Shown here one piece after another: positions 1 to 64,000 of a stretch of DNA of 64,000 nt. A program made the translations under genes and the position numbers. The first letter of the stretch is position 1; every line of letters starts with the position of its first letter. The notes under the pieces are model-generated. The model was not told where the DNA came from. It was given only the letters and a program-made list of their open reading frames with translations, and searched no databases. The DNA is from Natronomonas marina (GTDB taxonomy: Archaea > Halobacteriota > Halobacteria > Halobacteriales > Haloarculaceae): assembly GCF_024298905.1 (NCBI RefSeq), contig NZ_CP101154.1:1488001-1552000 (forward strand), written 5' to 3'.

Positions 1-309
1 TGACACCCTGACAACGCTGTCACTGCAGCCGCTCCAACCGCCCCAAAATATGACCGACGGGTCAGTCGCCGCGTCATGTGCGAATGTGTGTGAATACTGC
101 CAGTTAACTTTCAGGGCTGTATTCCGTCCAAGGGTGTCAACTTTAGAGGCCGCTATCGAGAGGAAATTACAGCATATTTGGATACGATATTTTTTGCCGT
201 TCCTGTTTTCGGCTTGTTCAATGTACAATCCGCAACTACTGTAGACCGGCAAATATCCCACCCTGCGGGACGGGAAGTCTCGACATTTTGTTGCACGGAG
301 GATGTCACC
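1..309. other. No gene recognised at left edge
   Basis: Short open frames occur on both strands, but none has a recognisable domain or a coding-like continuation. The DUF3368 gene on the minus strand ends at 310, so this stretch lies downstream of that toxin. Confidence 0.5.
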
Positions 310-822
310 TCAGTCCGCAAGTGTCTCGAGCTTGTGGATGATTTTGGTATAGACATCGGGCGCACAGTACCACCCCTCGTTGATCATGGCATCGATCACG
401 GTCCGTGCTTCGTCGACACCCATCGTGCCCTCGTTTACGAGTTTCAGAACGAGATACGCCGTTCCTCTCGTTGTGATGCCCTCGGCCGCCGCCACGTTCC
501 GGCCATACGTCTCATCCATCACGGCCGTCCCGTCGTGGGCGTCGGCACAGGCGAGGACGGCGGCATCGGCATCGCTGAGACTGTCGTTGGTCTGGAGTCG
601 GGACAAAAGCGGAGACATTCCAACGGACACGATGTCGAACCTATCGGTATCGACGCTTCGTTCGATGCGACGGGCGTCCGGATACCCTTCCTCACGGCCG
701 GTGGCAACGACCTCCTCGTAGACGCGCTCGGGAATCACACATGACGCCGCAAGATGCTCGACGAGCGTCAGTCGGTCGACTTTGGCGAGGTAGATGAGGG
801 GAGTAGCGTCAAAGACCCACAT
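310..822 (-). CDS. DUF3368 PIN-like toxin, copy 1
   Basis: A 170-residue PIN-like protein, probably the RNase toxin of a type II toxin-antitoxin pair. It starts MWVFDATPLIYLAK, with the first PIN acidic residue at Asp5. A central Glu lies in PERVYEEVV, and later acidic residues occur in LSDADAAVLACADA and VMDETYGR. This is the DUF3368 pattern. The ATG follows the antitoxin stop codon with no gap (TGA then ATG), so the two are probably translationally coupled. A close homologue of the same length lies at 48370-48882 with the same junction. No frame damage is visible. RNA cleavage is inferred from the family. Confidence 0.85.
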   Translation of the reverse strand: MWVFDATPLIYLAKVDRLTLVEHLAASCVIPERVYEEVVATGREEGYPDARRIERSVDTDRFDIVSVGMSPLLSRLQTNDSLSDADAAVLACADAHDGTAVMDETYGRNVAAAEGITTRGTAYLVLKLVNEGTMGVDEARTVIDAMINEGWYCAPDVYTKIIHKLETLAD

Positions 823-1113
823 TCACAGCGCCTCGAGATCCGAGTCGAGATGGTCATCATCCACCCAGGTGATATCGCGTTCCTTGGCGAGTTGTGCGAA
901 GTCCCAGACCGACATGCCAGCTAGCTCAGCCGCCTTGCTGAATGTGATGGTCCCTGCCGCCAGTTGATCGAGCGCGCGCTCGCGTCGCCACGCTTCGAGC
1001 CCTTCGGAGAGGAGCTTTCGAATGGCCGTACTCCGGTCGAGGTTTTCGTCTTCGAGATAGGCGTCGAGTTCAGCCTCTAATTCGTCGGGGACGCGTGCCG
1101 AGATCGTTCCCAT
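823..1113 (-). CDS. UPF0175 family antitoxin, copy 1
   Basis: A 96-residue antitoxin. I chose the ATG at 1113 (MGTISARVPDEL) over a longer frame because copy 2 starts at the same residue and a palindromic operator lies just upstream. Residues 1-40 look like a ribbon-helix-helix DNA-binding segment (STAIRKLLSEGLE). Residues 55-85 (TFSKAAELAGMSVWDFAQL) are the helix-turn-helix-like UPF0175 core. It would neutralise the DUF3368 toxin encoded immediately downstream and probably represses its own operon. Copy 2 at 48079-48369 differs at only a few positions. Confidence 0.85.
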   Translation of the reverse strand: MGTISARVPDELEAELDAYLEDENLDRSTAIRKLLSEGLEAWRRERALDQLAAGTITFSKAAELAGMSVWDFAQLAKERDITWVDDDHLDSDLEAL

Positions 1114-1123
1114 GGAGTTTACA

Positions 1124-1142
1124 TTGTATGCAACGCATACAA
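1124..1142. promoter_or_regulatory. Palindromic operator of TA copy 1
   Basis: The sequence TTGTATGCAACGCATACAA has perfect 8-bp arms around a 3-bp centre and ends 10 bp before the antitoxin ATG at 1113 (minus strand). A decayed version occupies the same place before TA copy 2. A related palindrome precedes the UPF0175-like gene at 35611-35967. The antitoxin dimer is the likely ligand (inference). Confidence 0.7.
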
Positions 1143-2012
1143 ATGCCTTGGCATCCAGCACCAATTTCCTGACAGCTGGCAAGGTCGAAATCGGCGGCTC
1201 CCGTCCGCAAGGATGCCCTGGATGTCTTCGGGCCGGCGAGGGGCGCCGAGCAATTGGGCGGGTCCGCACCCTGATCGGTGCACGAGCGGATGTCCTCGCC
1301 ACGGTACTGGAGAGGGACCGCACGTCGGAAGACGAACGTTCGCGGGCGGATCGTCAGGCACTCGCTGAGGATCGTTTGAGGGCGGGTTCAGCAGCCCGAT
1401 ATCCGTCTTGAAAGCCTTCATGCCGAGATATCGAACTCTGACGCTCGATTCCTCGAGGTAATACGGGCCATCGGTACGGGGAGTTCGAATAGCGTTCTTC
1501 CGATCAGTCCGTCTGTGTGGTCGTGCATAGCCAATACTGAAAACGGCTACAGTCGCCGAAAGGCCGGAGACACACCGTTATCGAAGTGTATCGACTGGCA
1601 TTTCCCACACGCCTCTATCGATATGTTTCAACCCAAATTTTCCTCAACCGCACGGTCTACACCCGTGAGAGCGGGGGTGAGCGGTCCGAATGTAACACTT
1701 CGAACACATCGATTGGGGGGAATGTGTGTTCTTACCGCTCATTCTTCTAGCCAAAGCAACACGGGTCGGGCTCGATACCGACGCTCAACCGTTGTATAGG
1801 GCGATACGGCTTCTCTTACCGAATGATGTGAGAAATCAGGTAGGCACGAGGATGGCTTTCCTGGCCCAGGTTAACCCCGGTGGACGGATTTATATTCGGA
1901 ATCCGACAGACAGGAGCGGTGGTACGGTTCGCCGCTCGGTCCATCGATCGGAGACGTTACTGGCCGTTGACACCGGTGACAGATCATGATCCCCATCTCG
2001 TTTCCCATGGCG
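1143..2012. other. Gene-free stretch before the glycan locus
   Basis: Open frames here lack recognisable domains and overlap one another on both strands. Nothing convincing is present. The region separates the TA module from the nucleotidyltransferase, whose 3' end is at 2013. Confidence 0.5.
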
Positions 2013-2981
2013 TTAGTCACCGTTTAATTTCGTATGGGCCCCTATAACAGCACCGGAAAGATCAAGTGATTCGATTTCTGTCATGTGGTCTACGATCGAC
2101 CGGCGGATCTCACTGTTGCGAATCGTCGCGTCCGGAAAAATAACCGAGTTCTCGACGGTCGTGTTCTCCAGTGTCGCGCCGGCCAGCACCTGGACGTTCT
2201 CGCCCAGTGTGGCGTTCTCGATGTCCGCGGTTGGGTGAACGAAGTTGGTTCCGTCGAGGTGCCACGCGATGGCGTCCAGATACGACTCCGGCGTTCCGAT
2301 GTCGAACCATGCCTCCTCGAAGGTAAACGCATGGACTGTGGCACGGTCCTGGAGCCACTGGAGGAACCAGCCCGGTTCGTCGGGATTGTTGTCGCCCGCA
2401 AGGTACTCGTCCAACAGCGGGAGCACCTCGCTCGGAAACCCGTAGCAGGCGATCGAGGCCAGCGTTGTCGACGGGTCGTCGGGTTTCTCCTGGAAGTCGA
2501 CGACTTCGTCGGCATCGTTCAATTCCACAAGGCCATACGATGTGGCTCGTTCGTACGATCCGACGTCGTAGGCAGCAAGTGTTGGTTCGCCGGCGTCCGC
2601 GAACGTGTCGATGAAATCCGCAAGGTCGAAGCTGATGAGGTTGTCGCCGGCGATGACGAGCGTATCGTCGGTCAATCCTTCCCGATCAATCAGTTGCGCG
2701 AGGGCCCCGACGACGCCGAACTTCTCGTCCTCAGCAGTCGTCTCTTCGACGGATAGCTGCGGTTTTTGATACGCCGAGTTTGCGATGTACGTCTCGAAGT
2801 CCGCCGCGAACTTCTCGTTCGTAGAGACGTATACGTCGTCGATACGTTCGTCGCGCTCGAGGGCATCGAACGTCGTCCCGATGACCGTCTGGTCGCCGAT
2901 CGGCAACAGCATCTTCGGCCGGTTGCGTGTGATCGGCCACAGCCGTGTGGCATACCCCCCAGCCAGGACGATGGCATCCAT
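2013..2981 (-). CDS. NDP-sugar synthase (sugar-1-phosphate nucleotidyltransferase)
   Basis: A 322-residue cytoplasmic enzyme that would couple a sugar 1-phosphate to a nucleotide. The signature GGYATRLWPITRNRPK (residues 8-23) is the nucleotidyltransferase G-G-x-x-x-R-L-x-P-x-T...P-K motif. VIAGDNL is the metal-binding region, and FQEKP is also typical. Residues from about 248 onward show short repeats (IENATLGENVQVLAGATLE) of a left-handed beta-helix. Substrate and nucleotide cannot be read from sequence. It is divergent from the GT2 gene at 3169, sharing an AT-rich promoter region of under 200 bp, and opens the glycan locus. Confidence 0.9.
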   Translation of the reverse strand: MDAIVLAGGYATRLWPITRNRPKMLLPIGDQTVIGTTFDALERDERIDDVYVSTNEKFAADFETYIANSAYQKPQLSVEETTAEDEKFGVVGALAQLIDREGLTDDTLVIAGDNLISFDLADFIDTFADAGEPTLAAYDVGSYERATSYGLVELNDADEVVDFQEKPDDPSTTLASIACYGFPSEVLPLLDEYLAGDNNPDEPGWFLQWLQDRATVHAFTFEEAWFDIGTPESYLDAIAWHLDGTNFVHPTADIENATLGENVQVLAGATLENTTVENSVIFPDATIRNSEIRRSIVDHMTEIESLDLSGAVIGAHTKLNGD

Positions 2982-3168
2982 TAATGGGGAGTTTAGAATA
3001 GAATGGCTTTATTATTTTGGCCGTCTTTGGTCGTTACGAACCGGTATATCATGAGTAAAAGAAGAAATTTTATCATGTATCTTCCCACTGTTAGGAACGT
3101 ACTAACCGAGATATGTACTGGTTGGGGGCAACTCGTTGGGGCAATTCGATGGAAGATTGGAACCACAC

Positions 3169-4431
3169 ATGAAACGTGATACTGCTGATGCCGAGAACGG
3201 GGATGCCATACAAGACGGGGGGACACAGGTTCGGGCTAAACCGGTAGCCGAATCTGCTGCAACGCCATCGTCGAGACCGATCGAAGACCTCCTCGTCAGT
3301 GCAGAGTCCGAGGTTAGGCCGACGTTGAGCGTCGTTATGCCGACGATGAACGAGGAGGAAGGCATCGAGACGTGTCTGGACTGGATCGAAGACGCCGTTC
3401 TCGAACTTGGCGTGCCGACCGAGATAATCGTCAGCGACAGCTCGACCGATCGGACACCTGACATCGCCCGCCAGCGGGGTGCTATCGTCGTCGAGCCGGA
3501 CGAGAAGGGGTACGGGTACGCCTACCGCTATGCGTTCGACCAGGCTCGTGGGGATTATATCGTGATGGGGGATGCGGACACGACGTACGACTTCTCCCAG
3601 ATTCCACGGCTACTCGAGCATCTGGAGGCCACCGGCGCCGACATGGTCATGGGCAGCCGGCTGGAAGGCGAAATCAAACCCGGTGCGATGCCGACCCTGC
3701 ATCAGTACATTGGAAACCCCTTGCTGACGAAGTTTTTGAACGCGTTCTACGATGCCGATGTCTCGGACGCCCACAGTGGCTTCCGGCTGTTCCGGCGCGA
3801 CGCACTCGACGAACTGGCGTTGCAGACAGATGGCATGGAGTTCGCCTCGGAGATGATTATGGCCGCTGGTGCGGAGGATTTACACATCGAGGAGGTGGCC
3901 ATCGTCTATCACGAGCGCGAAGGTGAAGAAACGCTAGAGAGCTTCCGGGATGGCTGGCGGCACGTCCGGTTCATGCTCGTTAACGCCCCCGCCTATCTGT
4001 TTTCGATTCCGGGGTTGCTGTTGGGGGCGTTCGGACTCCTTGTGATGTCCATTGCCGGGAGCGGTGTTACAGTTAGCGGTGTGAGCCTCGGGGTCAACTC
4101 GATGATCGCCGGCAGCTTGTTTACGATCGTCGGATATCAGATCGCTAGTCTCGGTGTATTCGCAGCCGTTGCCGGCGATCCGATACGCACGCCAACGGAC
4201 CCGATAACGCGGACGCTCGTCGAGAATGTCTCTTTGGAGTGGGGAGCGACGATCGGTCTGTTGGTTTTCGGCGTCGGGACCGTTGCAGCCGGTGGACTCG
4301 TATACCAGTGGGCTGCGAGTGGATTTATTCCGCTTGGTTTTACGACCAGCGCACTCGGCGCGTTTACTGCGATCGTCGTCGGGCTACAGACGATTTTCTC
4401 GTCGTTCTTCCTGAGCATGATTGCTGAGTAG
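3169..4431 (+). CDS. Membrane-anchored GT2 glycosyltransferase (polyprenol-phosphate type)
   Basis: A 420-residue protein that probably transfers a sugar to a polyprenyl phosphate at the cytoplasmic membrane. After a variable, charged N-terminus, the GT2 domain starts at LSVVMPTMNEEEGIE. It contains IVSDSSTDRTPDIA and the metal-binding GDADTTYDF, then GSRLEG and SGFRLFRRDAL, as in dolichol-phosphate mannose/glucose synthases. The last ~130 residues hold about four hydrophobic segments. I chose ATG 3169 over an upstream TTG at 3136, which adds an unsupported leader. The donor sugar is not predictable. Confidence 0.85.
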   Translation: MKRDTADAENGDAIQDGGTQVRAKPVAESAATPSSRPIEDLLVSAESEVRPTLSVVMPTMNEEEGIETCLDWIEDAVLELGVPTEIIVSDSSTDRTPDIARQRGAIVVEPDEKGYGYAYRYAFDQARGDYIVMGDADTTYDFSQIPRLLEHLEATGADMVMGSRLEGEIKPGAMPTLHQYIGNPLLTKFLNAFYDADVSDAHSGFRLFRRDALDELALQTDGMEFASEMIMAAGAEDLHIEEVAIVYHEREGEETLESFRDGWRHVRFMLVNAPAYLFSIPGLLLGAFGLLVMSIAGSGVTVSGVSLGVNSMIAGSLFTIVGYQIASLGVFAAVAGDPIRTPTDPITRTLVENVSLEWGATIGLLVFGVGTVAAGGLVYQWAASGFIPLGFTTSALGAFTAIVVGLQTIFSSFFLSMIAE

Positions 4432-4781
4432 CAATTCTGCAAGCGGAAGATCTTATCTCCGTCGGGTAGTGTAAGAATATTTGAATAGAAGGCAGGAGTT
4501 TCTCTTAAGCAGCCTGAATAAGTTCCTCAAACGGGTTCACGAGGATTCTCCCGAACGTCGCCCGACCCATCCAATCGGTGGGCATACTGTACGTGGCCCC
4601 CGTCCTATATACCTGAATAATTTGTCTCCTCCAGAGGACAAGTGAACCAATCCCTATAATTCTGATTAATTGACTATGGAGATAAATAAATGAGTGAAAT
4701 GCAACTGGGGTAAATTAGACCTGTCCGATTTAGGATATCAGGATAAGTTAGTACTTTAGGGGGGGCCATCCAACGTGCTCT
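4432..4781. other. AT-rich intergenic region
   Basis: No complete gene is visible. A short minus-strand open stretch around 4505-4590 (TYSMPTDWMGRATFG...) could be the tail of a lost gene, but I do not recognise it. The AT-rich part after 4600 probably holds the promoter for 4782. Confidence 0.4.
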
Positions 4782-5924
4782 ATGGACAAGCGGGCGGAGA
4801 ATCGAATACTTCTTACGTCGGATTATTTACCGCCGAGCGATGGCGGCGTTGAACAAGTAGTGCAGAAATTAGCGGTCCATCTCGTTGAGGAAGGTTTTAA
4901 AGTCGGCATTTTCACGTTAGACGACGGCACCCAAGATTTCGAGTTGCAAGATCACCCTGAAATATCATTCTACACAGCTTCGGCCTTTGATCTCACCGAA
5001 ACTATTGGGTTACAGAGTATGTTTTCGGTTTCTGCTCTGCGTGAGTTCAGAAGAGTTGTTCGAGAATTTCAGCCGGATGTTGTACACGCGCACAACCGAT
5101 TCTTCTATACCTCAGTACTCGGTGCGCTCTACTCAATCCGTGCAGATTACAAATTGGTGACTACGCTTCATCTCGGTGATATCGGAATGATCTCCGGCTT
5201 TGGTGGTGCCGCAGCGAAGACGTTCGAGCAGACGATAAGCCGGTTCGTGATCTCTCGGAGCGAACAAGTGATATGTGTCAGTGCTGCTGCCGAGCTGATT
5301 GCAAAATCGCTGAGGGCGAAGCGAACTGCGGTAGTTCGGAACGCAGTTGACGTTGACGAATTCTCACCGAATCCAACAAATGGGACGTCACTCTTGTATA
5401 TCGGCCGATTCGTACATAACAATGGAATCCAAGATCTACTCACCGCACTCCCAGCGATCTTAGACTCTCATCCGGATGCGGAGATTCATCTTGTCGGAAG
5501 TGGTCCCTTGGGAGAAGAAGTTCAGAAAACGATTCAATCCTCTGGTCTCTCTGATTCCGTGACGATCCACGATTACGTTGATGACATCTCTGAGATGTAT
5601 GATCGTGCAAGCGTGTTTTGTCGGCCGTCCTATTCCGAGGGACTACCCCTTACAATGCTTGAGGCGATGGCATCCGGTGTCCCACCTGTCGTTACGGCAA
5701 TCGCCGGCGTTCCCGAAGTGGTCACTGATCACGAAACAGGCGTTCTTCTGGAGCCGGGCAATCCAGACGGAGTGGCGCAGGCAGTTATTGAGCTGTTTGA
5801 CGACGACGAGTTACGAGCGAAACTTGCAACAAATGCCCGTGAATACATTACTGAAAACCTCACATGGGAGCAGCGGACGGAAAGAGTAATGAAGGTTTAC
5901 AGTAAGGTAGTCACTAATGACTAG
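4782..5924 (+). CDS. GT4 family glycosyltransferase
   Basis: A 380-residue GT-B enzyme of family 4. The N-terminal half has the acceptor-side glycine-rich loop (SDYLPPSDGGVEQVV) and VVHAHNRFFY. The C-terminal half has LLYIGRFVHNNGIQDLL, IHLVGSGPLGEEV and the donor-binding E-x7-E motif EGLPLTMLE near residue 290, followed by ASGVPPVVT. It probably adds a hexose to a lipid-linked glycan on the cytoplasmic face. It overlaps the next gene by 8 bp, so the two are one transcription unit. Confidence 0.9.
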   Translation: MDKRAENRILLTSDYLPPSDGGVEQVVQKLAVHLVEEGFKVGIFTLDDGTQDFELQDHPEISFYTASAFDLTETIGLQSMFSVSALREFRRVVREFQPDVVHAHNRFFYTSVLGALYSIRADYKLVTTLHLGDIGMISGFGGAAAKTFEQTISRFVISRSEQVICVSAAAELIAKSLRAKRTAVVRNAVDVDEFSPNPTNGTSLLYIGRFVHNNGIQDLLTALPAILDSHPDAEIHLVGSGPLGEEVQKTIQSSGLSDSVTIHDYVDDISEMYDRASVFCRPSYSEGLPLTMLEAMASGVPPVVTAIAGVPEVVTDHETGVLLEPGNPDGVAQAVIELFDDDELRAKLATNAREYITENLTWEQRTERVMKVYSKVVTND

Positions 5925-6972
5925 AAAGTATGAAGTCGGTTTGGTTGGTTGTGGGTCAATCGCTACGGAACGCCATATACCCGCCTTACAGGCGAACCCT
6001 CGTGTTTCACTTTCCACAGTTTATGATCATCATTGGCCTAATGCGGAGAAAGCTGCTGAGGATCACGACATTCTGAATGTATACGACGATTACGAATCAT
6101 TCCTCGCGTCGGATTTAGATTTAGTCACGATCAGTACACCGCCGTTTACCCATGCAGAATACACTGCGGGGGCCCTCGAAACTGGGACGAATGTCCTCTG
6201 TGAAAAACCGATGGCAGTTGAGTTGGAAGACGCAGAGAATATGATTTCCGCAGCTGAAGAGTCAAGCGGGGAACTTGGGATAGTTCATAATTTCCTCTAC
6301 TCACGTTCCGTGAGGAAGGCACGTCAACTGGTTCAGGATGGGGAGTTTGGGGATATTCGGTATGTGAAGGGCGTTCAGTTTAGCAGTCCACGGCGTGATC
6401 TGCCATCTTGGTACACTGATTTACCTGGAGGGCTGTTTTTCGATGAATCACCGCACCTCCTGTATCTGATTGAAGCGTTTATTGGTGGTCTTGATGTTGT
6501 AAATGCGACTGTTCAGGAGAGCGAGGGGAGTGGCCAACCTTTGGAATCGGTGACTGCTACATTCGAGGGAGTGGAGGAGAGGCAGGGGCAACTGTCAATG
6601 ATATTCGATGCACCCCTCTCCGAATGGTTCTTTGTTATTTGCGGAACAGAACGCCTCGCAGTTGTAGATATATTTAGGGATATTATCGTTCACGTTGGTC
6701 AAGAGAAGGGGCATTCGCCTCTAGAGGTGCTTCAAACCGCTATTTCTGGAATGGGACAGTTCGGAGCCGGGATTGTGAAATCGGGAGTACATATGCTTCA
6801 AGGGAATCTCTTCTTCGGGTTTGAGACGTTACTTGACCAGTATCTGAACTCGATAGAATCTTCGGCTTCTGCGCCAGTTACACCAGAACAGGGGTATAAG
6901 ATTCTGCAAGGTAGTCACTCTGTATTGGGTGAGATTGAATATAGTTACGCTGAGAACGAATTCAGTCGGTAG
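5917..6972 (+). CDS. Gfo/Idh/MocA family sugar oxidoreductase
   Basis: A 351-residue NAD(P)-dependent dehydrogenase. The Rossmann motif VGLVGCGSIATERHIPAL is at the N-terminus, followed by ISTPPFTHAEYT and the family-defining EKPMA near residue 96. The C-terminal half is the Gfo/Idh alpha/beta domain. In glycan loci, members commonly oxidise a sugar or nucleotide sugar, for instance at C3 or C6. The start ATG lies inside the preceding glycosyltransferase gene, indicating coupled translation and a shared pathway. The exact substrate is unknown. Confidence 0.85.
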   Translation: MTRKYEVGLVGCGSIATERHIPALQANPRVSLSTVYDHHWPNAEKAAEDHDILNVYDDYESFLASDLDLVTISTPPFTHAEYTAGALETGTNVLCEKPMAVELEDAENMISAAEESSGELGIVHNFLYSRSVRKARQLVQDGEFGDIRYVKGVQFSSPRRDLPSWYTDLPGGLFFDESPHLLYLIEAFIGGLDVVNATVQESEGSGQPLESVTATFEGVEERQGQLSMIFDAPLSEWFFVICGTERLAVVDIFRDIIVHVGQEKGHSPLEVLQTAISGMGQFGAGIVKSGVHMLQGNLFFGFETLLDQYLNSIESSASAPVTPEQGYKILQGSHSVLGEIEYSYAENEFSR

Positions 6973-7262
6973 TGTTCAGATGACCGAATTCTATACCTGA
7001 TAACGTGATATCTCAGACATGACATCCTTAGTCGAGTAGTTCATAATGGACTGGCAATTCTCAATTAGATTAAGTAAATACACAGACTGAAGCTATATAG
7101 AAATTGTTTTACAAACCAAAAATAACTTGACATTCCCGCAACTCGTTGGGTGTTGGCAGAGTGTTCGCCTATGAGCTGGGGGTTTTACACTAATATTACA
7201 AACTCCTCAGTGATCGGAAGCTACTGGCGAGATCCTAAACTAATTGGTTCCACTAGCCGAAT

Positions 7263-8354
7263 TTATTCAACTAAATTATGGTATAGTTCAGAATGCTTAT
7301 TAGCTATGTGTGAAAATGAGTTTTTATTCGCATATTCATTAATGGCTGCGGAGAGATTCTTTCTTTTCTGTGCATCTTTTAATATAGATTTGACAGTTGA
7401 CTTTATGTCCTCCAAATCATTCACATCAAATATTTCTACACAACTGTATCTTTCTTTCAGTTTCTTGAAATATTTCTGGTTGCTTGCAGCAACTGGAACA
7501 CTATGGGATGCGCATTTATTTAGTACTCCACTTTGATTTACTTGATTCAGGACACCTTGCTGCTCAGTCCCTGTATAAGGTAGGAGTACAAGATCAGCAG
7601 CACGAAAAGATAAATGGAATTGATCTTGTTCCAAAAATCCAGTAATATATAAGTTTTGGGGTGAATTCTCTTTAATTTTGTCGCAGTATTGTTGGTGCTT
7701 TTCTGGAGAACCCCCAGCCAAGAGAAACTCGTATTCGTCAAGTTCAGACGCAAGGTCTCGCATGATGTGGCTTCCTTTGCGTGGAACTACGTACCCGGGT
7801 TCCACAATCAGAGTTTGCTCAGCACTATAACCAAATTGTTTTTTCGCCTCTATTTCTGATGTTTTCGGTACATCCAAGTTTGCTCCGTGAGAAAGCACGG
7901 AGTAACTAACACTGTGATTGGCAAACCTTTCTTCAGCAGTGTCAGAAAGAAATATAATATGGTCGGAGCTTTTTGCTATTAGTTTATTTATTAAATATAT
8001 ATAAACGGACTTAATCCAATAATCCCCGACTAAATCTGGATTCAATACTTCATGTAATGTAATCACCACCTTCTTCTTATATATTTTAGATAAGATGTAG
8101 ACCAGGGGGAAAAACAGCCAAGAGATTATACTAAATGGACCGAATAATGCATATTCATGTTGGATATGAATAACTTCACTATCACTTCGAAAAGAATAGG
8201 TTACACTTAAAATATATTTCAAAATATTCATTCCCCCATTTGGGAATGTGGATAGATTTATTTCCACACTATCCCCAAATTTAGACGCCAAGTCGTGGGT
8301 GTATGATCCAATTCCACCTGTTCTTTCATCTGGCCCCATTATAGTTACCTTCAT
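7263..8354 (-). CDS. GT4 family glycosyltransferase, AT-rich
   Basis: A 363-residue GT-B glycosyltransferase. The N-terminus MKVTIMGPDERTGGIGSYTHDLA has the glycine loop of GT4. VIHIQHEYALFGPF and the hydrophobic LFFPLVYILS follow. The C-terminal half has LIVEPGYVVPRKGSH and VLLPYTGTEQQGVLNQ. The usual E-x7-E near the donor site is not clean here (QSGVLNKCA), so this is a divergent member. Its ATG overlaps the stop of the upstream sulfatase-fold gene by one base (TAATG), implying coupled translation. Base composition is far more AT-rich than the rml genes, suggesting transfer. Confidence 0.8.
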   Translation of the reverse strand: MKVTIMGPDERTGGIGSYTHDLASKFGDSVEINLSTFPNGGMNILKYILSVTYSFRSDSEVIHIQHEYALFGPFSIISWLFFPLVYILSKIYKKKVVITLHEVLNPDLVGDYWIKSVYIYLINKLIAKSSDHIIFLSDTAEERFANHSVSYSVLSHGANLDVPKTSEIEAKKQFGYSAEQTLIVEPGYVVPRKGSHIMRDLASELDEYEFLLAGGSPEKHQQYCDKIKENSPQNLYITGFLEQDQFHLSFRAADLVLLPYTGTEQQGVLNQVNQSGVLNKCASHSVPVAASNQKYFKKLKERYSCVEIFDVNDLEDIKSTVKSILKDAQKRKNLSAAINEYANKNSFSHIANKHSELYHNLVE

Positions 8355-9637
8355 TATAACTCTCCGGATCTCTGTGCGCAGACATCCCTTATATCTAGAA
8401 TTTCTTCCTCATGGGCAGCTCTTTTCTGCAGCTTTTTATCTATTATTTCCATTAGTGGTGAATCTTTAACTGGTTCTTGAGATTCAATGCCTTTTTCGTT
8501 CAGCTCATACAATGTTGATACCCAATCTCCCTCTTGTCCCTGCTTAACTAAGTGCCCCTTCCAACCGTTCATTTTGATGGATAATAGATTTCGATCTCGT
8601 ACACCATCATATGCGGATGAGAGAGCTAATTCTGCTCCTGAATACGTGGTAGAACCAGTTTCAGCAATCTCCACGAGAACCTTCGGCAGATCTGTAAGTG
8701 GCACTGGTTTTTCTATAGTCTCAGACCGGTCGATATCACCCCCGATAGCAAATGGGACATGGATGTTTTCTTCAAATAATGATGGATAAAAATGCCCATA
8801 CATTCCACGCTCACCAATGGCCTCTCCATGATCTGCGGAGATTATTAAAATTGTATTTTCCATATCAAGACGATCTCGTAATTCACCTACCAGCTTATCA
8901 GCGAACCGGATTGAATCATCGTAAATATTTCTTATACCCTCCTGATCTCGTTCGGAGATTTCGATATCGAATTGATCTAAGAGTTTATTACACCGCCAAT
9001 TGTAATAATACGTTGAAAAAGAATTCGACCATTTTCGATGTTGTCTAGGTGTGATATAGGGAAAGTGAGTATCAAGGGAAAACCCCCACATGAAATACGG
9101 GGAATCTTGCTTGTTTGCCCACTCTACCATATCATCTACATAAGTATCCCAGGTGCGAAAGGCTTCTTCTTTTCTGATAAGATTCCGAATATTTCGTAGT
9201 GAGGTGGATATCTTGGAATCGTTCAAGTGTTTCTGGAAAACCTTTTGATAAGTGCCAGAATCAAATAGGAAATCTTCAAAATCATCGAATCCTTTGTCAA
9301 ACCCATAATACCTTGAGGCATATGCATTCGGACAAAACGCACCAGTTGAATAGCCCTGTTCCGAGAGCCTTGAAGCTATTGTCCCATAACGTTCCAAATG
9401 ATATTTGGATTGGTTTGGATTGGAGACTTTTCCGCGAGTAACAAGCGGTTCTCCAGTAAATATACCGGCCATAGAGGGGTTAGTTCGTGAGGCAGGAGAA
9501 ACAGCATTTGTGAACGAAATTCCATTATTGGCAAGATCGTCTATATTAGGCGTAGTATTTCGGTCATAGCCGACATATCCGCAATGATCAGCACGAAGAC
9601 TATCAAATGTTATGAATACGAGGTTTGGCTTTGTCAT
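8354..9637 (-). CDS. Alkaline-phosphatase/sulfatase-fold enzyme with Thr nucleophile
   Basis: A 427-residue cytoplasmic-looking enzyme with no signal peptide. Metal-binding FDSLRADHCGY lies near the N-terminus. NIDDLANNGISFTNAV is followed by RTNPSMAGIFTG, which aligns with the sulfatase C-x-P-S-R-x4-T-G motif but has Thr for the modifiable Cys and Met for the Arg. ISADHGEAIGERG supplies further metal ligands, with H in MYGHF. Thr at this site is usual in phosphatases and phosphoethanolamine-type transferases, so substrate class is open. I chose MTKPNLVF at 9637 because the longer frame adds an unrelated leader. Unlike many sulfatases it ends without an RL..LGY tail. Confidence 0.75.
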   Translation of the reverse strand: MTKPNLVFITFDSLRADHCGYVGYDRNTTPNIDDLANNGISFTNAVSPASRTNPSMAGIFTGEPLVTRGKVSNPNQSKYHLERYGTIASRLSEQGYSTGAFCPNAYASRYYGFDKGFDDFEDFLFDSGTYQKVFQKHLNDSKISTSLRNIRNLIRKEEAFRTWDTYVDDMVEWANKQDSPYFMWGFSLDTHFPYITPRQHRKWSNSFSTYYYNWRCNKLLDQFDIEISERDQEGIRNIYDDSIRFADKLVGELRDRLDMENTILIISADHGEAIGERGMYGHFYPSLFEENIHVPFAIGGDIDRSETIEKPVPLTDLPKVLVEIAETGSTTYSGAELALSSAYDGVRDRNLLSIKMNGWKGHLVKQGQEGDWVSTLYELNEKGIESQEPVKDSPLMEIIDKKLQKRAAHEEEILDIRDVCAQRSGEL

Positions 9638-9701
9638 TTTATGTTGTATGTATTTGACTGTATTTCCCACGATGAAACATAATCGATATTGATTAAGTAC
9701 C

Positions 9702-9926
9702 TCATTCGTTAAGATACCCAAGTGCGTTTAGCCTATCTTCGACTTGCTTCTCATCAATATCTTCAATTTCTGAATCATCTCTTTTCCTAACAGCATACAG
9801 TACTTCTTCGATGATATATTGTATATATTCATCTACATCAGAAAATTCTGTATAGTTTGTCCGTTCATCAATCTCTTCCCACATATCCTCGGGTATTTCG
9901 ACAGATTTCGTATCTCCACCTGACAT
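9702..9926 (-). CDS. Small RHH-like protein with sulfatase-type 'RL..LGYL' tail
   Basis: A 74-residue acidic protein. Residues 5-45 (VEIPEDMWEEIDERTNYTEF, then SVDEYIQYIIEEVLYAV) resemble a CopG-type ribbon-helix-helix segment. The last residues, VEDRLNALGYLNE, match the C-terminal tail seen on many sulfatase-fold enzymes, including IKERLRSLGYIDD on the second such enzyme in this window. It lies 64 bp upstream of the Thr-type enzyme on the same strand, so it is probably in the same operon. Function is unknown; a regulator or an accessory/docking subunit are both possible. Confidence 0.6.
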   Translation of the reverse strand: MSGGDTKSVEIPEDMWEEIDERTNYTEFSDVDEYIQYIIEEVLYAVRKRDDSEIEDIDEKQVEDRLNALGYLNE

Positions 9927-10109
9927 ACCAATTCTTACTAAGTCGGTGTGTATAAATACATCGGAAATAAGTGCTTACTGGCACTGTTTAGGGAATGCCA
10001 TCGTCGATTCGACAAGAACCGCTTGTCGCATGTAAACATCTCTTCAAATAGGAATCAAGGGATCATCTTGATATTCGGTAGTTCCTATCAAGTCAGCAGA
10101 TAGTCACAA

Positions 10110-11016
10110 CTGACGATGTTAGAAGCCCAGAAAGCGGCCAGATAGATGTTGTGGAATTTCTCTACCACCCAGACACGATTCTTACGATCGCTGAGCTTGA
10201 AACCTTAGCGGAAGCATTCCTTACCGATATACCGATTTCCGGAGTCGAAGACTGCAGCTTCAAATCTGGGATTATTCGTAGAACACTCCCGAAAGCCGCT
10301 GTCGATTGGGAATCCATCAAGGCCGTTGCTGACACCACTCGCTGAATCTAATTCAACGATTACACCCTCAGACAACTGCACACCGATCCTGCAGATGAAC
10401 TCAAAGCCGCCGTTAACGATCTCTTCGCTTTTCAGGCGGCGATGGTCCTCGGGCCGGGGGCGAGGGTCATCTAGTTTCACTTCGTCGATATGAATTACCA
10501 CGGCTGTCCACACGCTGAGGCCTGAGAACTCTACCTCACGAAACCCCGCGATGGCCCCAGAAAGTGCCATCGCTACCTCGCCGGATTGGTCCTCTGTCGT
10601 GCGAAAACATTCGTCGCCGCAGTAACGCCCGTTCATGGAGATGAATCGAAAAGCCACGCGGTCGAGAGACAGTTCGATCACGTCGCGGCCCTCCCATACG
10701 ACGTCGCTGGTCTGTTCGATGACCGTGGATTTACCACGGAGCGTCGGAAGAGCGACTGGTGCCACGGCACCCAGTCGCACTTCCGATCATCCGCTATGGG
10801 AAGCTGCTGGCCGAGAAACTGGACATGACAGTCTCCTACTGGACGGAGTACGTGATGTACGAGGGAAGCGAGCTGGAACTGTACTTCCCGCTCGCGGTGT
10901 GTGTCTCCTACCAGGGCAACCGTAGGAAACACTGCTTGGTTCGGGCGTACGTGGCGTGCGATCGGGCAAATCTCACGCCGAAGGAGGGCGAAACCTTCTA
11001 CCAGAAATGCTCAGTC
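10110..11016 (+). pseudogene. Decayed IS4-superfamily (ISH3-like) transposase, 5' part
   Basis: Broken frames on the plus strand still spell transposase segments. These include FLYHPDTILTIAELETLAEAF near 10155, a DDE-region LFDDRGF around 10715, LPIIRYGKLLAEKLDMTVSY at about 10780, and FPLAVCVSYQGN then VRAYVACD up to about 10970. Several stops and frame shifts interrupt it. It is cut at 11016 by the ISH8-type element and resumes at 12420. The layout resembles ISH3-type enzymes, but I cannot fix the subgroup. Confidence 0.7.
11007..11016. repeat. Left 10-bp target-site duplication of ISH8-type element
   Basis: ATGCTCAGTC lies immediately before the left terminal repeat. The right flank (12420-12429) reads ATGCTCAGCC, one mismatch. 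A 10-bp duplication is what ISH8 elements generate. Confidence 0.8.
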
Positions 11017-12419
11017 CATTCGTCTTTAGCTAAGACTCACACCTCGGTTGCGTAGCGGTAGCGAGCGTCTCTTGCAGGATCGGTCATTGTTGGTGGATCT
11101 TCTGTGCGTCGTCGATCAGCCGCTCCAGCAGTGGCGGTGGCGAGTACCCGAGGTACTCACCGAGTTCGTGGAGGATGAGCTGGGCGTGCGACCGGAAGGT
11201 CGCCGCCCAGCGTTCCGGCGGAAACACGATCTCGTCATCGGCCTGCTCGGTGACCAGATCCAACAGATCACGGCTCACCAGCAGTGACAGCAACGCTGCG
11301 TACAACAGAATTTCCACGACATCCGGGTTGCTCGTGTCGAACTCGTCCAGTCCGTACTGTGTCTTCAGCTCACGGAACAGCGTTTCTACCTCCCACCGGC
11401 ACCGATACAGCGTCGCTAAATCTGACGGCAGGAATTCCTCTCGCGGCAGATTCGTAATGTGGAGGTGGTAGTCGTCGGCGTCCGAGTCCCGGACGCCGAC
11501 GACGCGGAACCGCTTCGTATCCAGCGACCGCGTTCCTTCGTGCTGGCCTCGCTTGAACTCCGTTTCGACCTCTACGTCGATGTATTTCGGCGAGAGGTCA
11601 CCGACCACATCGTGAATCTGCTCACCTTCTAAGTGAATGGCGCGGCCACGCCATTCCGGTAACTCCGCCGTTATCACCGGGTTCACGCTCTTCTTCAGCC
11701 GACTCACGAAGTAGCCGCCGTTCTCGTCGATCAACGCAAACCGGCGGTACTTGAAGTACGCCAAATCGAGCAGAACCAGCCGTCCGTGCAGCCACGATCC
11801 CGTGTTGAACAGCGTGCTGTCGTGTGTTTTCTCGTCGGTCACGTCGATCCGTTCGATCGTCTGGTCGGTGGCATTGTGGAGCAGGTGGAGCTTCGCTCCA
11901 GCCTGCTCCTCGTGGCGGGCGTGGAACTCCTCAGAGAGAAACTCGTGCAATCGCAGCACCGTTCCATCAGTGATCATCACGTCTCTGGATCGGTCGATAT
12001 CAGCGTCAACAGCGTCGGGAACAGCGACCTCGTCGAGACCGCGCTCGACGAGGTCGCGGAGATACTCTGCGAGCGTCGGCGTCAACCGATAGTAGAAGCC
12101 GCCGGGAGAGATCGTCTCGTCGGCTGTGGAGTTGTAACTGCGTCTGAACCCAGCGAGTGTTCGGCTCTCGCCTGCGGGGAAGCCGAACACGAGCGCCCAC
12201 ACGAGGACTGGAACCTGTAGCTTGCCCTCTCGCTCGACCACGCCGAGTTCCTCGGCGTGCTCTTCGAGGAACTCGGAGCGAAACAGCGTAGTAAGCCGAC
12301 GCATGATTCTCGATGAGGAGGCGTCTGTGTGCACAGCGGATACCTCCTCATTCCTCTCGAAAAGTAGCCTCGATAAGCCGCCGCTGTCACGCGGTTCCTC
12401 TCTTAGCTAAAGACGGATG
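11017..12419 (-). mobile_element. ISH8-type IS4-family insertion sequence, apparently complete
   Basis: A 1403-bp element with 19-bp terminal inverted repeats. The left end is CATTCGTCTTTAGCTAAGA (11017-11035); the right end (12401-12419) is its reverse complement with one mismatch. It contains one full transposase gene on the minus strand and is bordered by a 10-bp target duplication. It interrupts an older transposase whose reading frame resumes on the other side. Confidence 0.9.
11084..12304 (-). CDS. ISH8-type transposase
   Basis: A 406-residue IS4-family DDE transposase that would cut and join the ends of its own element. It begins MRRLTTLFRSEFLEEHAEEL, the usual ISH8 start, so I prefer ATG 12304 to the Met ten codons upstream. 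Recognisable parts are VMITDGTVLRLHEFL (first catalytic Asp), LVLLDLAYFKYRRFALIDEN (second Asp) and YRCRWEVETLFRELKTQYGL (Y-R-E motif with catalytic Glu). No stops or shifts are seen, so it may be active. Confidence 0.93.
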   Translation of the reverse strand: MRRLTTLFRSEFLEEHAEELGVVEREGKLQVPVLVWALVFGFPAGESRTLAGFRRSYNSTADETISPGGFYYRLTPTLAEYLRDLVERGLDEVAVPDAVDADIDRSRDVMITDGTVLRLHEFLSEEFHARHEEQAGAKLHLLHNATDQTIERIDVTDEKTHDSTLFNTGSWLHGRLVLLDLAYFKYRRFALIDENGGYFVSRLKKSVNPVITAELPEWRGRAIHLEGEQIHDVVGDLSPKYIDVEVETEFKRGQHEGTRSLDTKRFRVVGVRDSDADDYHLHITNLPREEFLPSDLATLYRCRWEVETLFRELKTQYGLDEFDTSNPDVVEILLYAALLSLLVSRDLLDLVTEQADDEIVFPPERWAATFRSHAQLILHELGEYLGYSPPPLLERLIDDAQKIHQQ

Positions 12420-12545
12420 ATGCTCAGCCATTGAGACAGCCTTCGAGACGATGCGTGAGGCGCGTGCGCGGACAAACACACCCCATCCAACTGTTCGGAT
12501 GTTGTTCATCCTCGTGAGCTTCCTGTTATCGAACTCTATGTAGTT
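12420..12545 (+). pseudogene. ISH3-like transposase, 3' part
   Basis: Right of the ISH8-type element the plus strand reads AIETAFETMREARARTN and then MLFILVSFLLSN. This continues the transposase broken at 11016: the E of AIET is the catalytic Glu region. Bases 12420-12429 are the right copy of the target duplication. The remainder decays after about 12545. Confidence 0.75.
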
Positions 12546-12973
12546 GTCCGATTGGGCTGCTCGCGACGCCGTGACCCGGCGGGCGAGGACTACCTACATA
12601 GTCCCGCTTTGAGTTGGCCGGCAGTGAGTTAACCACGCTCTTGAAGGCACGTCAGGGCGGAAGTGGGACGCATCAACCAACGGTGTTGGAATCCCGACAA
12701 CTTACAGTGAGGTAGACGCGGGCTGAAGCTGCCCGCGTCCAGAGGCAGACCTGTACGTGAGCGTTAGCTTCGCCTGTTATGTGGACTGACGGCACTCACA
12801 CTGGCGTAAGATCGCCGTCCTTGTTCGACTCGATAAATCGATCACCATGATCTCGTTCATGTCTCTCCAGAAATCGTGTCAGAAATCAGGGACGATGGGA
12901 ACTACCGACCGTCAGAGGCAACGCCGATCTTTCTACGGACGGCGTCAATAGATGCACTTGGTTACATCACTAA
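12546..12973. other. Insertion-sequence debris, no intact gene
   Basis: No full-length frame is present. The stretch holds the tail of the decayed transposase, a strong hairpin at 12715-12739, and sequence without recognisable similarity up to the GT2 gene that ends at 12974. Confidence 0.5.
12715..12739. repeat. 9-bp perfect hairpin, probable IS200/IS605 end
   Basis: Arms GACGCGGGC and GCCCGCGTC flank the 7-base loop TGAAGCT. Similar hairpins close the TnpB remnants at 30.6 and 62.0 kb, so this is probably a transposon end left behind. Confidence 0.5.
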
Positions 12974-13879
12974 TTACGGGTAAGGTCCTTTTCCCCAATT
13001 TTTTCGTAAACCATCTTTAACACCCTTCAGAAGGGCGATTGACGAAGATGGAGCTAAATTAATCATTCTATATCCAAGTAGTAATATTATCCATAGCATA
13101 TATGATATATAAAATTTCTTTTTAGATATCTTATCTTCATATTTATCAGCGTATAATAACCGGTTCCGAGAATCATAATACGATGGGATTGGGCTGAAAG
13201 AACCTCCAGAACTTGAAAATGCTTTGTGATAAACTTTCTTTCTTGTGTCTGTTGCAATGTTGTACCCGTTCTCGCGCACCCTAATAGAATAATCTATGTC
13301 CTCGCCATACAAGAAAAACCGATCATCCAATAGACCCACTTCATCTATAACTGAGGATCGAATCAAGGAACTACAAAAAGGAACATAATCGTTATAAATA
13401 AAATCCGGTGAGTTGTTTGGATCAGTGATATTTTTTGTCCCTCGACGAAACCATGTCCAATTTATATACCCCTTATCGAACCAAATGGTTTCTGTGTCTG
13501 GGTAGTTCATGACCATTGGTGTTATAATACCTATATTACCATTCTGATCTAAACTATAAGTTAAATCTTCCAGGAGATTTTGATCATCAATGACGATATC
13601 GTTATTCACCAACCAAATATGATTTTCTTTTGTTGACTGCTTGATCTGCTTTACTCCCCTATTCACCCCTCCGACAAAACCGAGATTCTCGCCGGTGAAT
13701 ATGACATCTATCTCAGGGTGTTCTTCTTCAATTTGTCTTCCTGACCCATCGGTTGAACCATTGTCCACAACAAGAATGGATAATGCATCATAATTTTGAT
13801 CTTGTAAAGAGGTTACACAATCGCTTGTATCATCGTAATTGTTCCAATTCAAAACCAATGCTGTTACGGGATAACTCAT
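12974..13879 (-). CDS. GT2 glycosyltransferase, rhamnosyltransferase-like
   Basis: A 301-residue GT-A enzyme of family 2. ALVLNWNNYDDTSDCVTSL, VVDNGSTDGS and LVNNDIVIDD (the acidic metal-binding site) are near the N-terminus. FLYGEDIDYSIRVRENGYNI is the ED-x-D-x2-x-R motif near the catalytic base. A hydrophobic stretch near the C-terminus (YMLWIILLLGYRMI) may associate it with the membrane. Rhamnosyltransferases share this pattern, which fits the rml genes at 24-29 kb, but the donor is inference. It stands alone, flanked by transposase debris, and is AT-rich. Confidence 0.8.
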   Translation of the reverse strand: MSYPVTALVLNWNNYDDTSDCVTSLQDQNYDALSILVVDNGSTDGSGRQIEEEHPEIDVIFTGENLGFVGGVNRGVKQIKQSTKENHIWLVNNDIVIDDQNLLEDLTYSLDQNGNIGIITPMVMNYPDTETIWFDKGYINWTWFRRGTKNITDPNNSPDFIYNDYVPFCSSLIRSSVIDEVGLLDDRFFLYGEDIDYSIRVRENGYNIATDTRKKVYHKAFSSSGGSFSPIPSYYDSRNRLLYADKYEDKISKKKFYISYMLWIILLLGYRMINLAPSSSIALLKGVKDGLRKNWGKGPYP

Positions 13880-14074
13880 TGTAGAGTCGAAATTACTACA
13901 CCGTCATAACCTTTCGGATTAACATTAGCATTTAGTCACTACAAATGAAATATGTATATAAGTATTATAAAATATTTAACATATAAGGGTTTCGAACAAT
14001 ATAATTCCTAAATCAAAACATGTAAAAATGTCTGATTAAAAAATGAGAATTATTCTAGCGGAGTGACGCGTTCG

Positions 14075-14415
14075 GATCTCACATGCAGTTGTTTGGGACT
14101 GCGTGCATCGGTTAGCTGGCAACGGTTGCGAATAGCCGATATCTCAGTTGCCAAGGATCAACGTCGACGGAACCGGTATCGATGGAAGCGAGTGGCTTCG
14201 GCTGTATATTGTAATAGACCTCGGGCCGAAGTTAATTGTTGAGATTTCGATATTCGGACGGCATGATACCCGTCTGACGGCTACGTTACATGCAAGATTT
14301 CGTAAAAGAATAGGTCGTCGAGGATGAATTATTCTTCGATAAATTCGGTTATTGGACTGTCTTGATTCCTCACTTTCGACACCCAGATTTCTCGACGATC
14401 GCTTTTTCGGACGCA
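14075..14415 (+). pseudogene. IS6-like transposase remnant
   Basis: Fragments on the plus strand in shifted frames read VWDCVHRLA at about 14088, then NVDGTGIDGSEWLRLYIVID and PKLIVEISIFGRHDT, and VVEDELFFDKFGYWT from about 14305. This order matches the DDE core of haloarchaeal IS6-type transposases (first Asp in IDL, second in the 'VxDxFGY' region). No start, Glu region or end is preserved. Confidence 0.55.
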
Positions 14416-14599
14416 ACCGTGAATTTCTAAGCTATCACCATCTATACAGCTGGTAGTGACAACTTTGGAGAATCATTTACCAGGCCACTTCCCGCGATTT
14501 ACGCGGTCTGCAAGGAGTTTGGTCTCGTCGAAGTAGTCGATGAGAGTGTTGCGTGAGATCAACAGCATCCTGCCATTTCTACTGGATAGCTGAATGCGG

Positions 14600-15240
14600 C
14601 CCTCGTCATGAATTTCTTGACCGAAAGACAGCCGATGTACCTGCTGTCCGACTTCTTCAAAGACAATGATTCTGAGAACCTCTTTGGTGACGATGCCTCA
14701 GCTGAAGACCTCTATGAGCGGCGATTTTGTTGGCCCCTCGACAAGATCGCAGACGCTAGGTTACGCCAAGTCCTCAACTCTGTGATTGCTACAGCCGCTA
14801 TCATTAAATGAGTGACATTTTAGTTGTCCACGCCGACACCACCTCCAAGTCCGTCCACGGAGAGTACGATTAGGATAGCGAACACGACGATTCAGCATCA
14901 AAAGAATACAGCCGCAACGGTGATCACCACCTCAAACAGTTCAACATCGGTATGGGAGTCACACACCGCGGCGTTCCCGTAACCAGCGAAATCTTCGACG
15001 GCAACAGCTCGCAAACCATCTGAAAAAAGAACTCATCCCCGAGATTCGTCAGTGCTTGCCCACTGACGAATAGATCGTCCATGTCGGAAACAGTAAAGCT
15101 GTCATCGGGGAGAATGTTGCTAAAGCAAGCGAACACAACTTCCCTCTCATTTCCCGTCTCCCAGGAGCCCACGCTGCGGTCGATGACCTCATCAACCGCG
15201 CCTGGGACGATGACGACTGTCGTGACATTGCCGCAGTTGC
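14600..15240 (+). pseudogene. IS1634-like transposase remnant
   Basis: The open start YLLSDFFKDNDSENLFGDD (from about 14640) is followed by in-frame or shifted segments VVHADTTSKSVHGEYD, HLKQFNIGMGVTHRGVPVTS, EIFDGN and FPLISRLPGAHAAVDDLI. These are the conserved blocks of IS1634-type transposases, in the right order. Several stop codons break it, and it ends abruptly at about 15240 against another transposase fragment in the opposite orientation. Confidence 0.65.
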
Positions 15241-15810
15241 TGAACGTCCTCGCTGTGTTCCTCGATTCGGTCTTCGACCCTGTACTCGTTGTCTTTCATA
15301 TTGTCGGTGTTACGCGCGTTGTACGGAACGAATAGTACTAATCCTGCGGCCAGAGGTGGTCGTGCCAGCCAAGCGTGTCGTAGGCGCTGTCACCGACCAT
15401 CCAGTCCGGTTCGGCGACGGCAAGCGCGTCACGCGTGACACGCTTCGCCGTCTCTCTAAGTACTGTCTACTTTCCGTGAACTCAGCTACAATCGGAACCT
15501 TTGCCCTGTCGAGACGATTTTACAGTTGTAGCCGTCGTACTCCTCGTCGGTTGGATCGTAGCACTTCGAGGCGTCTTGACCAGCGGGCATCGCCGTCACG
15601 TCGGTTGAATCGATAATAGGTCAAGATGAGCAGGCCGCGGCGGGCGGCCTGCTCGACGAATCGGTCAAGGACCCTTCGAGAAACTCGAAGGAAAGGTATT
15701 CAAACATTGCTAGCGTCAGTTTATGCGACATTGAAGAAGGACTCTACCGAAGTATCATCACGCAGTTTCGGTGAACTCATCCACCTCAGCGTTCACCCTG
15801 CTTTTTAGTG
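15241..15810 (-). pseudogene. IS5-like transposase remnant A
   Basis: Minus-strand fragments include DWMVGDSAYDTLGWHDHLW, the second DDE region, and material recognisable in a second copy at 20640-21630. The shared DNA includes the strings around 15245-15290 and the terminal segment near 15770-15810. It is riddled with stops. Both copies point the same way and bracket the GT-C/sulfatase-fold pair and the IS110 remnant. Confidence 0.6.
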
Positions 15811-15939
15811 TGGTACTTGTTCTATGACATCGCTGAGAATCCCGCTATTTGAACAAACCACGTCTATTGGCTTAGATTTTCTGGCGGACATACTGCTTGC
15901 CTCTCACTGAAAATGAAAACACATGGCTAGCAGTCGAAT

Positions 15940-17203
15940 CAACCATTACTGCATCCGCCGTGTGGGGGCATCTTTACACGACAAACCAGGCTCATCGTGC
16001 GTTGGACCGTTAAAAAGAGACGCAGAGGCGTCTTTCAGGCGCTTACCTCCGGTGGGTCTTAAAGCTCATTCTTCCGGAGCGCGTTGTACAACACCACTAA
16101 CAGCTTGGGCGCTGTTGCCACATCGCTACCTTGTGCGGTTTGTTTCGCTTGTTGCTTAACCGCCAGTAGAACTGACTCAAGTACCGTTCCTTCGTGTAGT
16201 GGACGGCGGTATTCGCGCACTGGACGAAGGTCCACCGCAAATGATCGTTTCCTTCCTTGCAAATCCGGCCCTCTCTAGGGGAGTAGACAGACTCGTAGAT
16301 TACCGGTTCTAACCCAGCTTAAATCACGATTCCAGATGCGCGGTCAAAGCGCTCTACTTCACCGATTTCGCCGTGAATCATCAAGCCAGAAAAAGCCACA
16401 ATGCCCAGCGCAGACATCAACGTTTTCAGCTTGTCTACTTCAACTCTACCTCTTTGATCCGCCGCTGCAACCGCTTGATCTTCACCGTGAACTCTTCGAT
16501 TGAGCCTTGTTTAGACGCTCATGAGGAGGACCGTTAGTAGCTATGTCTGGAGATCGGTATCCAGCCGAGAGTGCCTCTCGCCCCGATCTCGTGTTTTGCC
16601 TACCGCCCGTTGCGGACGATTTGCTCCGCGTCTAAACAAGGCCCTTCGATTGCTTTCAGGCACTGTTCCAGCAACAACTCCGATGCGTCTTGAGCGTGAG
16701 TTCACGCAGGAACTCACGCCATTCCTCACCCCACAACGATCCATCGTAGATGACCCTGTTCTGATCGAGTAGTGAATTTACCTCTTTTTTAAAGTCTGAG
16801 CGCTTATCTACCTACTTATCACGACCGGGCGCAAGCGCGCGGAATCGCCGGAATCATCCTGACGGAACGCAGCTTTCTGGCACTTCATCTATCCGAAGGA
16901 ACAATGCAAGGTTCTGGCCGTCCTTGCGGTCGTTCTTCTGTTTCTAATTTTCGTGCCAATCCGCCTAGACCGGAATGGTGAGACTCACATCCAACTCTTC
17001 GTTGAGTTAGTCGAAAAGGGTGAAGTAGGTGCTTCCCGCTTCGAGTGCAGCGCTACTGCCAGCGTACTTCTGTGCAATCTCGTCGAGGTGCGCGTTGGCG
17101 ACGCGGACCTCTTCAACGACTTCGGCTTCATCGTCGAGAACAAAAACTTAAGATTGCCGTTTGTAGAGGTCAATGCCAAAGTAGTGATTAGTGGTTGCTG
17201 ACA
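15940..17203 (-). pseudogene. IS110-family transposase remnant
   Basis: From ATG 17203 the minus strand reads MSATTNHYFGIDLYKRQS, the DEDD-type start (Asp of GIDL) of IS110 transposases. Then come FVLDDEAEVVEEVRVANAHL and KYAGSSAALEAGSTYFTL, and after many stops the C-terminal RFDRASGIVI, PREGRICKEGNDHLRW and HYTKERYLS, which belong to the transposase_20 domain. It is a full-length but heavily mutated copy. Confidence 0.7.
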
Positions 17204-17510
17204 TGGTGTACTCTGGAGTCCTGAATACGTGAAGTGGAACGACTTCGCTGCGGGCTGGCAGCCTCGGTTGACCTCGGTCGGTCAGGTTACGATCCCAATT
17301 TTCCTGTTCCTCGCATCCGAGGCCCGTCACCATGCCGTACTCGGAGGTGCATCTGATAAATAGACCTTTGGGACTCAATAAAGTAATTCACACTCTAGGG
17401 ATTTCGTCGGGATTCTCATGGATTTACCCTCACGACTGATATAGAGCGCATCAAATGCTAATGGAAACACAGATCGAAGAGATTCAGAATTCGATAGCGA
17501 CTACCACTCA
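17204..17510. other. Intergenic debris
   Basis: This lies upstream of the IS110 remnant start and just past the 3' end of the GT-C gene. No coding or RNA feature is recognised. Confidence 0.4.
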
Positions 17511-19205
17511 TCATCCTCTTGTATATACATAAGAGTTGCCGTTGGAATATACCTTATGTACACTATTTTTTGATAACTTAAAAGATAGGTCTTCGGGGTT
17601 GAAAGCGAACGAACCGGTAGACCCAGTAAATCCCCAATATAACTTAAAGTTACTTTCTCGAACAACCATAATACTATCTTTAGGTGGATCTCCCTCCTGG
17701 AATGATTTGATATCGGCTACAGTGGGTGTTAAGCTCATAGTAGAAACAATCTGATATGTATTGAGATCGCCAATTATTTTCCCTGTATTAGTGTGAATAC
17801 TTACAAATTCTCCTGTGAAATACAGTGTCTGGGGAAATTGTTGGTATTCATCAATTTGGTCCGGGGAAGGAGGTGCGTCTGAGATCGCGTATGCTGGGAC
17901 CGTACTTGCACCAATCATCAATAAGACCACAATGTAGACTCTTACACCTTTCTCAGAATCTGAATACATATGTATTCCAAGAGTTGAAACTCCGCCCGCG
18001 ATAATAATAAAGAACAAAAATAGTCTGTTGAATCCAATGACGTGGGTAAGCCAGCCAAATAATGCCCCAAGAGCAATTAATACTCCAAATATCACTACAG
18101 AACTATACCAAACCATATCGTTAGTATTGGGATACTTTTGTGTTACACTTTTCACGAAAGCATACATAACTCCTAGTGAGATGGCAAATTGATAGATCCA
18201 CCTGCTAAAGAAAATCCTATAGGTATTGTAGGCTGAATTACTTACGGCATTTTTTGTTCCACTTCTAGCGCTTTCAGTTTGGAAAAAATCAACTAAGGAA
18301 CCCAACCTAAATAGGGCTAAACTATTCAATATATTATGTATGAATGATGTATTACTAGGATATAGTAACACATACCAAATGGAAAATACAATTACATAAA
18401 CAGAAATGAGTGAGAAGGTCGAGATAGATTCCAAATGTTTGCGAAAAATGGTTGAGAAGCCCAAAATAATGACAGTGAAAGAAATGAAAATTATAGATGT
18501 GAAATGATGAGCAATCACTAAGCAATTAGCAAGGATTACTGCAATTATCCACGGCCGTCTGTCATTCGTTCTGCTATACCAACAGTAGAAGGTATAAATA
18601 GCCAAAATAAATAGCGCGAATGCCAAAGAATTCCGGGAGAATCCAGTCTTATATCTATACAAAGGTATATAGAAAAGAACTGGTGAGAAAGCAAGAGACG
18701 CTCTTAAATTAGATCCCGAACGACGCAGCCAGCGTCTGATAAACAAATATGATGCCAACAGTGAAATGGAAGTGAATATTATCGGTAGAATGGATGTAAT
18801 TAATATCTGGCCAGACTTTGAAGGATAAACCCCTAATGAAGTTATTTTATGAGAGGATATAGTTAGAAAATGAAGCAAAGGGGTGCCAAGAAATCCTCGA
18901 TCCAAAACCGATTGACCGACTGGCCAACCTTGATTCATAATCCTGACGGTTTTGAGAGCGGAGATGTGTGAATCCCGAGCGTACAACCAGCCAGTCGTGG
19001 GCGTAGGATACAATAGGAGAAAAGACCCGGCCAAAGTAACTGCGAATTTTATGTCACCAGTCAATATAAATAATATAGCCAATATTACAGAGGTGATTAT
19101 AATGAGTGCTGGCTCTTGACTACGGATCCCATAAACTAACCCCGAAAATAATAGAAAATTCGAAATCAGTAACCTCTTACCGATATTAGTCATCAATATA
19201 TCCAA
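17511..19205 (-). CDS. Multi-spanning membrane protein, probable GT-C glycosyltransferase
   Basis: A 564-residue protein with roughly twelve hydrophobic segments spread from residue 15 to about 430, then a soluble tail of about 130 residues. The first external loop carries WLYARDSHISALKTVRIM. An acidic residue in this loop after the second or third membrane segment is where GT-C enzymes keep their catalytic Asp. Later loops contain GWPVGQSVLDRGFLGTPLLHFL. It would use a lipid-linked sugar on the outer face. The start lies within the end of the upstream sulfatase-fold gene (20-bp overlap), so both are co-translated. Very AT-rich. A glycan polymerase is an alternative. Confidence 0.55.
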   Translation of the reverse strand: MDILMTNIGKRLLISNFLLFSGLVYGIRSQEPALIIITSVILAILFILTGDIKFAVTLAGSFLLLYPTPTTGWLYARDSHISALKTVRIMNQGWPVGQSVLDRGFLGTPLLHFLTISSHKITSLGVYPSKSGQILITSILPIIFTSISLLASYLFIRRWLRRSGSNLRASLAFSPVLFYIPLYRYKTGFSRNSLAFALFILAIYTFYCWYSRTNDRRPWIIAVILANCLVIAHHFTSIIFISFTVIILGFSTIFRKHLESISTFSLISVYVIVFSIWYVLLYPSNTSFIHNILNSLALFRLGSLVDFFQTESARSGTKNAVSNSAYNTYRIFFSRWIYQFAISLGVMYAFVKSVTQKYPNTNDMVWYSSVVIFGVLIALGALFGWLTHVIGFNRLFLFFIIIAGGVSTLGIHMYSDSEKGVRVYIVVLLMIGASTVPAYAISDAPPSPDQIDEYQQFPQTLYFTGEFVSIHTNTGKIIGDLNTYQIVSTMSLTPTVADIKSFQEGDPPKDSIMVVRESNFKLYWGFTGSTGSFAFNPEDLSFKLSKNSVHKVYSNGNSYVYTRG

Positions 19206-20550
19206 GCGATCGAAGTCTTTCCTTAATCTCTTCGCTACTATCTTCTGATTTCAATTCGTCGTGGAAATCAATATGGTCTATTCGTTCATGTAGCTCTTCC
19301 TTCAATTGGGTTGTAAGGCTCGGATGATCTATATCAGGTACCTCAGTTTCTTCGAGGAGGCTCTCTACTTTATATAACTGGGATCCGCTTTCTCTGTGTA
19401 TATACTTCCAATCTCCTGTATGGTAGACTATTTCATGTGAATTTGTGTTAATGATTGAACAAACACCATTCCTGTCAAATTCATCATCCCGAGTTCGTTC
19501 CAATAATGATGACCCTCTGAAAGACTTAGGAATCTCTGTGTGTGCAACATCACCAATTGTGTTAGATATGTCAATATTTTGTACCGGTGCAGAAATGTCC
19601 ACCGAGCCAAACCCAGGTCCATTAATTATTAGCGGAACATGGATGAGAGGTTCCCACGGTGAATTCCCATGGCTTACTTCGCCGTGTTCACCAAATAATT
19701 CACCATGATCGGAAGTTATGAAGATAGTTGGATCACCTTGACGGGTTTCTCTGATCTCCTCAATCAATTCCCCCACCTTCTGGTCCCAATATTCAACACT
19801 TGCAGAATATAACTCTTGGATGTCCTCCAATTCCGCATCTTTTATTAAATTTTTAAAGTATCTGAATTTTCGATTCAGGCCTTGAATTCTATACTGAGAG
19901 ATAACTCCTGTGTATTCATTTGGGAGGAATTCCTCCGGAGGCAACCACGGTTCATGGGTGTCTAAATAAAATAACCACATAAAACAAGAGTCGTTTTGAG
20001 GTACCTCATTATCCAACCATTCTAAAGCAGAGTTGTTGATGACTTCTGCTGAGGGGGCTGGTCGCGCTAGTGGAAGAGGAAGATATGATACAATCGATGC
20101 TATAGTATCATGTATTTTCCCTTCACCGAAGACTTCATGAGAAACATAGCCAACACCATGAGCGGCCTTCTCGACAGTATATTCTGATTTTTCTCGTACT
20201 GCATCTAGCAGAGTATCAAAGTGGTCAAAACCTCGTTGCAATTCCATATGGGATAAATGTGGACCCACTATCTGGATATTGGGACAGAACCCTGCAGTTT
20301 TATAACCAACTTTACTGAGTTCTTCAGCAATTGTTGGAGTAGTGTTTTTTACCGATGGCTTATATTCGCCCGTTAATAACGAAGGTACAGATGCTACGGT
20401 ACCGGGTCCATTAGCAATCGCAGTTTGGTAAGCCGATCCGTTTTCTGCCAACCGGTCTATATTAGGGGTGTCCGCAGGAGAATCTGGGTTAAAGTAGGAG
20501 ATATAATCAAATCGCAAAGAGTCGGCGGTGATGAGGATTATGTCATCCAT
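19186..20550 (-). CDS. Second sulfatase-fold enzyme with Thr nucleophile
   Basis: A 454-residue enzyme without a signal peptide. Metal motif LITADSLRFDYISY is at the N-terminus. NIDRLAENGSAYQTAI is followed by TVASVPSLLTG, where Thr occupies the position of the modifiable Cys, Ala that of Pro and Val that of Arg. ITSDHGELFGEHGEVSHG gives the second metal set. It ends IKERLRSLGYIDD. I chose ATG 20550 over GTG 20562. A formylglycine sulfatase is unlikely from these residues. It overlaps the GT-C-like gene and presumably acts on the same glycan. Confidence 0.75.
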   Translation of the reverse strand: MDDIILITADSLRFDYISYFNPDSPADTPNIDRLAENGSAYQTAIANGPGTVASVPSLLTGEYKPSVKNTTPTIAEELSKVGYKTAGFCPNIQIVGPHLSHMELQRGFDHFDTLLDAVREKSEYTVEKAAHGVGYVSHEVFGEGKIHDTIASIVSYLPLPLARPAPSAEVINNSALEWLDNEVPQNDSCFMWLFYLDTHEPWLPPEEFLPNEYTGVISQYRIQGLNRKFRYFKNLIKDAELEDIQELYSASVEYWDQKVGELIEEIRETRQGDPTIFITSDHGELFGEHGEVSHGNSPWEPLIHVPLIINGPGFGSVDISAPVQNIDISNTIGDVAHTEIPKSFRGSSLLERTRDDEFDRNGVCSIINTNSHEIVYHTGDWKYIHRESGSQLYKVESLLEETEVPDIDHPSLTTQLKEELHERIDHIDFHDELKSEDSSEEIKERLRSLGYIDD

Positions 20551-20639
20551 CTCCTTGTCCACCCTTATTATGAGCTACTAATTAGAGTTTCGGAGTCAGT
20601 GTTAGCAAAACAAGAGTGTGACGTAGAATCCATCTAATA

Positions 20640-21630
20640 GCTTCTCACAGACCGGTCTGCTTCCTCAATCGTAGTTGGTGATTGCAACGACGATCCGGAG
20701 ACACAGCGAACACCTCTTTTGGTACGAGAATGCGGCTCCGGGCACGTTCGCGCCTGAGGCCGCAGTCCTTCACCGCGTCATCGGTTCGTTAGATCCTGTC
20801 CAGTTGTTGTACGTCTCTTCCGAGATTGATTGTTTCAGCTTAACGTCTTCGCTGTGTTCCTCAATTCGGTCTTCGACCCTGTACTCGTTGTCTTTCCGGT
20901 CGTCAGTGTTTCGCGGATTTTATGATGCGATTGACACGACCTCTGCGACCAGCAGATGGTTGTACCAGTCAAGTGCGTTGTAGGTGTTGTCACCGATTAT
21001 CGGGATTAGAACTGTAAAAAGTATGTTTCGAGTGAATATAGAAAATTCTCCTCTGGTGCTTGCCTACTCTCTGAACTTAGTTGGAACCGAGATTATTTGC
21101 CCGGTCGAAATATTGTACAGCTCTAGACGTAATCGTGCTCTCTCTCACGGTTGGATCATAGCATTTGAACTCATTTTCCGGGGGCCCAACCGACAATTGA
21201 ATCAATGAGTAGGTCGATTCAAGCAGGCCTTTTTGAGCGGGGTTCTCGGTGAGGTGGATAAAAACGTTGTCAACGTAGAGTTCGATATCGATGAGAAAGC
21301 AATCGACCCTTTCTCCTGATTCAAGTCGTTCATACCCGCTCCTGGATGAGACAACTTGATCTAAATCTCACCCCCTAAGAGACCCCGTAGATGCCAGTAT
21401 AGTAACAGTGGATAATTCCACGTATTAGTTCCGGATCAATGGTATCATGTTCATCCAGTCTACGCTGGGGCGAACACGCCGAATTCATGGCGGAACTCGA
21501 AGGTAATATTCTCGAACAGTGATTGCGTCTCGGTCATCCCAATATATAAGATAAGTTTACCGAAATATTGTCTCCCCGACCTATCGAACTCATCCGCCAC
21601 AGCGTTTACTTTGTTCTTTTAGTGTGCTAG
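20640..21630 (-). pseudogene. IS5-like transposase remnant B
   Basis: The minus strand carries VGDNTYNALDWYNHLLVAE near 20990, then NPRNTDDRKDNEYRVEDRI, EEHSEDVKLKQSISEETYN and, toward 20670, LCLRIVVAITNYD, the usual end of this transposase type. Stops and a lost middle make it non-functional. The right end near 21580-21640 matches the right end of remnant A. Confidence 0.65.
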
Positions 21631-21774
21631 AGGTTTAATATCATGGGTCTATATCTGATAACTCGATATCAAGTTATCTATAAGTGAGGCGCTATATTAT
21701 ATTAGTAGTAGAGCGAACCGATCATAGCTAATCAAAAGGTTATCGTCAATGCAAGTCAATATCTACGACAAATA

Positions 21775-22947
21775 ATGGACATTCTACAAGCTTCCCCCTA
21801 CTCAGCCTATCCACCTACTGTCGGAGGCGACCACCGTACCCACGGATTGATGAGCGGAAAGGATAGCGGAGATACTGTATGGAGATTTGCAAACACCAGG
21901 ATCAGTTCTGAGAAAAAGGAGGGGGAATTTGAAATTGATGACAACTATACGGAGTATCGTTATAAAAATCTAATTCATTCAGGGGTTAGTGCGTTAACTG
22001 AAAATTTGGACATCCCGAATATATATAATTCAAGCATATTGGACTTGAGTGATCCCGAATATCTTGTTGAAAGAGCTCACGAGGCACAAGTAATTATTGT
22101 CGAACGACCATGGCAGTGGAATTATATTAAGGATATCTCAAGAGATGATGCAATTCTAATCTATTCTAGCCATGACTTTCTCGCTGAGAGATTCTCATAT
22201 GTGAAAAGAACAATAGGAGGAGACCATATACTATCCAAAATAAAATCCGTTGAGCAGAAGGCTGTTGAAGAGGCAGATATGGTTATCGTAACATCAGAAA
22301 GAGATAAGAAAATGTATATAAATGAATTCAATATAAAAGATAAATATTATGTTTCCCCCAATGCGACCTATAAAAGATCTGGTTTGAAAGATAGTATAAC
22401 AGAGGTCGAAGTGAAGGGGAGGAGATTTCAAAACAGTTCAGAAAAGACATTCGCTTTATTTGTCGGGGGAGGTCATAGACCAAATATACGTGCAGTAGAA
22501 GAAATTTTTCAGATGGCAAAGATGTGTGATGAACTCATCTTTATGATTGTTGGGGATGTGTGTGATCATTTTGACGAGTCTGAAACGCCATCGAATCTCG
22601 TTTTACTTTCATTTGTTGAAGACTTGTCTAACCTATATTCTTTTGTCGATGTCGCATTAAACCCGATTATTAATGGTAGTGGGACAAATATTAAATTGTT
22701 AGAATATTTTTCATACGGGTTACCAGTGATATCAACACCGTTTGGCGCCAGAGGGATAGACGCAAAAGATGGCACCCATTATTGGGAAGCCACAATCAGT
22801 GAATTCCCAGAAGTTCTGGGTAGATACCACAGCAATCAAATATCTGGGGATAAGCTATCAAAAGAATGCAAAAATCTAATAGATAATAGACTAAATTGGG
22901 AAACTGTATCGGAAAATTTGATGAGGGAAATAAAGAACCACCGTTAA
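21775..22947 (+). CDS. GT4 family glycosyltransferase, AT-rich
   Basis: A 390-residue GT-B glycosyltransferase. The N-terminal half has MDILQASPYSAYPPTVGGDH (glycine loop) and VIIVERPWQWNYI. The C-terminal half has FALFVGGGHRPNIRAVEEI and the donor-site NGSGTNIKLLEYFSYGLPVI followed by TPFGARGID. The gene is strongly AT-rich, in contrast to the rml genes 3 kb away. Ten bases separate it from the flippase, so they form an operon and probably a transferred unit. Confidence 0.85.
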   Translation: MDILQASPYSAYPPTVGGDHRTHGLMSGKDSGDTVWRFANTRISSEKKEGEFEIDDNYTEYRYKNLIHSGVSALTENLDIPNIYNSSILDLSDPEYLVERAHEAQVIIVERPWQWNYIKDISRDDAILIYSSHDFLAERFSYVKRTIGGDHILSKIKSVEQKAVEEADMVIVTSERDKKMYINEFNIKDKYYVSPNATYKRSGLKDSITEVEVKGRRFQNSSEKTFALFVGGGHRPNIRAVEEIFQMAKMCDELIFMIVGDVCDHFDESETPSNLVLLSFVEDLSNLYSFVDVALNPIINGSGTNIKLLEYFSYGLPVISTPFGARGIDAKDGTHYWEATISEFPEVLGRYHSNQISGDKLSKECKNLIDNRLNWETVSENLMREIKNHR

Positions 22948-22957
22948 ATCCCAGAAA

Positions 22958-24382
22958 ATGGATCTTTCTATTTCTGCGTCTAAACTAACGATCTCGAGGA
23001 TTTTCTCCATCATTATTGGGTTTGCAGGAATCACCATATTTTCACAAAAGTTGGGTGCCAGTGGAATAGGGAAGTTCTTCTTATTTCAAGCAACTGTCGC
23101 GGTAAGCGGCATTATATCGGATTTGGGAGTGCAAACAGCAGCAGAGAAAAAAATAAGTGGAAAAGAAGATAAAAGAGAGTTTTTAACAGCATCAGTATTA
23201 TTAAAGATATCTACCTTGATTATTGCCTCATTTATAATATTCACCCTAAAGGCGCCTATTAATCACTTTCTCAATTTATCAGAAATTTACCTTTTGATTG
23301 TCGGAATCTGGCTAAGTGAGCTGTATAAGACTGGTATTAAAATCCTAAATGCAGAGCTCCGTGTTGGGGAGACAGCAGTCTTACGATTGTGGAGGCAAGT
23401 TTGTTGGGTTCTAGGTTCAATAATATATCTATTATTTATAAATATTTCATCAGATGGGCTTATATTAGCATTCCTTCTCTCATATCTCACTTCTATTTTC
23501 TGGATAGGAGCTAAAATCTCAATCACTCCTGGATACCCGACTAAATTCCACTTTAAATCGTTATTTGATTACGCCGCTTATAGCTATTTGGCATTTAATC
23601 TTTCTGGAGAAATATACAATTGGGCCGATACCATTTTGATAGGAATATTTCTTACCTCTGCACAAGTCGGAGCCTACGAAATTGCGTGGCGAATCTCCGG
23701 GTTATTACCAGTAATAAGTGAGGCGATCGGAACCACGATATTCGCATATATTAGTAAGGAATATTCGGATAACAATTTAGAAACTATCAAAGAAACCGCC
23801 TCAAATAGTCTAATTCCCAGTATCCTGTTACCAGTTCCCGCCTTTTTCGGTGTTATCTACCTCTCAGACGAGATACTGACTATTTTTTTCGGAAAAGAAT
23901 TTGTAATGGCATCGATTCCATTGATAATCCTATCTTCTGAAAAAATATTCAGATCCGTACACGTGATTTATGGTCATTTATTATCCGCAACAAATGAGCA
24001 AAGAATTGCAGGACGGATATCCATACTATCTTCCGCCCTGAATTTGATCATGAATATAATATTGATAAATTATATAGGGATCATAGGTGCTGCCGTAGCC
24101 ACGGCTGTCTCCGCCATAATCAATACCACACTCCACATCTACTATTCAAATCGACATATATCATTAAGCTTCCCAGTTAGAGACATACTTTGGGTCATCT
24201 TATCTAGTATGATTATGGGAATCTTAGTAGCTACAGTAGGTTCAATTTCAGATATAGATACAGGCGTTAAACTCGTTCTTATCATTATGTTTGGCGTCCT
24301 AGTGTATACGACCCTCATCTTATCAAGGGAATCAATCAGATCGGGGGCTATATCAACAGTAAAGAGATTAAAACAAACCTAG
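22958..24382 (+). CDS. Wzx-like polysaccharide flippase (MOP superfamily)
   Basis: A 474-residue integral membrane protein with about fourteen hydrophobic segments along its whole length. N-terminal ISIIIGFAGITIFSQKLGAS and GKFFLFQATVAVSGIISDLG match the polysaccharide-transport MATE-like family. It would flip a lipid-linked oligosaccharide to the outer face, where GT-C enzymes and S-layer acceptors are reached. It is immediately downstream of a GT4 gene and ends 16 bp from the convergent epimerase gene. Confidence 0.85.
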   Translation: MDLSISASKLTISRIFSIIIGFAGITIFSQKLGASGIGKFFLFQATVAVSGIISDLGVQTAAEKKISGKEDKREFLTASVLLKISTLIIASFIIFTLKAPINHFLNLSEIYLLIVGIWLSELYKTGIKILNAELRVGETAVLRLWRQVCWVLGSIIYLLFINISSDGLILAFLLSYLTSIFWIGAKISITPGYPTKFHFKSLFDYAAYSYLAFNLSGEIYNWADTILIGIFLTSAQVGAYEIAWRISGLLPVISEAIGTTIFAYISKEYSDNNLETIKETASNSLIPSILLPVPAFFGVIYLSDEILTIFFGKEFVMASIPLIILSSEKIFRSVHVIYGHLLSATNEQRIAGRISILSSALNLIMNIILINYIGIIGAAVATAVSAIINTTLHIYYSNRHISLSFPVRDILWVILSSMIMGILVATVGSISDIDTGVKLVLIIMFGVLVYTTLILSRESIRSGAISTVKRLKQT

Positions 24383-24398
24383 TGAAACCGCCGCCGTA

Positions 24399-25328
24399 TT
24401 AAATAAACGCCCTAAATTTGTCAGATAATTCCTCAACCCCCTGATCCAACGAATATGCCGTCTCAAACCCTTCCTGTCGAATTTTCTCATCGCTAACAAT
24501 ATATGAGAGCTGATTCAACTGTTCAGCCTCAGTATATCCAATTTCAACACCGGGGAAGTGCTTCTCGATAGCATCAACAACGTCCTGCAACCGCCCGTTC
24601 TGCCCGACGACGTTATATGCTTCACCATCACCTAATTCGGCACCTGCAAACAACATGGACCGAACAGCGTCCTGCACGTGTAGATACGGACGCTTTTGTT
24701 CCTCTGCGCCCTCATACACAGTCAGCGGCTCATCCATTGCGGCCAGCCACGCAAACTTATCGACGACCGTATCGAAGCGCATCCCAGTTGTCCAACCGTA
24801 TACAGTCCCCAGCCGAAGCCCAGTTAGACCAATCTCGCCGTCAAACTTCTCGAACATCTCCTGTTCCGCGGCGAGTTTCGCCTCTCCATAGGGTGATTCT
24901 GGCTCACAGTCGAACTCCTCTGTGATCTCTTCTTCCGTCCGACCATAGACAGAACAGGTTACCGCATTCACGAAATCGTCAACGCCAGCCTCCTTAGCAT
25001 CTTCAAAGAGAGCAACTGCAGCTTCGTGGTTCACATCCCATGTCTTTTCGGGGATGTCGAACGTCTCGGGCGCATTCGTGATGGCCGCTAAGTGAAAGAC
25101 CGTGTCTACGCCTTCGAGAGCCTCAGCCCGATCATCCTCGTCGCGGATGTCACCTCGGATCATGTCGTAGTCCGCGTAGGAAGGCAGGTCCCACAACGAG
25201 TGAAACCGCGGCTGTCGGTAGTTATCCAGAATCCGGATTTCCTCACCCGAGTACGCTGGGTGATCCGGAACCTCTCGAATGAGCCTTGATCCAATGTACC
25301 CCAACCCGCCTGTAACAAGTACTGTCAT
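24399..25328 (-). CDS. NAD-dependent nucleotide-sugar epimerase/dehydratase (extended SDR)
   Basis: A 309-residue extended short-chain dehydrogenase. GGLGYIGSRLI is the NAD-binding G-x2-G-x2-G. FHLAAITNAP, then CSVYG and the catalytic Y-x3-K in SPYGEAKLAAE, are present. It occupies the place of rmlB in the rml cluster, but lacks the Asp-Glu pair (T-D-E-V-Y-G) that dTDP-glucose 4,6-dehydratases use: the matching region is T-C-S-V-Y-G. I therefore call an epimerase-type SDR rather than RmlB. Last gene of the four-gene minus-strand unit starting at 27070. Confidence 0.8.
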   Translation of the reverse strand: MTVLVTGGLGYIGSRLIREVPDHPAYSGEEIRILDNYRQPRFHSLWDLPSYADYDMIRGDIRDEDDRAEALEGVDTVFHLAAITNAPETFDIPEKTWDVNHEAAVALFEDAKEAGVDDFVNAVTCSVYGRTEEEITEEFDCEPESPYGEAKLAAEQEMFEKFDGEIGLTGLRLGTVYGWTTGMRFDTVVDKFAWLAAMDEPLTVYEGAEEQKRPYLHVQDAVRSMLFAGAELGDGEAYNVVGQNGRLQDVVDAIEKHFPGVEIGYTEAEQLNQLSYIVSDEKIRQEGFETAYSLDQGVEELSDKFRAFI

Positions 25329-25343
25329 AGTGTTTAACCCCGT

Positions 25344-25526
25344 CTACTCCATCCTATACTTTTCGAGATTACCTGTGATATACTCCTGATCATCCACAGG
25401 CAATTCATCGAAGCGCCGTACCGTCTCACAACTCAATCCGGGACACTTCATAACCCGATGCCGTTCCAGTACGTTTCCGGCGATGATTGTCCCACAGTCA
25501 GGACAGGTGTCAGTGATAATTTTCAT
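25344..25526 (-). CDS. Small C2-type zinc-ribbon protein in rml operon
   Basis: A 60-residue protein. CPDCG near residue 8 and a second cysteine pair, CPGLSC, near residue 28 make a plausible zinc site, with HR between them. The remaining half (RRFDELPVDDQEYITGNLEKYRM) is probably helical. It overlaps rmlA by 4 bp (ATGA) and precedes the epimerase by 15 bp, so it is made with the sugar enzymes. I do not recognise the family; it may be a regulatory or binding partner. Confidence 0.65.
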   Translation of the reverse strand: MKIITDTCPDCGTIIAGNVLERHRVMKCPGLSCETVRRFDELPVDDQEYITGNLEKYRME

Positions 25527-26596
25527 AGTTCCAAGGACGAGTTCTGACCGATAACAAGACGGTCACCTGCGGGTTGTTTGTCTTTATTTGTCGTCACCGA
25601 TGCCTCCCGGCCAAGGAGACTATCGACGATAGTACGATCAGCTGTGATCGTATTTTCACCGATGGCCACGCTCGATTCAATGTGGACGTTATCCACTTCG
25701 CAGTTGTCTCCGATACTGGAGTACGGCCCTACGTACGCTTCCGACTTGATTCGGGTATTTTCCCCAATCGACACAGGTCCCCGCACTACCGCACCTTCTT
25801 CAACGACGGTTCCTTCGCCAATCTCTACACGGCCCGTAATTGAGGATTCGTCTTGGACTTCACCCTGTATGTCCGACTCAATGTCGTCGAGGACGAGACG
25901 GTTGGCATGCAGAACATCACCAGGCTTTCCAGTATCTTTCCACCAGCCATGGACGACGTGTGACTGAACACGATGTCCTTTATCCAGAAGCCCTTGGATG
26001 GCATCCGTAATCTCCAATTCACCACGCCATGACGGCTCCAGACCTTCAATCTGTTCGAAGATCTCCGGTGTAAAAAGGTAAATACCGATGAGGGCAAGAT
26101 TTGATGGAGGATCCTCGGGCTTTTCGACGAGTTCGGTCACGTCGCCGGCTTCGTTTCGCCCAACAATCCCGTATCGAGAGGGCTCGTCTACCTCCTGTAG
26201 ACCGATCCCTGCAGCGTATTCCTCAGCGTCGAAATCTGCGACGAGGTCTTCGATGCCCTCGCGCATCATGTCGTCTCCGAGATATACGACAAATGAATCG
26301 TCGCTGACGAAGTCACGCGCACATCCGACTGCATGCGCGAGTCCAAGGGGTTCTCCTTGAACGATATAGGTGATGTCAACGCCGAACTCCGCACCGTCCC
26401 CGAAGTACTCTTGAATTTCGTCTCGACCCTTGTTCCCCAAGATAATCCCAATCTCAGTGATACCGGCGTCCTTCAGGTCATCAACAGCGTATTCAAGGAC
26501 AGGCTTGTTCGCAATCGGAACGAGTTGTTTCGGCCCAGTATGCGTAATCGGGCGCAATCGAGATCCAGTTCCGCCTGCGAGAATAACTCCTTTCAT
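25523..26596 (-). CDS. rmlA: Glucose-1-phosphate thymidylyltransferase, long form
   Basis: A 357-residue enzyme that makes dTDP-glucose from glucose 1-phosphate and dTTP, the first step to dTDP-rhamnose. GGTGSRLRPITHTGPKQLVP (residues 8-27) is the nucleotidyltransferase signature. YLGDDMM holds the catalytic Asp and LVEKPEDPPSN follows. After about residue 230, hexapeptide-like repeats (GRVEIGEGTVVEEGAVV) form a left-handed beta-helix, as in the long archaeal type. It starts 3 bp after rmlC ends. Confidence 0.9.
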   Translation of the reverse strand: MKGVILAGGTGSRLRPITHTGPKQLVPIANKPVLEYAVDDLKDAGITEIGIILGNKGRDEIQEYFGDGAEFGVDITYIVQGEPLGLAHAVGCARDFVSDDSFVVYLGDDMMREGIEDLVADFDAEEYAAGIGLQEVDEPSRYGIVGRNEAGDVTELVEKPEDPPSNLALIGIYLFTPEIFEQIEGLEPSWRGELEITDAIQGLLDKGHRVQSHVVHGWWKDTGKPGDVLHANRLVLDDIESDIQGEVQDESSITGRVEIGEGTVVEEGAVVRGPVSIGENTRIKSEAYVGPYSSIGDNCEVDNVHIESSVAIGENTITADRTIVDSLLGREASVTTNKDKQPAGDRLVIGQNSSLEL

Positions 26597-26599
26597 GTA

Positions 26600-27070
26600 T
26601 TATTCGTGAGGAGGCTCTTCCCAGTCAAGTGGGATTTCATCAGTATCATACGGTAGTCGTTCTTCATCAGGGTCCTCGTAGTCGTAGAGGTTCGTCGGGA
26701 AATTAAGTAACAGAACCCGTTCGTCACCAACTGCTTTGAACCCGTGCCAGCAGTCCCCTGGAACACGGATTGCGTTCATATTCCCTTCCCCAATAATGTA
26801 AGTATCAACTTCGCCTTGTGTAGGTGAGTCCTGGCGGTCATCGTAGATGCCGACCTTTGCCTTTCCACGGGGGACGACAAAGTGGTCAATCTGACCGCGA
26901 TGGTGACGATGCCACGCACGGATGATTCCCGGGTACGTCTCGGAAAAATAGGACATCGTTGGTTCGTCTTCTCCCTGAAAGAACTCCCAGTCTGAGCGCC
27001 AGAGCTCAGTGAGACATCCGCGCTCGTCCGCATTAATCTGGAGTTCTTCTATTTCCACATCGTGTATCAT
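26600..27070 (-). CDS. rmlC: dTDP-4-dehydrorhamnose 3,5-epimerase-like protein
   Basis: A 156-residue cupin. GIIRAWHRHHRGQIDHFVV carries the His residues of the RmlC active site. VGIYDDRQDSP and VPGDCWHGFKAVGDERVLLL complete the beta-barrel. It would convert dTDP-4-keto-6-deoxyglucose to the L-configured sugar. First gene of the minus-strand rmlC-rmlA-zinc ribbon-SDR unit. It is divergent from the LhgO-like gene, with a 110-bp shared promoter region. Confidence 0.85.
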   Translation of the reverse strand: MIHDVEIEELQINADERGCLTELWRSDWEFFQGEDEPTMSYFSETYPGIIRAWHRHHRGQIDHFVVPRGKAKVGIYDDRQDSPTQGEVDTYIIGEGNMNAIRVPGDCWHGFKAVGDERVLLLNFPTNLYDYEDPDEERLPYDTDEIPLDWEEPPHE

Positions 27071-27180
27071 GCGCGTTCATTCTGGGCGATGCTCCAATCT
27101 CACTTACTATTTGTGATGCCGGTCATACCATTTGTCAGACAGAGCAGAACGCTCAAGATGTTACCATAGTATGAACAAAC

Positions 27181-28386
27181 ATGTCCGAATACGATGTCGC
27201 TATCGTAGGTGGTGGATGTGTTGGTTGTTCCGTGGCCTATCACTTAGCCAGCCAGACAGATTTAGAGATTTGTGTGGTTGAGAAGGAGCACCACCTTGCT
27301 GAACACCAGAGCGGACGTAACTCCGGTGTCCTTCATCCAGGGTTCAATTATCCTCCCGGTTCGCTAAAGGCAAAATTCGCAACCGAAGGAACCCGCCGAA
27401 TGAAAGAGTACTGTGAGGATAATGATATCCCTCTCGAAGAATTAGGTGTTCTTGTTGTCGCAACGGACCAAGAGGAACGAGAACGACTAACCGAAATCCA
27501 AGAACAGGCGACAGAAAACGGAGTCGAGACGGAAATCTTAGAAACCAGAGAGGAAATCCAAGAGCACGAACCACACGCTGCCGGCGAAGCTGCCCTCTAC
27601 TGCCCTGAAGCCGCCTCTGTTGACTCACAAAAGTACGTCTATTCACTTGCGGGCGATGCAGAGAACCGCGGCGTTGACTTTTACACTGGGTACGAGGTGA
27701 AGGAAATCGAAACAGTTGACGATACACATCACCTTCTCACCTCGAATGGAACAATCAGCGCGTCCTATCTCGTGAATGCTGCTGGACTATACGCTGATGA
27801 ACTTGCCCATCAGATGGGCGTTGGAGAAGAGTATCAAATCGTGCCGTTCCGCGGCGAATACTACGAACTGGTCCCTCAAAAACGTAATCTGGTGAATACG
27901 ATGATTTACCCCACGCCAGATCCAGAACTCCCGTTCTTAGGGGTTCACTTCACGCGACGAACCGACGACAAGGTGATTATCGGGCCGAATGCCGTGCTCG
28001 CGTTCGGACGGGAGGCGTACGAAAATACCCAATTCGATATTTCAGAATTAGCATCGACGTTTAAATATGAAGGCTTCTGGAAGCTCTTGGCGTCGCCGAA
28101 GATGATTGGCGTCGCGCTCAATGAGTTGAACAAGTCGTATCGAAAGGCAGCGTTCATTGAGGCATCGCAGTCTCTCGTTCCGGAAGTCGAAACAGAAGAC
28201 TTCAGAAAGAGTTACGCAGGTATTCGTGCCCAAGTTGTTCGAGATGACGGCACGCTCATCAAAGATCCACTCTTTGAGCACGGTTCGCAATCCACCCACG
28301 TATTGAATGCGGTTTCACCTGGACTCACGTCTTCACTTCCATTCGGAGACCACCTTTCAGAGGCGGTTCTGGATCAAATGGAGTAA
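27181..28386 (+). CDS. lhgO: L-2-hydroxyglutarate oxidase-like FAD oxidoreductase
   Basis: A 401-residue FAD-dependent oxidoreductase of the DAO family. VAIVGGGCVGCSVAYHLA is the dinucleotide-binding motif, and HQSGRNSGVLHPGFNYPPGS is typical of LhgO. LVNAAGLYADELA and GPNAVLAFGREAY follow. It would oxidise L-2-hydroxyglutarate to 2-oxoglutarate, feeding electrons to the chain. Its place between rmlC and rmlD is unexpected; it may act on another 2-hydroxy acid. It precedes rmlD by 31 bp on the same strand. Confidence 0.8.
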   Translation: MSEYDVAIVGGGCVGCSVAYHLASQTDLEICVVEKEHHLAEHQSGRNSGVLHPGFNYPPGSLKAKFATEGTRRMKEYCEDNDIPLEELGVLVVATDQEERERLTEIQEQATENGVETEILETREEIQEHEPHAAGEAALYCPEAASVDSQKYVYSLAGDAENRGVDFYTGYEVKEIETVDDTHHLLTSNGTISASYLVNAAGLYADELAHQMGVGEEYQIVPFRGEYYELVPQKRNLVNTMIYPTPDPELPFLGVHFTRRTDDKVIIGPNAVLAFGREAYENTQFDISELASTFKYEGFWKLLASPKMIGVALNELNKSYRKAAFIEASQSLVPEVETEDFRKSYAGIRAQVVRDDGTLIKDPLFEHGSQSTHVLNAVSPGLTSSLPFGDHLSEAVLDQME

Positions 28387-28417
28387 GATTTACGACGCCC
28401 TATACAGAGGGTAATCC

Positions 28418-29275
28418 ATGCGAGTCATTGTAATCGGGGGGTCCGGTCTTGTCGGATCAAATATTGTCGAGCAAGCAGAATCTCGTGGGGACACCGTTCG
28501 TTCAACACACCTTGATAACCAGGTGGAAACCACAGATATCGAGCTGGACAAAACGGATGCAGGCCGAACTCAGTCCGTCATTACGGACTTTGATCCGGAC
28601 GTTATCGTAGATACAGCAGCTTTCCACGCAGTTGACGACTGCGAAACGAAGCGGAATCAGGCTTGGAGTGTAAATGCTGCTGGAACTCGGAACGTCGCTA
28701 CTGCGGCAAACGAAGCTGGCGCTCACCTCATTTACCTCTCTACGGACTACGTCTTTCCTGGCGACCCGGTGGAAACACCGTATACCGAGTCGGACCAGAT
28801 TCAACCGATCAACTACTATGCTGAGACAAAATATGCGGGCGAACGAGCAGCACGTATCGCAGATGAAGTGACCATCCTCCGGCCGAGTGTTATTTATGGC
28901 ACAGCGAGCCAGAACTTCGTAACGTGGGCCCTTGGCGAGTTAGAAGACAATAATGAATTGACTATTGTCGACGATCAGACATCATCTCCCACATACGCCC
29001 CTGATTTGGCGAAAGCATGTCTTCGTATCGGAGAGGAAACCCAGACTGGATTATACCACTCAACAGGGCCCGAGTCCATGTCACGGTATGAATTTACTGT
29101 TGTACTTGCAGAAGTGTGTGGGTACGATACGGGCCTAATTAAACCGATCACAACCGAAGAATTCGGTCAAGAAGCGCCACGGCCCACGGATAGTACTCTT
29201 GATTCCTCTACTCTCTACGATGCTATTGACTATGAATTCCGGGACCCTGCATCGGCATTCGAAGAGTTGCGTTGA
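28418..29275 (+). CDS. rmlD: dTDP-4-dehydrorhamnose reductase
   Basis: A 285-residue SDR that reduces dTDP-4-keto-L-rhamnose to dTDP-L-rhamnose. VIGGSGLVGSNIV is the nucleotide-binding motif. FDPDVIVDTAAFHAVDDCE, LSTDYVFPG and the catalytic YYAETKYAGE (Y-x3-K) are typical of RmlD. SPTYAPDLA near residue 190 is also characteristic. With rmlA and rmlC on the opposite strand it covers three of four dTDP-rhamnose steps; a canonical rmlB is not in the window. Confidence 0.88.
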   Translation: MRVIVIGGSGLVGSNIVEQAESRGDTVRSTHLDNQVETTDIELDKTDAGRTQSVITDFDPDVIVDTAAFHAVDDCETKRNQAWSVNAAGTRNVATAANEAGAHLIYLSTDYVFPGDPVETPYTESDQIQPINYYAETKYAGERAARIADEVTILRPSVIYGTASQNFVTWALGELEDNNELTIVDDQTSSPTYAPDLAKACLRIGEETQTGLYHSTGPESMSRYEFTVVLAEVCGYDTGLIKPITTEEFGQEAPRPTDSTLDSSTLYDAIDYEFRDPASAFEELR

Positions 29276-30119
29276 ATGGAAGAGAGACACTATCTCTTTT
29301 CAGCTGGAACATACGCGCGCTTCTGGTTTATTGGCCGTCACGCTATCGACCGTCGAGATGGGACTGTCTACGAAGGTCTCACTTGGTAGTCACCGGAATA
29401 GGATGTGAACTACCGAGAACTTCGCTCACGGAAGACCGTCCCGATTTGGCCCCAGGCCGTCGAAACGTAACTCGAGTCTTCCGAAGGCAAAATGGATGCC
29501 CTGATGGGTACCCCGTAGATTTGATGTCGCGCTAGATGTTCAGTGATACCTTGGCTCGGTTGAGTCGGAAGAGAACTGAGATTGTCAGATTCTCCGATTA
29601 GGTTGCATCGGCGTCCTGTGCGAGTCTCTAGTTTGTCAACTCGATATCATACTGTGATGGACTCGTGATGGGTCATGCCAGATCATCTGTCACTCACAAG
29701 AGGAGTAGACCCCGGTATTTTGACCTGAAGATTACTTATAAAGATTGCCGGGCGAACTGTTCCTTCTAAGAGAAGACATCTGGACATCCTAGCCCCTAAT
29801 CGACGAACGCGTCGATTCGAGAGTGGGCGTCCCCCCAGCCACCCGACGACCACGCGGTACGGTGCCGACACTTCGAGACGGCTGATGAGCGTTTCGAGTT
29901 CACTCTGGCGCGGTTCGCCGAGCACCCCGCCGGCAGTGACGCTTGCCACGGCCCTCAATCTGGTCGGACCTCCACCAGGGACGTTCACAGCGGTCGATAT
30001 TTTTTCGCCCGACGCGTGCTACAGCTGCCGGCGAATGGAGTGCCGCGATTGACGGGTACCCATGCCAGCAGTCACCACAATCCGTAGCCTGTATCCGCAC
30101 TCCCGAGAACACCAGACCA
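29276..30119. other. Gene-poor stretch after rmlD
   Basis: Several overlapping open frames are present on both strands, but none has a recognisable fold. A change to GC-rich sequence occurs around 29.8 kb. It probably marks the right edge of the glycan locus. Confidence 0.45.
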
Positions 30120-30605
30120 ATGCCGGACGACGTCACCCCGTACGAGGATATGCACGTCCACGACGAACACATCCCCGAGGACCGCTTCGCGGAGTTCATC
30201 GCACGGATGCCACAGGTCTGTGTGGACCTCATCCTCGAAACTCAGCAGGGCTTCCTGCTGGCGAAACGTGAGATCACCCCCTCAGTATGGTTCTGGCTCG
30301 GCAGCCGACTGTACAAGGGCGAACGCCTCCCCGACGCCGCCCACCGCATCGCCGACGAGGAGCTGGGTCTCGACATCACCATCCACGACCAGTACGGCCC
30401 CTACGCCCACTTCTGGGAGTCCAGTTCCGTCGACGGCAGCCCCTCGCGACACACCGTCAATCCGGTCTTTCACGTCCGGCCCGCCAACGACGACTACGAG
30501 ATTACCTTGGACGACCAACACACCGACTACCGCTTTGTCACCGCCCTCGACCCCGATATGCACCACTACGTCCGACTGTATCTCGAGGACAACGTCCTCG
30601 TTTGA
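30120..30605 (+). CDS. NUDIX hydrolase, GDP-mannose hydrolase-like
   Basis: A 161-residue NUDIX protein. The box is GERLPDAAHRIADEELGL (residues ~72-90), close to G-x5-E-x7-R-E-U-x-E-E-x-G with a degenerate R-E. Upstream CVDLILETQQGFLLAKREI and WFWLGSRLYKGE resemble GDP-mannose mannosyl hydrolases. It would hydrolyse a nucleotide sugar or related pyrophosphate, fitting the neighbouring glycan locus. I chose ATG 30120 because the longer frame adds an unrelated leader of about 59 residues. Confidence 0.75.
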   Translation: MPDDVTPYEDMHVHDEHIPEDRFAEFIARMPQVCVDLILETQQGFLLAKREITPSVWFWLGSRLYKGERLPDAAHRIADEELGLDITIHDQYGPYAHFWESSSVDGSPSRHTVNPVFHVRPANDDYEITLDDQHTDYRFVTALDPDMHHYVRLYLEDNVLV

Positions 30606-30610
30606 CCCCC

Positions 30611-30632
30611 TCCCCCGCGTGAACGCGGGGGA
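30611..30632. repeat. IS200/IS605-type terminal hairpin
   Basis: Perfect 9-bp arms TCCCCCGCG and CGCGGGGGA flank the loop TGAA. It lies just downstream of the TnpB remnant that ends at 30664 on the minus strand, as expected for the right end of an IS200/IS605 element, which can also include the guide-RNA scaffold. Confidence 0.6.
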
Positions 30633-30663
30633 ATCCCGCGTGTTGGGATATTAGGGTTTCACG

Positions 30664-30945
30664 TCACCCGGCGGGTGCTCGCGGTTGGAATCCGCGAGTC
30701 CGGCTGAAGTGGATGACGCGTGGCTGGGCCAAACAGCCGTTACCGCTATCCCCATTCCCGGGTGGGGGAGTCATGGGTAGCGTTTCTTGCCTGATGTTGT
30801 CGGCTCCGTTCACATCGCTATGCGCGACCGCCGCACCGGTCGCTCGTCCACAGTCCACGGTCAACACGACTGTCGTCATCCTCGTGCCCGCACACGCTAC
30901 ACGCGGATGATGTGCCGCGTTCATCCGACACACCCGATCCAGCAA
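30664..30945 (-). pseudogene. tnpB: TnpB C-terminal remnant
   Basis: The minus strand reads HSDVNGADNIRQETLPM and then GCLAQPRVIHFSRTRGFQPR to a stop. This is the usual C-terminus of one haloarchaeal TnpB type, after the zinc finger. Upstream sequence does not continue into the RuvC domain: only the last third or less is left. The terminal hairpin at 30611 follows. Confidence 0.7.
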
Positions 30946-30976
30946 CTACTGTGAAGTCGTGGGAGGATGTCAGGTC

Positions 30977-31408
30977 CTACTGCAGTTGCCACAGCGTTTC
31001 GATTCGCTCTTCGACGTAATCAAGGACGAGTTGACAGATGTCACGATGGTCTGGCGGCCACTGTGCATCTGCTGCGTTGGCACGACTCGCGTCCGGCGGC
31101 GGATGGAAGTGGTCCCGTGCGTTGTGACGGTTGGGGTGGCGGTCCCAGCGACACTTCCACACGCTCTCTTGGCGCTCTTCTTGATAGTGAACGGTGAAGT
31201 CGCCGTTGCGATACCATCGAATCTCAAACCGAGCAGACGCATCGCCCGGGTAGTAATCACCGGCGAGTTCGATACGGAGATACAGCTTTCCCTCCTCGAT
31301 GAGGTCCACTGCTTCACACAGCCGACGGCCAGCAAACCGCGAACGCATATGCGCTACCACCGCCCGGTCCAGTAGCGCAGGACTCGCGCCATCGTCGGCC
31401 GGCACCAT
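30977..31408 (-). CDS. DUF6516-like putative toxin
   Basis: A 143-residue protein resembling DUF6516, found next to small DNA-binding proteins in haloarchaea. LCEAVDLIEEGKLYLRIELA is followed by ARFEIRWYRNGDFTVHYQEE and WKCRWDRHPNRHNARDHFHP, a conserved Arg/His-rich core compatible with an RNase-like fold. The C-terminus ICQLVLDYVEERIETLWQL closes it. It starts 3 bp after the stop of the winged-helix gene, so both form an operon, probably a TA-like pair. Confidence 0.65.
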   Translation of the reverse strand: MVPADDGASPALLDRAVVAHMRSRFAGRRLCEAVDLIEEGKLYLRIELAGDYYPGDASARFEIRWYRNGDFTVHYQEERQESVWKCRWDRHPNRHNARDHFHPPPDASRANAADAQWPPDHRDICQLVLDYVEERIETLWQLQ

Positions 31409-31411
31409 CGG

Positions 31412-31930
31412 TCAGCCGTGCGACGACGCTGTCGAGCTAGTCGCCTTCTGGCGAGCACGCTCGTGGAGCCGGCGCTCCTCGATTGCGGTCGCCCAGTCAC
31501 CGAGGTCCGCATACACGTCGTCAACGCGCTCGGCGTCGTAGTCGAGAACATCGACGTCAGCGGGCGCGTCAGCCTCGTACTCCTCGCGGTATGCCTCAAT
31601 TTGGTCGGTGAGCTCCGAGACCCGAGCCTGTAGTTCGTCGACGGTGTGTTCGTTCGCCAGTTCGTTCATTCGCCGCCACTCGAAGTAATCGTCGTTGCGC
31701 TCGTATCGCGCTGGGCGGCCGTCATGGTGTATCACGATGCCGAGGTCGGCGTAGAAAGATAGGTGCGTCCGTGCGGACGCTTCCGAGCAGTCTGCACGCT
31801 CGGCGATCTCGGCGGCCGTCATCGGCTCCCGTGCATGCAGGACCGCGCCGTACACGCGCTGTTTCGTGTCCTCGTCGTCGAATGGCCGGTCGAATGGGGG
31901 TGGACCGTCGCGACGAGCGTCGTCAGACAT
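31412..31930 (-). CDS. Winged-helix DNA-binding protein, partner of DUF6516
   Basis: A 172-residue protein. Residues 25-80 (VYGAVLHAREPMTAAEIAE, then RADCSEASARTHLSFYADLG) form a winged helix. Residues from about 95 on are a long acidic, probably coiled-coil helix (ELQARVSELTDQIEAYREEY). It is first in the operon and likely acts as repressor and antidote for the DUF6516 protein. A promoter-like AT-rich stretch lies upstream at 31950-31990. Confidence 0.65.
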   Translation of the reverse strand: MSDDARRDGPPPFDRPFDDEDTKQRVYGAVLHAREPMTAAEIAERADCSEASARTHLSFYADLGIVIHHDGRPARYERNDDYFEWRRMNELANEHTVDELQARVSELTDQIEAYREEYEADAPADVDVLDYDAERVDDVYADLGDWATAIEERRLHERARQKATSSTASSHG

Positions 31931-32962
31931 ACTTCGACCAACGGGTCAATCCAACATATTTCTTCTGAAGCCAAATTATATTTTTTAAGTTCCGTATTGT
32001 CGGGTCGACGACCCAAGCCAGTTTGCTTACAGAACCACGAGGCGAAGACTCCAGGCTTTACCGTAGTTGCTGACGTGGGGGAGAGTCGATTGTCGTCGCG
32101 GACGCTGTCTCGATATGGTCGAACAGCCGACTGGCGCTGTGTGGACGGCTGCTGATACACTTCGAGCAAGCAGACGAGCGGCGAGACATCGTCGTTCGAA
32201 TACTCGATCGGTGAAAGCCGTCACCGGTACGGTCCGTTTCAGACCTCCGAGCCCACTGACCGATGGCTACACGCAGGCCGTCTAGTCGCCCCCAACGGCA
32301 CTCACCCCGTCCTGGCCGAACTGTCGAGCATCGAGCGCGCCACCACACCGCCCGACCTGCTCGGGGCCGCCATCGAGTTGATCTACGACGCCCGGCCGGG
32401 CGACACCCGCCACTCGGCTGCCGGCAGCTCGATGGCCCGGGACCGCTCTGAGTCCAAGGCCGAGGACTATCGACGGACCGAGCCAGCAAGTCAGTCCGAC
32501 CGGCGAGCGGGACCCTACCAGCGAGGTCTCCTGATCCCACATCTTGGGGAGCCTCGCTCCCCCGCCCCCGTAGACACCGACGGGCGACCGAGGACCACTC
32601 GCCGCGGTGGCGGCCTCGTCAGCGTGCAGACCCACCAGTGCAGTAGCTTCGAAGCGGACCGACTTCGACCCGACGACGATCCGTACGTTCCTTGAGCGAC
32701 TCATCGAGTACGGCACGCTTGAAGGGCGCCCCCCCCGCCATCTATACAGAGCGTCTCCTGCCTCCGCTCAGATTCTACGGGATAATCAGGACGTCAGGAG
32801 TGGCTCATTCCGAAGTAACGCCTGCGAAGACTGCGCTCCGACGGGGACTGCGATTGTTTCTGCACAGCGCGTCGTGGGAGCAAGAAGCCCCTCGCTCGCG
32901 GAGCGAGTATCCAGGGGTAGTTCACCCGTGAACACAGTTGTTCGGTCACCGGTGGATACCGA
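31931..32962. other. Mosaic of gene fragments, no intact gene
   Basis: No full gene is seen. Around 32655-32775 the plus strand has TTIRTFLERLIEYGTLEGRP, which resembles part of a winged-helix regulator but is broken on both sides. A perfect 7-bp hairpin lies at 32891-32907. Other open frames look like high-GC chance frames. Confidence 0.45.
32891..32907. repeat. 7-bp perfect hairpin
   Basis: CTCGCTC and GAGCGAG flank the loop GCG. It may be a transposon end or a transcription terminator for the plus strand; no gene depends on it. Confidence 0.35.
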
Positions 32963-33421
32963 TCACCGGAGTAACCGATTGATAGAGTCGCTAATGAGTT
33001 GTGATTCAATCTGAAGTAGTGTTGCTGCGTCTTCAAATATGGAGTCGTCTACCGCGTCCACAAATTGCGCCACATCGGAGTCGGAGACGTATTCCAATGC
33101 GCCAGTCTTCACGTCCGTGTAGTCTGTGACGTACCAGAGGAGGCCGTGAAGGTCAGCGAGGTCCTTCACTCGTTTGTGACGCGTATCTCTGTCCGGGAGC
33201 GAACGGATTTTCATCGCGGCCAGTAACTCTGGTGAGACGATCCGTTTCTCGGCAGACGGCGACCACGACACGTATTCTGCCAACGGCGAACCCTTGTCCG
33301 CTTCGAAGACCGGTGCCAGGAGCGGTTCGGCGGGTGGCTTGAACCCGAATACGTTTCGGAACCCGTCTAGCTCGGTGGTATCCGGAATCACATCGACATA
33401 GACTTGGAACACCTCGTGCAT
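32963..33421 (-). CDS. AbiEii/AbiGii-like nucleotidyltransferase toxin, probably truncated
   Basis: A 152-residue frame. ELLAAMKIRSLPDRDTRHKR and VKDLADLHGLLWYV match the C-terminal half of AbiEii/AbiGii-type nucleotidyltransferases, in which a Lys-Asp-containing helix follows the catalytic domain. Upstream of the ATG the same frame stays open for about 40 codons (for example VGFVQNFLRDSQDRIS), but begins right after two stops. The N-terminal nucleotidyltransferase motif G-S/G-x-D is absent. No antitoxin gene is beside it. Confidence 0.5.
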   Translation of the reverse strand: MHEVFQVYVDVIPDTTELDGFRNVFGFKPPAEPLLAPVFEADKGSPLAEYVSWSPSAEKRIVSPELLAAMKIRSLPDRDTRHKRVKDLADLHGLLWYVTDYTDVKTGALEYVSDSDVAQFVDAVDDSIFEDAATLLQIESQLISDSINRLLR

Positions 33422-33870
33422 GCGATACTTGGTGGGTTCGGATTCGCTGATTCGATCCTGACTGTCGCGGAGGAAGTTCTGGACGAAGCCGACCCTGCTC
33501 TTCGTGTATTCCAGGTGTTCGATTGCCGAAATGGAGTTTCTACCGGTGTCGCTGGGAAGTGCTCACTAGCCCAACTCGCATCCACATGGACGTTGATATC
33601 GATGGTTCACGATCCGAATATCTGGATTCGTACGTGCTGTGACCGACTCTGGCGAAACAACTGTTTTGTAGGTGATATGAGCCACTACAGACTACTGGTT
33701 AGTCAGGACCTGTTCTGTGGAGACAAGCTGGCTTTCCTGGTTATTTTAGCTTTTCAGTCACTATTTCGATATACGGGCCGTCTATAGGCTTCCCCGAGAT
33801 AGGGTGGTTCAGAACCTTGTCGTCATAGTTCCGGTCAACCTCTATTCCGTGTCCAGAAACTTCTTTTTCG
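33422..33870. other. Remnant upstream part of AbiEii-like gene and flank
   Basis: From about 33430 to 33545 the minus-strand frame of the downstream toxin fragment remains open and coding-like. Further left, two stop codons and unrelated sequence follow up to the IS5-type element at 33871. Confidence 0.45.
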
Positions 33871-34802
33871 TGCTCTATTGAAAATGCGGTACGGCAGTAG
33901 GATCATAACGTTTTGGCGAGCTTCTTGAGGTTGTTGAGAGCGAACAAGAGAACGATCTCACGGAACTGTCGGTACCAGAACCGCGAACGCAGGGCGGAGT
34001 CCTGTGTTCGCTTGACCGTCGAGTAGGACGTTTCTGCCATCCATCGCTGCGTGTAGCCCTTTGCCCGGATGAGTGCGTTATTCGCAGTTGCCTTCGCTGT
34101 TGAACCGCGGTAGTGAACGAGGTAGTCGATGTCCAGTGCAGCGACCTCGTACTCAGTGTGCCAGTCTTGGAAGCCGTTATCGGCGGCGACGGCCCGCAGG
34201 TCGTCCGCGTTCCGGCGGACGACCCGCGGGCCAGCCCTTGTATCGTGTTCACGCTCGATACAACAGTGGACATCCAGCACCGCCAACGATTCTGTATCGG
34301 TCAGCGTCGTCGCTTTGATCGTCTTGACGCTTCGCCCACACCGCTGGAGGTAGTGTTGTGAGGCTTGTTCCCGTTCAAAGAACGTGCTGTCTAATGCGGC
34401 GTGACCAGACTGCGGGTGTTGCTGCGCGGAGATGCGCAGCAACGCCCGCCAGACGTACATCGCGTAGCGGTCGAAGGAGTGGTAGAACGTGGTTGGATCA
34501 GGCGGTGCGTCTGGGTGGATGCCGAGCCGATCACACACCGCTGGCATGAGGCTCACTCGATCAACGAGTTCGGCGTAGCTGTGACCTTCTTCTTTGCGAA
34601 TACAGTGCGCGACGATGTGGGCCTCGCGGGCAAGCCCGCCCGAGTCGGGCTTGCCCGCTCGATTCCCCAACGCTTGTTTAGCTACACGTAGTGCTGTCTC
34701 AACGAGGTCGAGCAACGCGACGCCCATAATCGCCTTCTCGACCTCATTTCCTCAAACCGTTACGGAGTAATCCTGCCGCTGTCTTCCATTTTCAATAGAG
34801 CA
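33871..34802 (-). mobile_element. IS5-type insertion sequence
   Basis: A transposase gene is flanked by 16-bp terminal inverted repeats: TGCTCTATTGAAAATG at 33871 and its exact reverse complement ending at 34802. A weaker GC-rich similarity continues inward. I see no clear target duplication outside the repeats, so one flank may have rearranged since insertion. Confidence 0.8.
33903..34727 (-). CDS. IS5-family (ISH1-like) transposase
   Basis: A 274-residue DDE transposase. HAALDSTFFEREQASQHYLQ holds the first catalytic Asp, RAVAADNGFQDWHTEY the second, and AETSYSTVKRTQDSALRSRF the Glu region with the downstream Arg. The C-terminus FREIVLLFALNNLKKLAK is typical. The frame is uninterrupted and lies inside matching terminal repeats, so the element may still move. 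Confidence 0.88.
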   Translation of the reverse strand: MGVALLDLVETALRVAKQALGNRAGKPDSGGLAREAHIVAHCIRKEEGHSYAELVDRVSLMPAVCDRLGIHPDAPPDPTTFYHSFDRYAMYVWRALLRISAQQHPQSGHAALDSTFFEREQASQHYLQRCGRSVKTIKATTLTDTESLAVLDVHCCIEREHDTRAGPRVVRRNADDLRAVAADNGFQDWHTEYEVAALDIDYLVHYRGSTAKATANNALIRAKGYTQRWMAETSYSTVKRTQDSALRSRFWYRQFREIVLLFALNNLKKLAKTL

Positions 34803-34866
34803 GTGAATACCTCTCTTGAGACAGAAATTGCCTGGAGTACAATTCCGGGTTTCAGCCGGCCACCTG

Positions 34867-34876
34867 TTGAAGCGAC
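34867..34876. repeat. Left 10-bp target duplication of MITE
   Basis: TTGAAGCGAC lies directly before the MITE. An identical copy follows the element at 35044-35053. Confidence 0.85.
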
Positions 34877-35043
34877 CATCTGTCTTTAGCTAAGAAGACT
34901 CGCATGAAAGCGTAGGGACGGTCGTTAGACGGAAGTTACCGGGTGCCGAGATCGAATTTGGTGTCTAAGCGGTTCTCATCCGAGTTTGTCGATTCGGCAA
35001 AACGGCAGTCACTCGACTCTGCCGGCTTAGCTAAGGACGAACG
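34877..35043. mobile_element. ISH8-related miniature inverted-repeat element (MITE), 167 bp
   Basis: The left end reads CATCTGTCTTTAGCTAAG and the right end, reverse complemented, CGTTCGTCCTTAGCTAAG. Both match the ends of the complete ISH8-type element at 11017-12419, sharing the core TTAGCTAAG. There is no room for a transposase. A perfect 10-bp duplication flanks it, the same length ISH8 makes. It was probably moved by an ISH8-type transposase. Confidence 0.85.
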
Positions 35044-35053
35044 TTGAAGCGAC

Positions 35054-35610
35054 TTAGTCTGCTTGGCACAGCGGTATTATTACATTTCGGGGGCGTTTAA
35101 CCCTCAAGGGTACTGCTTCGAACCGTTCACGCCGAGACACAGCTCCGTCCGCGGCCGAAGTAATGTATCAACGCTCTTGCTCTCAAACGACACCACTCTC
35201 TGATATCACCTCCGCACATAGACATGCAGGTATAGCATCTTGGAGAACAATTTACAACAGTATTAGAGCATAGCGATACTCCGTGTGTGCGAACACAGCG
35301 CCGACACAGCACCGCTATAGCCAGACACGGGCGTCAACCGCTGTGTGAGCGCGGGCGCGCCCATCGGCGCGCTCGCCGCAGCGATCTAGCCTGCTCAGGC
35401 CTCCTGGACTGTGATATGTCACTTGCCTTGCTCCCCCTGATGGATATCAGTCTGCTGATTCAGAACGAATCGGAACTAACCATTTATTTCGGGGCAACGG
35501 CGCTCTGTGTTCGCGGAAGTTATCGGTTCCTAGATGAGTATAGCGTGTCTCCAGCCGTATCGCCGACCGATAGTGGTGTGTGCGCCGTACAGCCGCAGCG
35601 ACACTCACCG
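35054..35610. other. No gene recognised
   Basis: Short overlapping frames only. The stretch is downstream of the antitoxin-like gene at 35611. I looked for a DUF3368 toxin here (a start like MW-F-D-A-T-P-L) and found none. Confidence 0.5.
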
Positions 35611-35967
35611 CTATTCAGAGGGGTCGAAGGCGTCAAGCGCTGACTGGTTGTCGGATGCGTCACCGTCTTGGGCCCCCGATTCAGGCTCATCGGTGGCTTC
35701 GATCTCGACATTATGCTCGCGAAGAACCGTCCGCATACCGGACCGGGAGACATCCGCTAACCGAGCTGCTGTCCCAAGGCTTGCATCCTCCGTGTCGTAA
35801 TTATGTACGGCTGCCGCATTGCGAGCAGCTTCGTTGCGATCGAAGTACTCCCGTAATACACACCGAACGGCATCGCTCTTGTTCTCGAAGATTCCGGCTT
35901 CGACGCTCCCTTCAACTAGTCGATGCAGGTCCTCAGGAATCGTACTCGTCGTTCGCGGCATGTGCAT
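35611..35967 (-). CDS. Orphan UPF0175-like antitoxin / RHH regulator
   Basis: A 118-residue protein. Residues 1-50 (MPRTTSTIPEDLHRLVEGSV and SDAVRCVLREYFDRNEAA) are ribbon-helix-helix-like. Residues 60-90 (DASLGTAARLADVSRSGMRT) match the UPF0175 helix-turn-helix core of the two antitoxins at 823 and 48079. The tail is acidic and disordered. No PIN or other toxin gene lies beside it, so it may now be a stand-alone regulator. Two Met codons are possible (35967, 35961). A perfect palindrome lies upstream. Confidence 0.65.
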   Translation of the reverse strand: MHMPRTTSTIPEDLHRLVEGSVEAGIFENKSDAVRCVLREYFDRNEAARNAAAVHNYDTEDASLGTAARLADVSRSGMRTVLREHNVEIEATDEPESGAQDGDASDNQSALDAFDPSE

Positions 35968-36017
35968 ATATTGTATGCGGATAGGGTCCTTAGTGACAGC
36001 GGCGCTGCCTCTCGATG

Positions 36018-36034
36018 TTCATACATTGTATGAA
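36018..36034. promoter_or_regulatory. Palindromic operator of orphan antitoxin
   Basis: TTCATACATTGTATGAA has perfect 8-bp arms around one base. It shares the TTGTAT/ATACAA core with the operators of both UPF0175/DUF3368 modules. A further TTGTATGC half-site is at 35971, overlapping the likely promoter of the gene starting at 35967. Confidence 0.65.
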
Positions 36035-36166
36035 AGTGCTGCAGTTTGTTCTCGCACTAGTCGACTGTGCCTGAGATTCGCTGAAACCATCCCTCTCCAA
36101 CGCTCGTTTTAGTTTCGCTGCGGCGAATTCCCGAAGTGGTGATAAATATCGGTGTTTTCAGGAATA

Positions 36167-36179
36167 TTCTAGTCGAGAA
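36167..36179. promoter_or_regulatory. Duplicated motif upstream of HTH paralogue 1
   Basis: TTCTAGTCGAGAA, nearly palindromic, lies 46 bp before ATG 36226. The same 13 bases plus the preceding AATA occur upstream of the paralogue at 49160-49552. It probably serves as promoter/operator for the regulator. Confidence 0.55.
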
Positions 36180-36225
36180 CGGCCAAGTACGTGGCGTCCC
36201 AACGTAGGACCTGAGACCCCCCGAA

Positions 36226-36618
36226 ATGGCCGACACCGATCGCCAGCCAACTGAGGAGGTTCGCCAGCCCGAGCCGCCGCTTCCCGAGGATAGCGGGCTG
36301 ACGCTCGAGGAGTATCTCGCGATGCAACAGGCGATTGGCCACCCGACGCGGTTCCGGATCCTCCGCACGCTCGTCGCCAACGACGAACTGAGTGCTGCCG
36401 ATCTCAAGGCCGCGGTCGATGTCGAATCCCACAATTTTCACTACCATCTCGACGAACTGGTCGACGTCGGGCTCGTCGACAAGCGCCAGCGGCGGACCGC
36501 TGACAGCCAGGGCTTCTATACGTACTACCGGCCGACGGCAATGGGGCGGGGTATTCTTGAGCACGGTGTCGAAGAGCTGATGCACCGTGAACGGGAGTTC
36601 AACGACGCCTATTCATAA
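36226..36618 (+). CDS. ArsR-like winged-helix regulator, paralogue 1
   Basis: A 130-residue DNA-binding protein. Residues 25-95 (LEEYLAMQQAIGHPTRFRIL, then LVANDELSAADLKAAVDVES and FHYHLDELVDVGLVDKRQ) form the winged helix, where HPTRFRIL is the ArsR signature. The C-terminal TYYRPTAMGRGILEHGVEEL is a helix for dimerisation. A near-identical paralogue lies at 49160-49552. No metal-binding Cys pair is seen, so metal sensing is unlikely. Confidence 0.85.
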   Translation: MADTDRQPTEEVRQPEPPLPEDSGLTLEEYLAMQQAIGHPTRFRILRTLVANDELSAADLKAAVDVESHNFHYHLDELVDVGLVDKRQRRTADSQGFYTYYRPTAMGRGILEHGVEELMHREREFNDAYS

Positions 36619-36712
36619 GACCAGCGGAGGTTCGTCGATACGCTACTGACCAACGGAACGGAGACTGGCTGTGCTGTCGTCACAGAACGCTGGCCCCGAA
36701 AGAGTACTCCGC

Positions 36713-37360
36713 TCACACCACTGGATCGAGCGATTTCATCGAGAAATCAGATTTCGAGCAGTATCGCTCTGCTAGCCGCATCAAAGACCGTGTCCGCCGG
36801 ATATCCGCGACATTGTGGAGGACGAGCGGCTCGAAGTTCTCCGCTTCCCACGCTTCAACCGCTTCCTTGCTGTCTGCGAACGGATCAAGCCTGGTTAACC
36901 CACTTCCGATGAGCTCTTCGTAGACGCCAGTTAGCGTCTCACCCGACGTATTGAACCGTGTCTCGAAGACATCCATCGCGTCGATGTACGGCAGTCCAGT
37001 GAACGGCCAGTCGATTTCGTGGTAACAGAGCCGTGTACGGAGGAACGGGAGGTCGAACCCGCCGTTCCATCGTTCGCCATTATATGCGACCAGTTTCGCA
37101 TCGCGCTGCGCGAGTGTCGACTCAACGAACGTACTCATCTCCCACAGCAAGGCCCGTTCAGTCTGCTGGACCGATATCGAGACTGAGGTCGCCAGTTCTT
37201 CGTTGACCCGTGCTTCGAGATTTGACGGCGGTGCTTGCCCGTCCGTATTGAGAAAGATCCGGGAGCCAATATCCGTGTCGAACCCGACGACAGTCAGTTG
37301 ATCGTCGACGTCAAAGCCGGTTGTCTCGATATCGAACGCAACGGTGTCGAGCCCCGTCAT
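36713..37360 (-). CDS. DEDD-type 3'-5' exonuclease (RNase H-like fold)
   Basis: A 215-residue nuclease-like protein. FDIETTGFD places Asp10 and Glu12 as exonuclease motif I. YNGERWNGGFDLPFLRTRL is motif II (Asp in GGFD), and VLHNVADIRRTRSL is motif III (H-x3-D). This is the predicted PolB-like/YprB-type exonuclease pattern. I chose ATG 37360 because it overlaps the previous stop (ATGA) and the longer frame is Arg/Pro-rich noise. It is the third gene of an operon with a RecA-like protein, suggesting DNA repair or replication. Confidence 0.75.
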   Translation of the reverse strand: MTGLDTVAFDIETTGFDVDDQLTVVGFDTDIGSRIFLNTDGQAPPSNLEARVNEELATSVSISVQQTERALLWEMSTFVESTLAQRDAKLVAYNGERWNGGFDLPFLRTRLCYHEIDWPFTGLPYIDAMDVFETRFNTSGETLTGVYEELIGSGLTRLDPFADSKEAVEAWEAENFEPLVLHNVADIRRTRSLMRLAERYCSKSDFSMKSLDPVV

Positions 37361-37671
37361 TCCGTGGCTCCATCCTGGTGGTGTTCCCGCTCGTGGCTCG
37401 CTTCCCGTTGTTCGAGTGCCCGTTCGAGTTCTTCGAGGCGTTCTTCGTGGTCGTCGAGGCGGGCTTCCTGTTCGAGATCGATGCTGAGCAGTGCCGGCAG
37501 CAGCGGGTTCTGGTGGTTCAACAGTCCGCACGCGTCGGCGTGCTCGCGGGCGTACTCGAACAGCCGGTCGAATCGCGGCTGGTCGCGACGCCGGAGGGCC
37601 CGCCGGAACGCCGCCCAGCGCTCTTCGATGGCCCGGAGTGCATCACGGTAGGTTGGGTTCGTACGCCCCAT
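37357..37671 (-). CDS. Haloarchaeal small helical protein of unknown function
   Basis: A 104-residue protein beginning MGRTNPTYRDALRAIEERWA, a start shared by a common haloarchaeal family of unknown role. RRDQPRFDRLFEYAREHADA and LLNHQNPLLPALLSIDLEQE follow, then a coiled coil (RLDDHEERLEELERALEQRE). It lies 2 bp after the RecA-like gene and overlaps the exonuclease start by 4 bp. It is probably a bridging or regulatory partner of these two proteins (inference from position). Confidence 0.75.
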   Translation of the reverse strand: MGRTNPTYRDALRAIEERWAAFRRALRRRDQPRFDRLFEYAREHADACGLLNHQNPLLPALLSIDLEQEARLDDHEERLEELERALEQREASHEREHHQDGATE

Positions 37672-37673
37672 CG

Positions 37674-38615
37674 CTATTGGCCTCCAAAGCCGCCCCTCCA
37701 CGCGTCCAGTAGGGGGTCCGCGGTGGCCGATACGGTCTCACCGTCAGCTGTAACGCCCGTCCCGACACCCTCCGGGGTCGGCGTCGACGACGCCGGCGTC
37801 GTCGGTTCCATACCGACCTGCGTGGCGCGTGCCGCGAGCAGCTGCTGCCAGTACGCGAGCGTCGTCTGGTAGTACGCGCCGTCGTCGACGGGGTAGACGA
37901 GCGTCTCGAAGTCCTTGCCGACGACCCGTGGCCCCATCCGGGTCTGCTCGCATTCGAGGTGGTGATCGGCAGCCCGCGCAACCGGCGCGGTGAATTCGTT
38001 TCGTTCGTTTCGGGTAACGAGCACCGGGATGTCGTACCCGTCGGCGTAGCTCCTCAATCGGGCGAGGGTTCGAGCCTGTAGCGTCTCGGCGTGGGTCTCA
38101 CAGAGTGTGTCGTCGGCGCGGTACTGGGCGTCGACGGCCGGCGCGACAATCAGTGAGGGTGTGTGGGGCGACGTCTCCTCGTCGCGACCTGGTGCCCGTC
38201 GACTGGCTGCCCCGATATCGGCGGTGGACGACTGGATTATCTCGTTCACCGCTGTCGGGAGCTCACAGACGGCGCCGTAGTGCTGGTAGACGGTGAACCC
38301 GCGTGCCACGTGGATTCGGTCGAGCAACCGTTGACTAGGCGCGATTCGGGCGAGCGTGGTCGTCGTCGCGTGGCCGTTTGCGTCGACCCAGAAGGCGGGC
38401 CCGTCGTGCAGGACGAGATGGTCGAGCACGAGCGACTGCAGGAGTGGGATGCCGCGGCCGCCCTTCACATCGAGCAGTGTGATGCCGTCGTCGAGCGAGG
38501 GCAGTAGCATTTCGCCCGTCGGCGGATCGGCCTGGTCAGCGAGGGACCGATTACGGTCAGCGCCCCGTGTCGGCTGATCCGCTACCAATCGATTCGATGT
38601 TGTGTGTTTTCGCAT
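37674..38615 (-). CDS. RecA/KaiC-like protein with degenerate P-loop
   Basis: A 313-residue protein. GITLLDVKGGRGIPLLQSLV occupies the position of a Walker A motif but lacks G-K-T/S. FWVDANGHATTTTLARIAP matches the strand after it in RecA-like proteins, and SLIVAPAVDAQY the Walker B region without the acidic pair. The last 60 residues are Thr/Pro-rich. It probably binds DNA without hydrolysing ATP normally. It starts the operon with the small helical protein and the exonuclease. Its promoter contains the palindrome GTTGGTTAACCAAC at 38814. Confidence 0.6.
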   Translation of the reverse strand: MRKHTTSNRLVADQPTRGADRNRSLADQADPPTGEMLLPSLDDGITLLDVKGGRGIPLLQSLVLDHLVLHDGPAFWVDANGHATTTTLARIAPSQRLLDRIHVARGFTVYQHYGAVCELPTAVNEIIQSSTADIGAASRRAPGRDEETSPHTPSLIVAPAVDAQYRADDTLCETHAETLQARTLARLRSYADGYDIPVLVTRNERNEFTAPVARAADHHLECEQTRMGPRVVGKDFETLVYPVDDGAYYQTTLAYWQQLLAARATQVGMEPTTPASSTPTPEGVGTGVTADGETVSATADPLLDAWRGGFGGQ

Positions 38616-38780
38616 ACCCGATTCGTTGTCCCCATCCCCGATAAGCCGCGGCGTGGTGTTTCCGCGTTTCAGGAAAGGGATGAGATGGAAGCGAACCCCA
38701 GTTCAGTCTCTGTATTTTCTGAATCGATCGACCGATTCCGAGATCGTTTCCTGAATTGCCAGTGGTTCATGCTACTGTCT

Positions 38781-38842
38781 TTAACCAACAAACCGTCTTC
38801 TATTGGGTCGCACGTTGGTTAACCAACATCGTGTTGGCTAAC
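38781..38842. promoter_or_regulatory. Cluster of GTTGGTTAACCAAC palindrome sites
   Basis: A perfect 14-bp palindrome GTTGGTTAACCAAC lies at 38814-38827, with a half-site TTAACCAAC at 38781 and GTTGGCTAAC at 38833. They lie between the RecA-like gene and the 3' end of vapC. The same half-sites recur at 49076-49118. A dimeric repressor site is likely. Confidence 0.55.
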
Positions 38843-38844
38843 AT

Positions 38845-39342
38845 TTACTTTTGACTCCGATAGGGGAGCGTCGTAACGTCGAAGGTGTCGTAATGTCGGT
38901 CGTACGTGAGGATGTGATCGACCTCTAACTCGGCCATGTGTGACGCGACGATGAAATCAGTCAGGGAAGCATCGAGGTCGGTCCATTCAATAAACGTGTC
39001 CGTCGCATCACCGAATACCTCCGGAGTAACTGATTCGAGTTGATAGAGATCACTCTTATCGAGCGTCGTCAGAAACGTCGCGGCGTTTCGCATCGACGCC
39101 TGTTTTTTGAGGCGGGTCGCAGCTTCGTCGACGATATGGTCGTTCACGACCAGTCGTCGATATGGGAGATCACCGTCGCGGACAAAATCCATGAATGCAC
39201 GTGAGATGGGATGCATCTGATCCTGCGGATTGAACAGCGCATAGAGGAACTTCGGGCCACAGACGACTTGGTGACGTATCGAACCCGGTCGAAAGTGTTC
39301 AGCGGTCACCGTGCCAATCGGTGTCTCAACTGGTTCTGCCAT
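38845..39342 (-). CDS. vapC: PIN-domain protein lacking the first catalytic Asp
   Basis: A 165-residue VapC-like protein. GPKFLYALFNPQDQMHPISR aligns with the PIN start, but Gly29 sits where the first catalytic Asp is expected. VDEAATRL keeps the Glu, LTDFIVASHM and TYDRHYDTF keep the later Asps. The truncated relative at 44097 has the same Gly, so it is a subfamily trait. The N-terminal 25 residues (PVETPIGTVTAEHFRPGSIR) are an unusual extension. It starts 5 bp after its antitoxin and probably cleaves RNA, if active. Confidence 0.75.
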   Translation of the reverse strand: MAEPVETPIGTVTAEHFRPGSIRHQVVCGPKFLYALFNPQDQMHPISRAFMDFVRDGDLPYRRLVVNDHIVDEAATRLKKQASMRNAATFLTTLDKSDLYQLESVTPEVFGDATDTFIEWTDLDASLTDFIVASHMAELEVDHILTYDRHYDTFDVTTLPYRSQK

Positions 39343-39347
39343 CAGAG

Positions 39348-39659
39348 TTAGGAGTTTGAGGAGGGGTCCTCAGCGAGAGCGAACGATTCATCGTTGCCGT
39401 GCCACTCCTCAACGAGATCGTCTTCTTCTCTGGCGTCTGTCTGTGCTGTCCGTGGGAGCGACGAATTATCGAGCTCATCGAGAACTGTAAAGGCTGCATC
39501 GTTCGGATCGGCCTGTTGTTGACGTTCGACCCACTCAATCAACGCCTCGTGACTGGCTTCTTTGAGCGACAGTCCGTGTTCCTCAGCGAATTCTCGAAAT
39601 CGCTCGTACTCCTCCTCGCTCAACTCAGTTTGGACGTGTTTGGTATCGTTGCTACTCAT
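39348..39659 (-). CDS. VapB-like antitoxin
   Basis: A 103-residue acidic protein. TELSEEEYERFREFAEEHGL and SLKEASHEALIEWVERQQQ give a ribbon-helix-helix-type DNA-binding N-terminus. The C-terminal half is Ser/Asp/Glu-rich and ends in a likely toxin-wrapping segment (EEWHGNDESFALAED). I chose ATG 39659 (MSSNDTKHV), which is consistent with a beta-strand start. It precedes the PIN gene in the same operon. Confidence 0.75.
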   Translation of the reverse strand: MSSNDTKHVQTELSEEEYERFREFAEEHGLSLKEASHEALIEWVERQQQADPNDAAFTVLDELDNSSLPRTAQTDAREEDDLVEEWHGNDESFALAEDPSSNS

Positions 39660-39925
39660 CCTGACCCTCCTGATGTCGTGCGGATGTAGCGTCTCATGAA
39701 GCATAAGATGTTCGCATGTAATAGTTCATAAAATAGAGCTCGACTAGAGCCCTCCACAGTTTGAAAGTGTGCCAGCTGTACCCGAAAGATGATCTGGATG
39801 CCTACGAGATCCCGACGCGAGTCAACAACCTCGGCAACAACGATCCCCAGGTCATCGAGCCGCTGGACCACGAGCAATCGGGCCTCGGCGAATTCAGTTC
39901 GTGATAGGTGACGGCGTCACGGTCA

Positions 39926-40951
39926 CTACATCGGCGATGCGGTTGCCGAATCGACGAGCGAGTACTCTCGGTCCCGACTCGTCCCCTCCGCCTCGAGGAG
40001 GTTGTACTGCTCCATCTTTGAGAGGTACGTGCGGACGGTGCGTTTCGTCCGGGGGTCGTCAACTGCCTCGGAATAGTACTCGTGAATCTTGCTCGGTCCG
40101 AGAGGCCCGTGGTCGCGGACGATATCGTAGACGACGCGCTGGTGCGGGGTGAGTGAATCGAGGCTCTTCTGCTTGATCTGGGCGCGAGCATCCTCGGCGG
40201 CATCGAGGAGCATATCGTCGGTGATGCGCTCGTGGTGCTCGCGATCGGCCGTGCTAGCCGCTGTTCGAAGGATGCCGATGGCGAGGCGGGCGTCGCCGGC
40301 GGCCGCATCAGCAATGCGATAGAGCTGGTTGTCAGTGATGACGTCCTCGTCGAGGCCCCACTTCACGCGGGCGCTCAGGATGTCGAAGAGTTGCTCGTCG
40401 TGGTACCTGTCCATCCTGACGTGCTCGCTGGATCGGAGCCGACTCACGAGGCGGTCGTCGACGCGACTGAACAGCTCTTCTTCGGTGTTCGCGATGCAGA
40501 TGATCGCGAACTGCGGGAGGCTGTGGAGGTCGTAGATGACGCCCGGGTCCTCCAGTTGGTCGACCTCGTCGAGGATGACGACCGTTCGCGGGCCGTCGTG
40601 CTGCTGGAGGCGGTCGACGAGTTCGTCGTGCGGCGTCGACTGTCGGTGGATGTCGATGGTGGCGCCGAGGTCGTCGAGGATCTGGTAGAGGGTCCGGAAT
40701 CGGGTGTAGTTGCGCCAGCAGTTGACGTAGGTGGCCTCGACGTCGAGGACCTCTTCGCGGAGCCGTTCGGTGACGAACTTGGAGATACAGGTCTTGCCGG
40801 CGCCGCTGGGGCCGGTGACGAGAGCGGTGTCGGCGGGTTCGCCGTTCGTGATGGGTTCGAGGACGCTGGAGAGGTGGTTGACCTCGGCGTCGCGGTGCTC
40901 GACCTCCCGAGGGACGAACCCGGCACGGAGGACGCGAGCATCGCGTATCAT
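39926..40951 (-). CDS. cdc6: Orc1/Cdc6 replication initiator
   Basis: A 341-residue AAA+ ATPase that would bind origin repeats and recruit the MCM helicase. Walker A GPSGAGKT spans residues 47-54, Walker B VVILDEVDQL has the acidic pair at 128-129, sensor 1 is ICIANTEE. RLRSSEHVRMDRYHDEQLFD and AAGDARLAIGILRTAA (sensor 2 Arg) follow. The C-terminal winged helix is THQRVVYDIVRDHG through YLSKMEQYNLLEAEG. A gene-free 866-bp region upstream may hold the origin. Confidence 0.92.
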   Translation of the reverse strand: MIRDARVLRAGFVPREVEHRDAEVNHLSSVLEPITNGEPADTALVTGPSGAGKTCISKFVTERLREEVLDVEATYVNCWRNYTRFRTLYQILDDLGATIDIHRQSTPHDELVDRLQQHDGPRTVVILDEVDQLEDPGVIYDLHSLPQFAIICIANTEEELFSRVDDRLVSRLRSSEHVRMDRYHDEQLFDILSARVKWGLDEDVITDNQLYRIADAAAGDARLAIGILRTAASTADREHHERITDDMLLDAAEDARAQIKQKSLDSLTPHQRVVYDIVRDHGPLGPSKIHEYYSEAVDDPRTKRTVRTYLSKMEQYNLLEAEGTSRDREYSLVDSATASPM

Positions 40952-41817
40952 CTATACTTGGTAGGTGGATTTTCAGGCTAGTCATAAAAACGTGACCGGG
41001 TCGTTTCCGGAAAATCTACTTCGCCCCTATCTGGCAAGATAGACGTAGCGCTGTGGTGCGACTCTGTATAAAATAGCTGTTTCCGGGAATCTCTTATTTG
41101 ATGTAATTTAAACCAACTGTCAAGATGGTGCTGGCAGTCGCTACTTGTATCGTCGGGATTAACACTTGATCGACCCCGGCGGCATTATCCGTACCGCTCA
41201 GTGGGCCGGTTAGCCTTGATTTCCGACCATGCCGTCTAGAATCCACAGGCACTACGCCTTTCGGTCCTGATGTGTGAGCGATAGGTCTCGCTCTCATACG
41301 CTTGCTCGTACTGTTTCGAGAAGAATGACCTCCGTTGCTCGACGCGTCGTAATTAACGCGACTGCCTCCGAACCGGGACCCGATAGAGCGGTCCCTCAGG
41401 GAGACCGTCGGCGATCAGTTCCAGTCCTTCGATACTCCAACGATGTCACCGGAGTGAGACCGGTTGTCTCGCACCGAATGGCTGCTGGTCGGCGACGGTG
41501 GTCCGGACCGACCGTCCGGTCTAAGATTTCCGCGTCTCATCGCAAGAGGGGTCCTCAAAAACGTTCTTTGAGGCGTTAGGAGAAATGCCACGCGCTTAGC
41601 GGTGCGTGTTCAACCGCGTTCTACCGAGGAAACAAGGCGAGGGGCTCAACCCCGAGACGGTCCACGGACTGGCCCACGAAGAGCACCGGTCCCATCTCGG
41701 CCGTGACTTTCGAGAACTGAAACTGAACGCGACTATATCACTGCTGGGACCGTTCTGGAAAGTATAGGAGTTTCAGAAAGACATGACAGTCGGGTTAGAA
41801 TCTAATCGGGGGCCCTG
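40952..41817. other. Possible replication origin region
   Basis: Gene-free between orc1/cdc6 and the small membrane protein. Two direct copies of GTTTCCGG lie at 41003 and 41079, about 50-130 bp from the orc1/cdc6 start. A 7-bp hairpin CCTCAAA/TTTGAGG is at 41552-41572. An AT-rich patch occurs near 41090-41140. These features fit an origin but the repeats are few. Around 41610-41765 a plus-strand frame (HEEHRSHLGRDFRELKLNAT) may be a gene relic. Confidence 0.45.
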
Positions 41818-42180
41818 ATGGCCACTTCGCAACCCGTCCATGATGCGTGGGCCGGGCATCTCTCCGAACCACTGGAGTGGTACCTGCTGTGGGGCATCGC
41901 GCTACTGACGTACGGCGTTGGTGACGGTCTGTCCACGATCGCCATTATCTCCACTCCGGGCGTTGTCGAGACGAATGTGCTGATTCGGTGGCTCGTCGGC
42001 ATGTATGGACACGCCGGATTGATCGGCCTGAAGCTCACCGTATTTTTTGTATGTCTCGGCGTCAGCCTCTACGGGAGTCGTATCGAACGCGACGCAGTAC
42101 TGTACTACGCCCCGATGGTACTGCTCGCAGTCGTGGGAGTGTTCACCACTGCGGTCAATATCGGGCTTCTCTGGGCCTGA
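41818..42180 (+). CDS. Small membrane protein with four hydrophobic segments
   Basis: A 120-residue protein. Hydrophobic segments are WYLLWGIALLTYGVGDGLST, IRWLVGMYGHAGLIGLKLTV, FFVCLGVSLYG and YYAPMVLLAVVGVFTTAVNI. A conserved-looking Asp and Glu (GVGDGLSTI, VVETNVLIR) lie within or near the membrane. The layout resembles haloarchaeal DUF5658-like proteins; function is unknown. It ends exactly where the convergent gene at 42181 ends. Confidence 0.65.
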   Translation: MATSQPVHDAWAGHLSEPLEWYLLWGIALLTYGVGDGLSTIAIISTPGVVETNVLIRWLVGMYGHAGLIGLKLTVFFVCLGVSLYGSRIERDAVLYYAPMVLLAVVGVFTTAVNIGLLWA

Positions 42181-42558
42181 TCACTCGGCGTCGGGATTGC
42201 TCGACCCCGTCACTCCTGACGAGGGATCACTCGACGTGTCCCCACTGTCACCACCCTCCTGTTCATCCGGCGTGTCCGGAGTCACACTCGGTTCGTCAGG
42301 CGTCGGTGTGTCCGTGGCCGGCGGTGCTGTGTCTGTGGCCGCTGGTGACGGCGTCGTCCCGTTCGGCGACGATGTCGGCGGTGCGTCGCCCGACGGTTCC
42401 GTCGGCGTTGGCGTCGATTCCACCGGGCCCAGAGTACCCGACTGGTCTTCGTTCACGAACGGGACGATGCCGAGTCCCGCACCGAGCAGCACGACTATCA
42501 CCAGCACCAGGAGGATGCCTCGGCGTCGCGAATCCTGGTCGTCCTTTGAACGGACCAT
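42181..42558 (-). CDS. Membrane-anchored Pro/Thr-rich acidic protein
   Basis: A 125-residue protein. A basic N-terminus (SKDDQDSRRRG) is followed by one membrane segment (ILLVLVIVVLLGAGLGIVPF), then a low-complexity outer domain rich in Thr, Pro, Ser and Asp (PTPTEPSGDAPPTSSPNGTT). Such regions are typical of O-glycosylated stalks on haloarchaeal surfaces. Located 20 bp after the Tat-like secreted protein, it is probably its partner. Confidence 0.6.
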   Translation of the reverse strand: MVRSKDDQDSRRRGILLVLVIVVLLGAGLGIVPFVNEDQSGTLGPVESTPTPTEPSGDAPPTSSPNGTTPSPAATDTAPPATDTPTPDEPSVTPDTPDEQEGGDSGDTSSDPSSGVTGSSNPDAE

Positions 42559-42578
42559 CTACCGAGCTCGCAGTGTGA

Positions 42579-43772
42579 TTACTGCCCGCCTCCGCTCGCT
42601 CCAGTGTTGGAATCTCCAGTGACTCCACTCCCTGCTTTTTGATTCTCGACGGTGACGTCGAACGCGGCCGTCGTGCTGATGACCGCGGGATGTGAGTCAG
42701 CGACGGCCTGAAGCGCGTCGTAATTGTTTTCAGCCGGGCTGCCGGCTCCGTTATCCTCTATCGAGGGATATCCGTCGTTCCCGTCCATAACTAGGACGGA
42801 GTTCCCACCATTGTCGCTCTTGATGTCCGATGGCCGAACGTTCTCGAGGTGGGGATCTTCCCTGGCAGCTGTAGGCACGTCGCCATTGTAATCGTTCGAC
42901 AGGTCGCCCGAGACGAAGTACTGCACCGCACTTTCGTTGATGGTCTGCAGCGCGAACGTGTAGCGGAGTTCTACGCTGGTTGTCGTGGAGGAATCATCCT
43001 GGCCCGTGTCGAACTGGTCGGTCCCCGACGCGGCTCCGTAATATCCGCTCGCTGCCCCCGGGAAGTTGTTGACCAGCGGCAGGCTGCCGCCGTTGTTGGT
43101 GAGCGTGGATGAGCCGGTCTCTGCGGGCTCACCTTCCGGCTTGGCGATTCTCCCATTGTCGAGCTCTGTGTAGGCATCGTCAGCGGACCCGACCGACCCG
43201 CCGCCGAGATAGGAGTCAGAGTCAACGCCACTCGGGTATCCCGACGCACTGCTGTAGTCGGGCCGCCCGAGTTCGTTGGCGATCTGAATGGATCGCGGAA
43301 GTGATCGGGGGTCCTCACCAACAGCACTGCGATCCTGTGATGACTGCAACATTATATCACTAATCTTGTCGGTGTACTCAAAGTGCCCGGTCGTTCCAGG
43401 TTTTGTCCTGGTGACGCCGGGCAACGCACCGGGCGTCAGCCACGGCGTCGAGCGGAACACCGGCGACCAGTCGGTCTGGGAGCCGACTCTGGCTTCCATG
43501 ACGTAGAACACTTTGCCGATGGCGGTGTCGAAGTTCTCCCACTCGACGCGGAACGTCGGGTCGATCGTGACCTTCGACAGGTCCCCCCGATCGTTGGCCA
43601 CGGAGGACGGGTTGGTCGCACTGATAGCGACGTTGAGCGCGGCACCCCGTCCGGAAAGCATGTACGACCCCAGTCCTGCACCGGTAGCGACTACGCCGGC
43701 CGTACCGAGTGTTCTCAATGCTGTGCGTCGATCGATGTGGAGGCTGCGGCCTCTTTCATCATCGTTCGTCAT
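42579..43772 (-). CDS. Secreted/anchored protein with Tat-like leader
   Basis: A 397-residue protein. The leader DRRTALRTLGTAGVVATGAG (residues 14-33) has a twin-arginine-type R-R followed by a hydrophobic core, so export folded via Tat is likely. The mature part is Ser/Gly/Asp/Asn-rich with beta-strand-like segments (LNVAISATNPSSVAND, FRVEWENFDTAIGKVFYVME). No catalytic motif is visible, suggesting a structural or binding surface protein. Haloarchaeal plasmids often carry such pairs; role unknown. Confidence 0.6.
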   Translation of the reverse strand: MTNDDERGRSLHIDRRTALRTLGTAGVVATGAGLGSYMLSGRGAALNVAISATNPSSVANDRGDLSKVTIDPTFRVEWENFDTAIGKVFYVMEARVGSQTDWSPVFRSTPWLTPGALPGVTRTKPGTTGHFEYTDKISDIMLQSSQDRSAVGEDPRSLPRSIQIANELGRPDYSSASGYPSGVDSDSYLGGGSVGSADDAYTELDNGRIAKPEGEPAETGSSTLTNNGGSLPLVNNFPGAASGYYGAASGTDQFDTGQDDSSTTTSVELRYTFALQTINESAVQYFVSGDLSNDYNGDVPTAAREDPHLENVRPSDIKSDNGGNSVLVMDGNDGYPSIEDNGAGSPAENNYDALQAVADSHPAVISTTAAFDVTVENQKAGSGVTGDSNTGASGGGQ

Positions 43773-44096
43773 TGCAAATTCCCCATTTTTTTACGCGAAC
43801 CAACCAGAGTCGGCCGATCGCCGATTGGATGGTGTAACCGCTAAATGCCCATACTGCTATTGAAGATTTATCCTAGAATATCTTGGGCTTTATATTCACA
43901 CCGCCCGATACCATTAGTTCTACAATAATATATTCTATAGGGCGTGAAATTTTTGATTGCCGAGAATTTTTTCAAGGATTCGGGCAATTTTGCTGGTTGT
44001 GGGGTGCTTCGCAGTTTATAGAGTTTTATTTTATTCTTTAACTGTGATTAAATATATATTCTATTAATATTATCCACTCTCCCAAGGTCACGGAGT
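43773..44096. other. AT-rich promoter region and junction
   Basis: Very AT-rich between 43870 and 44080, unlike both flanks, with no coding frame. It probably holds the promoter for the minus-strand secretion operon and marks a junction to the toxin-antitoxin zone. Confidence 0.5.
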
Positions 44097-44250
44097 GCAG
44101 AGCCAGTCGAGACACCGATCGGAAGAATCACGCCCGAACACTTCCGGCTTGGTCACGTTCGACACAAAGCTGTCGTCGGCCCGATGTTTCTGTATACGCT
44201 GTTCAGTCCTCGCGATCAGATGGATTCAGTCTCACGGGCGTTCTTGACCT
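44097..44250 (+). pseudogene. vapC: Truncated copy of the unusual VapC
   Basis: The plus strand reads PVETPIGRITPEHFRLGHVR, then VVGPMFLYTLFSPRDQMDSV and SRAFLT. This matches the first 55 residues of the PIN protein at 38845-39342, including Gly in place of the first Asp. It stops where a TnpB fragment begins, so it was cut by an IS200/IS605 element or its loss. Confidence 0.75.
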
Positions 44251-44365
44251 CCTCCCCGCGCTGGCTGTCGTCGGTGGTTCCGCACGACGCACACGACTTC
44301 GAGGTATCGCGTTCGTTCACGCGCTCGACGTCGACGGCTCACTCGTCGTCGATCTCAAGCCAGCG
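44250..44365 (-). pseudogene. tnpB: TnpB zinc-finger fragment
   Basis: The minus strand reads VERVNERDTSKSCASCGTTD and then DSQRGEEV, the C-x2-C zinc-finger region of TnpB just before its third RuvC motif. A stop interrupts it on the left and nothing else of the gene is kept. It abuts the truncated vapC. Confidence 0.55.
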
Positions 44366-44453
44366 CTGCAGGCCGAGCGCTGACTCCCCCTCTCGTTGAC
44401 GCTGCGTAAAGTACCTCGTCTCTCATTGGGATCGGGCTGGTTGACAGTGGCCC

Positions 44454-44716
44454 TCACCGATGGTCGTCGATCCATTCACAGAACGCCTCGAAATCCGCTG
44501 CGCCGGCATCGTCGGCGATATCGTGGAGTGTCCCGATACTGATCGAATCGAATCGTGGGCCGGAACGGTCACCACGCGTGCATCCGTATTCTCGTGGGAT
44601 TCTGGTGGGTTCCAGCGCAGAATGAGATGATCACCCGTCGTCCGGACGTGCCTGAACCCCCCGACATTCACCAGTACCTTGTACACATCCTCACCGGAAA
44701 AGTCCCGCGTCACCAT
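44454..44716 (-). pseudogene. hicA: hicA toxin gene with 5-bp duplication frameshift
   Basis: From ATG 44716 the frame reads MVTRDFSGEDVYKVLVNVGG and then TTGDHLILRWNPP, where the His of GDH is the HicA catalytic residue, to VTVPAHDSIR. A tandem GAATC/GAATC (44545-44554, plus-strand sense) adds 5 bases and shifts the frame. In the next frame IGTLHDIADDAGAADFEAF runs to the proper stop at 44454. Without the repeat HicA would be intact. It starts 7 bp after hicB. Confidence 0.75.
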
Positions 44717-44723
44717 CGCGACG

Positions 44724-44999
44724 CTACTGCAACACGTCGGGCAGGTCGTCACTCTGTTCGCCTGCTGTCTGGGGATCAACACCCAGGTCACGAATCTCCT
44801 CGTCGGTCGGCGCACGCCCTCCGTCACCGTCGATGGCCTCGACGACGGCGTCGAGATCGTCGAGTGCTGCCGCCCGACTCTGCCCCTGGGCGGTCACCTC
44901 CGCACGGAGGTCACGAGCCGTCCACTGTCCATCCGGGTTCTTCACTAACCGGATTTCTCGATCAGGAGTGTCGACATCGCCCGCGTCGACTCGCGACAT
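44724..44999 (-). CDS. hicB: HicB-family antitoxin
   Basis: A 91-residue antitoxin. DREIRLVKNPDGQWTARDLR then AEVTAQGQSRAAALDDLDAV is the HicB partial RNase H-like fold. The tail RAPTDEEIRDLGVDPQTAGE is acidic. I chose ATG 44999 (MSRVDAGDV); ATG 45005 is equally possible. It precedes hicA on the same strand. Because hicA is frameshifted, this antitoxin may have no working partner unless another HicA exists elsewhere. Confidence 0.8.
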   Translation of the reverse strand: MSRVDAGDVDTPDREIRLVKNPDGQWTARDLRAEVTAQGQSRAAALDDLDAVVEAIDGDGGRAPTDEEIRDLGVDPQTAGEQSDDLPDVLQ

Positions 45000-45005
45000 A
45001 CCCAT

Positions 45006-45322
45006 GGTACTTCGCCAAGATGCAAAACGCTTCGGGAGCCACCAGAAACAGGTGTGGTCATCGAGCAAGACGAACGCACACTGAGCATCTGATTCGGCAG
45101 GGACCCTCCTACTGGACAGCGGCCCATGCTCCATCCGTCCTCTCTATTCAGCAGCCGGGACCTGACAGATATTAGGTAGCTACCGGGTCAGTCTGATATA
45201 GCAATCCACTACACCGGCCGATCCGCGGCTTGCCGGACGGGTGTGTGAGTCGTTCTATGACATCCTCTACTCGCACTGTCAGTTCTTGGCAACGATTTCT
45301 TTATTTATATCTATGTGTGAAA
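45006..45322. other. Promoter region of hicBA and spacer
   Basis: No gene is recognised. The AT-rich piece at 45270-45330 is next to the 3' end of the following PIN gene. Sequence upstream of hicB contains no obvious palindrome. Confidence 0.4.
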
Positions 45323-45790
45323 TCAACTACCGAGAAATCTGTTTAACTCAGCAAATTCATCGGGAGAGAGGACCGCTTCGGTATCAAACGCATCAAATCG
45401 TTCGAAGTCGTCATCGATTGTCAGCACAGTATTCACCCCTTCGTCGATGGCGACCTGGGCGTAATACCCGTCCCAGCCATCAACGTTTGCGTCACTCGAT
45501 TGAGAAAGCCCACCCCGAACAACATCTTCTGGCATACGGTCATACCAACGTATTCGCTTCGCATCCATGAGATTCTGGAGACGACGAGAGGCACCTGAAC
45601 TCGAGCAGCCGAACGGGCCTGTGAGAACGTGGTGCGCTCCGAACAGCGCAGGGTACGGCACGACGGCGTCGATCTCACCAGCGATCGCCTCTCGGATGAG
45701 TGTGAGCGCAGGGTCACGCACTGGTGCGGTCGAGTGCGCGAGGGCGATCACTCCGACATCGAGCAGATACGGACCGCCAGCGTCACTCAT
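45323..45790 (-). CDS. vapC: VapC-type PIN toxin
   Basis: A 155-residue PIN-domain RNase. LLDVGVIALAHST has the first Asp at residue 11. VVPYPALFGAHHVL is the helix after strand 2. SQSSDANVDGWDGYYAQVAI supplies the third acidic site and VLTIDDDFERF the fourth. The start overlaps the end of the AbrB-type antitoxin by 8 bp, as in classical vapBC operons. No damage is seen. Confidence 0.8.
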   Translation of the reverse strand: MSDAGGPYLLDVGVIALAHSTAPVRDPALTLIREAIAGEIDAVVPYPALFGAHHVLTGPFGCSSSGASRRLQNLMDAKRIRWYDRMPEDVVRGGLSQSSDANVDGWDGYYAQVAIDEGVNTVLTIDDDFERFDAFDTEAVLSPDEFAELNRFLGS

Positions 45791-46094
45791 CGGTGGCTTG
45801 CTCCGCGCCGTTTCGGACGTTCTCTCTGAACTCTTGGGCGATTGAATCTGGATGTTCCGAGCGCGGCCGTGTCTCGCTGTGCTCTGTTGGGGAAGGCGGC
45901 CCGTCTTCTACGTCCCTCTTTTCGCCGATAAGCTCATCCATGCGTGCAATGATTTCGTCAGGCTCTTTCTCAGGCTCTACAACAGCCTTCCCATCCTCTT
46001 CGCGGATTTCTACCTCTGTCCCTGGTGTAATATCGAGGCGGTCTCGCACCGCCTGCGGAAGAACGATGCGGCCTTTCGAATCCACCTTTGCCAT
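45783..46094 (-). CDS. vapB: AbrB-type VapB antitoxin
   Basis: A 103-residue antitoxin. MAKVDSKGRIVLPQAVRDRL and DITPGTEVEIREEDGKAVVE form the swapped-hairpin AbrB/SpoVT DNA-binding domain. The C-terminal half (IIARMDELIGEKRD to SIAQEFRENVRNGAEQ) is acidic and would wrap the PIN toxin. First gene of the operon; upstream sequence at 46100-46140 is AT-rich. Confidence 0.82.
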   Translation of the reverse strand: MAKVDSKGRIVLPQAVRDRLDITPGTEVEIREEDGKAVVEPEKEPDEIIARMDELIGEKRDVEDGPPSPTEHSETRPRSEHPDSIAQEFRENVRNGAEQATDE

Positions 46095-46348
46095 GTTCCC
46101 ACATTAGGTGGGAATAAATATAATCGTTTTGACCCCCTGCCTTATTTCACACTTTCCGTTGAATGAAGAAGTCGTATTACCAACTACTGCTATGCAATGA
46201 GACCGTCGGAATGGAAAACTTGGAAGATTGATTGTTTGTCCAACTCGCGAGGAGTGGGCGTTCTTGAGACGTAGCTGTCGAGCTAGCAGCCAAAGCCGCT
46301 GAACGGACAGAACTTCTTTATGATTATCTGACCAATGAGTCCGTACGG

Positions 46349-46561
46349 ATGCCATCAGCAACTCGGAACCATGGCCCTGGGGTGCTTCCGTTCGAGTGGC
46401 CCGTCTGGTTGACCGCACTCGTCGTCGCGGCGATGTTTGTGGCTGGCCGTCTAGCCGACGGCCTCTCTACAGGCCCGGCGGTTGCTATTAACGCCGCCAG
46501 TGTCGTTATCGGGGTTGTCGCACTCCACGAGGTCTGGGCGAAGTATCGTGCCCGATTTTGA
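46349..46561 (+). CDS. Small membrane protein, two hydrophobic segments
   Basis: A 70-residue protein. WPVWLTALVVAAMFVAGRLA and GPAVAINAASVVIGVVALHE are membrane segments with a short loop (DGLST) between them. The string ADGLSTGPAVAIN recalls GDGLSTIAI in the membrane protein at 41818, so the two could be related. Function is unknown. Confidence 0.5.
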   Translation: MPSATRNHGPGVLPFEWPVWLTALVVAAMFVAGRLADGLSTGPAVAINAASVVIGVVALHEVWAKYRARF

Positions 46562-46685
46562 TCTAATAGACTGAACTTGCTGGTTGTCGCCCTCGAAATA
46601 CACGACAGGGAGAGGGCGTCATAGAACAATTTGTATGAGCGCTCAGTTCGTCGCCTCCGTCGGCGTCCGTCCCCCCGAGACGGCG

Positions 46686-47111
46686 TCAGTCGGGGCGTGG
46701 CATCCGCTCGAGCTCCTTGATTCGGTCCGTCTTATTGACTGATTGATACTGTCGCTGCCAGGCCTCTTTCGGGAATAGGCCGTTGCGGTCGAACAACTCC
46801 CGGGCCTGATTCGTGAGCGAGAAGAACTGGTAGGGGAAGTCTCGAAGCCGCTCTCCCGGTTCGAGCTCGTCGACGGTGACCACATCGACATCCTCAAGGA
46901 CGCGAAGGTGCCGGCGGATGGCATCGTCGCTGAGATTGGGGTTCATGTAGTCGAGTTCCTCGACGGTAGGGGCACCCTTGGGATGGCCGACGATGTCAGC
47001 AATCAGGTCGGACCGCTTCTTGTCGGTCGCTTTCTGGAGGGCATGCCAGGCGTAATCGTTGGAGATAGCGGTCTCCGCGGTGGCGTTCTCCGTCCCGCTG
47101 GCGGGCTGCAT
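46686..47111 (-). CDS. Winged-helix transcription regulator
   Basis: A 141-residue protein. ALQKATDKKRSDLIADIVGH, then GAPTVEELDYMNPNLSDDAI and RRHLRVLEDVDVVTVDELEP form a winged helix of ArsR/MarR type. QFFSLTNQARELFDRNGLFP is the end of the wing and the dimer helix. I chose ATG 47111 (MQPASGTEN); the longer frame adds a leader with no support. It is divergent from the next gene at 47248 and may control it. Confidence 0.7.
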   Translation of the reverse strand: MQPASGTENATAETAISNDYAWHALQKATDKKRSDLIADIVGHPKGAPTVEELDYMNPNLSDDAIRRHLRVLEDVDVVTVDELEPGERLRDFPYQFFSLTNQARELFDRNGLFPKEAWQRQYQSVNKTDRIKELERMPRPD

Positions 47112-47247
47112 GGGTGTATGTACGCTTCTAAGTGGGATAAACATTTGCACTGAAATATAACTGGTTCACAACTAATCAGAAAATGATTTGCTATTAGTTT
47201 GACTACGGAGACACAATTAATACCGCAAGCAGTTCAAAAGTGCCGCA

Positions 47248-47820
47248 ATGGACGTTGGCGATCCCGTCGATGATGCGACGCCCGATGACTCGGATTACAT
47301 GGCAGCCATTGAGGGTGTTGAGCTCACTCCTCGAGAGCACCAGCAAATCAAAGACATCGTTCACGGCGAGCGCCTGAAACGGATTTCGGGCCACGACCGG
47401 CGGTATCTGGTTGCTGGTGCTGGTTCAGGTCCGGCGGCTGACCGTCGCGGAACGGTTGTTGAATTGCTTGACGAACGCCCTCAAGCGGTTGCAATGCAGT
47501 TGGAGGATTTCGGCCTTTCCAGCAGCCAGATCAGGTTGTGGGTCCGAGTGTTCGATATTCTCTGTGGGCAGGCAACCCATATCGTTGCCGTTCTCGAGGA
47601 CTCTGACGGGGGGTACGTATGGGAGCTCGGGCTGTTGTTCAGTCCGAGTTACCGGGCGAAAGCCTGGGTGCTCAAACGTCGCTACTCGGACCCAACAGCG
47701 GAGCGGGCCCACTACGATAATTCGATGGCCGCCTCCCACCTGGAACTGTTGAGCGACGGGCGGTGTCTGGAGTGGACTGATGTCGCGGAGTTACGGACCG
47801 TCGTCGAAGACGTGCCCTGA
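47248..47820 (+). CDS. Possible nucleoside-deoxyribosyltransferase/TIR-like protein
   Basis: A 190-residue protein. Residues 50-70 (RRYLVAGAGSGPAADRRGTV) may form a phosphate-binding loop. HIVAVLEDSDGGYVWELGLL fits the active-site region of the STALD/NDT/TIR group, where a D/S-G-x-x-x-E-G pattern carries the catalytic Glu. SPSYRAKAWVLKRRYSDPTA follows. Such proteins can cleave NAD or nucleosides and occur as defence effectors, but this is inference from short motifs. It starts 136 bp from the divergent winged-helix gene and ends just before a TA remnant. Confidence 0.4.
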   Translation: MDVGDPVDDATPDDSDYMAAIEGVELTPREHQQIKDIVHGERLKRISGHDRRYLVAGAGSGPAADRRGTVVELLDERPQAVAMQLEDFGLSSSQIRLWVRVFDILCGQATHIVAVLEDSDGGYVWELGLLFSPSYRAKAWVLKRRYSDPTAERAHYDNSMAASHLELLSDGRCLEWTDVAELRTVVEDVP

Positions 47821-47869
47821 AGCTGACCGGTGGTGCCGAATTAGTCAACTGCGCTGCGGGGCAGGCCCC

Positions 47870-48045
47870 GAGTCACCTGGGTGGCGGTCGATCACCTCGA
47901 CGCTGATCTCGAGGCACTGTGAATGTGGGGCTTCGACGCCACGCCCTTCATTTACCTCGCGAATATCGACCATCTCGCCCTCGTCCGGCAGCTCAACACG
48001 TCCTGTGTCGTTCCCGAACGTATCCACTCCATCGGAAGCACCGAA
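47870..48045 (+). pseudogene. Remnant of a third UPF0175/DUF3368 TA copy
   Basis: Bases 47870-47922 encode the end of the antitoxin (DHLDADLEAL then stop). Immediately after, from ATG 47923, is MWGFDATPFIYLANIDHLAL and then VRQLNTSCVVPERI, the first 35 residues of the DUF3368 toxin. It then breaks off 5 bp before the operator of the full copy. The same TGA-ATG junction is kept. It is a leftover of a tandem duplication. Confidence 0.8.
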
Positions 48046-48049
48046 GCGT

Positions 48050-48068
48050 TTGTATACATTGCACACGA
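48050..48068. promoter_or_regulatory. Decayed operator of TA copy 2
   Basis: TTGTATACATTGCACACGA matches the left arm of the operator at 1124-1142 and part of the right arm. It ends 10 bp before ATG 48079, the same spacing as in copy 1. Confidence 0.55.
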
Positions 48069-48078
48069 AGTAAACAGT

Positions 48079-48369
48079 ATGGGAACGATCTCGACACGCG
48101 TGCCCGACGAGTTGGAGGCCGAACTCGAGGCGTATCTCGAAGCCGAGACGCTTGACCGGAGCACGGCCGTGCGGAAACTCCTCTCCGAGGGGCTCGAGGA
48201 GTGGCGTCGCGAACAGGCCCTCGACCAGCTTGCGGCAGGCACCGTCACGTTTAGCAAGGCGGCTGAGCTGGCAGGGATGTCCGGTTGGGACTTTGCACAG
48301 CTCGCCAAAGAACGTGATATCACCTGGGTGGCGGAGGATCATCTCGACGCGGATCTCGAGGCACTGTGA
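48079..48369 (+). CDS. UPF0175 family antitoxin, copy 2
   Basis: A 96-residue antitoxin, nearly identical to copy 1 at 823-1113 (MGTISTRVPDELEAELEAYL; TFSKAAELAGMSGWDFAQLA). The ATG at 48079 sits 10 bp after the operator-like sequence, and a longer upstream frame is the remnant described at 47870. It lies directly before the toxin with a TGA-ATG junction. Copies differ by scattered substitutions, so the duplication is not recent or has been under selection. Confidence 0.85.
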   Translation: MGTISTRVPDELEAELEAYLEAETLDRSTAVRKLLSEGLEEWRREQALDQLAAGTVTFSKAAELAGMSGWDFAQLAKERDITWVAEDHLDADLEAL

Positions 48370-48882
48370 ATGTGGGGCTTCGACGCCACGCCGCTCATCT
48401 ACCTCGCGAAGGTCGACCGTCTCGCGCTCGTCCAGCATCTTGAAGCGTCGTGCGTACTCCCGGAGCGTGTCTACGAGGAGGTCGTCGAAACTGGTCTCGA
48501 GCAGGGATATCCGGACGCCCGGCGCATTGAGCGCAGCGTCGATGCCGACAGGTTTGATATTGTGTCGGTCGAGACCACCGCATTGTTGACCCGCCTCCAG
48601 GATAATAGCAACCTCAGCGACGCCGATGTCGCTGTCCTCGCCTGCGCCGACGCCCACGATGGTGTGGCCGTGATGGATGAGACGTACGGTCGTGACGTTG
48701 CAGCGGCCGAGGGAATCACCACCCGGGGGACGGCATATCTCGTGCTAAAACTCGCGAGCGAGGGGACGATCAGTGTCGACGATGCCCGAGCCGTGATTGA
48801 TGCGATGATCGACGAGGGGTGGTACTGCGCCCCCGACGTCTATGCGAAAATCATTCAGAAACTCGAGTCACTTGCGGACTGA
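48370..48882 (+). CDS. DUF3368 PIN-like toxin, copy 2
   Basis: A 170-residue PIN-like protein with the same length and motifs as copy 1 (MWGFDATPLIYLAKVDRLAL; LSDADVAVLACADAHDGVAV; MDETYGRDVAAAEGI). The N-terminal Asp5 and later acidic residues are kept. The frame is intact. Its partner antitoxin precedes it without a gap, and both copies could cross-neutralise each other. Confidence 0.85.
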   Translation: MWGFDATPLIYLAKVDRLALVQHLEASCVLPERVYEEVVETGLEQGYPDARRIERSVDADRFDIVSVETTALLTRLQDNSNLSDADVAVLACADAHDGVAVMDETYGRDVAAAEGITTRGTAYLVLKLASEGTISVDDARAVIDAMIDEGWYCAPDVYAKIIQKLESLAD

Positions 48883-49075
48883 TGTGTCACCCGCTGCGGC
48901 ACAGAGGGTACGCGCCATAGCGCGGATGTGTTCTCGTTTTCAGTCTATTCGAGCGAGATCACGAACCTGGTTACTAGTCTGACATCGTCCACACGACCAA
49001 ATCAGTGGAATTCGCCTCGCTACCACTGTAACTGACCGGATCTGGAGCACCGTCGGGTGGCTTTTCCTGGAATAC

Positions 49076-49118
49076 GTTAACCAACGTACCGAATTGACAG
49101 CCTACATCTGTTGGTTAA
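49076..49118. promoter_or_regulatory. Second GTTAACCAAC / GTTGGTTAA site pair
   Basis: GTTAACCAAC at 49076-49085 and the inverted GTTGGTTAA at 49110-49118 face each other across 24 bp. The same motif forms the 14-bp palindrome at 38814. It lies between TA copy 2 and the 3' end of HTH paralogue 2, so the gene it serves is unclear. Confidence 0.4.
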
Positions 49119-49159
49119 ATCTGAAACACGTACCGACGACGAGGATGTCCTCTGACAGC

Positions 49160-49552
49160 TCACGAATAGGCGTCGTTGAACTCCCGTTCACGGCGCATCA
49201 GTTCCTCGACACCATATTCGAGAATCCCGTGTCCCATTGCCGTCGGCCGATAGTACGTGTAGAGCCCCTGGCTGTCGGCGGTCCGTCGCTGGCGCTTGTC
49301 GACGAGGCCGACATCGACCAGCTCGTCGAGATGGTAGTGGAAATTGTGGGATTCGACATCGACCGCAGCTTTGAGATTTGCAGCACTCAACTCGTCGTTG
49401 GCGACGAGCGTGCGGAGGATCCGGAACCGCGTCGGGTGACCGATCACCTGTTGCATCGCGAGATACTCTTCAAGCGTGAGCCCACTATCCTCGGGGAGCG
49501 GCGGGTCCAGCTGGCGAACCACCTCCGTTGCATGGCGGTCAGTTTCGGACAT
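49160..49552 (-). CDS. ArsR-like winged-helix regulator, paralogue 2
   Basis: A 130-residue paralogue of the regulator at 36226-36618, with the same length and only scattered replacements (LEEYLAMQQVIGHPTRFRIL; FHYHLDELVDVGLVDKRQ). It shares the upstream motif TTCTAGTCGAGAA at 49600-49612. In both places it sits near UPF0175-type genes: TA copy 2 here, the orphan at 35611 there. A duplicated block is likely. Confidence 0.85.
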   Translation of the reverse strand: MSETDRHATEVVRQLDPPLPEDSGLTLEEYLAMQQVIGHPTRFRILRTLVANDELSAANLKAAVDVESHNFHYHLDELVDVGLVDKRQRRTADSQGLYTYYRPTAMGHGILEYGVEELMRREREFNDAYS

Positions 49553-50133
49553 CTGTGGGGGGCCTCAAACTAGACGGTGAGACGCCGTATACTTAGGGAT
49601 TCTCGACTAGAATATTACTGGGAAACTCGGTATTTGTATATCGAAGCATGGTCGCGGCAGAACTATCGGTTCGTAGTGCGATGCTTGGCGCAGTCCACAC
49701 ACGCTTGGACGCTAGTGTCCGCACCTTCACCGATGCGGCGGACTGCTGTCGGCTCTGCGGCCAGTTCTGCACCCACATTCAGAACAAGGAACTCTATGGC
49801 TCGCTTGACCGTCTCGACTGAGGGGTGTCCGTCGCCGGCTCCAGAAGACCTCGTCGCCAAATCTGCTACGAAACTCATCCGACAGCGATGCTCTTTGCTA
49901 CACTGCCGCAAGGCGAAAGCCCACGATTGTAGGCGTGGAATGCCCCGGACAACAGGAAAACATTGACCTCCGCCGCGTTTAGGGGGAGGACTCAGCGAAA
50001 TTGCCATTTTCGAATAGCCTGGCCATGTCGACCCGCAACTTCTGCAAAAGCGGTTCTAACAGTTCAATAATACAGCTATACAAAAGAGTACTGCCAAAAA
50101 TATTATGTGTGCTCCTACCTCACCCCGTATTCC
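49553..50133. other. No intact gene; transposon-end relics
   Basis: The motif TTCTCGACTAGAA at 49600-49612 serves the regulator at 49552. Between 49660 and 50000 a minus-strand frame has FVADLATRSSGAGDGHPSVE, which I do not recognise. An imperfect hairpin CCACG/CGTGG is at 49921-49938 with GAAAGC before it, as in IS200/IS605 ends. No further feature is clear. Confidence 0.45.
49600..49612. promoter_or_regulatory. Duplicated motif upstream of HTH paralogue 2
   Basis: TTCTCGACTAGAA, the reverse complement of the motif before paralogue 1, lies 47 bp upstream of ATG 49552. Position and orientation relative to the gene are conserved in both copies. Confidence 0.55.
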
Positions 50134-50145
50134 ATGCGGGGTGAG
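50119..50145. repeat. 9-bp perfect hairpin at NUDIX gene start
   Basis: Arms CTCACCCCG and CGGGGTGAG enclose a 9-base loop TATTCCATG. The possible start codon ATG 50134 lies in the loop and right arm. It could be a transposon end or a structure affecting translation of the NUDIX gene. Confidence 0.5.
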
Positions 50146-50589
50146 TTGCGTACCTCTGAGGGGGCTGACTCGCCAGCGAACCGAGGTGGGTGGTGCAGAC
50201 GTGGCGTGAAGGCGCTGATACGGACTGACGAGTCGGTGCTGCTGGTCAAGGAGCGACGAGTAGATGGTTCAGTGTTTTGGACACTACCGGGCGGCGGTCT
50301 CCAGGCCGCCGAGTCGGCACACGCGGGCCTCCGTCGGGAACTCCGCGAGGAACTCGACTGCGAAATCGTCGTTCACGATTGGACCGGCCGTATCTGCTAC
50401 GCCCACCACTCACGGGACGGGGTGGTCTCCACCTACGATATCTACGATTGTTGTGTCGCGTCTTCAATCGATGCCAATCGTACTGAAGGCATCCTCGAAG
50501 CTCGATGGGTCGAATCGGAGGTGGTACCGGCGCGAACGATTCCGCAGGTTCGGTGCCTGATCGAGTGTTCCGCTACTCTGCAGGCGTGA
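50134..50589 (+). CDS. NUDIX hydrolase
   Basis: A 151-residue protein with the NUDIX box GGGLQAAESAHAGLRRELRE followed by ELDCEI (G-x5-E-x7-R-E-L-x-E-E-L). LLVKERRVDGSVFWTLPGGG is the strand before it. WTGRICYAHHSRDGVVSTYD follows. Substrate is a nucleoside diphosphate-X type, otherwise open. The start is uncertain: ATG 50134 lies in a hairpin, and GTG 50206 (VKALIRTDES) would give a minimal domain. Confidence 0.7.
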   Translation: MRGELRTSEGADSPANRGGWCRRGVKALIRTDESVLLVKERRVDGSVFWTLPGGGLQAAESAHAGLRRELREELDCEIVVHDWTGRICYAHHSRDGVVSTYDIYDCCVASSIDANRTEGILEARWVESEVVPARTIPQVRCLIECSATLQA

Positions 50590-50782
50590 GATTCTTTACT
50601 AGTCTGTGGTAGTTCTGCCGACTCGGTGCTGGGGCTGTACGATACCGTCCTTGTCGAGGAGGGCCTTGAGTTGCCGGTGTTTTCACGGGATCGGGGTGAC
50701 TCGAAAAACCCTGGCTAATGGAGTTCCACCATAACCACCATAAGAGTACCCCGAAATCACACGCGCTAGTAAGCCTTTTAAC

Positions 50783-50802
50783 TGTTACCGAATTATTGGT
50801 AA
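50783..50802. promoter_or_regulatory. Inverted repeat before AbiEi-like gene
   Basis: GTTACCGAATTATTGGTAAC has 6-bp perfect outer arms (GTTACC/GGTAAC). It ends 7 bp before ATG 50810 and probably is the autoregulatory operator. Confidence 0.5.
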
Positions 50803-50809
50803 CTACCAG

Positions 50810-51484
50810 ATGTACGAGGTTATCGACGACACCGCGGCGCAGGTTATCCTCGCTATCGAGAGTGGTGACTCCATCCGTCGTGTCGCCCAACACCTCCACA
50901 CGCCGTACGAGACGGTGAGACAGGCCGTCAATCGCCTCGAAGACGCGGGCTACGTCAGCTATGACGGCGGCCTCTCAGTCGTCGACGAGCGCGTACGCGA
51001 CGCAGCGCGCGAGCTTATCGCTGCCAGCACCGGCGTCAGTCCCCCCTCCATCGAGGAGGCCTACGTCATCCCACAGTTCGGTGACTGGCCGTTCGCGTTT
51101 ACGCGGATCGACGCCGTCTACGTGTGGACCCAAGGCGGCTACCAAGTTGGGCGGAATCCGGATGACTATCCGCTATTCCTCGCTGTTCGTGAGCAGGATG
51201 TCGACGCCTGGGAGGCGTTTTTCGAGTCGTTCAGCCTTCCCACCGCATTCGAGCGACAGCCCCGAAGCGAACTGGACGGACCGCTGCAGATTGTCCTCGA
51301 GCCCCGCCCGTCACTCAACATCGAACACGTCGAGGGGTACCCGGTGATCCCGAGAGACGAGACGATCGAGTACATGCGCGAGAACTACGCCCAGTTCCAG
51401 TCGGCGCTGGCGATGGTCGACCGGATGTACGAGGACCTCGACCTCGGTGTCACGTATCGAGAGACCGAACGGGCACAGCCATGA
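50810..51484 (+). CDS. Winged-helix antitoxin of an AbiEi-like TA pair
   Basis: A 224-residue protein. Residues 1-60 (VILAIESGDSIRRVAQHLHT, then YETVRQAVNRLEDAGYVSYD) form a winged helix. The rest (IPQFGDWPFAFTRIDAVYVW) is a domain regularly paired with nucleotidyltransferase toxins in haloarchaea. Upstream, GTTACCGAATTATTGGTAAC at 50783-50802 is an inverted repeat close to the ATG. The following gene overlaps it by 4 bp. Antitoxin role is inferred from the pairing. Confidence 0.7.
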   Translation: MYEVIDDTAAQVILAIESGDSIRRVAQHLHTPYETVRQAVNRLEDAGYVSYDGGLSVVDERVRDAARELIAASTGVSPPSIEEAYVIPQFGDWPFAFTRIDAVYVWTQGGYQVGRNPDDYPLFLAVREQDVDAWEAFFESFSLPTAFERQPRSELDGPLQIVLEPRPSLNIEHVEGYPVIPRDETIEYMRENYAQFQSALAMVDRMYEDLDLGVTYRETERAQP

Positions 51485-51880
51485 GCTTCAACAACCGAAG
51501 TGACTCGCTCATCGAACTGCTCAAGGAGCTCACAAGAAGGCCACGAGTTCGTTCTCGTCGGTGGCTACGCAGTCTCAGCGTTCAATGCACGCTTCTCTAC
51601 GGAACTCGATATCGTCGTCGCACCAGACTCCAAGGCCGGGGTCGGCGAATTCCTCGAACAACGGGGTTTCGAGGAAACGGACAGCCACGCCAAGGAGTGG
51701 TTCTACGACACCGAAGTGATCGAGCACGAAAAGAGGCTCACGCCGCAACAGCCGATCGGCTTCGATCTCCTGGTAAATGGACTCGGGTGTCGCCAGACGG
51801 AGGCACAGTGGTCGTTCGACTACCTGTACGACCACAGCCACCAACAGGAGGTGAGCGGAGGCACAGTTGATGTGGCGTAG
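51481..51880 (+). pseudogene. Frameshifted nucleotidyltransferase toxin (AbiEii-type)
   Basis: The frame opens at ATG 51481 (MSFNNRSDSLIELLKELTRR), 4 bp inside the antitoxin gene. Near 51540 the reading shifts: the next frame gives GHEFVLVGGYAVSAFNARFS and TELDIVVAPDS, the nucleotidyltransferase GG-x...D-x-D motif. It continues with GFDLLVNGLGCRQTEAQWSF and stops at 51880, short for the family, whose C-terminal helical region is missing. One shift plus the early stop imply loss of toxin function. Confidence 0.7.
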
Positions 51881-51958
51881 AACGGGAGTCCACGCGAAAG
51901 CCCCACCCTCAACGAGCGAGCGGGGCGATTGCCCCCGAGCGAAGTAGGGTAGGGTAGT

Positions 51959-53518
51959 TTACTCGAACGTTCTCCCCAACCGACGCAGCCGTGGCGAGAC
52001 ATACCGGTAGCCAAGCCCGGTGAACAGCCCTAGCGTGATTCCCCACACCACATGAGCCGCAAGCAACACCCCCGTGAGGTTTGGAATCGGGACCTGGAAC
52101 CCGAGTAACCGTAACCAGAGCGGGGCAATGACGCCGGCAGCGGCGGCCCAGAGAACCAGTGCCCACACGATCCCGATGGCCACGAAAGCCGGGAGGTGGT
52201 CGCGGTACGCCGTCGGCGCAACCGAGACCAGACCGGCGTAAATGAATGCGAAGACGGCACTGTGGAATTCGTGGGTTACCCAGCCAATGACGGGGTCGGA
52301 GATGCCATAGAAGACGCCGATCGCCGCCACCGACCCGCCGAGTTGCTCCGACACGATACCGTAGGCGACTCCCGCGAGGATGGCTGCCCCGAGGGTGACC
52401 GCCAAGTGAGGAACATCCAGCCGGATTCCCGTGATTCCCGACCGACTCGGTTCAAACCCGATCTCGGTCCCCGTCGGGCGTGCGAGGGTGACCGTGATCG
52501 TCGACCCAGTGTCGGTCACCTCGGTGTCGATGGTGCCCCCGAAGCTCTCGACGAGCAGCCTGACGATGTTCAGGTCGTAGCCGTCGCGCGGATCGTCGAA
52601 ATCGGTGATTTCGCCGGATTCCAGGAGGACCTGCTGTGGGTCGGGTAGCCCGGGTCCCTCGTCGGCGACGCTGATTGACACATGGGTGGCCGTCTCGTCG
52701 ACCGAAACGCATACCGTGGGCTCGTCGGATGTCGCGTGGACGATGGCGTTATCAAGGAGGTTCTCGAAAACCTGTTCCACCCTCTCGGTCGCCTGGACCT
52801 GAACCGAACCGGGGCGGTCGCCAACCGAGATCGTCGCGGCGGGGTGGCGGTCGGACACAGTCTCGATACTCCGGTCGAGGCAGTCCGATACGTCGACGGA
52901 CTCTCCTCCGGCGTCCTGGCTTGTAGTCCGGGTTAAATATCGAACTTCTTCGATGGTCGTCGCGATGTCAGTCGAGTGTTGTTCGATGATCTCGGCGTCG
53001 TCGGTGTCATGCTCACCGGCCCACGCTGCGTACCCCTGGATCACGGTTACTGCATTGAGGACCTCGTGGCGGAGGAGGCGATTGAGGACCTCGAGGCGGT
53101 TCGTCTGCTCGCGCAATTCACGCCGCTGTCGCTGCGTGCGGGCAGCATACAGGCCCGTCAACGTCCCACCGAGGCTCCCACCGATTAGGAAATTCGAAAG
53201 GTAGAGCTGCGACCGTAGTGCCGCGGGCCTCGGGAGCGTTCCACCGGTCGAACCGATCAGCGTAAGCAGCACGAGCACCGCCATCGTTCCAGCGCCGATA
53301 ACACACCACAGGGCGGTCGTCCGGACGAGCGACGCCTCCACATCAGCAACCATCAGCGCCACACCGAACGCAGCCACCCCCAGTCCGAGCAGGAGCGGGA
53401 GCACCCCGGCCGCGTAAAATCGAACCGGGTCGTCGATCGCGATGGTCACGGTGAATCGGGTGAGAAAGAACCCGATTCCGGCGACGATGATGCCGCTGTA
53501 ATTCAGTCTCCCCCTCAC
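51959..53518 (-). CDS. Membrane histidine kinase with C-terminal membrane domain
   Basis: A 519-residue sensor kinase. Four membrane segments lie within residues 8-125. RLLRHEVLNAVTVIQGYAAW has the phospho-accepting His151. FENLLDNAIVHA (Asn257) is the N box and ADEGPGLPDP the G box near residue 286. The kinase ends at about residue 350. Then about 140 residues with four more membrane segments follow (HLAVTLGAAILAGVAYGIVS to VVWGITLGLFTGLGY). Most kinases end after the ATPase domain, so this tail is unusual. No response regulator is adjacent. Confidence 0.85.
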   Translation of the reverse strand: MRGRLNYSGIIVAGIGFFLTRFTVTIAIDDPVRFYAAGVLPLLLGLGVAAFGVALMVADVEASLVRTTALWCVIGAGTMAVLVLLTLIGSTGGTLPRPAALRSQLYLSNFLIGGSLGGTLTGLYAARTQRQRRELREQTNRLEVLNRLLRHEVLNAVTVIQGYAAWAGEHDTDDAEIIEQHSTDIATTIEEVRYLTRTTSQDAGGESVDVSDCLDRSIETVSDRHPAATISVGDRPGSVQVQATERVEQVFENLLDNAIVHATSDEPTVCVSVDETATHVSISVADEGPGLPDPQQVLLESGEITDFDDPRDGYDLNIVRLLVESFGGTIDTEVTDTGSTITVTLARPTGTEIGFEPSRSGITGIRLDVPHLAVTLGAAILAGVAYGIVSEQLGGSVAAIGVFYGISDPVIGWVTHEFHSAVFAFIYAGLVSVAPTAYRDHLPAFVAIGIVWALVLWAAAAGVIAPLWLRLLGFQVPIPNLTGVLLAAHVVWGITLGLFTGLGYRYVSPRLRRLGRTFE

Positions 53519-53982
53519 GGATGGGTATAACGATATTGGAGAGAGTAATAACCTCTCGGGTGCGCTCAGGGTGTCCGATTCGGGGAGGGTTGGTAGCCCA
53601 GATACCCCTGAATGGCCACCCTCTCGACGAATATACGGATACGGCCATCACGAATGGCCAGCGTGTCTATCGCCAGCAGTTCCATATCGACGAGCCGGGG
53701 CTGACGGACGTGTTTACGTTCCAGTACCTCCGGGATACAGGGGAGTAGATTCGGTCGGAGTGGGCCGATATTTAGCACAGAACGCTCGTTCAGACGGCGT
53801 GGTACCCATCTTTTCAGCAGTCTTTTAAGTCAGTGTCTACTCGGTATAGTACCGAGTAACCCGAACGAAGCGGCCAGCAGACAATATCTCACCTCGTGAC
53901 TCGAGGACACTACCCGAGTCGGTCCCACGACTGAGAACCCACGCTGTTTCACGCCGCCTACTTCTGGGGCCACGAATCCACT
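53519..53982. other. Intergenic; possible gene relic
   Basis: Between the divergent kinase and the small AbrB-like gene. A frame around 53620-53748 (QRVYRQQFHIDEPGLTDVFT) might be a relic, but no family is evident. An inverted repeat GGTGTGACT-type element is not seen. Confidence 0.35.
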
Positions 53983-54174
53983 ATGACGACTTCACATTCG
54001 AGCCGACTGTTCGAGAGTGGCACCGCAAACACACTCTATGCCACCATCCCCGCACAGCTCGTGACCGATTCTCAGTTCCCCTTCGAGCCTGACGACGCTA
54101 TTAGAGTCTCCATCGATGGCGATCGTCTCATCATCGCTCCCGACAGGGACGGGGACACAGGGGGTTCCGAATGA
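53983..54174 (+). CDS. Small AbrB-like protein preceding hybrid kinase
   Basis: A 63-residue protein. FESGTANTLYATIPAQLVTD, then PFEPDDAIRVSIDGDRLIIA has the beta-strand pattern of an AbrB/SpoVT-like DNA-binding domain. Its stop overlaps the start of the hybrid kinase by 4 bp (ATGA). It is probably a regulator co-expressed with the kinase; DNA binding is inferred. Confidence 0.6.
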   Translation: MTTSHSSRLFESGTANTLYATIPAQLVTDSQFPFEPDDAIRVSIDGDRLIIAPDRDGDTGGSE

Positions 54175-57100
54175 GCACTACGTCTACACAATCTCACGAT
54201 CACCTCGAGGAAATCAGGGTGCTCCACGTCGATGACGAGCCGAACTTCGCTGAGATGGCTGCGAGGTTCATAACGGGAGAGGACCACCGGTTCAGTATCG
54301 ACACTGCGACAAGCCCCAGCGAGGGACTCGACCGGCTCGACGATGGACGGTTCGATTGTGTCGTCTCCGACTACGATATGCCCGAACAGAACGGGATCGA
54401 CTTTCTGAAAACCGTCCGTGAGACCCACCCCGATCTACCGTTCATTCTCTTTACTGGCAAAGGCTCCGAAGAAATCGCCAGTGAGGCCATCTCTGCTGGC
54501 GTCACTGACTATCTGCAGAAGGGAACAGGGACCAGTCAGTACACAGTACTCGCCAATCGGGTCACCAACGTCGTCGAACAGTTCCGATCACGACGGGCCA
54601 TCACGGAAACCCAACAAAAGCTCACCCAGCTTGCCGAACATACCGACGATATTCTCTTCATGTTTACCGGAGACTGGAGCGAACTCCTGTTCATCAATTC
54701 AGCATACGAAGAGATTTGGGGCGGCTCGATCGATGAACTCTACGACGACCCGGCATCGTTTTTGGAATACATCCACCCTGCCGACCGCGACAAAGCCATC
54801 GAGATGATGGATCGGATCTCCAGTGGCCAGTCGGACGAAATCGAATATCGGGTGCAACGCCCTGACGGTGACCAACGGTGGATCCACGGCAAGACCAAGC
54901 CGATCGTCGACGCAAATGGATCTGTCTCCCGAATTGTCGGCTACGTCCGCGATATCACCGACCGGAAAAAGCGTGAACGGGAACTCGGGCGAAAAGAACG
55001 CCGGTATCAGGCCGTGTTCAACGACCCGAACATCCTCGTCGGATTGACCGATACAGACGGCACGGTCCGGGACGTCAACCAGACAGCGCTGGAGTACATC
55101 GATGCCGACCTCCAGGAGGTGATTGGCGACCCGCTCTGGGAGGCCCCGTGGTTCGACCATTCGGAAGCCGTCCAGGACGACGTCAAAGACTGGATAGCCC
55201 GCGCCGCCACTGGCGAGTACGTCGAGTTCGAAGTCGAGCTTGTACGGCCCGGCGGGGACCCGTATACAGTGTCCGGGGTGTTCAGACCAGTCACGAACGC
55301 CGATGGTGAGGTCGTCTCGCTGCTCATTTCCGATCGAGACATAACCGAGTCGAAACAGCGGGAACGCGAACTCGAACAGACCAACGCACTCCTTTCGACA
55401 CTGATTATGGCGCTTCCAGAGGGCGTGCTCGTCGAAGACGAGTCGCGACAAATATTGACTGTGAATCAACAGATGTTCGATCTCTTCGAGTTGCCGGACT
55501 CGCCCGAGGACGTCATCGGCGCAGACTGTGCCGACATGGCTGAATCGATCGCTGGCATGTTCGACCACTCCGAGCAGTTCATCGAGCAAATCAACGAACG
55601 GCTCGGTGACCGCGAGCCTGTCGATGGTGAAGCGCTTGCGCTTGCGGACGGCCGAACGTTCGAGCGAACCTATCGGCCGATCGAACTCCCCGATACTGAT
55701 GGCCATCTGTGGATGTATCGGGACGTAACCGCCCGCAACACCCGCCAACAGGAACTCGAAACGGTCCAGCGACGATTCGAAGCCGTCCTCGAGAACACGA
55801 CGACGCCGATGTTTATGAAGGACGACGATGGCAGGTATATTTTTGTCAACCAGGCGTACCGGGACCTCTTCGACCTTCGAGACGAGGATATCATCGGGCG
55901 AACCGACCATACGATCCACTCACCGGAGATAGCGGCCGAAGTCCAGCAGAACGACCGATCCGTCCTCGAACGAGGCGAGCCGCTCGAGATCGAGGAACGA
56001 ATCAGCAGCAACGGTGTGGAACGGACCTTCCTGTCGACGAAAGTCCCCATCTACGACACGGGGTCACGATCCGATCCGGATGTCCCTGTTGCTCTCTTCG
56101 GGATCGCGACGGACATCACCGAGCGGACAGCCCACGTTCAGCAACTCGAAGCCCTGAATCAGATTGCCCAGGAGTTGATGAGTGCAGACACGCGAGAGGA
56201 AGTCGTCGAGATCGGTGTCGAGATGACGCGGGATCTCCTGGGAATGCATGCGAATTCGATTCATCTGTACGACGAGGCCGCCGACGCCCTCGTTCCGGTG
56301 GAAGTCACCGACGCCATCTACGATCTCGTTGGCGAGCCACCGACGTTTACCGGAGCGGACAGTATCGCCTGGCGCGTCTACCAACAGGGAGAAACACTCG
56401 CAGTAGACGATGTCCACGAGGATCCGGACCGATATAACCAGGAGAGCCCGATGCGGAGCGAACTCTTCCTGCCCCTCGGTGAGTATGGGGTTATGCTCGC
56501 CGGATCACCGTCCCCCGAGACCTTCGACGAACAGGACGTCCTTATCGGGGAGATTCTGGCCGGTGTGCTGACGGCAGCCCTGGAGCAGGTCGAACGAACC
56601 GAGCAACTCCGTACCCGTGAGCGGGAACTCACGAGGCAAAACGACCGTCTCGAGCGGTTTGCCAGCATCGTCAGTCACGATTTGCGGAATCCGCTTAGTG
56701 TCGCCACCGGGCGCCTGGAACTGGCTGCCGGAGAGTGCGACAGCGAGCATTTGGACCACGTCGAGCAAGCCCACGAGCGGATGCGGACCTTGATCGAGGA
56801 TCTGCTCGCACTCTCCCGTGACGGTGAGACTGTCGACGATCTCGAACCGATCGCTCTCGGGCAACTGGTAGAGGGCTGCTGGGAGACAGTCGAGACCGGC
56901 GAGGCCAGACTGGGCTCGATTCCCGACCAAACGATAGAGGCCGACCGGAGTCGACTGAAGCAGCTGTTCGAGAACCTGATGCGGAATGCGGTCGAACACG
57001 GTGGCGAGAACGTAACGGTGCGGGTCGGTTCGTTGGCCGATGGGTTTTACGTCGAAGATGACGGCTCCGGTATCCCAGTCGACGAGCGTGAACCGATATT

Positions 57101-57257
57101 CGAAGCCGGCTACTCCACAGGTGAAGACGGGACCGGCTTCGGATTACACATTATCAAACAGATAGTCGATGCCCACGACTGGCGAATCCACGTGACGGAC
57201 AGTGACGAGGGCGGCGCACGTTTCGAGATCACTGGCGTGGAAGTTGTTGCTGTATAG
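54171..57257 (+). CDS. Hybrid sensor kinase: REC-PAS(x4)-GAF-HisKA-HATPase
   Basis: A 1028-residue soluble sensor kinase. The receiver domain comes first: VLHVDDEP (Asp21/22), phospho-acceptor Asp67 in CVVSDYDMP, and Lys117 in YLQKG. PAS domains run from about 140 to 650 (for example RVQRPDGDQRWIHGKTKPIV; MKDDDGRYIFVNQAYRDLFD). A GAF domain covers about 660-800. FASIVSHDLRNPLS has the phospho-His near 836. NLMRNAVEHG and DDGSGIP, then GTGFGLHI, are the ATPase boxes. It carries no membrane segment. Confidence 0.92.
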   Translation: MSTTSTQSHDHLEEIRVLHVDDEPNFAEMAARFITGEDHRFSIDTATSPSEGLDRLDDGRFDCVVSDYDMPEQNGIDFLKTVRETHPDLPFILFTGKGSEEIASEAISAGVTDYLQKGTGTSQYTVLANRVTNVVEQFRSRRAITETQQKLTQLAEHTDDILFMFTGDWSELLFINSAYEEIWGGSIDELYDDPASFLEYIHPADRDKAIEMMDRISSGQSDEIEYRVQRPDGDQRWIHGKTKPIVDANGSVSRIVGYVRDITDRKKRERELGRKERRYQAVFNDPNILVGLTDTDGTVRDVNQTALEYIDADLQEVIGDPLWEAPWFDHSEAVQDDVKDWIARAATGEYVEFEVELVRPGGDPYTVSGVFRPVTNADGEVVSLLISDRDITESKQRERELEQTNALLSTLIMALPEGVLVEDESRQILTVNQQMFDLFELPDSPEDVIGADCADMAESIAGMFDHSEQFIEQINERLGDREPVDGEALALADGRTFERTYRPIELPDTDGHLWMYRDVTARNTRQQELETVQRRFEAVLENTTTPMFMKDDDGRYIFVNQAYRDLFDLRDEDIIGRTDHTIHSPEIAAEVQQNDRSVLERGEPLEIEERISSNGVERTFLSTKVPIYDTGSRSDPDVPVALFGIATDITERTAHVQQLEALNQIAQELMSADTREEVVEIGVEMTRDLLGMHANSIHLYDEAADALVPVEVTDAIYDLVGEPPTFTGADSIAWRVYQQGETLAVDDVHEDPDRYNQESPMRSELFLPLGEYGVMLAGSPSPETFDEQDVLIGEILAGVLTAALEQVERTEQLRTRERELTRQNDRLERFASIVSHDLRNPLSVATGRLELAAGECDSEHLDHVEQAHERMRTLIEDLLALSRDGETVDDLEPIALGQLVEGCWETVETGEARLGSIPDQTIEADRSRLKQLFENLMRNAVEHGGENVTVRVGSLADGFYVEDDGSGIPVDEREPIFEAGYSTGEDGTGFGLHIIKQIVDAHDWRIHVTDSDEGGARFEITGVEVVAV

Positions 57258-58179
57258 AGTCGCTGTCATCAGCACAGCCGTCGAATCCCATCAACGTTTG
57301 AAGGTTTCAACGCGCCCGGATTATTTACATATTGATTATCCATATCTAAAATGTTCGGGACTGCGGCGTGCGTTGCGATTCTCACATCCCAGATGGTGGG
57401 CAACATAGTGGTGTACACCCTGTGTAGCGCTTGCTTTGCCGGGTGTACGGTTGGCTTGACGGCCGCAATGTGGGTTCGTTCGTGCTGTGTAGGCGGCGGC
57501 CGAGACAACGGGTCTATTTCGCAACTGTTCGATGGGTACGGGAATCTGCCTGTCTCGCAGTTTCGAGTCGAGAGTACCTGTCCGGCAGTCCCGCGACACA
57601 CGGCGGTCGATATTCAACAGGGGTGTAGACTGGAGAGTTACCACTCCCAATGCCGGCCGCATGTATATCTGAAACCCCGATACACCCCTGAAGATATGGG
57701 GGTGTATCGCCCGTTTTCCAGACCCGAGATGTCGTTCAACCGACCACCTTCGAGCGTCAACGAGACTCCAGTGGACTCTACATCGTACATAGAGCGACCA
57801 CAATACTCGGTCAGGTTCTCCTCTGCTCGCGGCACCGCCCGCTTCTAGTCGGCCGCGCCGAGACGGAGTCACAGCGTGGCTCCTGGACACGCTTGCGGCG
57901 GCTGTGGTGATTGTACTCGATAGGTATCGCCGACCGCAGTCGAGCCGTGTATCGAACGCGACTCCTTGGTGGGTGTACGTTCCAATTGTTCGACGACCTC
58001 CACTGGTATTTCGGCTACCATCCCGAGGGGGCAAATATCGCGAGACCACTGTGCCGGAACGATAAGCAAACCCTACGGCCGAACCGATATCGGTTAGCGA
58101 CTCGCACGGACCCGACAGGTACGTACTCGATGGCCGAAAATCCGCAGGTATTAGGGTTCTCAAGCCCATAGAGTAACTG
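57258..58179. other. No gene recognised
   Basis: A 278-codon minus-strand frame and a 165-codon plus-strand frame overlap here. Both have Arg/Ser/Thr-rich composition unlike haloarchaeal proteins, and neither has a domain. I treat them as chance frames. Nothing else is evident. Confidence 0.5.
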
Positions 58180-58452
58180 ATGGGCCGCTCTCGTACCTAC
58201 CGCTGTCTGAACTGTCTGGAGGAGACGGTTACCCGGTCGTTCGACACGTCGCATCTATCGCGACGGTGTCCGGACTGTGGCTCAATGGAACGGTTCGTCA
58301 ACGAGGCCGTCTACGAGCAGTTCAGGTCCTTCGAGGCTGCCCCGCCGGCGTCGCTGGAGTGGGACCAACTGTCTCGCACCGAGCGGCTGTTGGTCAGTGA
58401 GCGGGTCGTCCGAACCGATCGGTCGGTCGAGGATTTCGACATCGCGACGTGA
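58180..58452 (+). CDS. Haloarchaeal zinc-ribbon protein
   Basis: A 90-residue protein. YRCLNCLEETV and SRRCPDCGSMERFV give two C-x2-C knuckles (residues ~9-12 and 30-33) that would bind one zinc. The C-terminal half (RTERLLVSERVVRTDRSVED) is helical. Families of this size act as small regulators or RNA/DNA-binding partners; function unknown. Confidence 0.7.
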   Translation: MGRSRTYRCLNCLEETVTRSFDTSHLSRRCPDCGSMERFVNEAVYEQFRSFEAAPPASLEWDQLSRTERLLVSERVVRTDRSVEDFDIAT

Positions 58453-58499
58453 GGGGGGCTCGGAGCGACGGTATCCAGATGGGCCAAGCCGCCTGCTTC

Positions 58500-58768
58500 A
58501 AAAATCAACGGTGATGTCGGTCGAGCGGTTAGCGTCGAGGACGCTGACTTCGTGGTACTCGTCAGTGTCGTCGAAGGTGTCCGTCCCGTTCTATGTCGAA
58601 CTCCCGTAGCAGTCGTTGGCTTCGAATCGGGAGTAGAGGTTTGACCGCTTTATCTGGTTGTATGGCTCAGCTTTCTTCTCTCATTCGTCACACTTCTCCA
58701 GAGAACCCTTGTTATATTATCATGATTGAAAACATGTAAGTAGGATAAGACACAGTCACAATGTAGCG
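58500..58768. other. Relic of a secreted beta-sandwich protein and spacer
   Basis: The minus strand at 58500-58590 reads GTDTFDDTDEYHEVSVLDAN and then RSTDITVDF to a stop, like the end of an exported halophilic protein. No upstream part remains. The AT-rich stretch before 58769 probably holds a promoter. Confidence 0.35.
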
Positions 58769-58930
58769 ATGAGCCGTTACCCCAGGGGGGTCCGGGCTGC
58801 GACCCTGAAATGTATCGCGTGCAACGCCCCGGTCGTGGAGACGGTCGATTCGGAATACAAATGCGTCGAATGTGGGGAGGCGCCTATCGAGCCGCATAGC
58901 GGCCCATCTACGGCTGCTGCGGACGATTAA
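58769..58930 (+). CDS. Very small zinc-ribbon protein
   Basis: A 53-residue frame starting MSRYPRGVRAATLKCIACNA. CIACN and CVECG form a C-x2-C pair of pairs (residues ~15-18 and 32-35) for one zinc, followed by an acidic tail ending AAADD. The clean Cys spacing and haloarchaeal composition argue for a real gene despite its size. Function unknown. Confidence 0.65.
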   Translation: MSRYPRGVRAATLKCIACNAPVVETVDSEYKCVECGEAPIEPHSGPSTAAADD

Positions 58931-59065
58931 CGAGCGATGCCGCTTGCATCGGTTCGATTTTCTTTGCCACTCACTAGCAACGAGACGCTCCTTGATCCCT
59001 CGGGCACACCACCGGTCGCCTGCCAGGCCCTCAGCACGGAATAACCATACCTAGCCTTGACCTCC

Positions 59066-59085
59066 CCCACGGCTGAAGCCGTGGG
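59066..59085. repeat. IS200/IS605-type hairpin
   Basis: CCCACGGC and GCCGTGGG flank the loop TGAA, next to CTCC. It closely matches the hairpin at 62035 that ends a TnpB remnant. No transposase gene is beside it, so it is a solo end. Confidence 0.55.
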
Positions 59086-59144
59086 ATTTCGCCTTGCACT
59101 ACTGTGAACCGCGGAGTACCATCAAATCGGTCAGCAGAGAGTTG

Positions 59145-59456
59145 CTACGTCCGTTTCCCGCTCTGTTCCGCGTCCGTGTTCACCAGCCGGTGGTACTGTC
59201 TGAGGAACGTCGTGCGGTCGGTTCGGCCGGCGTCGGCCGCCACGAGCGTCTCCTCGAGTCCGTCCCGGGTCTGGTGGCAACAATTACGATAGCAGGGCTT
59301 GCACAGGTACTCGAAGGTCTTGCCCTCGCGACTCCAGCGGTCGCCGTGTTTGTCGTACTCACGGGCATCCTCGCGGTCGAGGGTCTCACCGCAGGCGATG
59401 CACGTCACCTGCTCGTCAGCGTCGCCGCCCCACAGTGTCGAGGCGGGTGTCGTCAT
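59145..59456 (-). CDS. HNH/zinc-ribbon-like small protein after nuoCD
   Basis: A 103-residue protein. CIACGETLDREDAREYDKHG and YLCKPCYRNCCHQTRDGLEE provide two Cys pairs, with His and Cys following. This is a small zinc-binding fold seen in haloarchaea. It starts 4 bp inside the nuoCD stop (ATGA), so it is translated with nuoCD. A role in complex assembly is possible but not shown. Confidence 0.65.
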   Translation of the reverse strand: MTTPASTLWGGDADEQVTCIACGETLDREDAREYDKHGDRWSREGKTFEYLCKPCYRNCCHQTRDGLEETLVAADAGRTDRTTFLRQYHRLVNTDAEQSGKRT

Positions 59457-61105
59457 CTGTCCACCTCCCCCATGATAGCGTCCAGGCTCCCTATCGTCGC
59501 GATGAGGTCGGCAACGTACTCGCCCTCCGCCATCGCCGGGAGTGCCGACAGGTTCGAGAACGACGGACCGCGTATCTTGAACCGAGCGGGGGTCTCGGTG
59601 CCGTCGGCACGAATGTAGATGCCGAGTTCGCCCTTTGCCCCCTCGACGGCCCGGTAGCACTCCCCGGACGGCTTCAGCGTCCGCGGCACGTTGGCTTGGA
59701 CGGTGCGCTCTCCGCTCGGCCAGTCCGCGAGAAGATCGACGCACTGGTCGACGATGGCCGCCGACTCCTCGATTTCCTTCAACCGGACGAGCACCCGGGA
59801 GAAGTTGTCACAGCCGTCCTCGGTGACGACGTCCCATTCGAGGCGGTCGTAGTAGCCGTACGGGTCGTCACGCCGAAGGTCATAGTCGATGCCGGAGCCG
59901 CGGGCGACCGGCCCAGTGACGCCGTACTGCTTTGCGACCTCCGGTGGTAGTTCACCGGTATCGACACACCGGGCCTGGAAGACCTCGTTGCTCGTCAGCA
60001 GGTCGTGGTACTCGCCGAGTTTCCGCGGCAGGTCGTCGGTGAAGGCGCGCACCTCCTCGAAGAACGCTTCCCTGGGGGAGGGGATATCCCAGGCGACGCC
60101 GCCGACTCGGAAGTAGTTGAACATGAGACGTTGCCCGGTCAGATCCTCCAGAAGGTCCTGAACGACCTCCCGGTCCCGGAACCCGTACATGAAGGTCGCG
60201 GTGAATTCACCGTTGACGTCCAGCGCGTACATGGCGGTGGCGAGCAAGTGCGACAGGATACGGGAGAGCTCGGCGCTCATCGTCCGGACGACCTGTGCGT
60301 ACTCGGGGACCTCGATGTCGGCCAGGTCCTCGACGACGCGGGCGTAGGCCCACTCGTTGAGCAGGCCGGCCCCGCCCCAGTCCCAGCGGTCGGGGTACGG
60401 CATGATCTGGTGGCGATACGTCCCCTGCTGGCACATCTGTTCCTCACAGCGGTGGATGTAGCCGATGTCCGGCTCGACGTCGACCACCTGCTCGCCGTCC
60501 AGTACGGTCTCGACGTGAAGGACGCCGTGGGTCGACGGGTGGTGCGGACCGATGTTGATGAACATCGTGTCCGTGCCACCCTGTTCACCCCGATGATCCT
60601 CCTCCAGCGGGTTGGCGTGCTCGTGGAGTGTGACGACCTGTGGTTGTTCCTGGTCGTAGTCCTCGCGGAGCGGATGTCCCTGCCAGGTCTCCGGCAGCAG
60701 GATACGACGCAGGTCCGGATGGCCCTCGTACTCGATACCGAGGAGGTCGTAGGCCTCCCGTTCGTGCCACTCGGCCGTCGGGTAGACCGCTGCCGCGGAC
60801 TCGCCGACAGGGTCGCCCCGCGTCGTCGGGACGACGACCGACAGTTCGCGCGTCCGGTCGTCGTAGCTGGTGAGGTGGTAGACAGTCTCGAAGCGGTCTT
60901 CGTACTCCTGGGCGGTCACGCACGAACAGTGGTCGAAGCCCGCCTTCGAGCGGAGCGTCGAGAGGACGTCACGGACTCGGTCGGCCCGGATTACGATTGC
61001 CGGGGCGTTCTCGTGTGACCGACGGCCGACGAGAGCGTCCTCGGGGAGGGCTGTGACCGCCCTGTCCACGGGTCGGCCGGCGGTCGGGACTCGTTGCTGT
61101 TGCAT
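59453..61105 (-). CDS. nuoCD: NADH dehydrogenase-like subunit CD (fused NuoC-NuoD)
   Basis: A 550-residue fused subunit of respiratory complex I. Residues ~40-165 are NuoC-like (YHLTSYDDRTRELSVVVPTT; WHEREAYDLLGIEYEGHPDL; ILLPETWQGHPLREDY). From about 178 the NuoD part follows (MFINIGPHHPSTHGVLH; DIGYIHRCEEQMCQQGTYRH). It ends with the usual GSLDAIMGEVDR. It would form part of the peripheral arm near the quinone site. nuoA, nuoB, nuoH and later genes are absent on both sides, so it stands alone apart from the zinc protein. Confidence 0.92.
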   Translation of the reverse strand: MQQQRVPTAGRPVDRAVTALPEDALVGRRSHENAPAIVIRADRVRDVLSTLRSKAGFDHCSCVTAQEYEDRFETVYHLTSYDDRTRELSVVVPTTRGDPVGESAAAVYPTAEWHEREAYDLLGIEYEGHPDLRRILLPETWQGHPLREDYDQEQPQVVTLHEHANPLEEDHRGEQGGTDTMFINIGPHHPSTHGVLHVETVLDGEQVVDVEPDIGYIHRCEEQMCQQGTYRHQIMPYPDRWDWGGAGLLNEWAYARVVEDLADIEVPEYAQVVRTMSAELSRILSHLLATAMYALDVNGEFTATFMYGFRDREVVQDLLEDLTGQRLMFNYFRVGGVAWDIPSPREAFFEEVRAFTDDLPRKLGEYHDLLTSNEVFQARCVDTGELPPEVAKQYGVTGPVARGSGIDYDLRRDDPYGYYDRLEWDVVTEDGCDNFSRVLVRLKEIEESAAIVDQCVDLLADWPSGERTVQANVPRTLKPSGECYRAVEGAKGELGIYIRADGTETPARFKIRGPSFSNLSALPAMAEGEYVADLIATIGSLDAIMGEVDR

Positions 61106-61372
61106 CGTCTAGTGGGCGTCAGTTCTCGGCGTAGTGCAGTAGGCGCACTGCCTCACCTGTGGTGGAATATAAGTGTCGACGGGGAATTCTCACGACCACT
61201 CCGCATCGAGACCGACGAACAGCCGAACGCGACCACGAATACCGGCGGCTGGACGACGGTTCCCGCCTGCGGTATCAACACACCCCCTGGAGCGTTCGGT
61301 TGTATTCGAAGGCCTTGATTTCGAAGTCGCGGGGATTCGTGGTGCTTAATCGCATGCGTTCGAAGTTGATGT

Positions 61373-62029
61373 ATGCGATATCTCACGGTGTTGGTCGAAC
61401 CCGAGGGAGGGAGCGCGTTCCATCCACTTGGCGAAGAGCTGACGGCGGAACCCTCGATCGAGCGGCGAGCGATTCATCGTGTCGAACTTCTCGCCGACGA
61501 CACAGTGCTGCTGTTTGCCGAGGCGAGCGGCAGCAAAGAACGGTACGAGCGAATCATGGACGATTCTCCGCACGTCGTCGATTATCTCGTCGCGGGCGAG
61601 AACCGCTGGATGGCTGTGAGTCAATTCGAACCGACGGAAGCGGTCCGGCGAGCACTGGAACTACAGCGGGAAACACTCCTGGTGATCGAGACGCCGATCC
61701 GCTTCACGTCCGATGATAATCTTCGACTCACGTACGTCGGGACCGACGAGACGTTCAGGAAACTGTCCGAGTACGTCGACGGGATGGACGCGATTACCTT
61801 CGACATTCTCGACATGGGTGATTACGATGTCGACAGGTCCTCGTTCAGGAGGCTGATCACCGCTCGGCAAGAGGAAGTGCTCGAGGCGGCCGTAGAGCTG
61901 GGGTATTATCGCGAGCCCCGCCAGGCGTCGCTCGAGGACATCAGTGGGGTCGTCGGAATCTCGCCTGCGACTGTCGGTGAACACCTTCGGAAAGTCGAGC
62001 AGCGTGTATTTGGCGAAATCGTCCAGTAA
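61373..62029 (+). CDS. HTH-10 bacterio-opsin-activator type regulator
   Basis: A 218-residue regulator. The N-terminal part (VLVEPEGGSAFHPLGEELTA; VELLADDTVLLFAEASG) is the usual sensory region of this haloarchaeal class. The C-terminal HTH-10 domain is LITARQEEVLEAAVELGYYR, then ASLEDISGVVGISPATVGEH and LRKVEQRVFG. It lies divergent from nuoCD with about 267 bp between, so it could control nuoCD. Confidence 0.85.
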   Translation: MRYLTVLVEPEGGSAFHPLGEELTAEPSIERRAIHRVELLADDTVLLFAEASGSKERYERIMDDSPHVVDYLVAGENRWMAVSQFEPTEAVRRALELQRETLLVIETPIRFTSDDNLRLTYVGTDETFRKLSEYVDGMDAITFDILDMGDYDVDRSSFRRLITARQEEVLEAAVELGYYREPRQASLEDISGVVGISPATVGEHLRKVEQRVFGEIVQ

Positions 62030-62034
62030 GCTAA

Positions 62035-62240
<206 letters not shown>

Positions 62241-62299
62241 TGAGGCGAGAACTTCTCGGCCGTCCGTGACGTCTTGTCCCCGAGGGTATCCTGCGACGG

Positions 62300-63223
62300 T
62301 CACGAACGGCGGTCGTTGTGGTCTCTGCGCTGGACGCGCTCGGTTCGCGTAACGGTTGCACTTCCGTCGAGAAGAAGGCGGAGCGAGGCGGTATCCCGAC
62401 GAAACTCGACGCGGTACCGCTCGGGGTCGGTATCGACGCGCTCGGACGTCCACCGCCCGTCGTGGAGGAAGCGATTGAACTCCCACACCCCGGACTCCAG
62501 GATGTCGATGCCCCGCTCCCAGTGGAACGATATAGATGCGGGGTGGTACGCGGCAGCGATGGGAAGCGGAAGACTCAGGAACCGGAGACATTCCCGACAC
62601 TCGCTGCCGGTGATAAAGGAGACCGGTATTTCGTCGGGAAACCGGATGTCCGTGGCGTCCCAGACCTCGGTTTCGATGCGGCCCGCACAGTCCGGACAGA
62701 CCCCGCGACGGGTCTTGAGGAGGTCGCCGGCCTGTTCCCGAGCCACGGCGTCGATCAGGTCCGCTCCACGCCGGTCGCGCACCTGTGCCGGCCGAACGCG
62801 GTAGGCGTTCGCACCCCGGTCGCAGGCCGTACAGTACACCATGAAGTACTGGTCTTCGAGCACCGCCCGAACGGTCGTTTCGCCACAGAACTGGCATCCG
62901 CCCTCCGTCTCGATAGGGCCGACTTCCGTCGGCCGGCGGTAGTTCTCCGCGAGGACGAACCGTACCATCTGTTCGCCGGCGTGAGTGAACCCGTAGCCGT
63001 CCTCGTGCTTCCTGAGAAACGTCCCGGTGAGCTCGCCGAGGTGGTACGATAGCTTCGACGTGTCGTCAACGTCGACACGGTCGTATATCTCCGAGAAGGA
63101 CAGCGCGGCGACGCCAGTCTTTTTGTTCTCGTGTTGGGCGACCGCGACCGTCCGGAGCACGTCGAGCCGGGTCTCGTCGGAGAGGAGCCGGAACACCTCG
63201 TCCGCGGTCTGTTCGGAACCCAT
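62300..63223 (-). CDS. ArsR-type regulator with zinc-ribbon C-terminal domain
   Basis: A 307-residue regulator. Residues 1-85 (TADEVFRLLSDETRLDVLRT; SKLSYHLGELTGTFLRKHED) form an ArsR-like winged helix. CQFCG with VYCTACDRG, and VCPDCAG with GSECRECLRF, provide two four-Cys zinc sites. The C-terminal region is beta-rich. I chose ATG 63223 (MGSEQTADE); the longer frame has a basic leader without support. The type resembles the DUF7351-like haloarchaeal regulators. It is divergent from the RND gene, which it may regulate. Confidence 0.8.
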   Translation of the reverse strand: MGSEQTADEVFRLLSDETRLDVLRTVAVAQHENKKTGVAALSFSEIYDRVDVDDTSKLSYHLGELTGTFLRKHEDGYGFTHAGEQMVRFVLAENYRRPTEVGPIETEGGCQFCGETTVRAVLEDQYFMVYCTACDRGANAYRVRPAQVRDRRGADLIDAVAREQAGDLLKTRRGVCPDCAGRIETEVWDATDIRFPDEIPVSFITGSECRECLRFLSLPLPIAAAYHPASISFHWERGIDILESGVWEFNRFLHDGRWTSERVDTDPERYRVEFRRDTASLRLLLDGSATVTRTERVQRRDHNDRRS

Positions 63224-63646
63224 GGGCGTCGATCCGCCACCACGATATTGAAATTTCCGTCGAGAAGGTACCTGGACGCGGGCGCGCGGTCGCTCACGGC
63301 CCGATATCCGGCGCGGTCGCCTCCGGTCGGACGCGCCGCGCCCGACACGCAACGGCCAGGGACGAGAGTAGTGTAAGAATTCGTTCAAAAATGGCGTTGA
63401 GTATCACGCCCGTTTGTCCGTCGAATCGGCTCATATCTTCGTAGAAATCGTTCGAAAACGACTGAATCGCTCAACACTAATTTTGAAACGATTCCGATAA
63501 TATATCAAATATTCTATAATACTTATGTGCCAGCCGGACGACTCATCGGACAGGTGATCGACTCAGATGGTCCCCACACGACGGCCGGACCGCACGTATC
63601 GAGCGACCGAGTCCTGCCCTGGCGGAATCAACCGGAGAGCTGACCG
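63224..63646. promoter_or_regulatory. Promoter region between regulator and RND transporter
   Basis: The AT-rich block at 63440-63530 contrasts with GC-rich flanks and sits between the two divergent genes. It likely contains both promoters; no clear palindrome is seen. Confidence 0.4.
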
Positions 63647-64000
63647 ATGACCGGTGCGATCCGGACGGCGTTCGACGCCGTCACCAGACACAACGTGCTC
63701 GTGTTGGTCCTCATGCTCCTCGTGACCGCGGGCGTCGCTGCGGGGACGGCCCAGCTGCAACTGGGCGAGGGCGAGTCTCCCAGCGGCAGCGACTCCGAGG
63801 TGGCCCAGAAGATGGAGTACGTCCAGCACAACTTTGGGAACCGGACCGGCGCCACCGAATCGGCGAGGAAACCAGCCGCCGTTTACGTGCGCTCGGAGGG
63901 GAACGCACTATCGAAGAGCGCACTGCTGGATTCGTTGCGGTACCAGCGTGCGGTTCGTGACAACGAGTCCGTCGCGGCTGCACTCGGCGACCGGCGCGTG
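63647..64000 (+). CDS. RND/MMPL-type membrane transporter, N-terminal part
   Basis: Starts at ATG 63647 and is open to the end of the window (118 codons). MTGAIRTAFDAVTRHNVLVL is followed by the membrane segment VLVLMLLVTAGVAAGTAQLQ and a large outer loop (DSEVAQKMEYVQHNFGNRTG; AAVYVRSEGNALSKSALLDS). This is the start of the archaeal RND/MMPL superfamily (hydrophobe/amphiphile efflux-3 like). The rest lies beyond the window. The divergent zinc-ribbon regulator is a likely controller. Confidence 0.75.
   Translation, partial: MTGAIRTAFDAVTRHNVLVLVLMLLVTAGVAAGTAQLQLGEGESPSGSDSEVAQKMEYVQHNFGNRTGATESARKPAAVYVRSEGNALSKSALLDSLRYQRAVRDNESVAAALGDRRV

Follow-up and report, generated by a model that had tools for sequence, protein, structure and literature searches.

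A short C-terminal tail, RLxxLGY, is found in Natronomonas marina both on AlkP-fold enzymes and on a small RHH-like protein, and the only PF00884 enzyme of the genome that lacks the tail is encoded beside this small protein. In an unbiased sample of 14 haloarchaeal genomes, small tailed proteins of this kind were found near some of the tail-less enzymes and near none of the tailed ones. A tail common to enzymes and RHH proteins points to a docking tag, as yet undescribed, in the sulfation of glycans.

A tail shared by an enzyme and a small protein

The window (the whole stretch of 64,000 nucleotides analysed, positions 1,488,001 to 1,552,000 of NZ_CP101154.1) includes a glycan island with GT2 and GT4 genes, a GFO/IDH oxidoreductase gene and a MurJ-like flippase gene. 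The relevant features are the following:

9702..9926, minus strand: RHH-like small protein with C-terminal LGY tail (74-aa ORF, homologues, structure model)
9705..9743, minus strand: tail of the small protein, VEDRLNALGYLNE; positions V(-8), R(-5), L(-4), L(-1), G(0) and Y(+1) in common with 72 enzyme tails
8354..9637, minus strand: enzyme A, tail-less, sulfatase fold (PF00884, E=2.9e-38), with Thr where FGly sulfatases have Cys; belongs to the tail-less clade linked to RHH genes
8357..8416, minus strand: end of enzyme A, AHEEEILDIRDVCAQRSGEL; a C-terminal stretch proper to the clade, which has an invariant Glu instead of the LGY tail
19186..20562, minus strand: enzyme B, tailed, sulfatase fold (PF00884, E=2.5e-31), Thr at the FGly-Cys position
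19189..19227, minus strand: tail of enzyme B, IKERLRSLGYIDD; helix 440-452 after a linker with pLDDT <50

The first-pass annotation had described enzyme B as tailed, enzyme A as tail-less and the small protein upstream of enzyme A as tailed, and the three C-termini agree with that description. The gene for the small protein lies 64 bp upstream of enzyme A (from the RHH stop codon to the ATG at 9637). Eight PF00884 genes are present in the 3.99 Mb genome, and seven of them end in the motif, enzyme A being the sole exception. When a strict codon pattern for the tail was run on the same genome, AT-rich tails were missed, including those of the window.

Assignment of enzymes A and B to the AlkP superfamily (PF00884 fold) is provided by Pfam and, for enzyme B, also by Foldseek, which returned an arylsulfatase match with E=5e-21. 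Solved sulfatases match enzyme B in alignments that, as displayed, stop short of the tail. The fold is thus common to enzymes A and B and to FGly sulfatases of PF00884; however, the latter have Cys in the CxPxR signature, while both window enzymes have Thr, and all Cys-type enzymes sampled are untailed. The annotation of enzymes A and B as ‘sulfatases’ is probably misleading. Thr at the formylglycine position is also found in most of the haloarchaeal PF00884 proteins sampled.

The small protein is less easily classified. Pfam and NCBIfam gave no match for the 9702-9926 product, a search of PDB sequences with the RHH profile gave a single chance match to Pumilio, and a plasmid search yielded six haloarchaeal records, every one of them hypothetical. 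Pfam RHH_1 was weakly matched by 6 of 36 family members (best E 0.0028). In the AlphaFold model, core helices (residues 13-23 and 31-51) are followed by a linker predicted with low confidence (block mean 56) and by a separate tail helix (59-68). ParD/PrpA RHH antitoxins (ParD2, PrpA) were among the best solved matches detected by Foldseek, only at E>3. Together, these matches point weakly to an RHH fold. Compared with ParD, CopG and PrpA, with which it appears to share an RHH-like core (at Foldseek E>3), the small protein has an additional linker and the LGY tail; furthermore, the strand residue is non-basic in most members of the family, and no toxin partner was seen. The model of enzyme B has a comparable layout, with a tail helix at 440-452 (block means 65-73) and a linker at 434-442 with pLDDT <50. 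A helix predicted behind a low-confidence linker in both proteins fits a tethered peptide.

Some other ORFs of the window may be mentioned. A DDE transposase gene (PF01609) lies within the glycan island (11084-12334, minus strand). Two ORFs that are similar to each other (310-822, minus strand, and 48370-48882, plus strand) look PIN-like and toxin-antitoxin-like as judged by eye; the first adjoins a CopG-like ORF (823-1323, minus strand).

The tail is terminal and marks Thr/Ser-type enzymes

In the fetched loci, 1,728 ORFs that do not overlap one another were searched for the pattern [RKQEHNDS][LMI]xxLGY at the C-terminus. It was terminal in 92 of them, compared with 0.14 expected from its internal frequency; because the loci had been picked for sulfatases or RHH proteins, this contrast measures terminal placement and not genome-wide frequency. 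The 92 ORFs comprised 57 AlkP-fold proteins, 27 RHH-like proteins and 8 others. In the small protein and in the 72 enzyme tails, R, L, L, G and Y occupy the same positions (-5, -4, -1, 0 and +1), and position -8 of RHH and enzyme tails is V or another residue, mostly hydrophobic.

The first-pass annotation had considered the tail a sulfatase feature. This view did not hold: all 65 tailed enzymes in a set of 112 sequences have Thr or Ser at the formylglycine position, and none of 10 Cys-type enzymes (classical FGly sulfatases) is tailed. In the unbiased part of the set, Thr/Ser-type enzymes (59 tailed and 10 tail-less) differ from the 10 Cys-type enzymes with p=1.3e-7. The tail is thus a mark of enzymes with a Thr/Ser nucleophile, which are probably transferases, and not of true FGly sulfatases.

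Two enzymes characterized in the literature bear on this question. Agl30 (VNG1056C) and Agl31 (VNG1057C) of Halobacterium salinarum are AlkP-fold N-glycan sulfotransferases, and Agl31 is soluble (PMC11980604). Translation of the primers listed in Table 1 of that study, a reading that is ours and not the paper's, indicates that Agl30 ends in HLEDLGYL and Agl31 in LEELGYT, immediately before the StrepII tag. The tail is therefore present on two experimentally supported sulfotransferases. The StrepII-His tag placed right after the tail did not abolish activity of either protein in Hfx. volcanii (PMC11980604), hence a free C-terminus is not needed. Agl30 and Agl31 have in common with the window system the AlkP/sulfatase fold, location in an N-glycosylation gene cluster and the LGY tail, the sequence comparison covering the C-termini. 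In contrast with these enzymes, whose tail is in cis, enzyme A is devoid of tail and has an RHH partner.

Tail-less enzymes are found beside tailed RHH proteins

According to the first-pass annotation, its proposal would fall if tail-less enzymes and small tailed neighbours turned out not to be statistically linked. Such a link was found both at the level of genes and at the level of genomes. For the gene counts we used all 90 PF00884 matches of the 14 haloarchaeal genomes with 4.5 kb flanks. The main distance cut-off was the fetched flank itself and was not tuned; four cut-offs were applied and all gave the same direction. The counts were as follows:

(i). Nine of the 25 tail-less PF00884 genes had a tailed RHH gene at a distance of at most 4.5 kb, and none of the 65 tailed ones did (p=2.9e-6, related genes being counted as independent).

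(ii). Within 1.5 kb, the figures were 5/25 and 0/65 (p=1.2e-3, with related genes again counted as independent).

(iii). Among enzymes of the Thr/Ser type only, an RHH gene was found beside 8 of 10 tail-less and none of 59 tailed genes (p=5.4e-9, common descent being ignored). The ninth tail-less case is a Cys-type enzyme 3.2 kb from the RHH gene, and may be a coincidence.

At the genome level, profiles of the tail-less clade (A4) and of the accessory RHH protein (A1) were run on 293 genomes, with cut-offs of 300 and 50 bits that we chose from gaps in the score lists. The accessory tailed RHH was present in 44 of 45 clade-positive genomes and in 8 of 248 clade-negative ones; the lone clade-positive genome without it (G139) is 72% complete. 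Genes detected with the clade profile were often close to the accessory RHH gene (30/66 within 2 kb, 44/66 within 5 kb). Among the genomes that have the RHH gene only, five (G066, G058, G116, G162 and G188) carry tail-less PF00884 enzymes of a second lineage at 2.8-6 kb, two (G233 and G109) have a tail-less PF01663 enzyme straight after the RHH gene, and one (G182) shows tailed neighbours only.

Loci chosen for their RHH gene are less tidy. Ten tailed enzymes were also found within 5 kb of an RHH gene, mostly with a tail-less enzyme nearby. Two loci are awkward: L055 (from G182) showed no tail-less partner, and the enzyme nearest to the RHH gene of L238 is itself tailed. In addition, no AlkP enzyme was detected within about 8 kb of the RHH genes of L240, L241, L243 and L244. 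A YdjM-like membrane protein gene (PF04307) occurs straight after the RHH gene at L043:5656-6276, and a similar ORF takes this place in L042.

The association recurs in separate lineages

In a tree built with tails removed, most RHH-linked tail-less PF00884 enzymes fall into one strongly supported clade, and a second group is found elsewhere. Two members of the tail-less clade, L260 and L261, have a tail in cis and no adjoining RHH gene. Among haloarchaeal PF01663 enzymes, L301, L293 and L294 are tail-less, have a C-terminal extension and are immediately preceded by a tailed RHH gene; L294 nests within a tailed group. A tailed RHH gene was immediately upstream in 0 of 12 tailed PF01663 loci, two of which (L299 and L300) are PF00884 genes that were also matched. 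Short tail-less PF01663 enzymes, with ends such as DIAPTIL, likewise have no tailed RHH gene upstream. With the second PF00884 group and the PF01663 enzymes added, the pattern involves about five independent lineages. Strict phylogenetic tests of the link between tail and RHH are underpowered: an independent-pairs test on the PF00884 tree had 4-5 usable pairs, about 2.4 concordant and 0.1 discordant, and was not significant.

RHH-LGY proteins form an ancient family

A scan of a genome collection detected the family in Thermoplasmata, Alkanophaga, Woesearchaeota and Altiarchaeota, and also in Aminicenantes, Kerfeldbacteria and one Planctomycete. In an alignment of 36 members, including that of the window, an RHH-like core is followed by a VxxRLxxLGYL tail in which L, L, G, Y and L are invariant. 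Neighbours outside haloarchaea include genes for ATP sulfurylase (E=2e-88), APS kinase (1e-58), CysD-type PAPS_reduct proteins, sulfotransferase and PF01663 enzymes. RHH-LGY is therefore an ancient family spread across Archaea and some Bacteria, mostly adjoining sulfate-activation genes. Almost every AlkP enzyme seen in these non-haloarchaeal genomes lacks the tail and belongs to another type, so that these genomes provide no test of cis/trans exchange.

These data modify the idea of a ‘detached sulfatase tail’ put forward initially: enzymes and small protein do carry the same motif, but the small protein belongs to an ancient family of its own, which suggests that its tail did not originate in a haloarchaeal sulfatase.

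A small RHH-type gene in a similar setting has been reported in Pyrococcus yayanosii, where PYCH_17520, named as a putative copG transcription factor, belongs to a sulfate-assimilation cluster and lies beside genes for ATP sulfurylase, DHH pApase, type I phosphodiesterase and APS kinase (PMC8268124). RHH-LGY relatives occur in clusters of this kind; the likeness is one of cluster, and the consulted passages of PMC8268124 are silent on the tail. The window differs from the P. yayanosii cluster in being a glycan island, and ATP sulfurylase is absent from the 14 haloarchaea sampled: no PF01747 match was found in G000 or in 13 other haloarchaeal genomes, and in these 14 genomes the matches to APS kinase were all weak.

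Some further tails deserve mention. Another RHH protein, encoded at L094 (G000:C1:1964436-1964636, minus strand), also bears the tail, here as DQLQDLGYLE. It resembles the RHH proteins of archaeal sulfate-activation clusters, and weaker matches of this sort occur in most of the 293 haloarchaeal genomes. This widespread type was not seen next to any AlkP gene. CysD-type proteins from RHH-LGY clusters (L190:6969-7796, L193:5346-6155 and L198:10072-10902) end in MQKLRALGYM or MQKLRSLGYM. These were set aside as instances of the tail because they look like the CysD family's own terminus. Lastly, a family-2 glycosyltransferase of Kerfeldbacteria (L200:10526-11671, minus strand) ends in KIKERLKSLGYLD; the contig that encodes it also carries an RHH-LGY gene, together with a PF01663 enzyme that has no tail.

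A docking peptide and its alternatives

Because the link between tail-less enzymes and tailed neighbours came out in favour, the best reading of the tail is a docking or recognition element operating across the pathway. We consider it somewhat probable that RLxxLGY is a tethered docking peptide of cytosolic AlkP-fold sulfation enzymes, which these either carry in cis or obtain in trans. The tail would be a short helix that serves transferases of glycan sulfation. Most haloarchaeal Thr/Ser-type enzymes would carry it in cis on a flexible linker; for tail-less lineages, enzyme A among them, a dedicated RHH-fold partner encoded alongside would provide it in trans and presumably bind the enzyme. 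The partner, probably a dimer, would display two tails, and through the tail the enzyme, alone or together with the RHH protein, would dock onto a shared component of the machinery for sulfation or for lipid-linked glycans. In the literature we found no paper with the term ‘LGY motif’, and no ‘LGY’ among the sulfatase papers found. Readings of the tail as docking peptide, regulator, structural element or product of shared ancestry are not mutually exclusive.

One alternative is that the small protein is a classical RHH transcription regulator (CopG/ParD type) of glycan sulfation genes, with a tail that, as an effector or sensing element, looks like the enzyme tails by chance or senses the enzymes. 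Its weak RHH-like matches, the divergent orientation of some RHH genes and their own enzyme genes, and the copG annotation in the P. yayanosii sulfate cluster (PMC8268124) are in line with this possibility. A regulator would, however, be expected beside tailed and tail-less enzymes alike, which disagrees with the 9/25 versus 0/65 distribution; regulation thus accounts for less of the anticorrelation than a docking peptide does. In RHH-LGY proteins, the outward strand position two residues before Pro is Ser, Glu or Asp in 28/36 and basic in 3/36, another point against a regulator, albeit one tempered by the Thr that CopG itself has there. One alignment of the divergent intergenic region from five loci displayed TATA-like blocks and no obvious palindrome. 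We regard a regulatory role as rather doubtful.

Another possibility involves no third protein: each tail would fold onto the enzyme that bears it, in a structural or regulatory role, and tail-less enzymes would have their fold completed by the RHH protein. A structural element that has been split would indeed be expected to come either in cis or in trans, and the tail helix of enzyme B is modelled with moderate confidence; yet the linker of this enzyme has pLDDT <50, the AlphaFold output gives no docked position for the tail, and the RHH family is also found in clusters whose AlkP enzymes are nearly all tail-less and of another type. This makes folding back unlikely.

Less probable still is a generic amphipathic helix with a C-cap, evolved several times over, with the RHH/tail-less pairing reflecting common descent of a few clusters and no exchange of function: a helix ending in Leu-Gly-Tyr is a plausible C-cap, most RHH-linked tail-less enzymes fall in a single clade and tree-based tests have little power, but R-L-x-x-L-G-Y is almost invariant in the RHH family across Archaea and Bacteria, the motif is strongly concentrated at C-termini and restricted to enzymes of the Thr/Ser type, and the association reappears in the second PF00884 group and among PF01663 enzymes. 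A simple degron was set aside because Agl30 and Agl31 stay active with a tag after the tail (PMC11980604).

The docking peptide can be placed in a broader proposal, which we find plausible although short of an even chance: a portable C-terminal peptide would unite AlkP-fold sulfotransferases and phosphodiesterases with an RHH adaptor, the cis tail having been lost repeatedly beside a gene for the trans adaptor, and the same adaptor family would serve ancient archaeal and bacterial sulfate-activation clusters. If this is true, ‘CopG’ RHH proteins in those clusters would be enzyme adaptors and not DNA-binding factors. Many genes annotated as ‘hypothetical’ or ‘CopG’ would then become candidate subunits of glycan-sulfation enzymes, with partners predicted from sequence by a simple rule: a tail in cis, or else an RHH protein in trans. 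The proposal also bears on how haloarchaea sulfate N-glycans without ATP sulfurylase and with weak APS-kinase matches, and on why sulfatase-fold proteins with a Thr nucleophile act as transferases.
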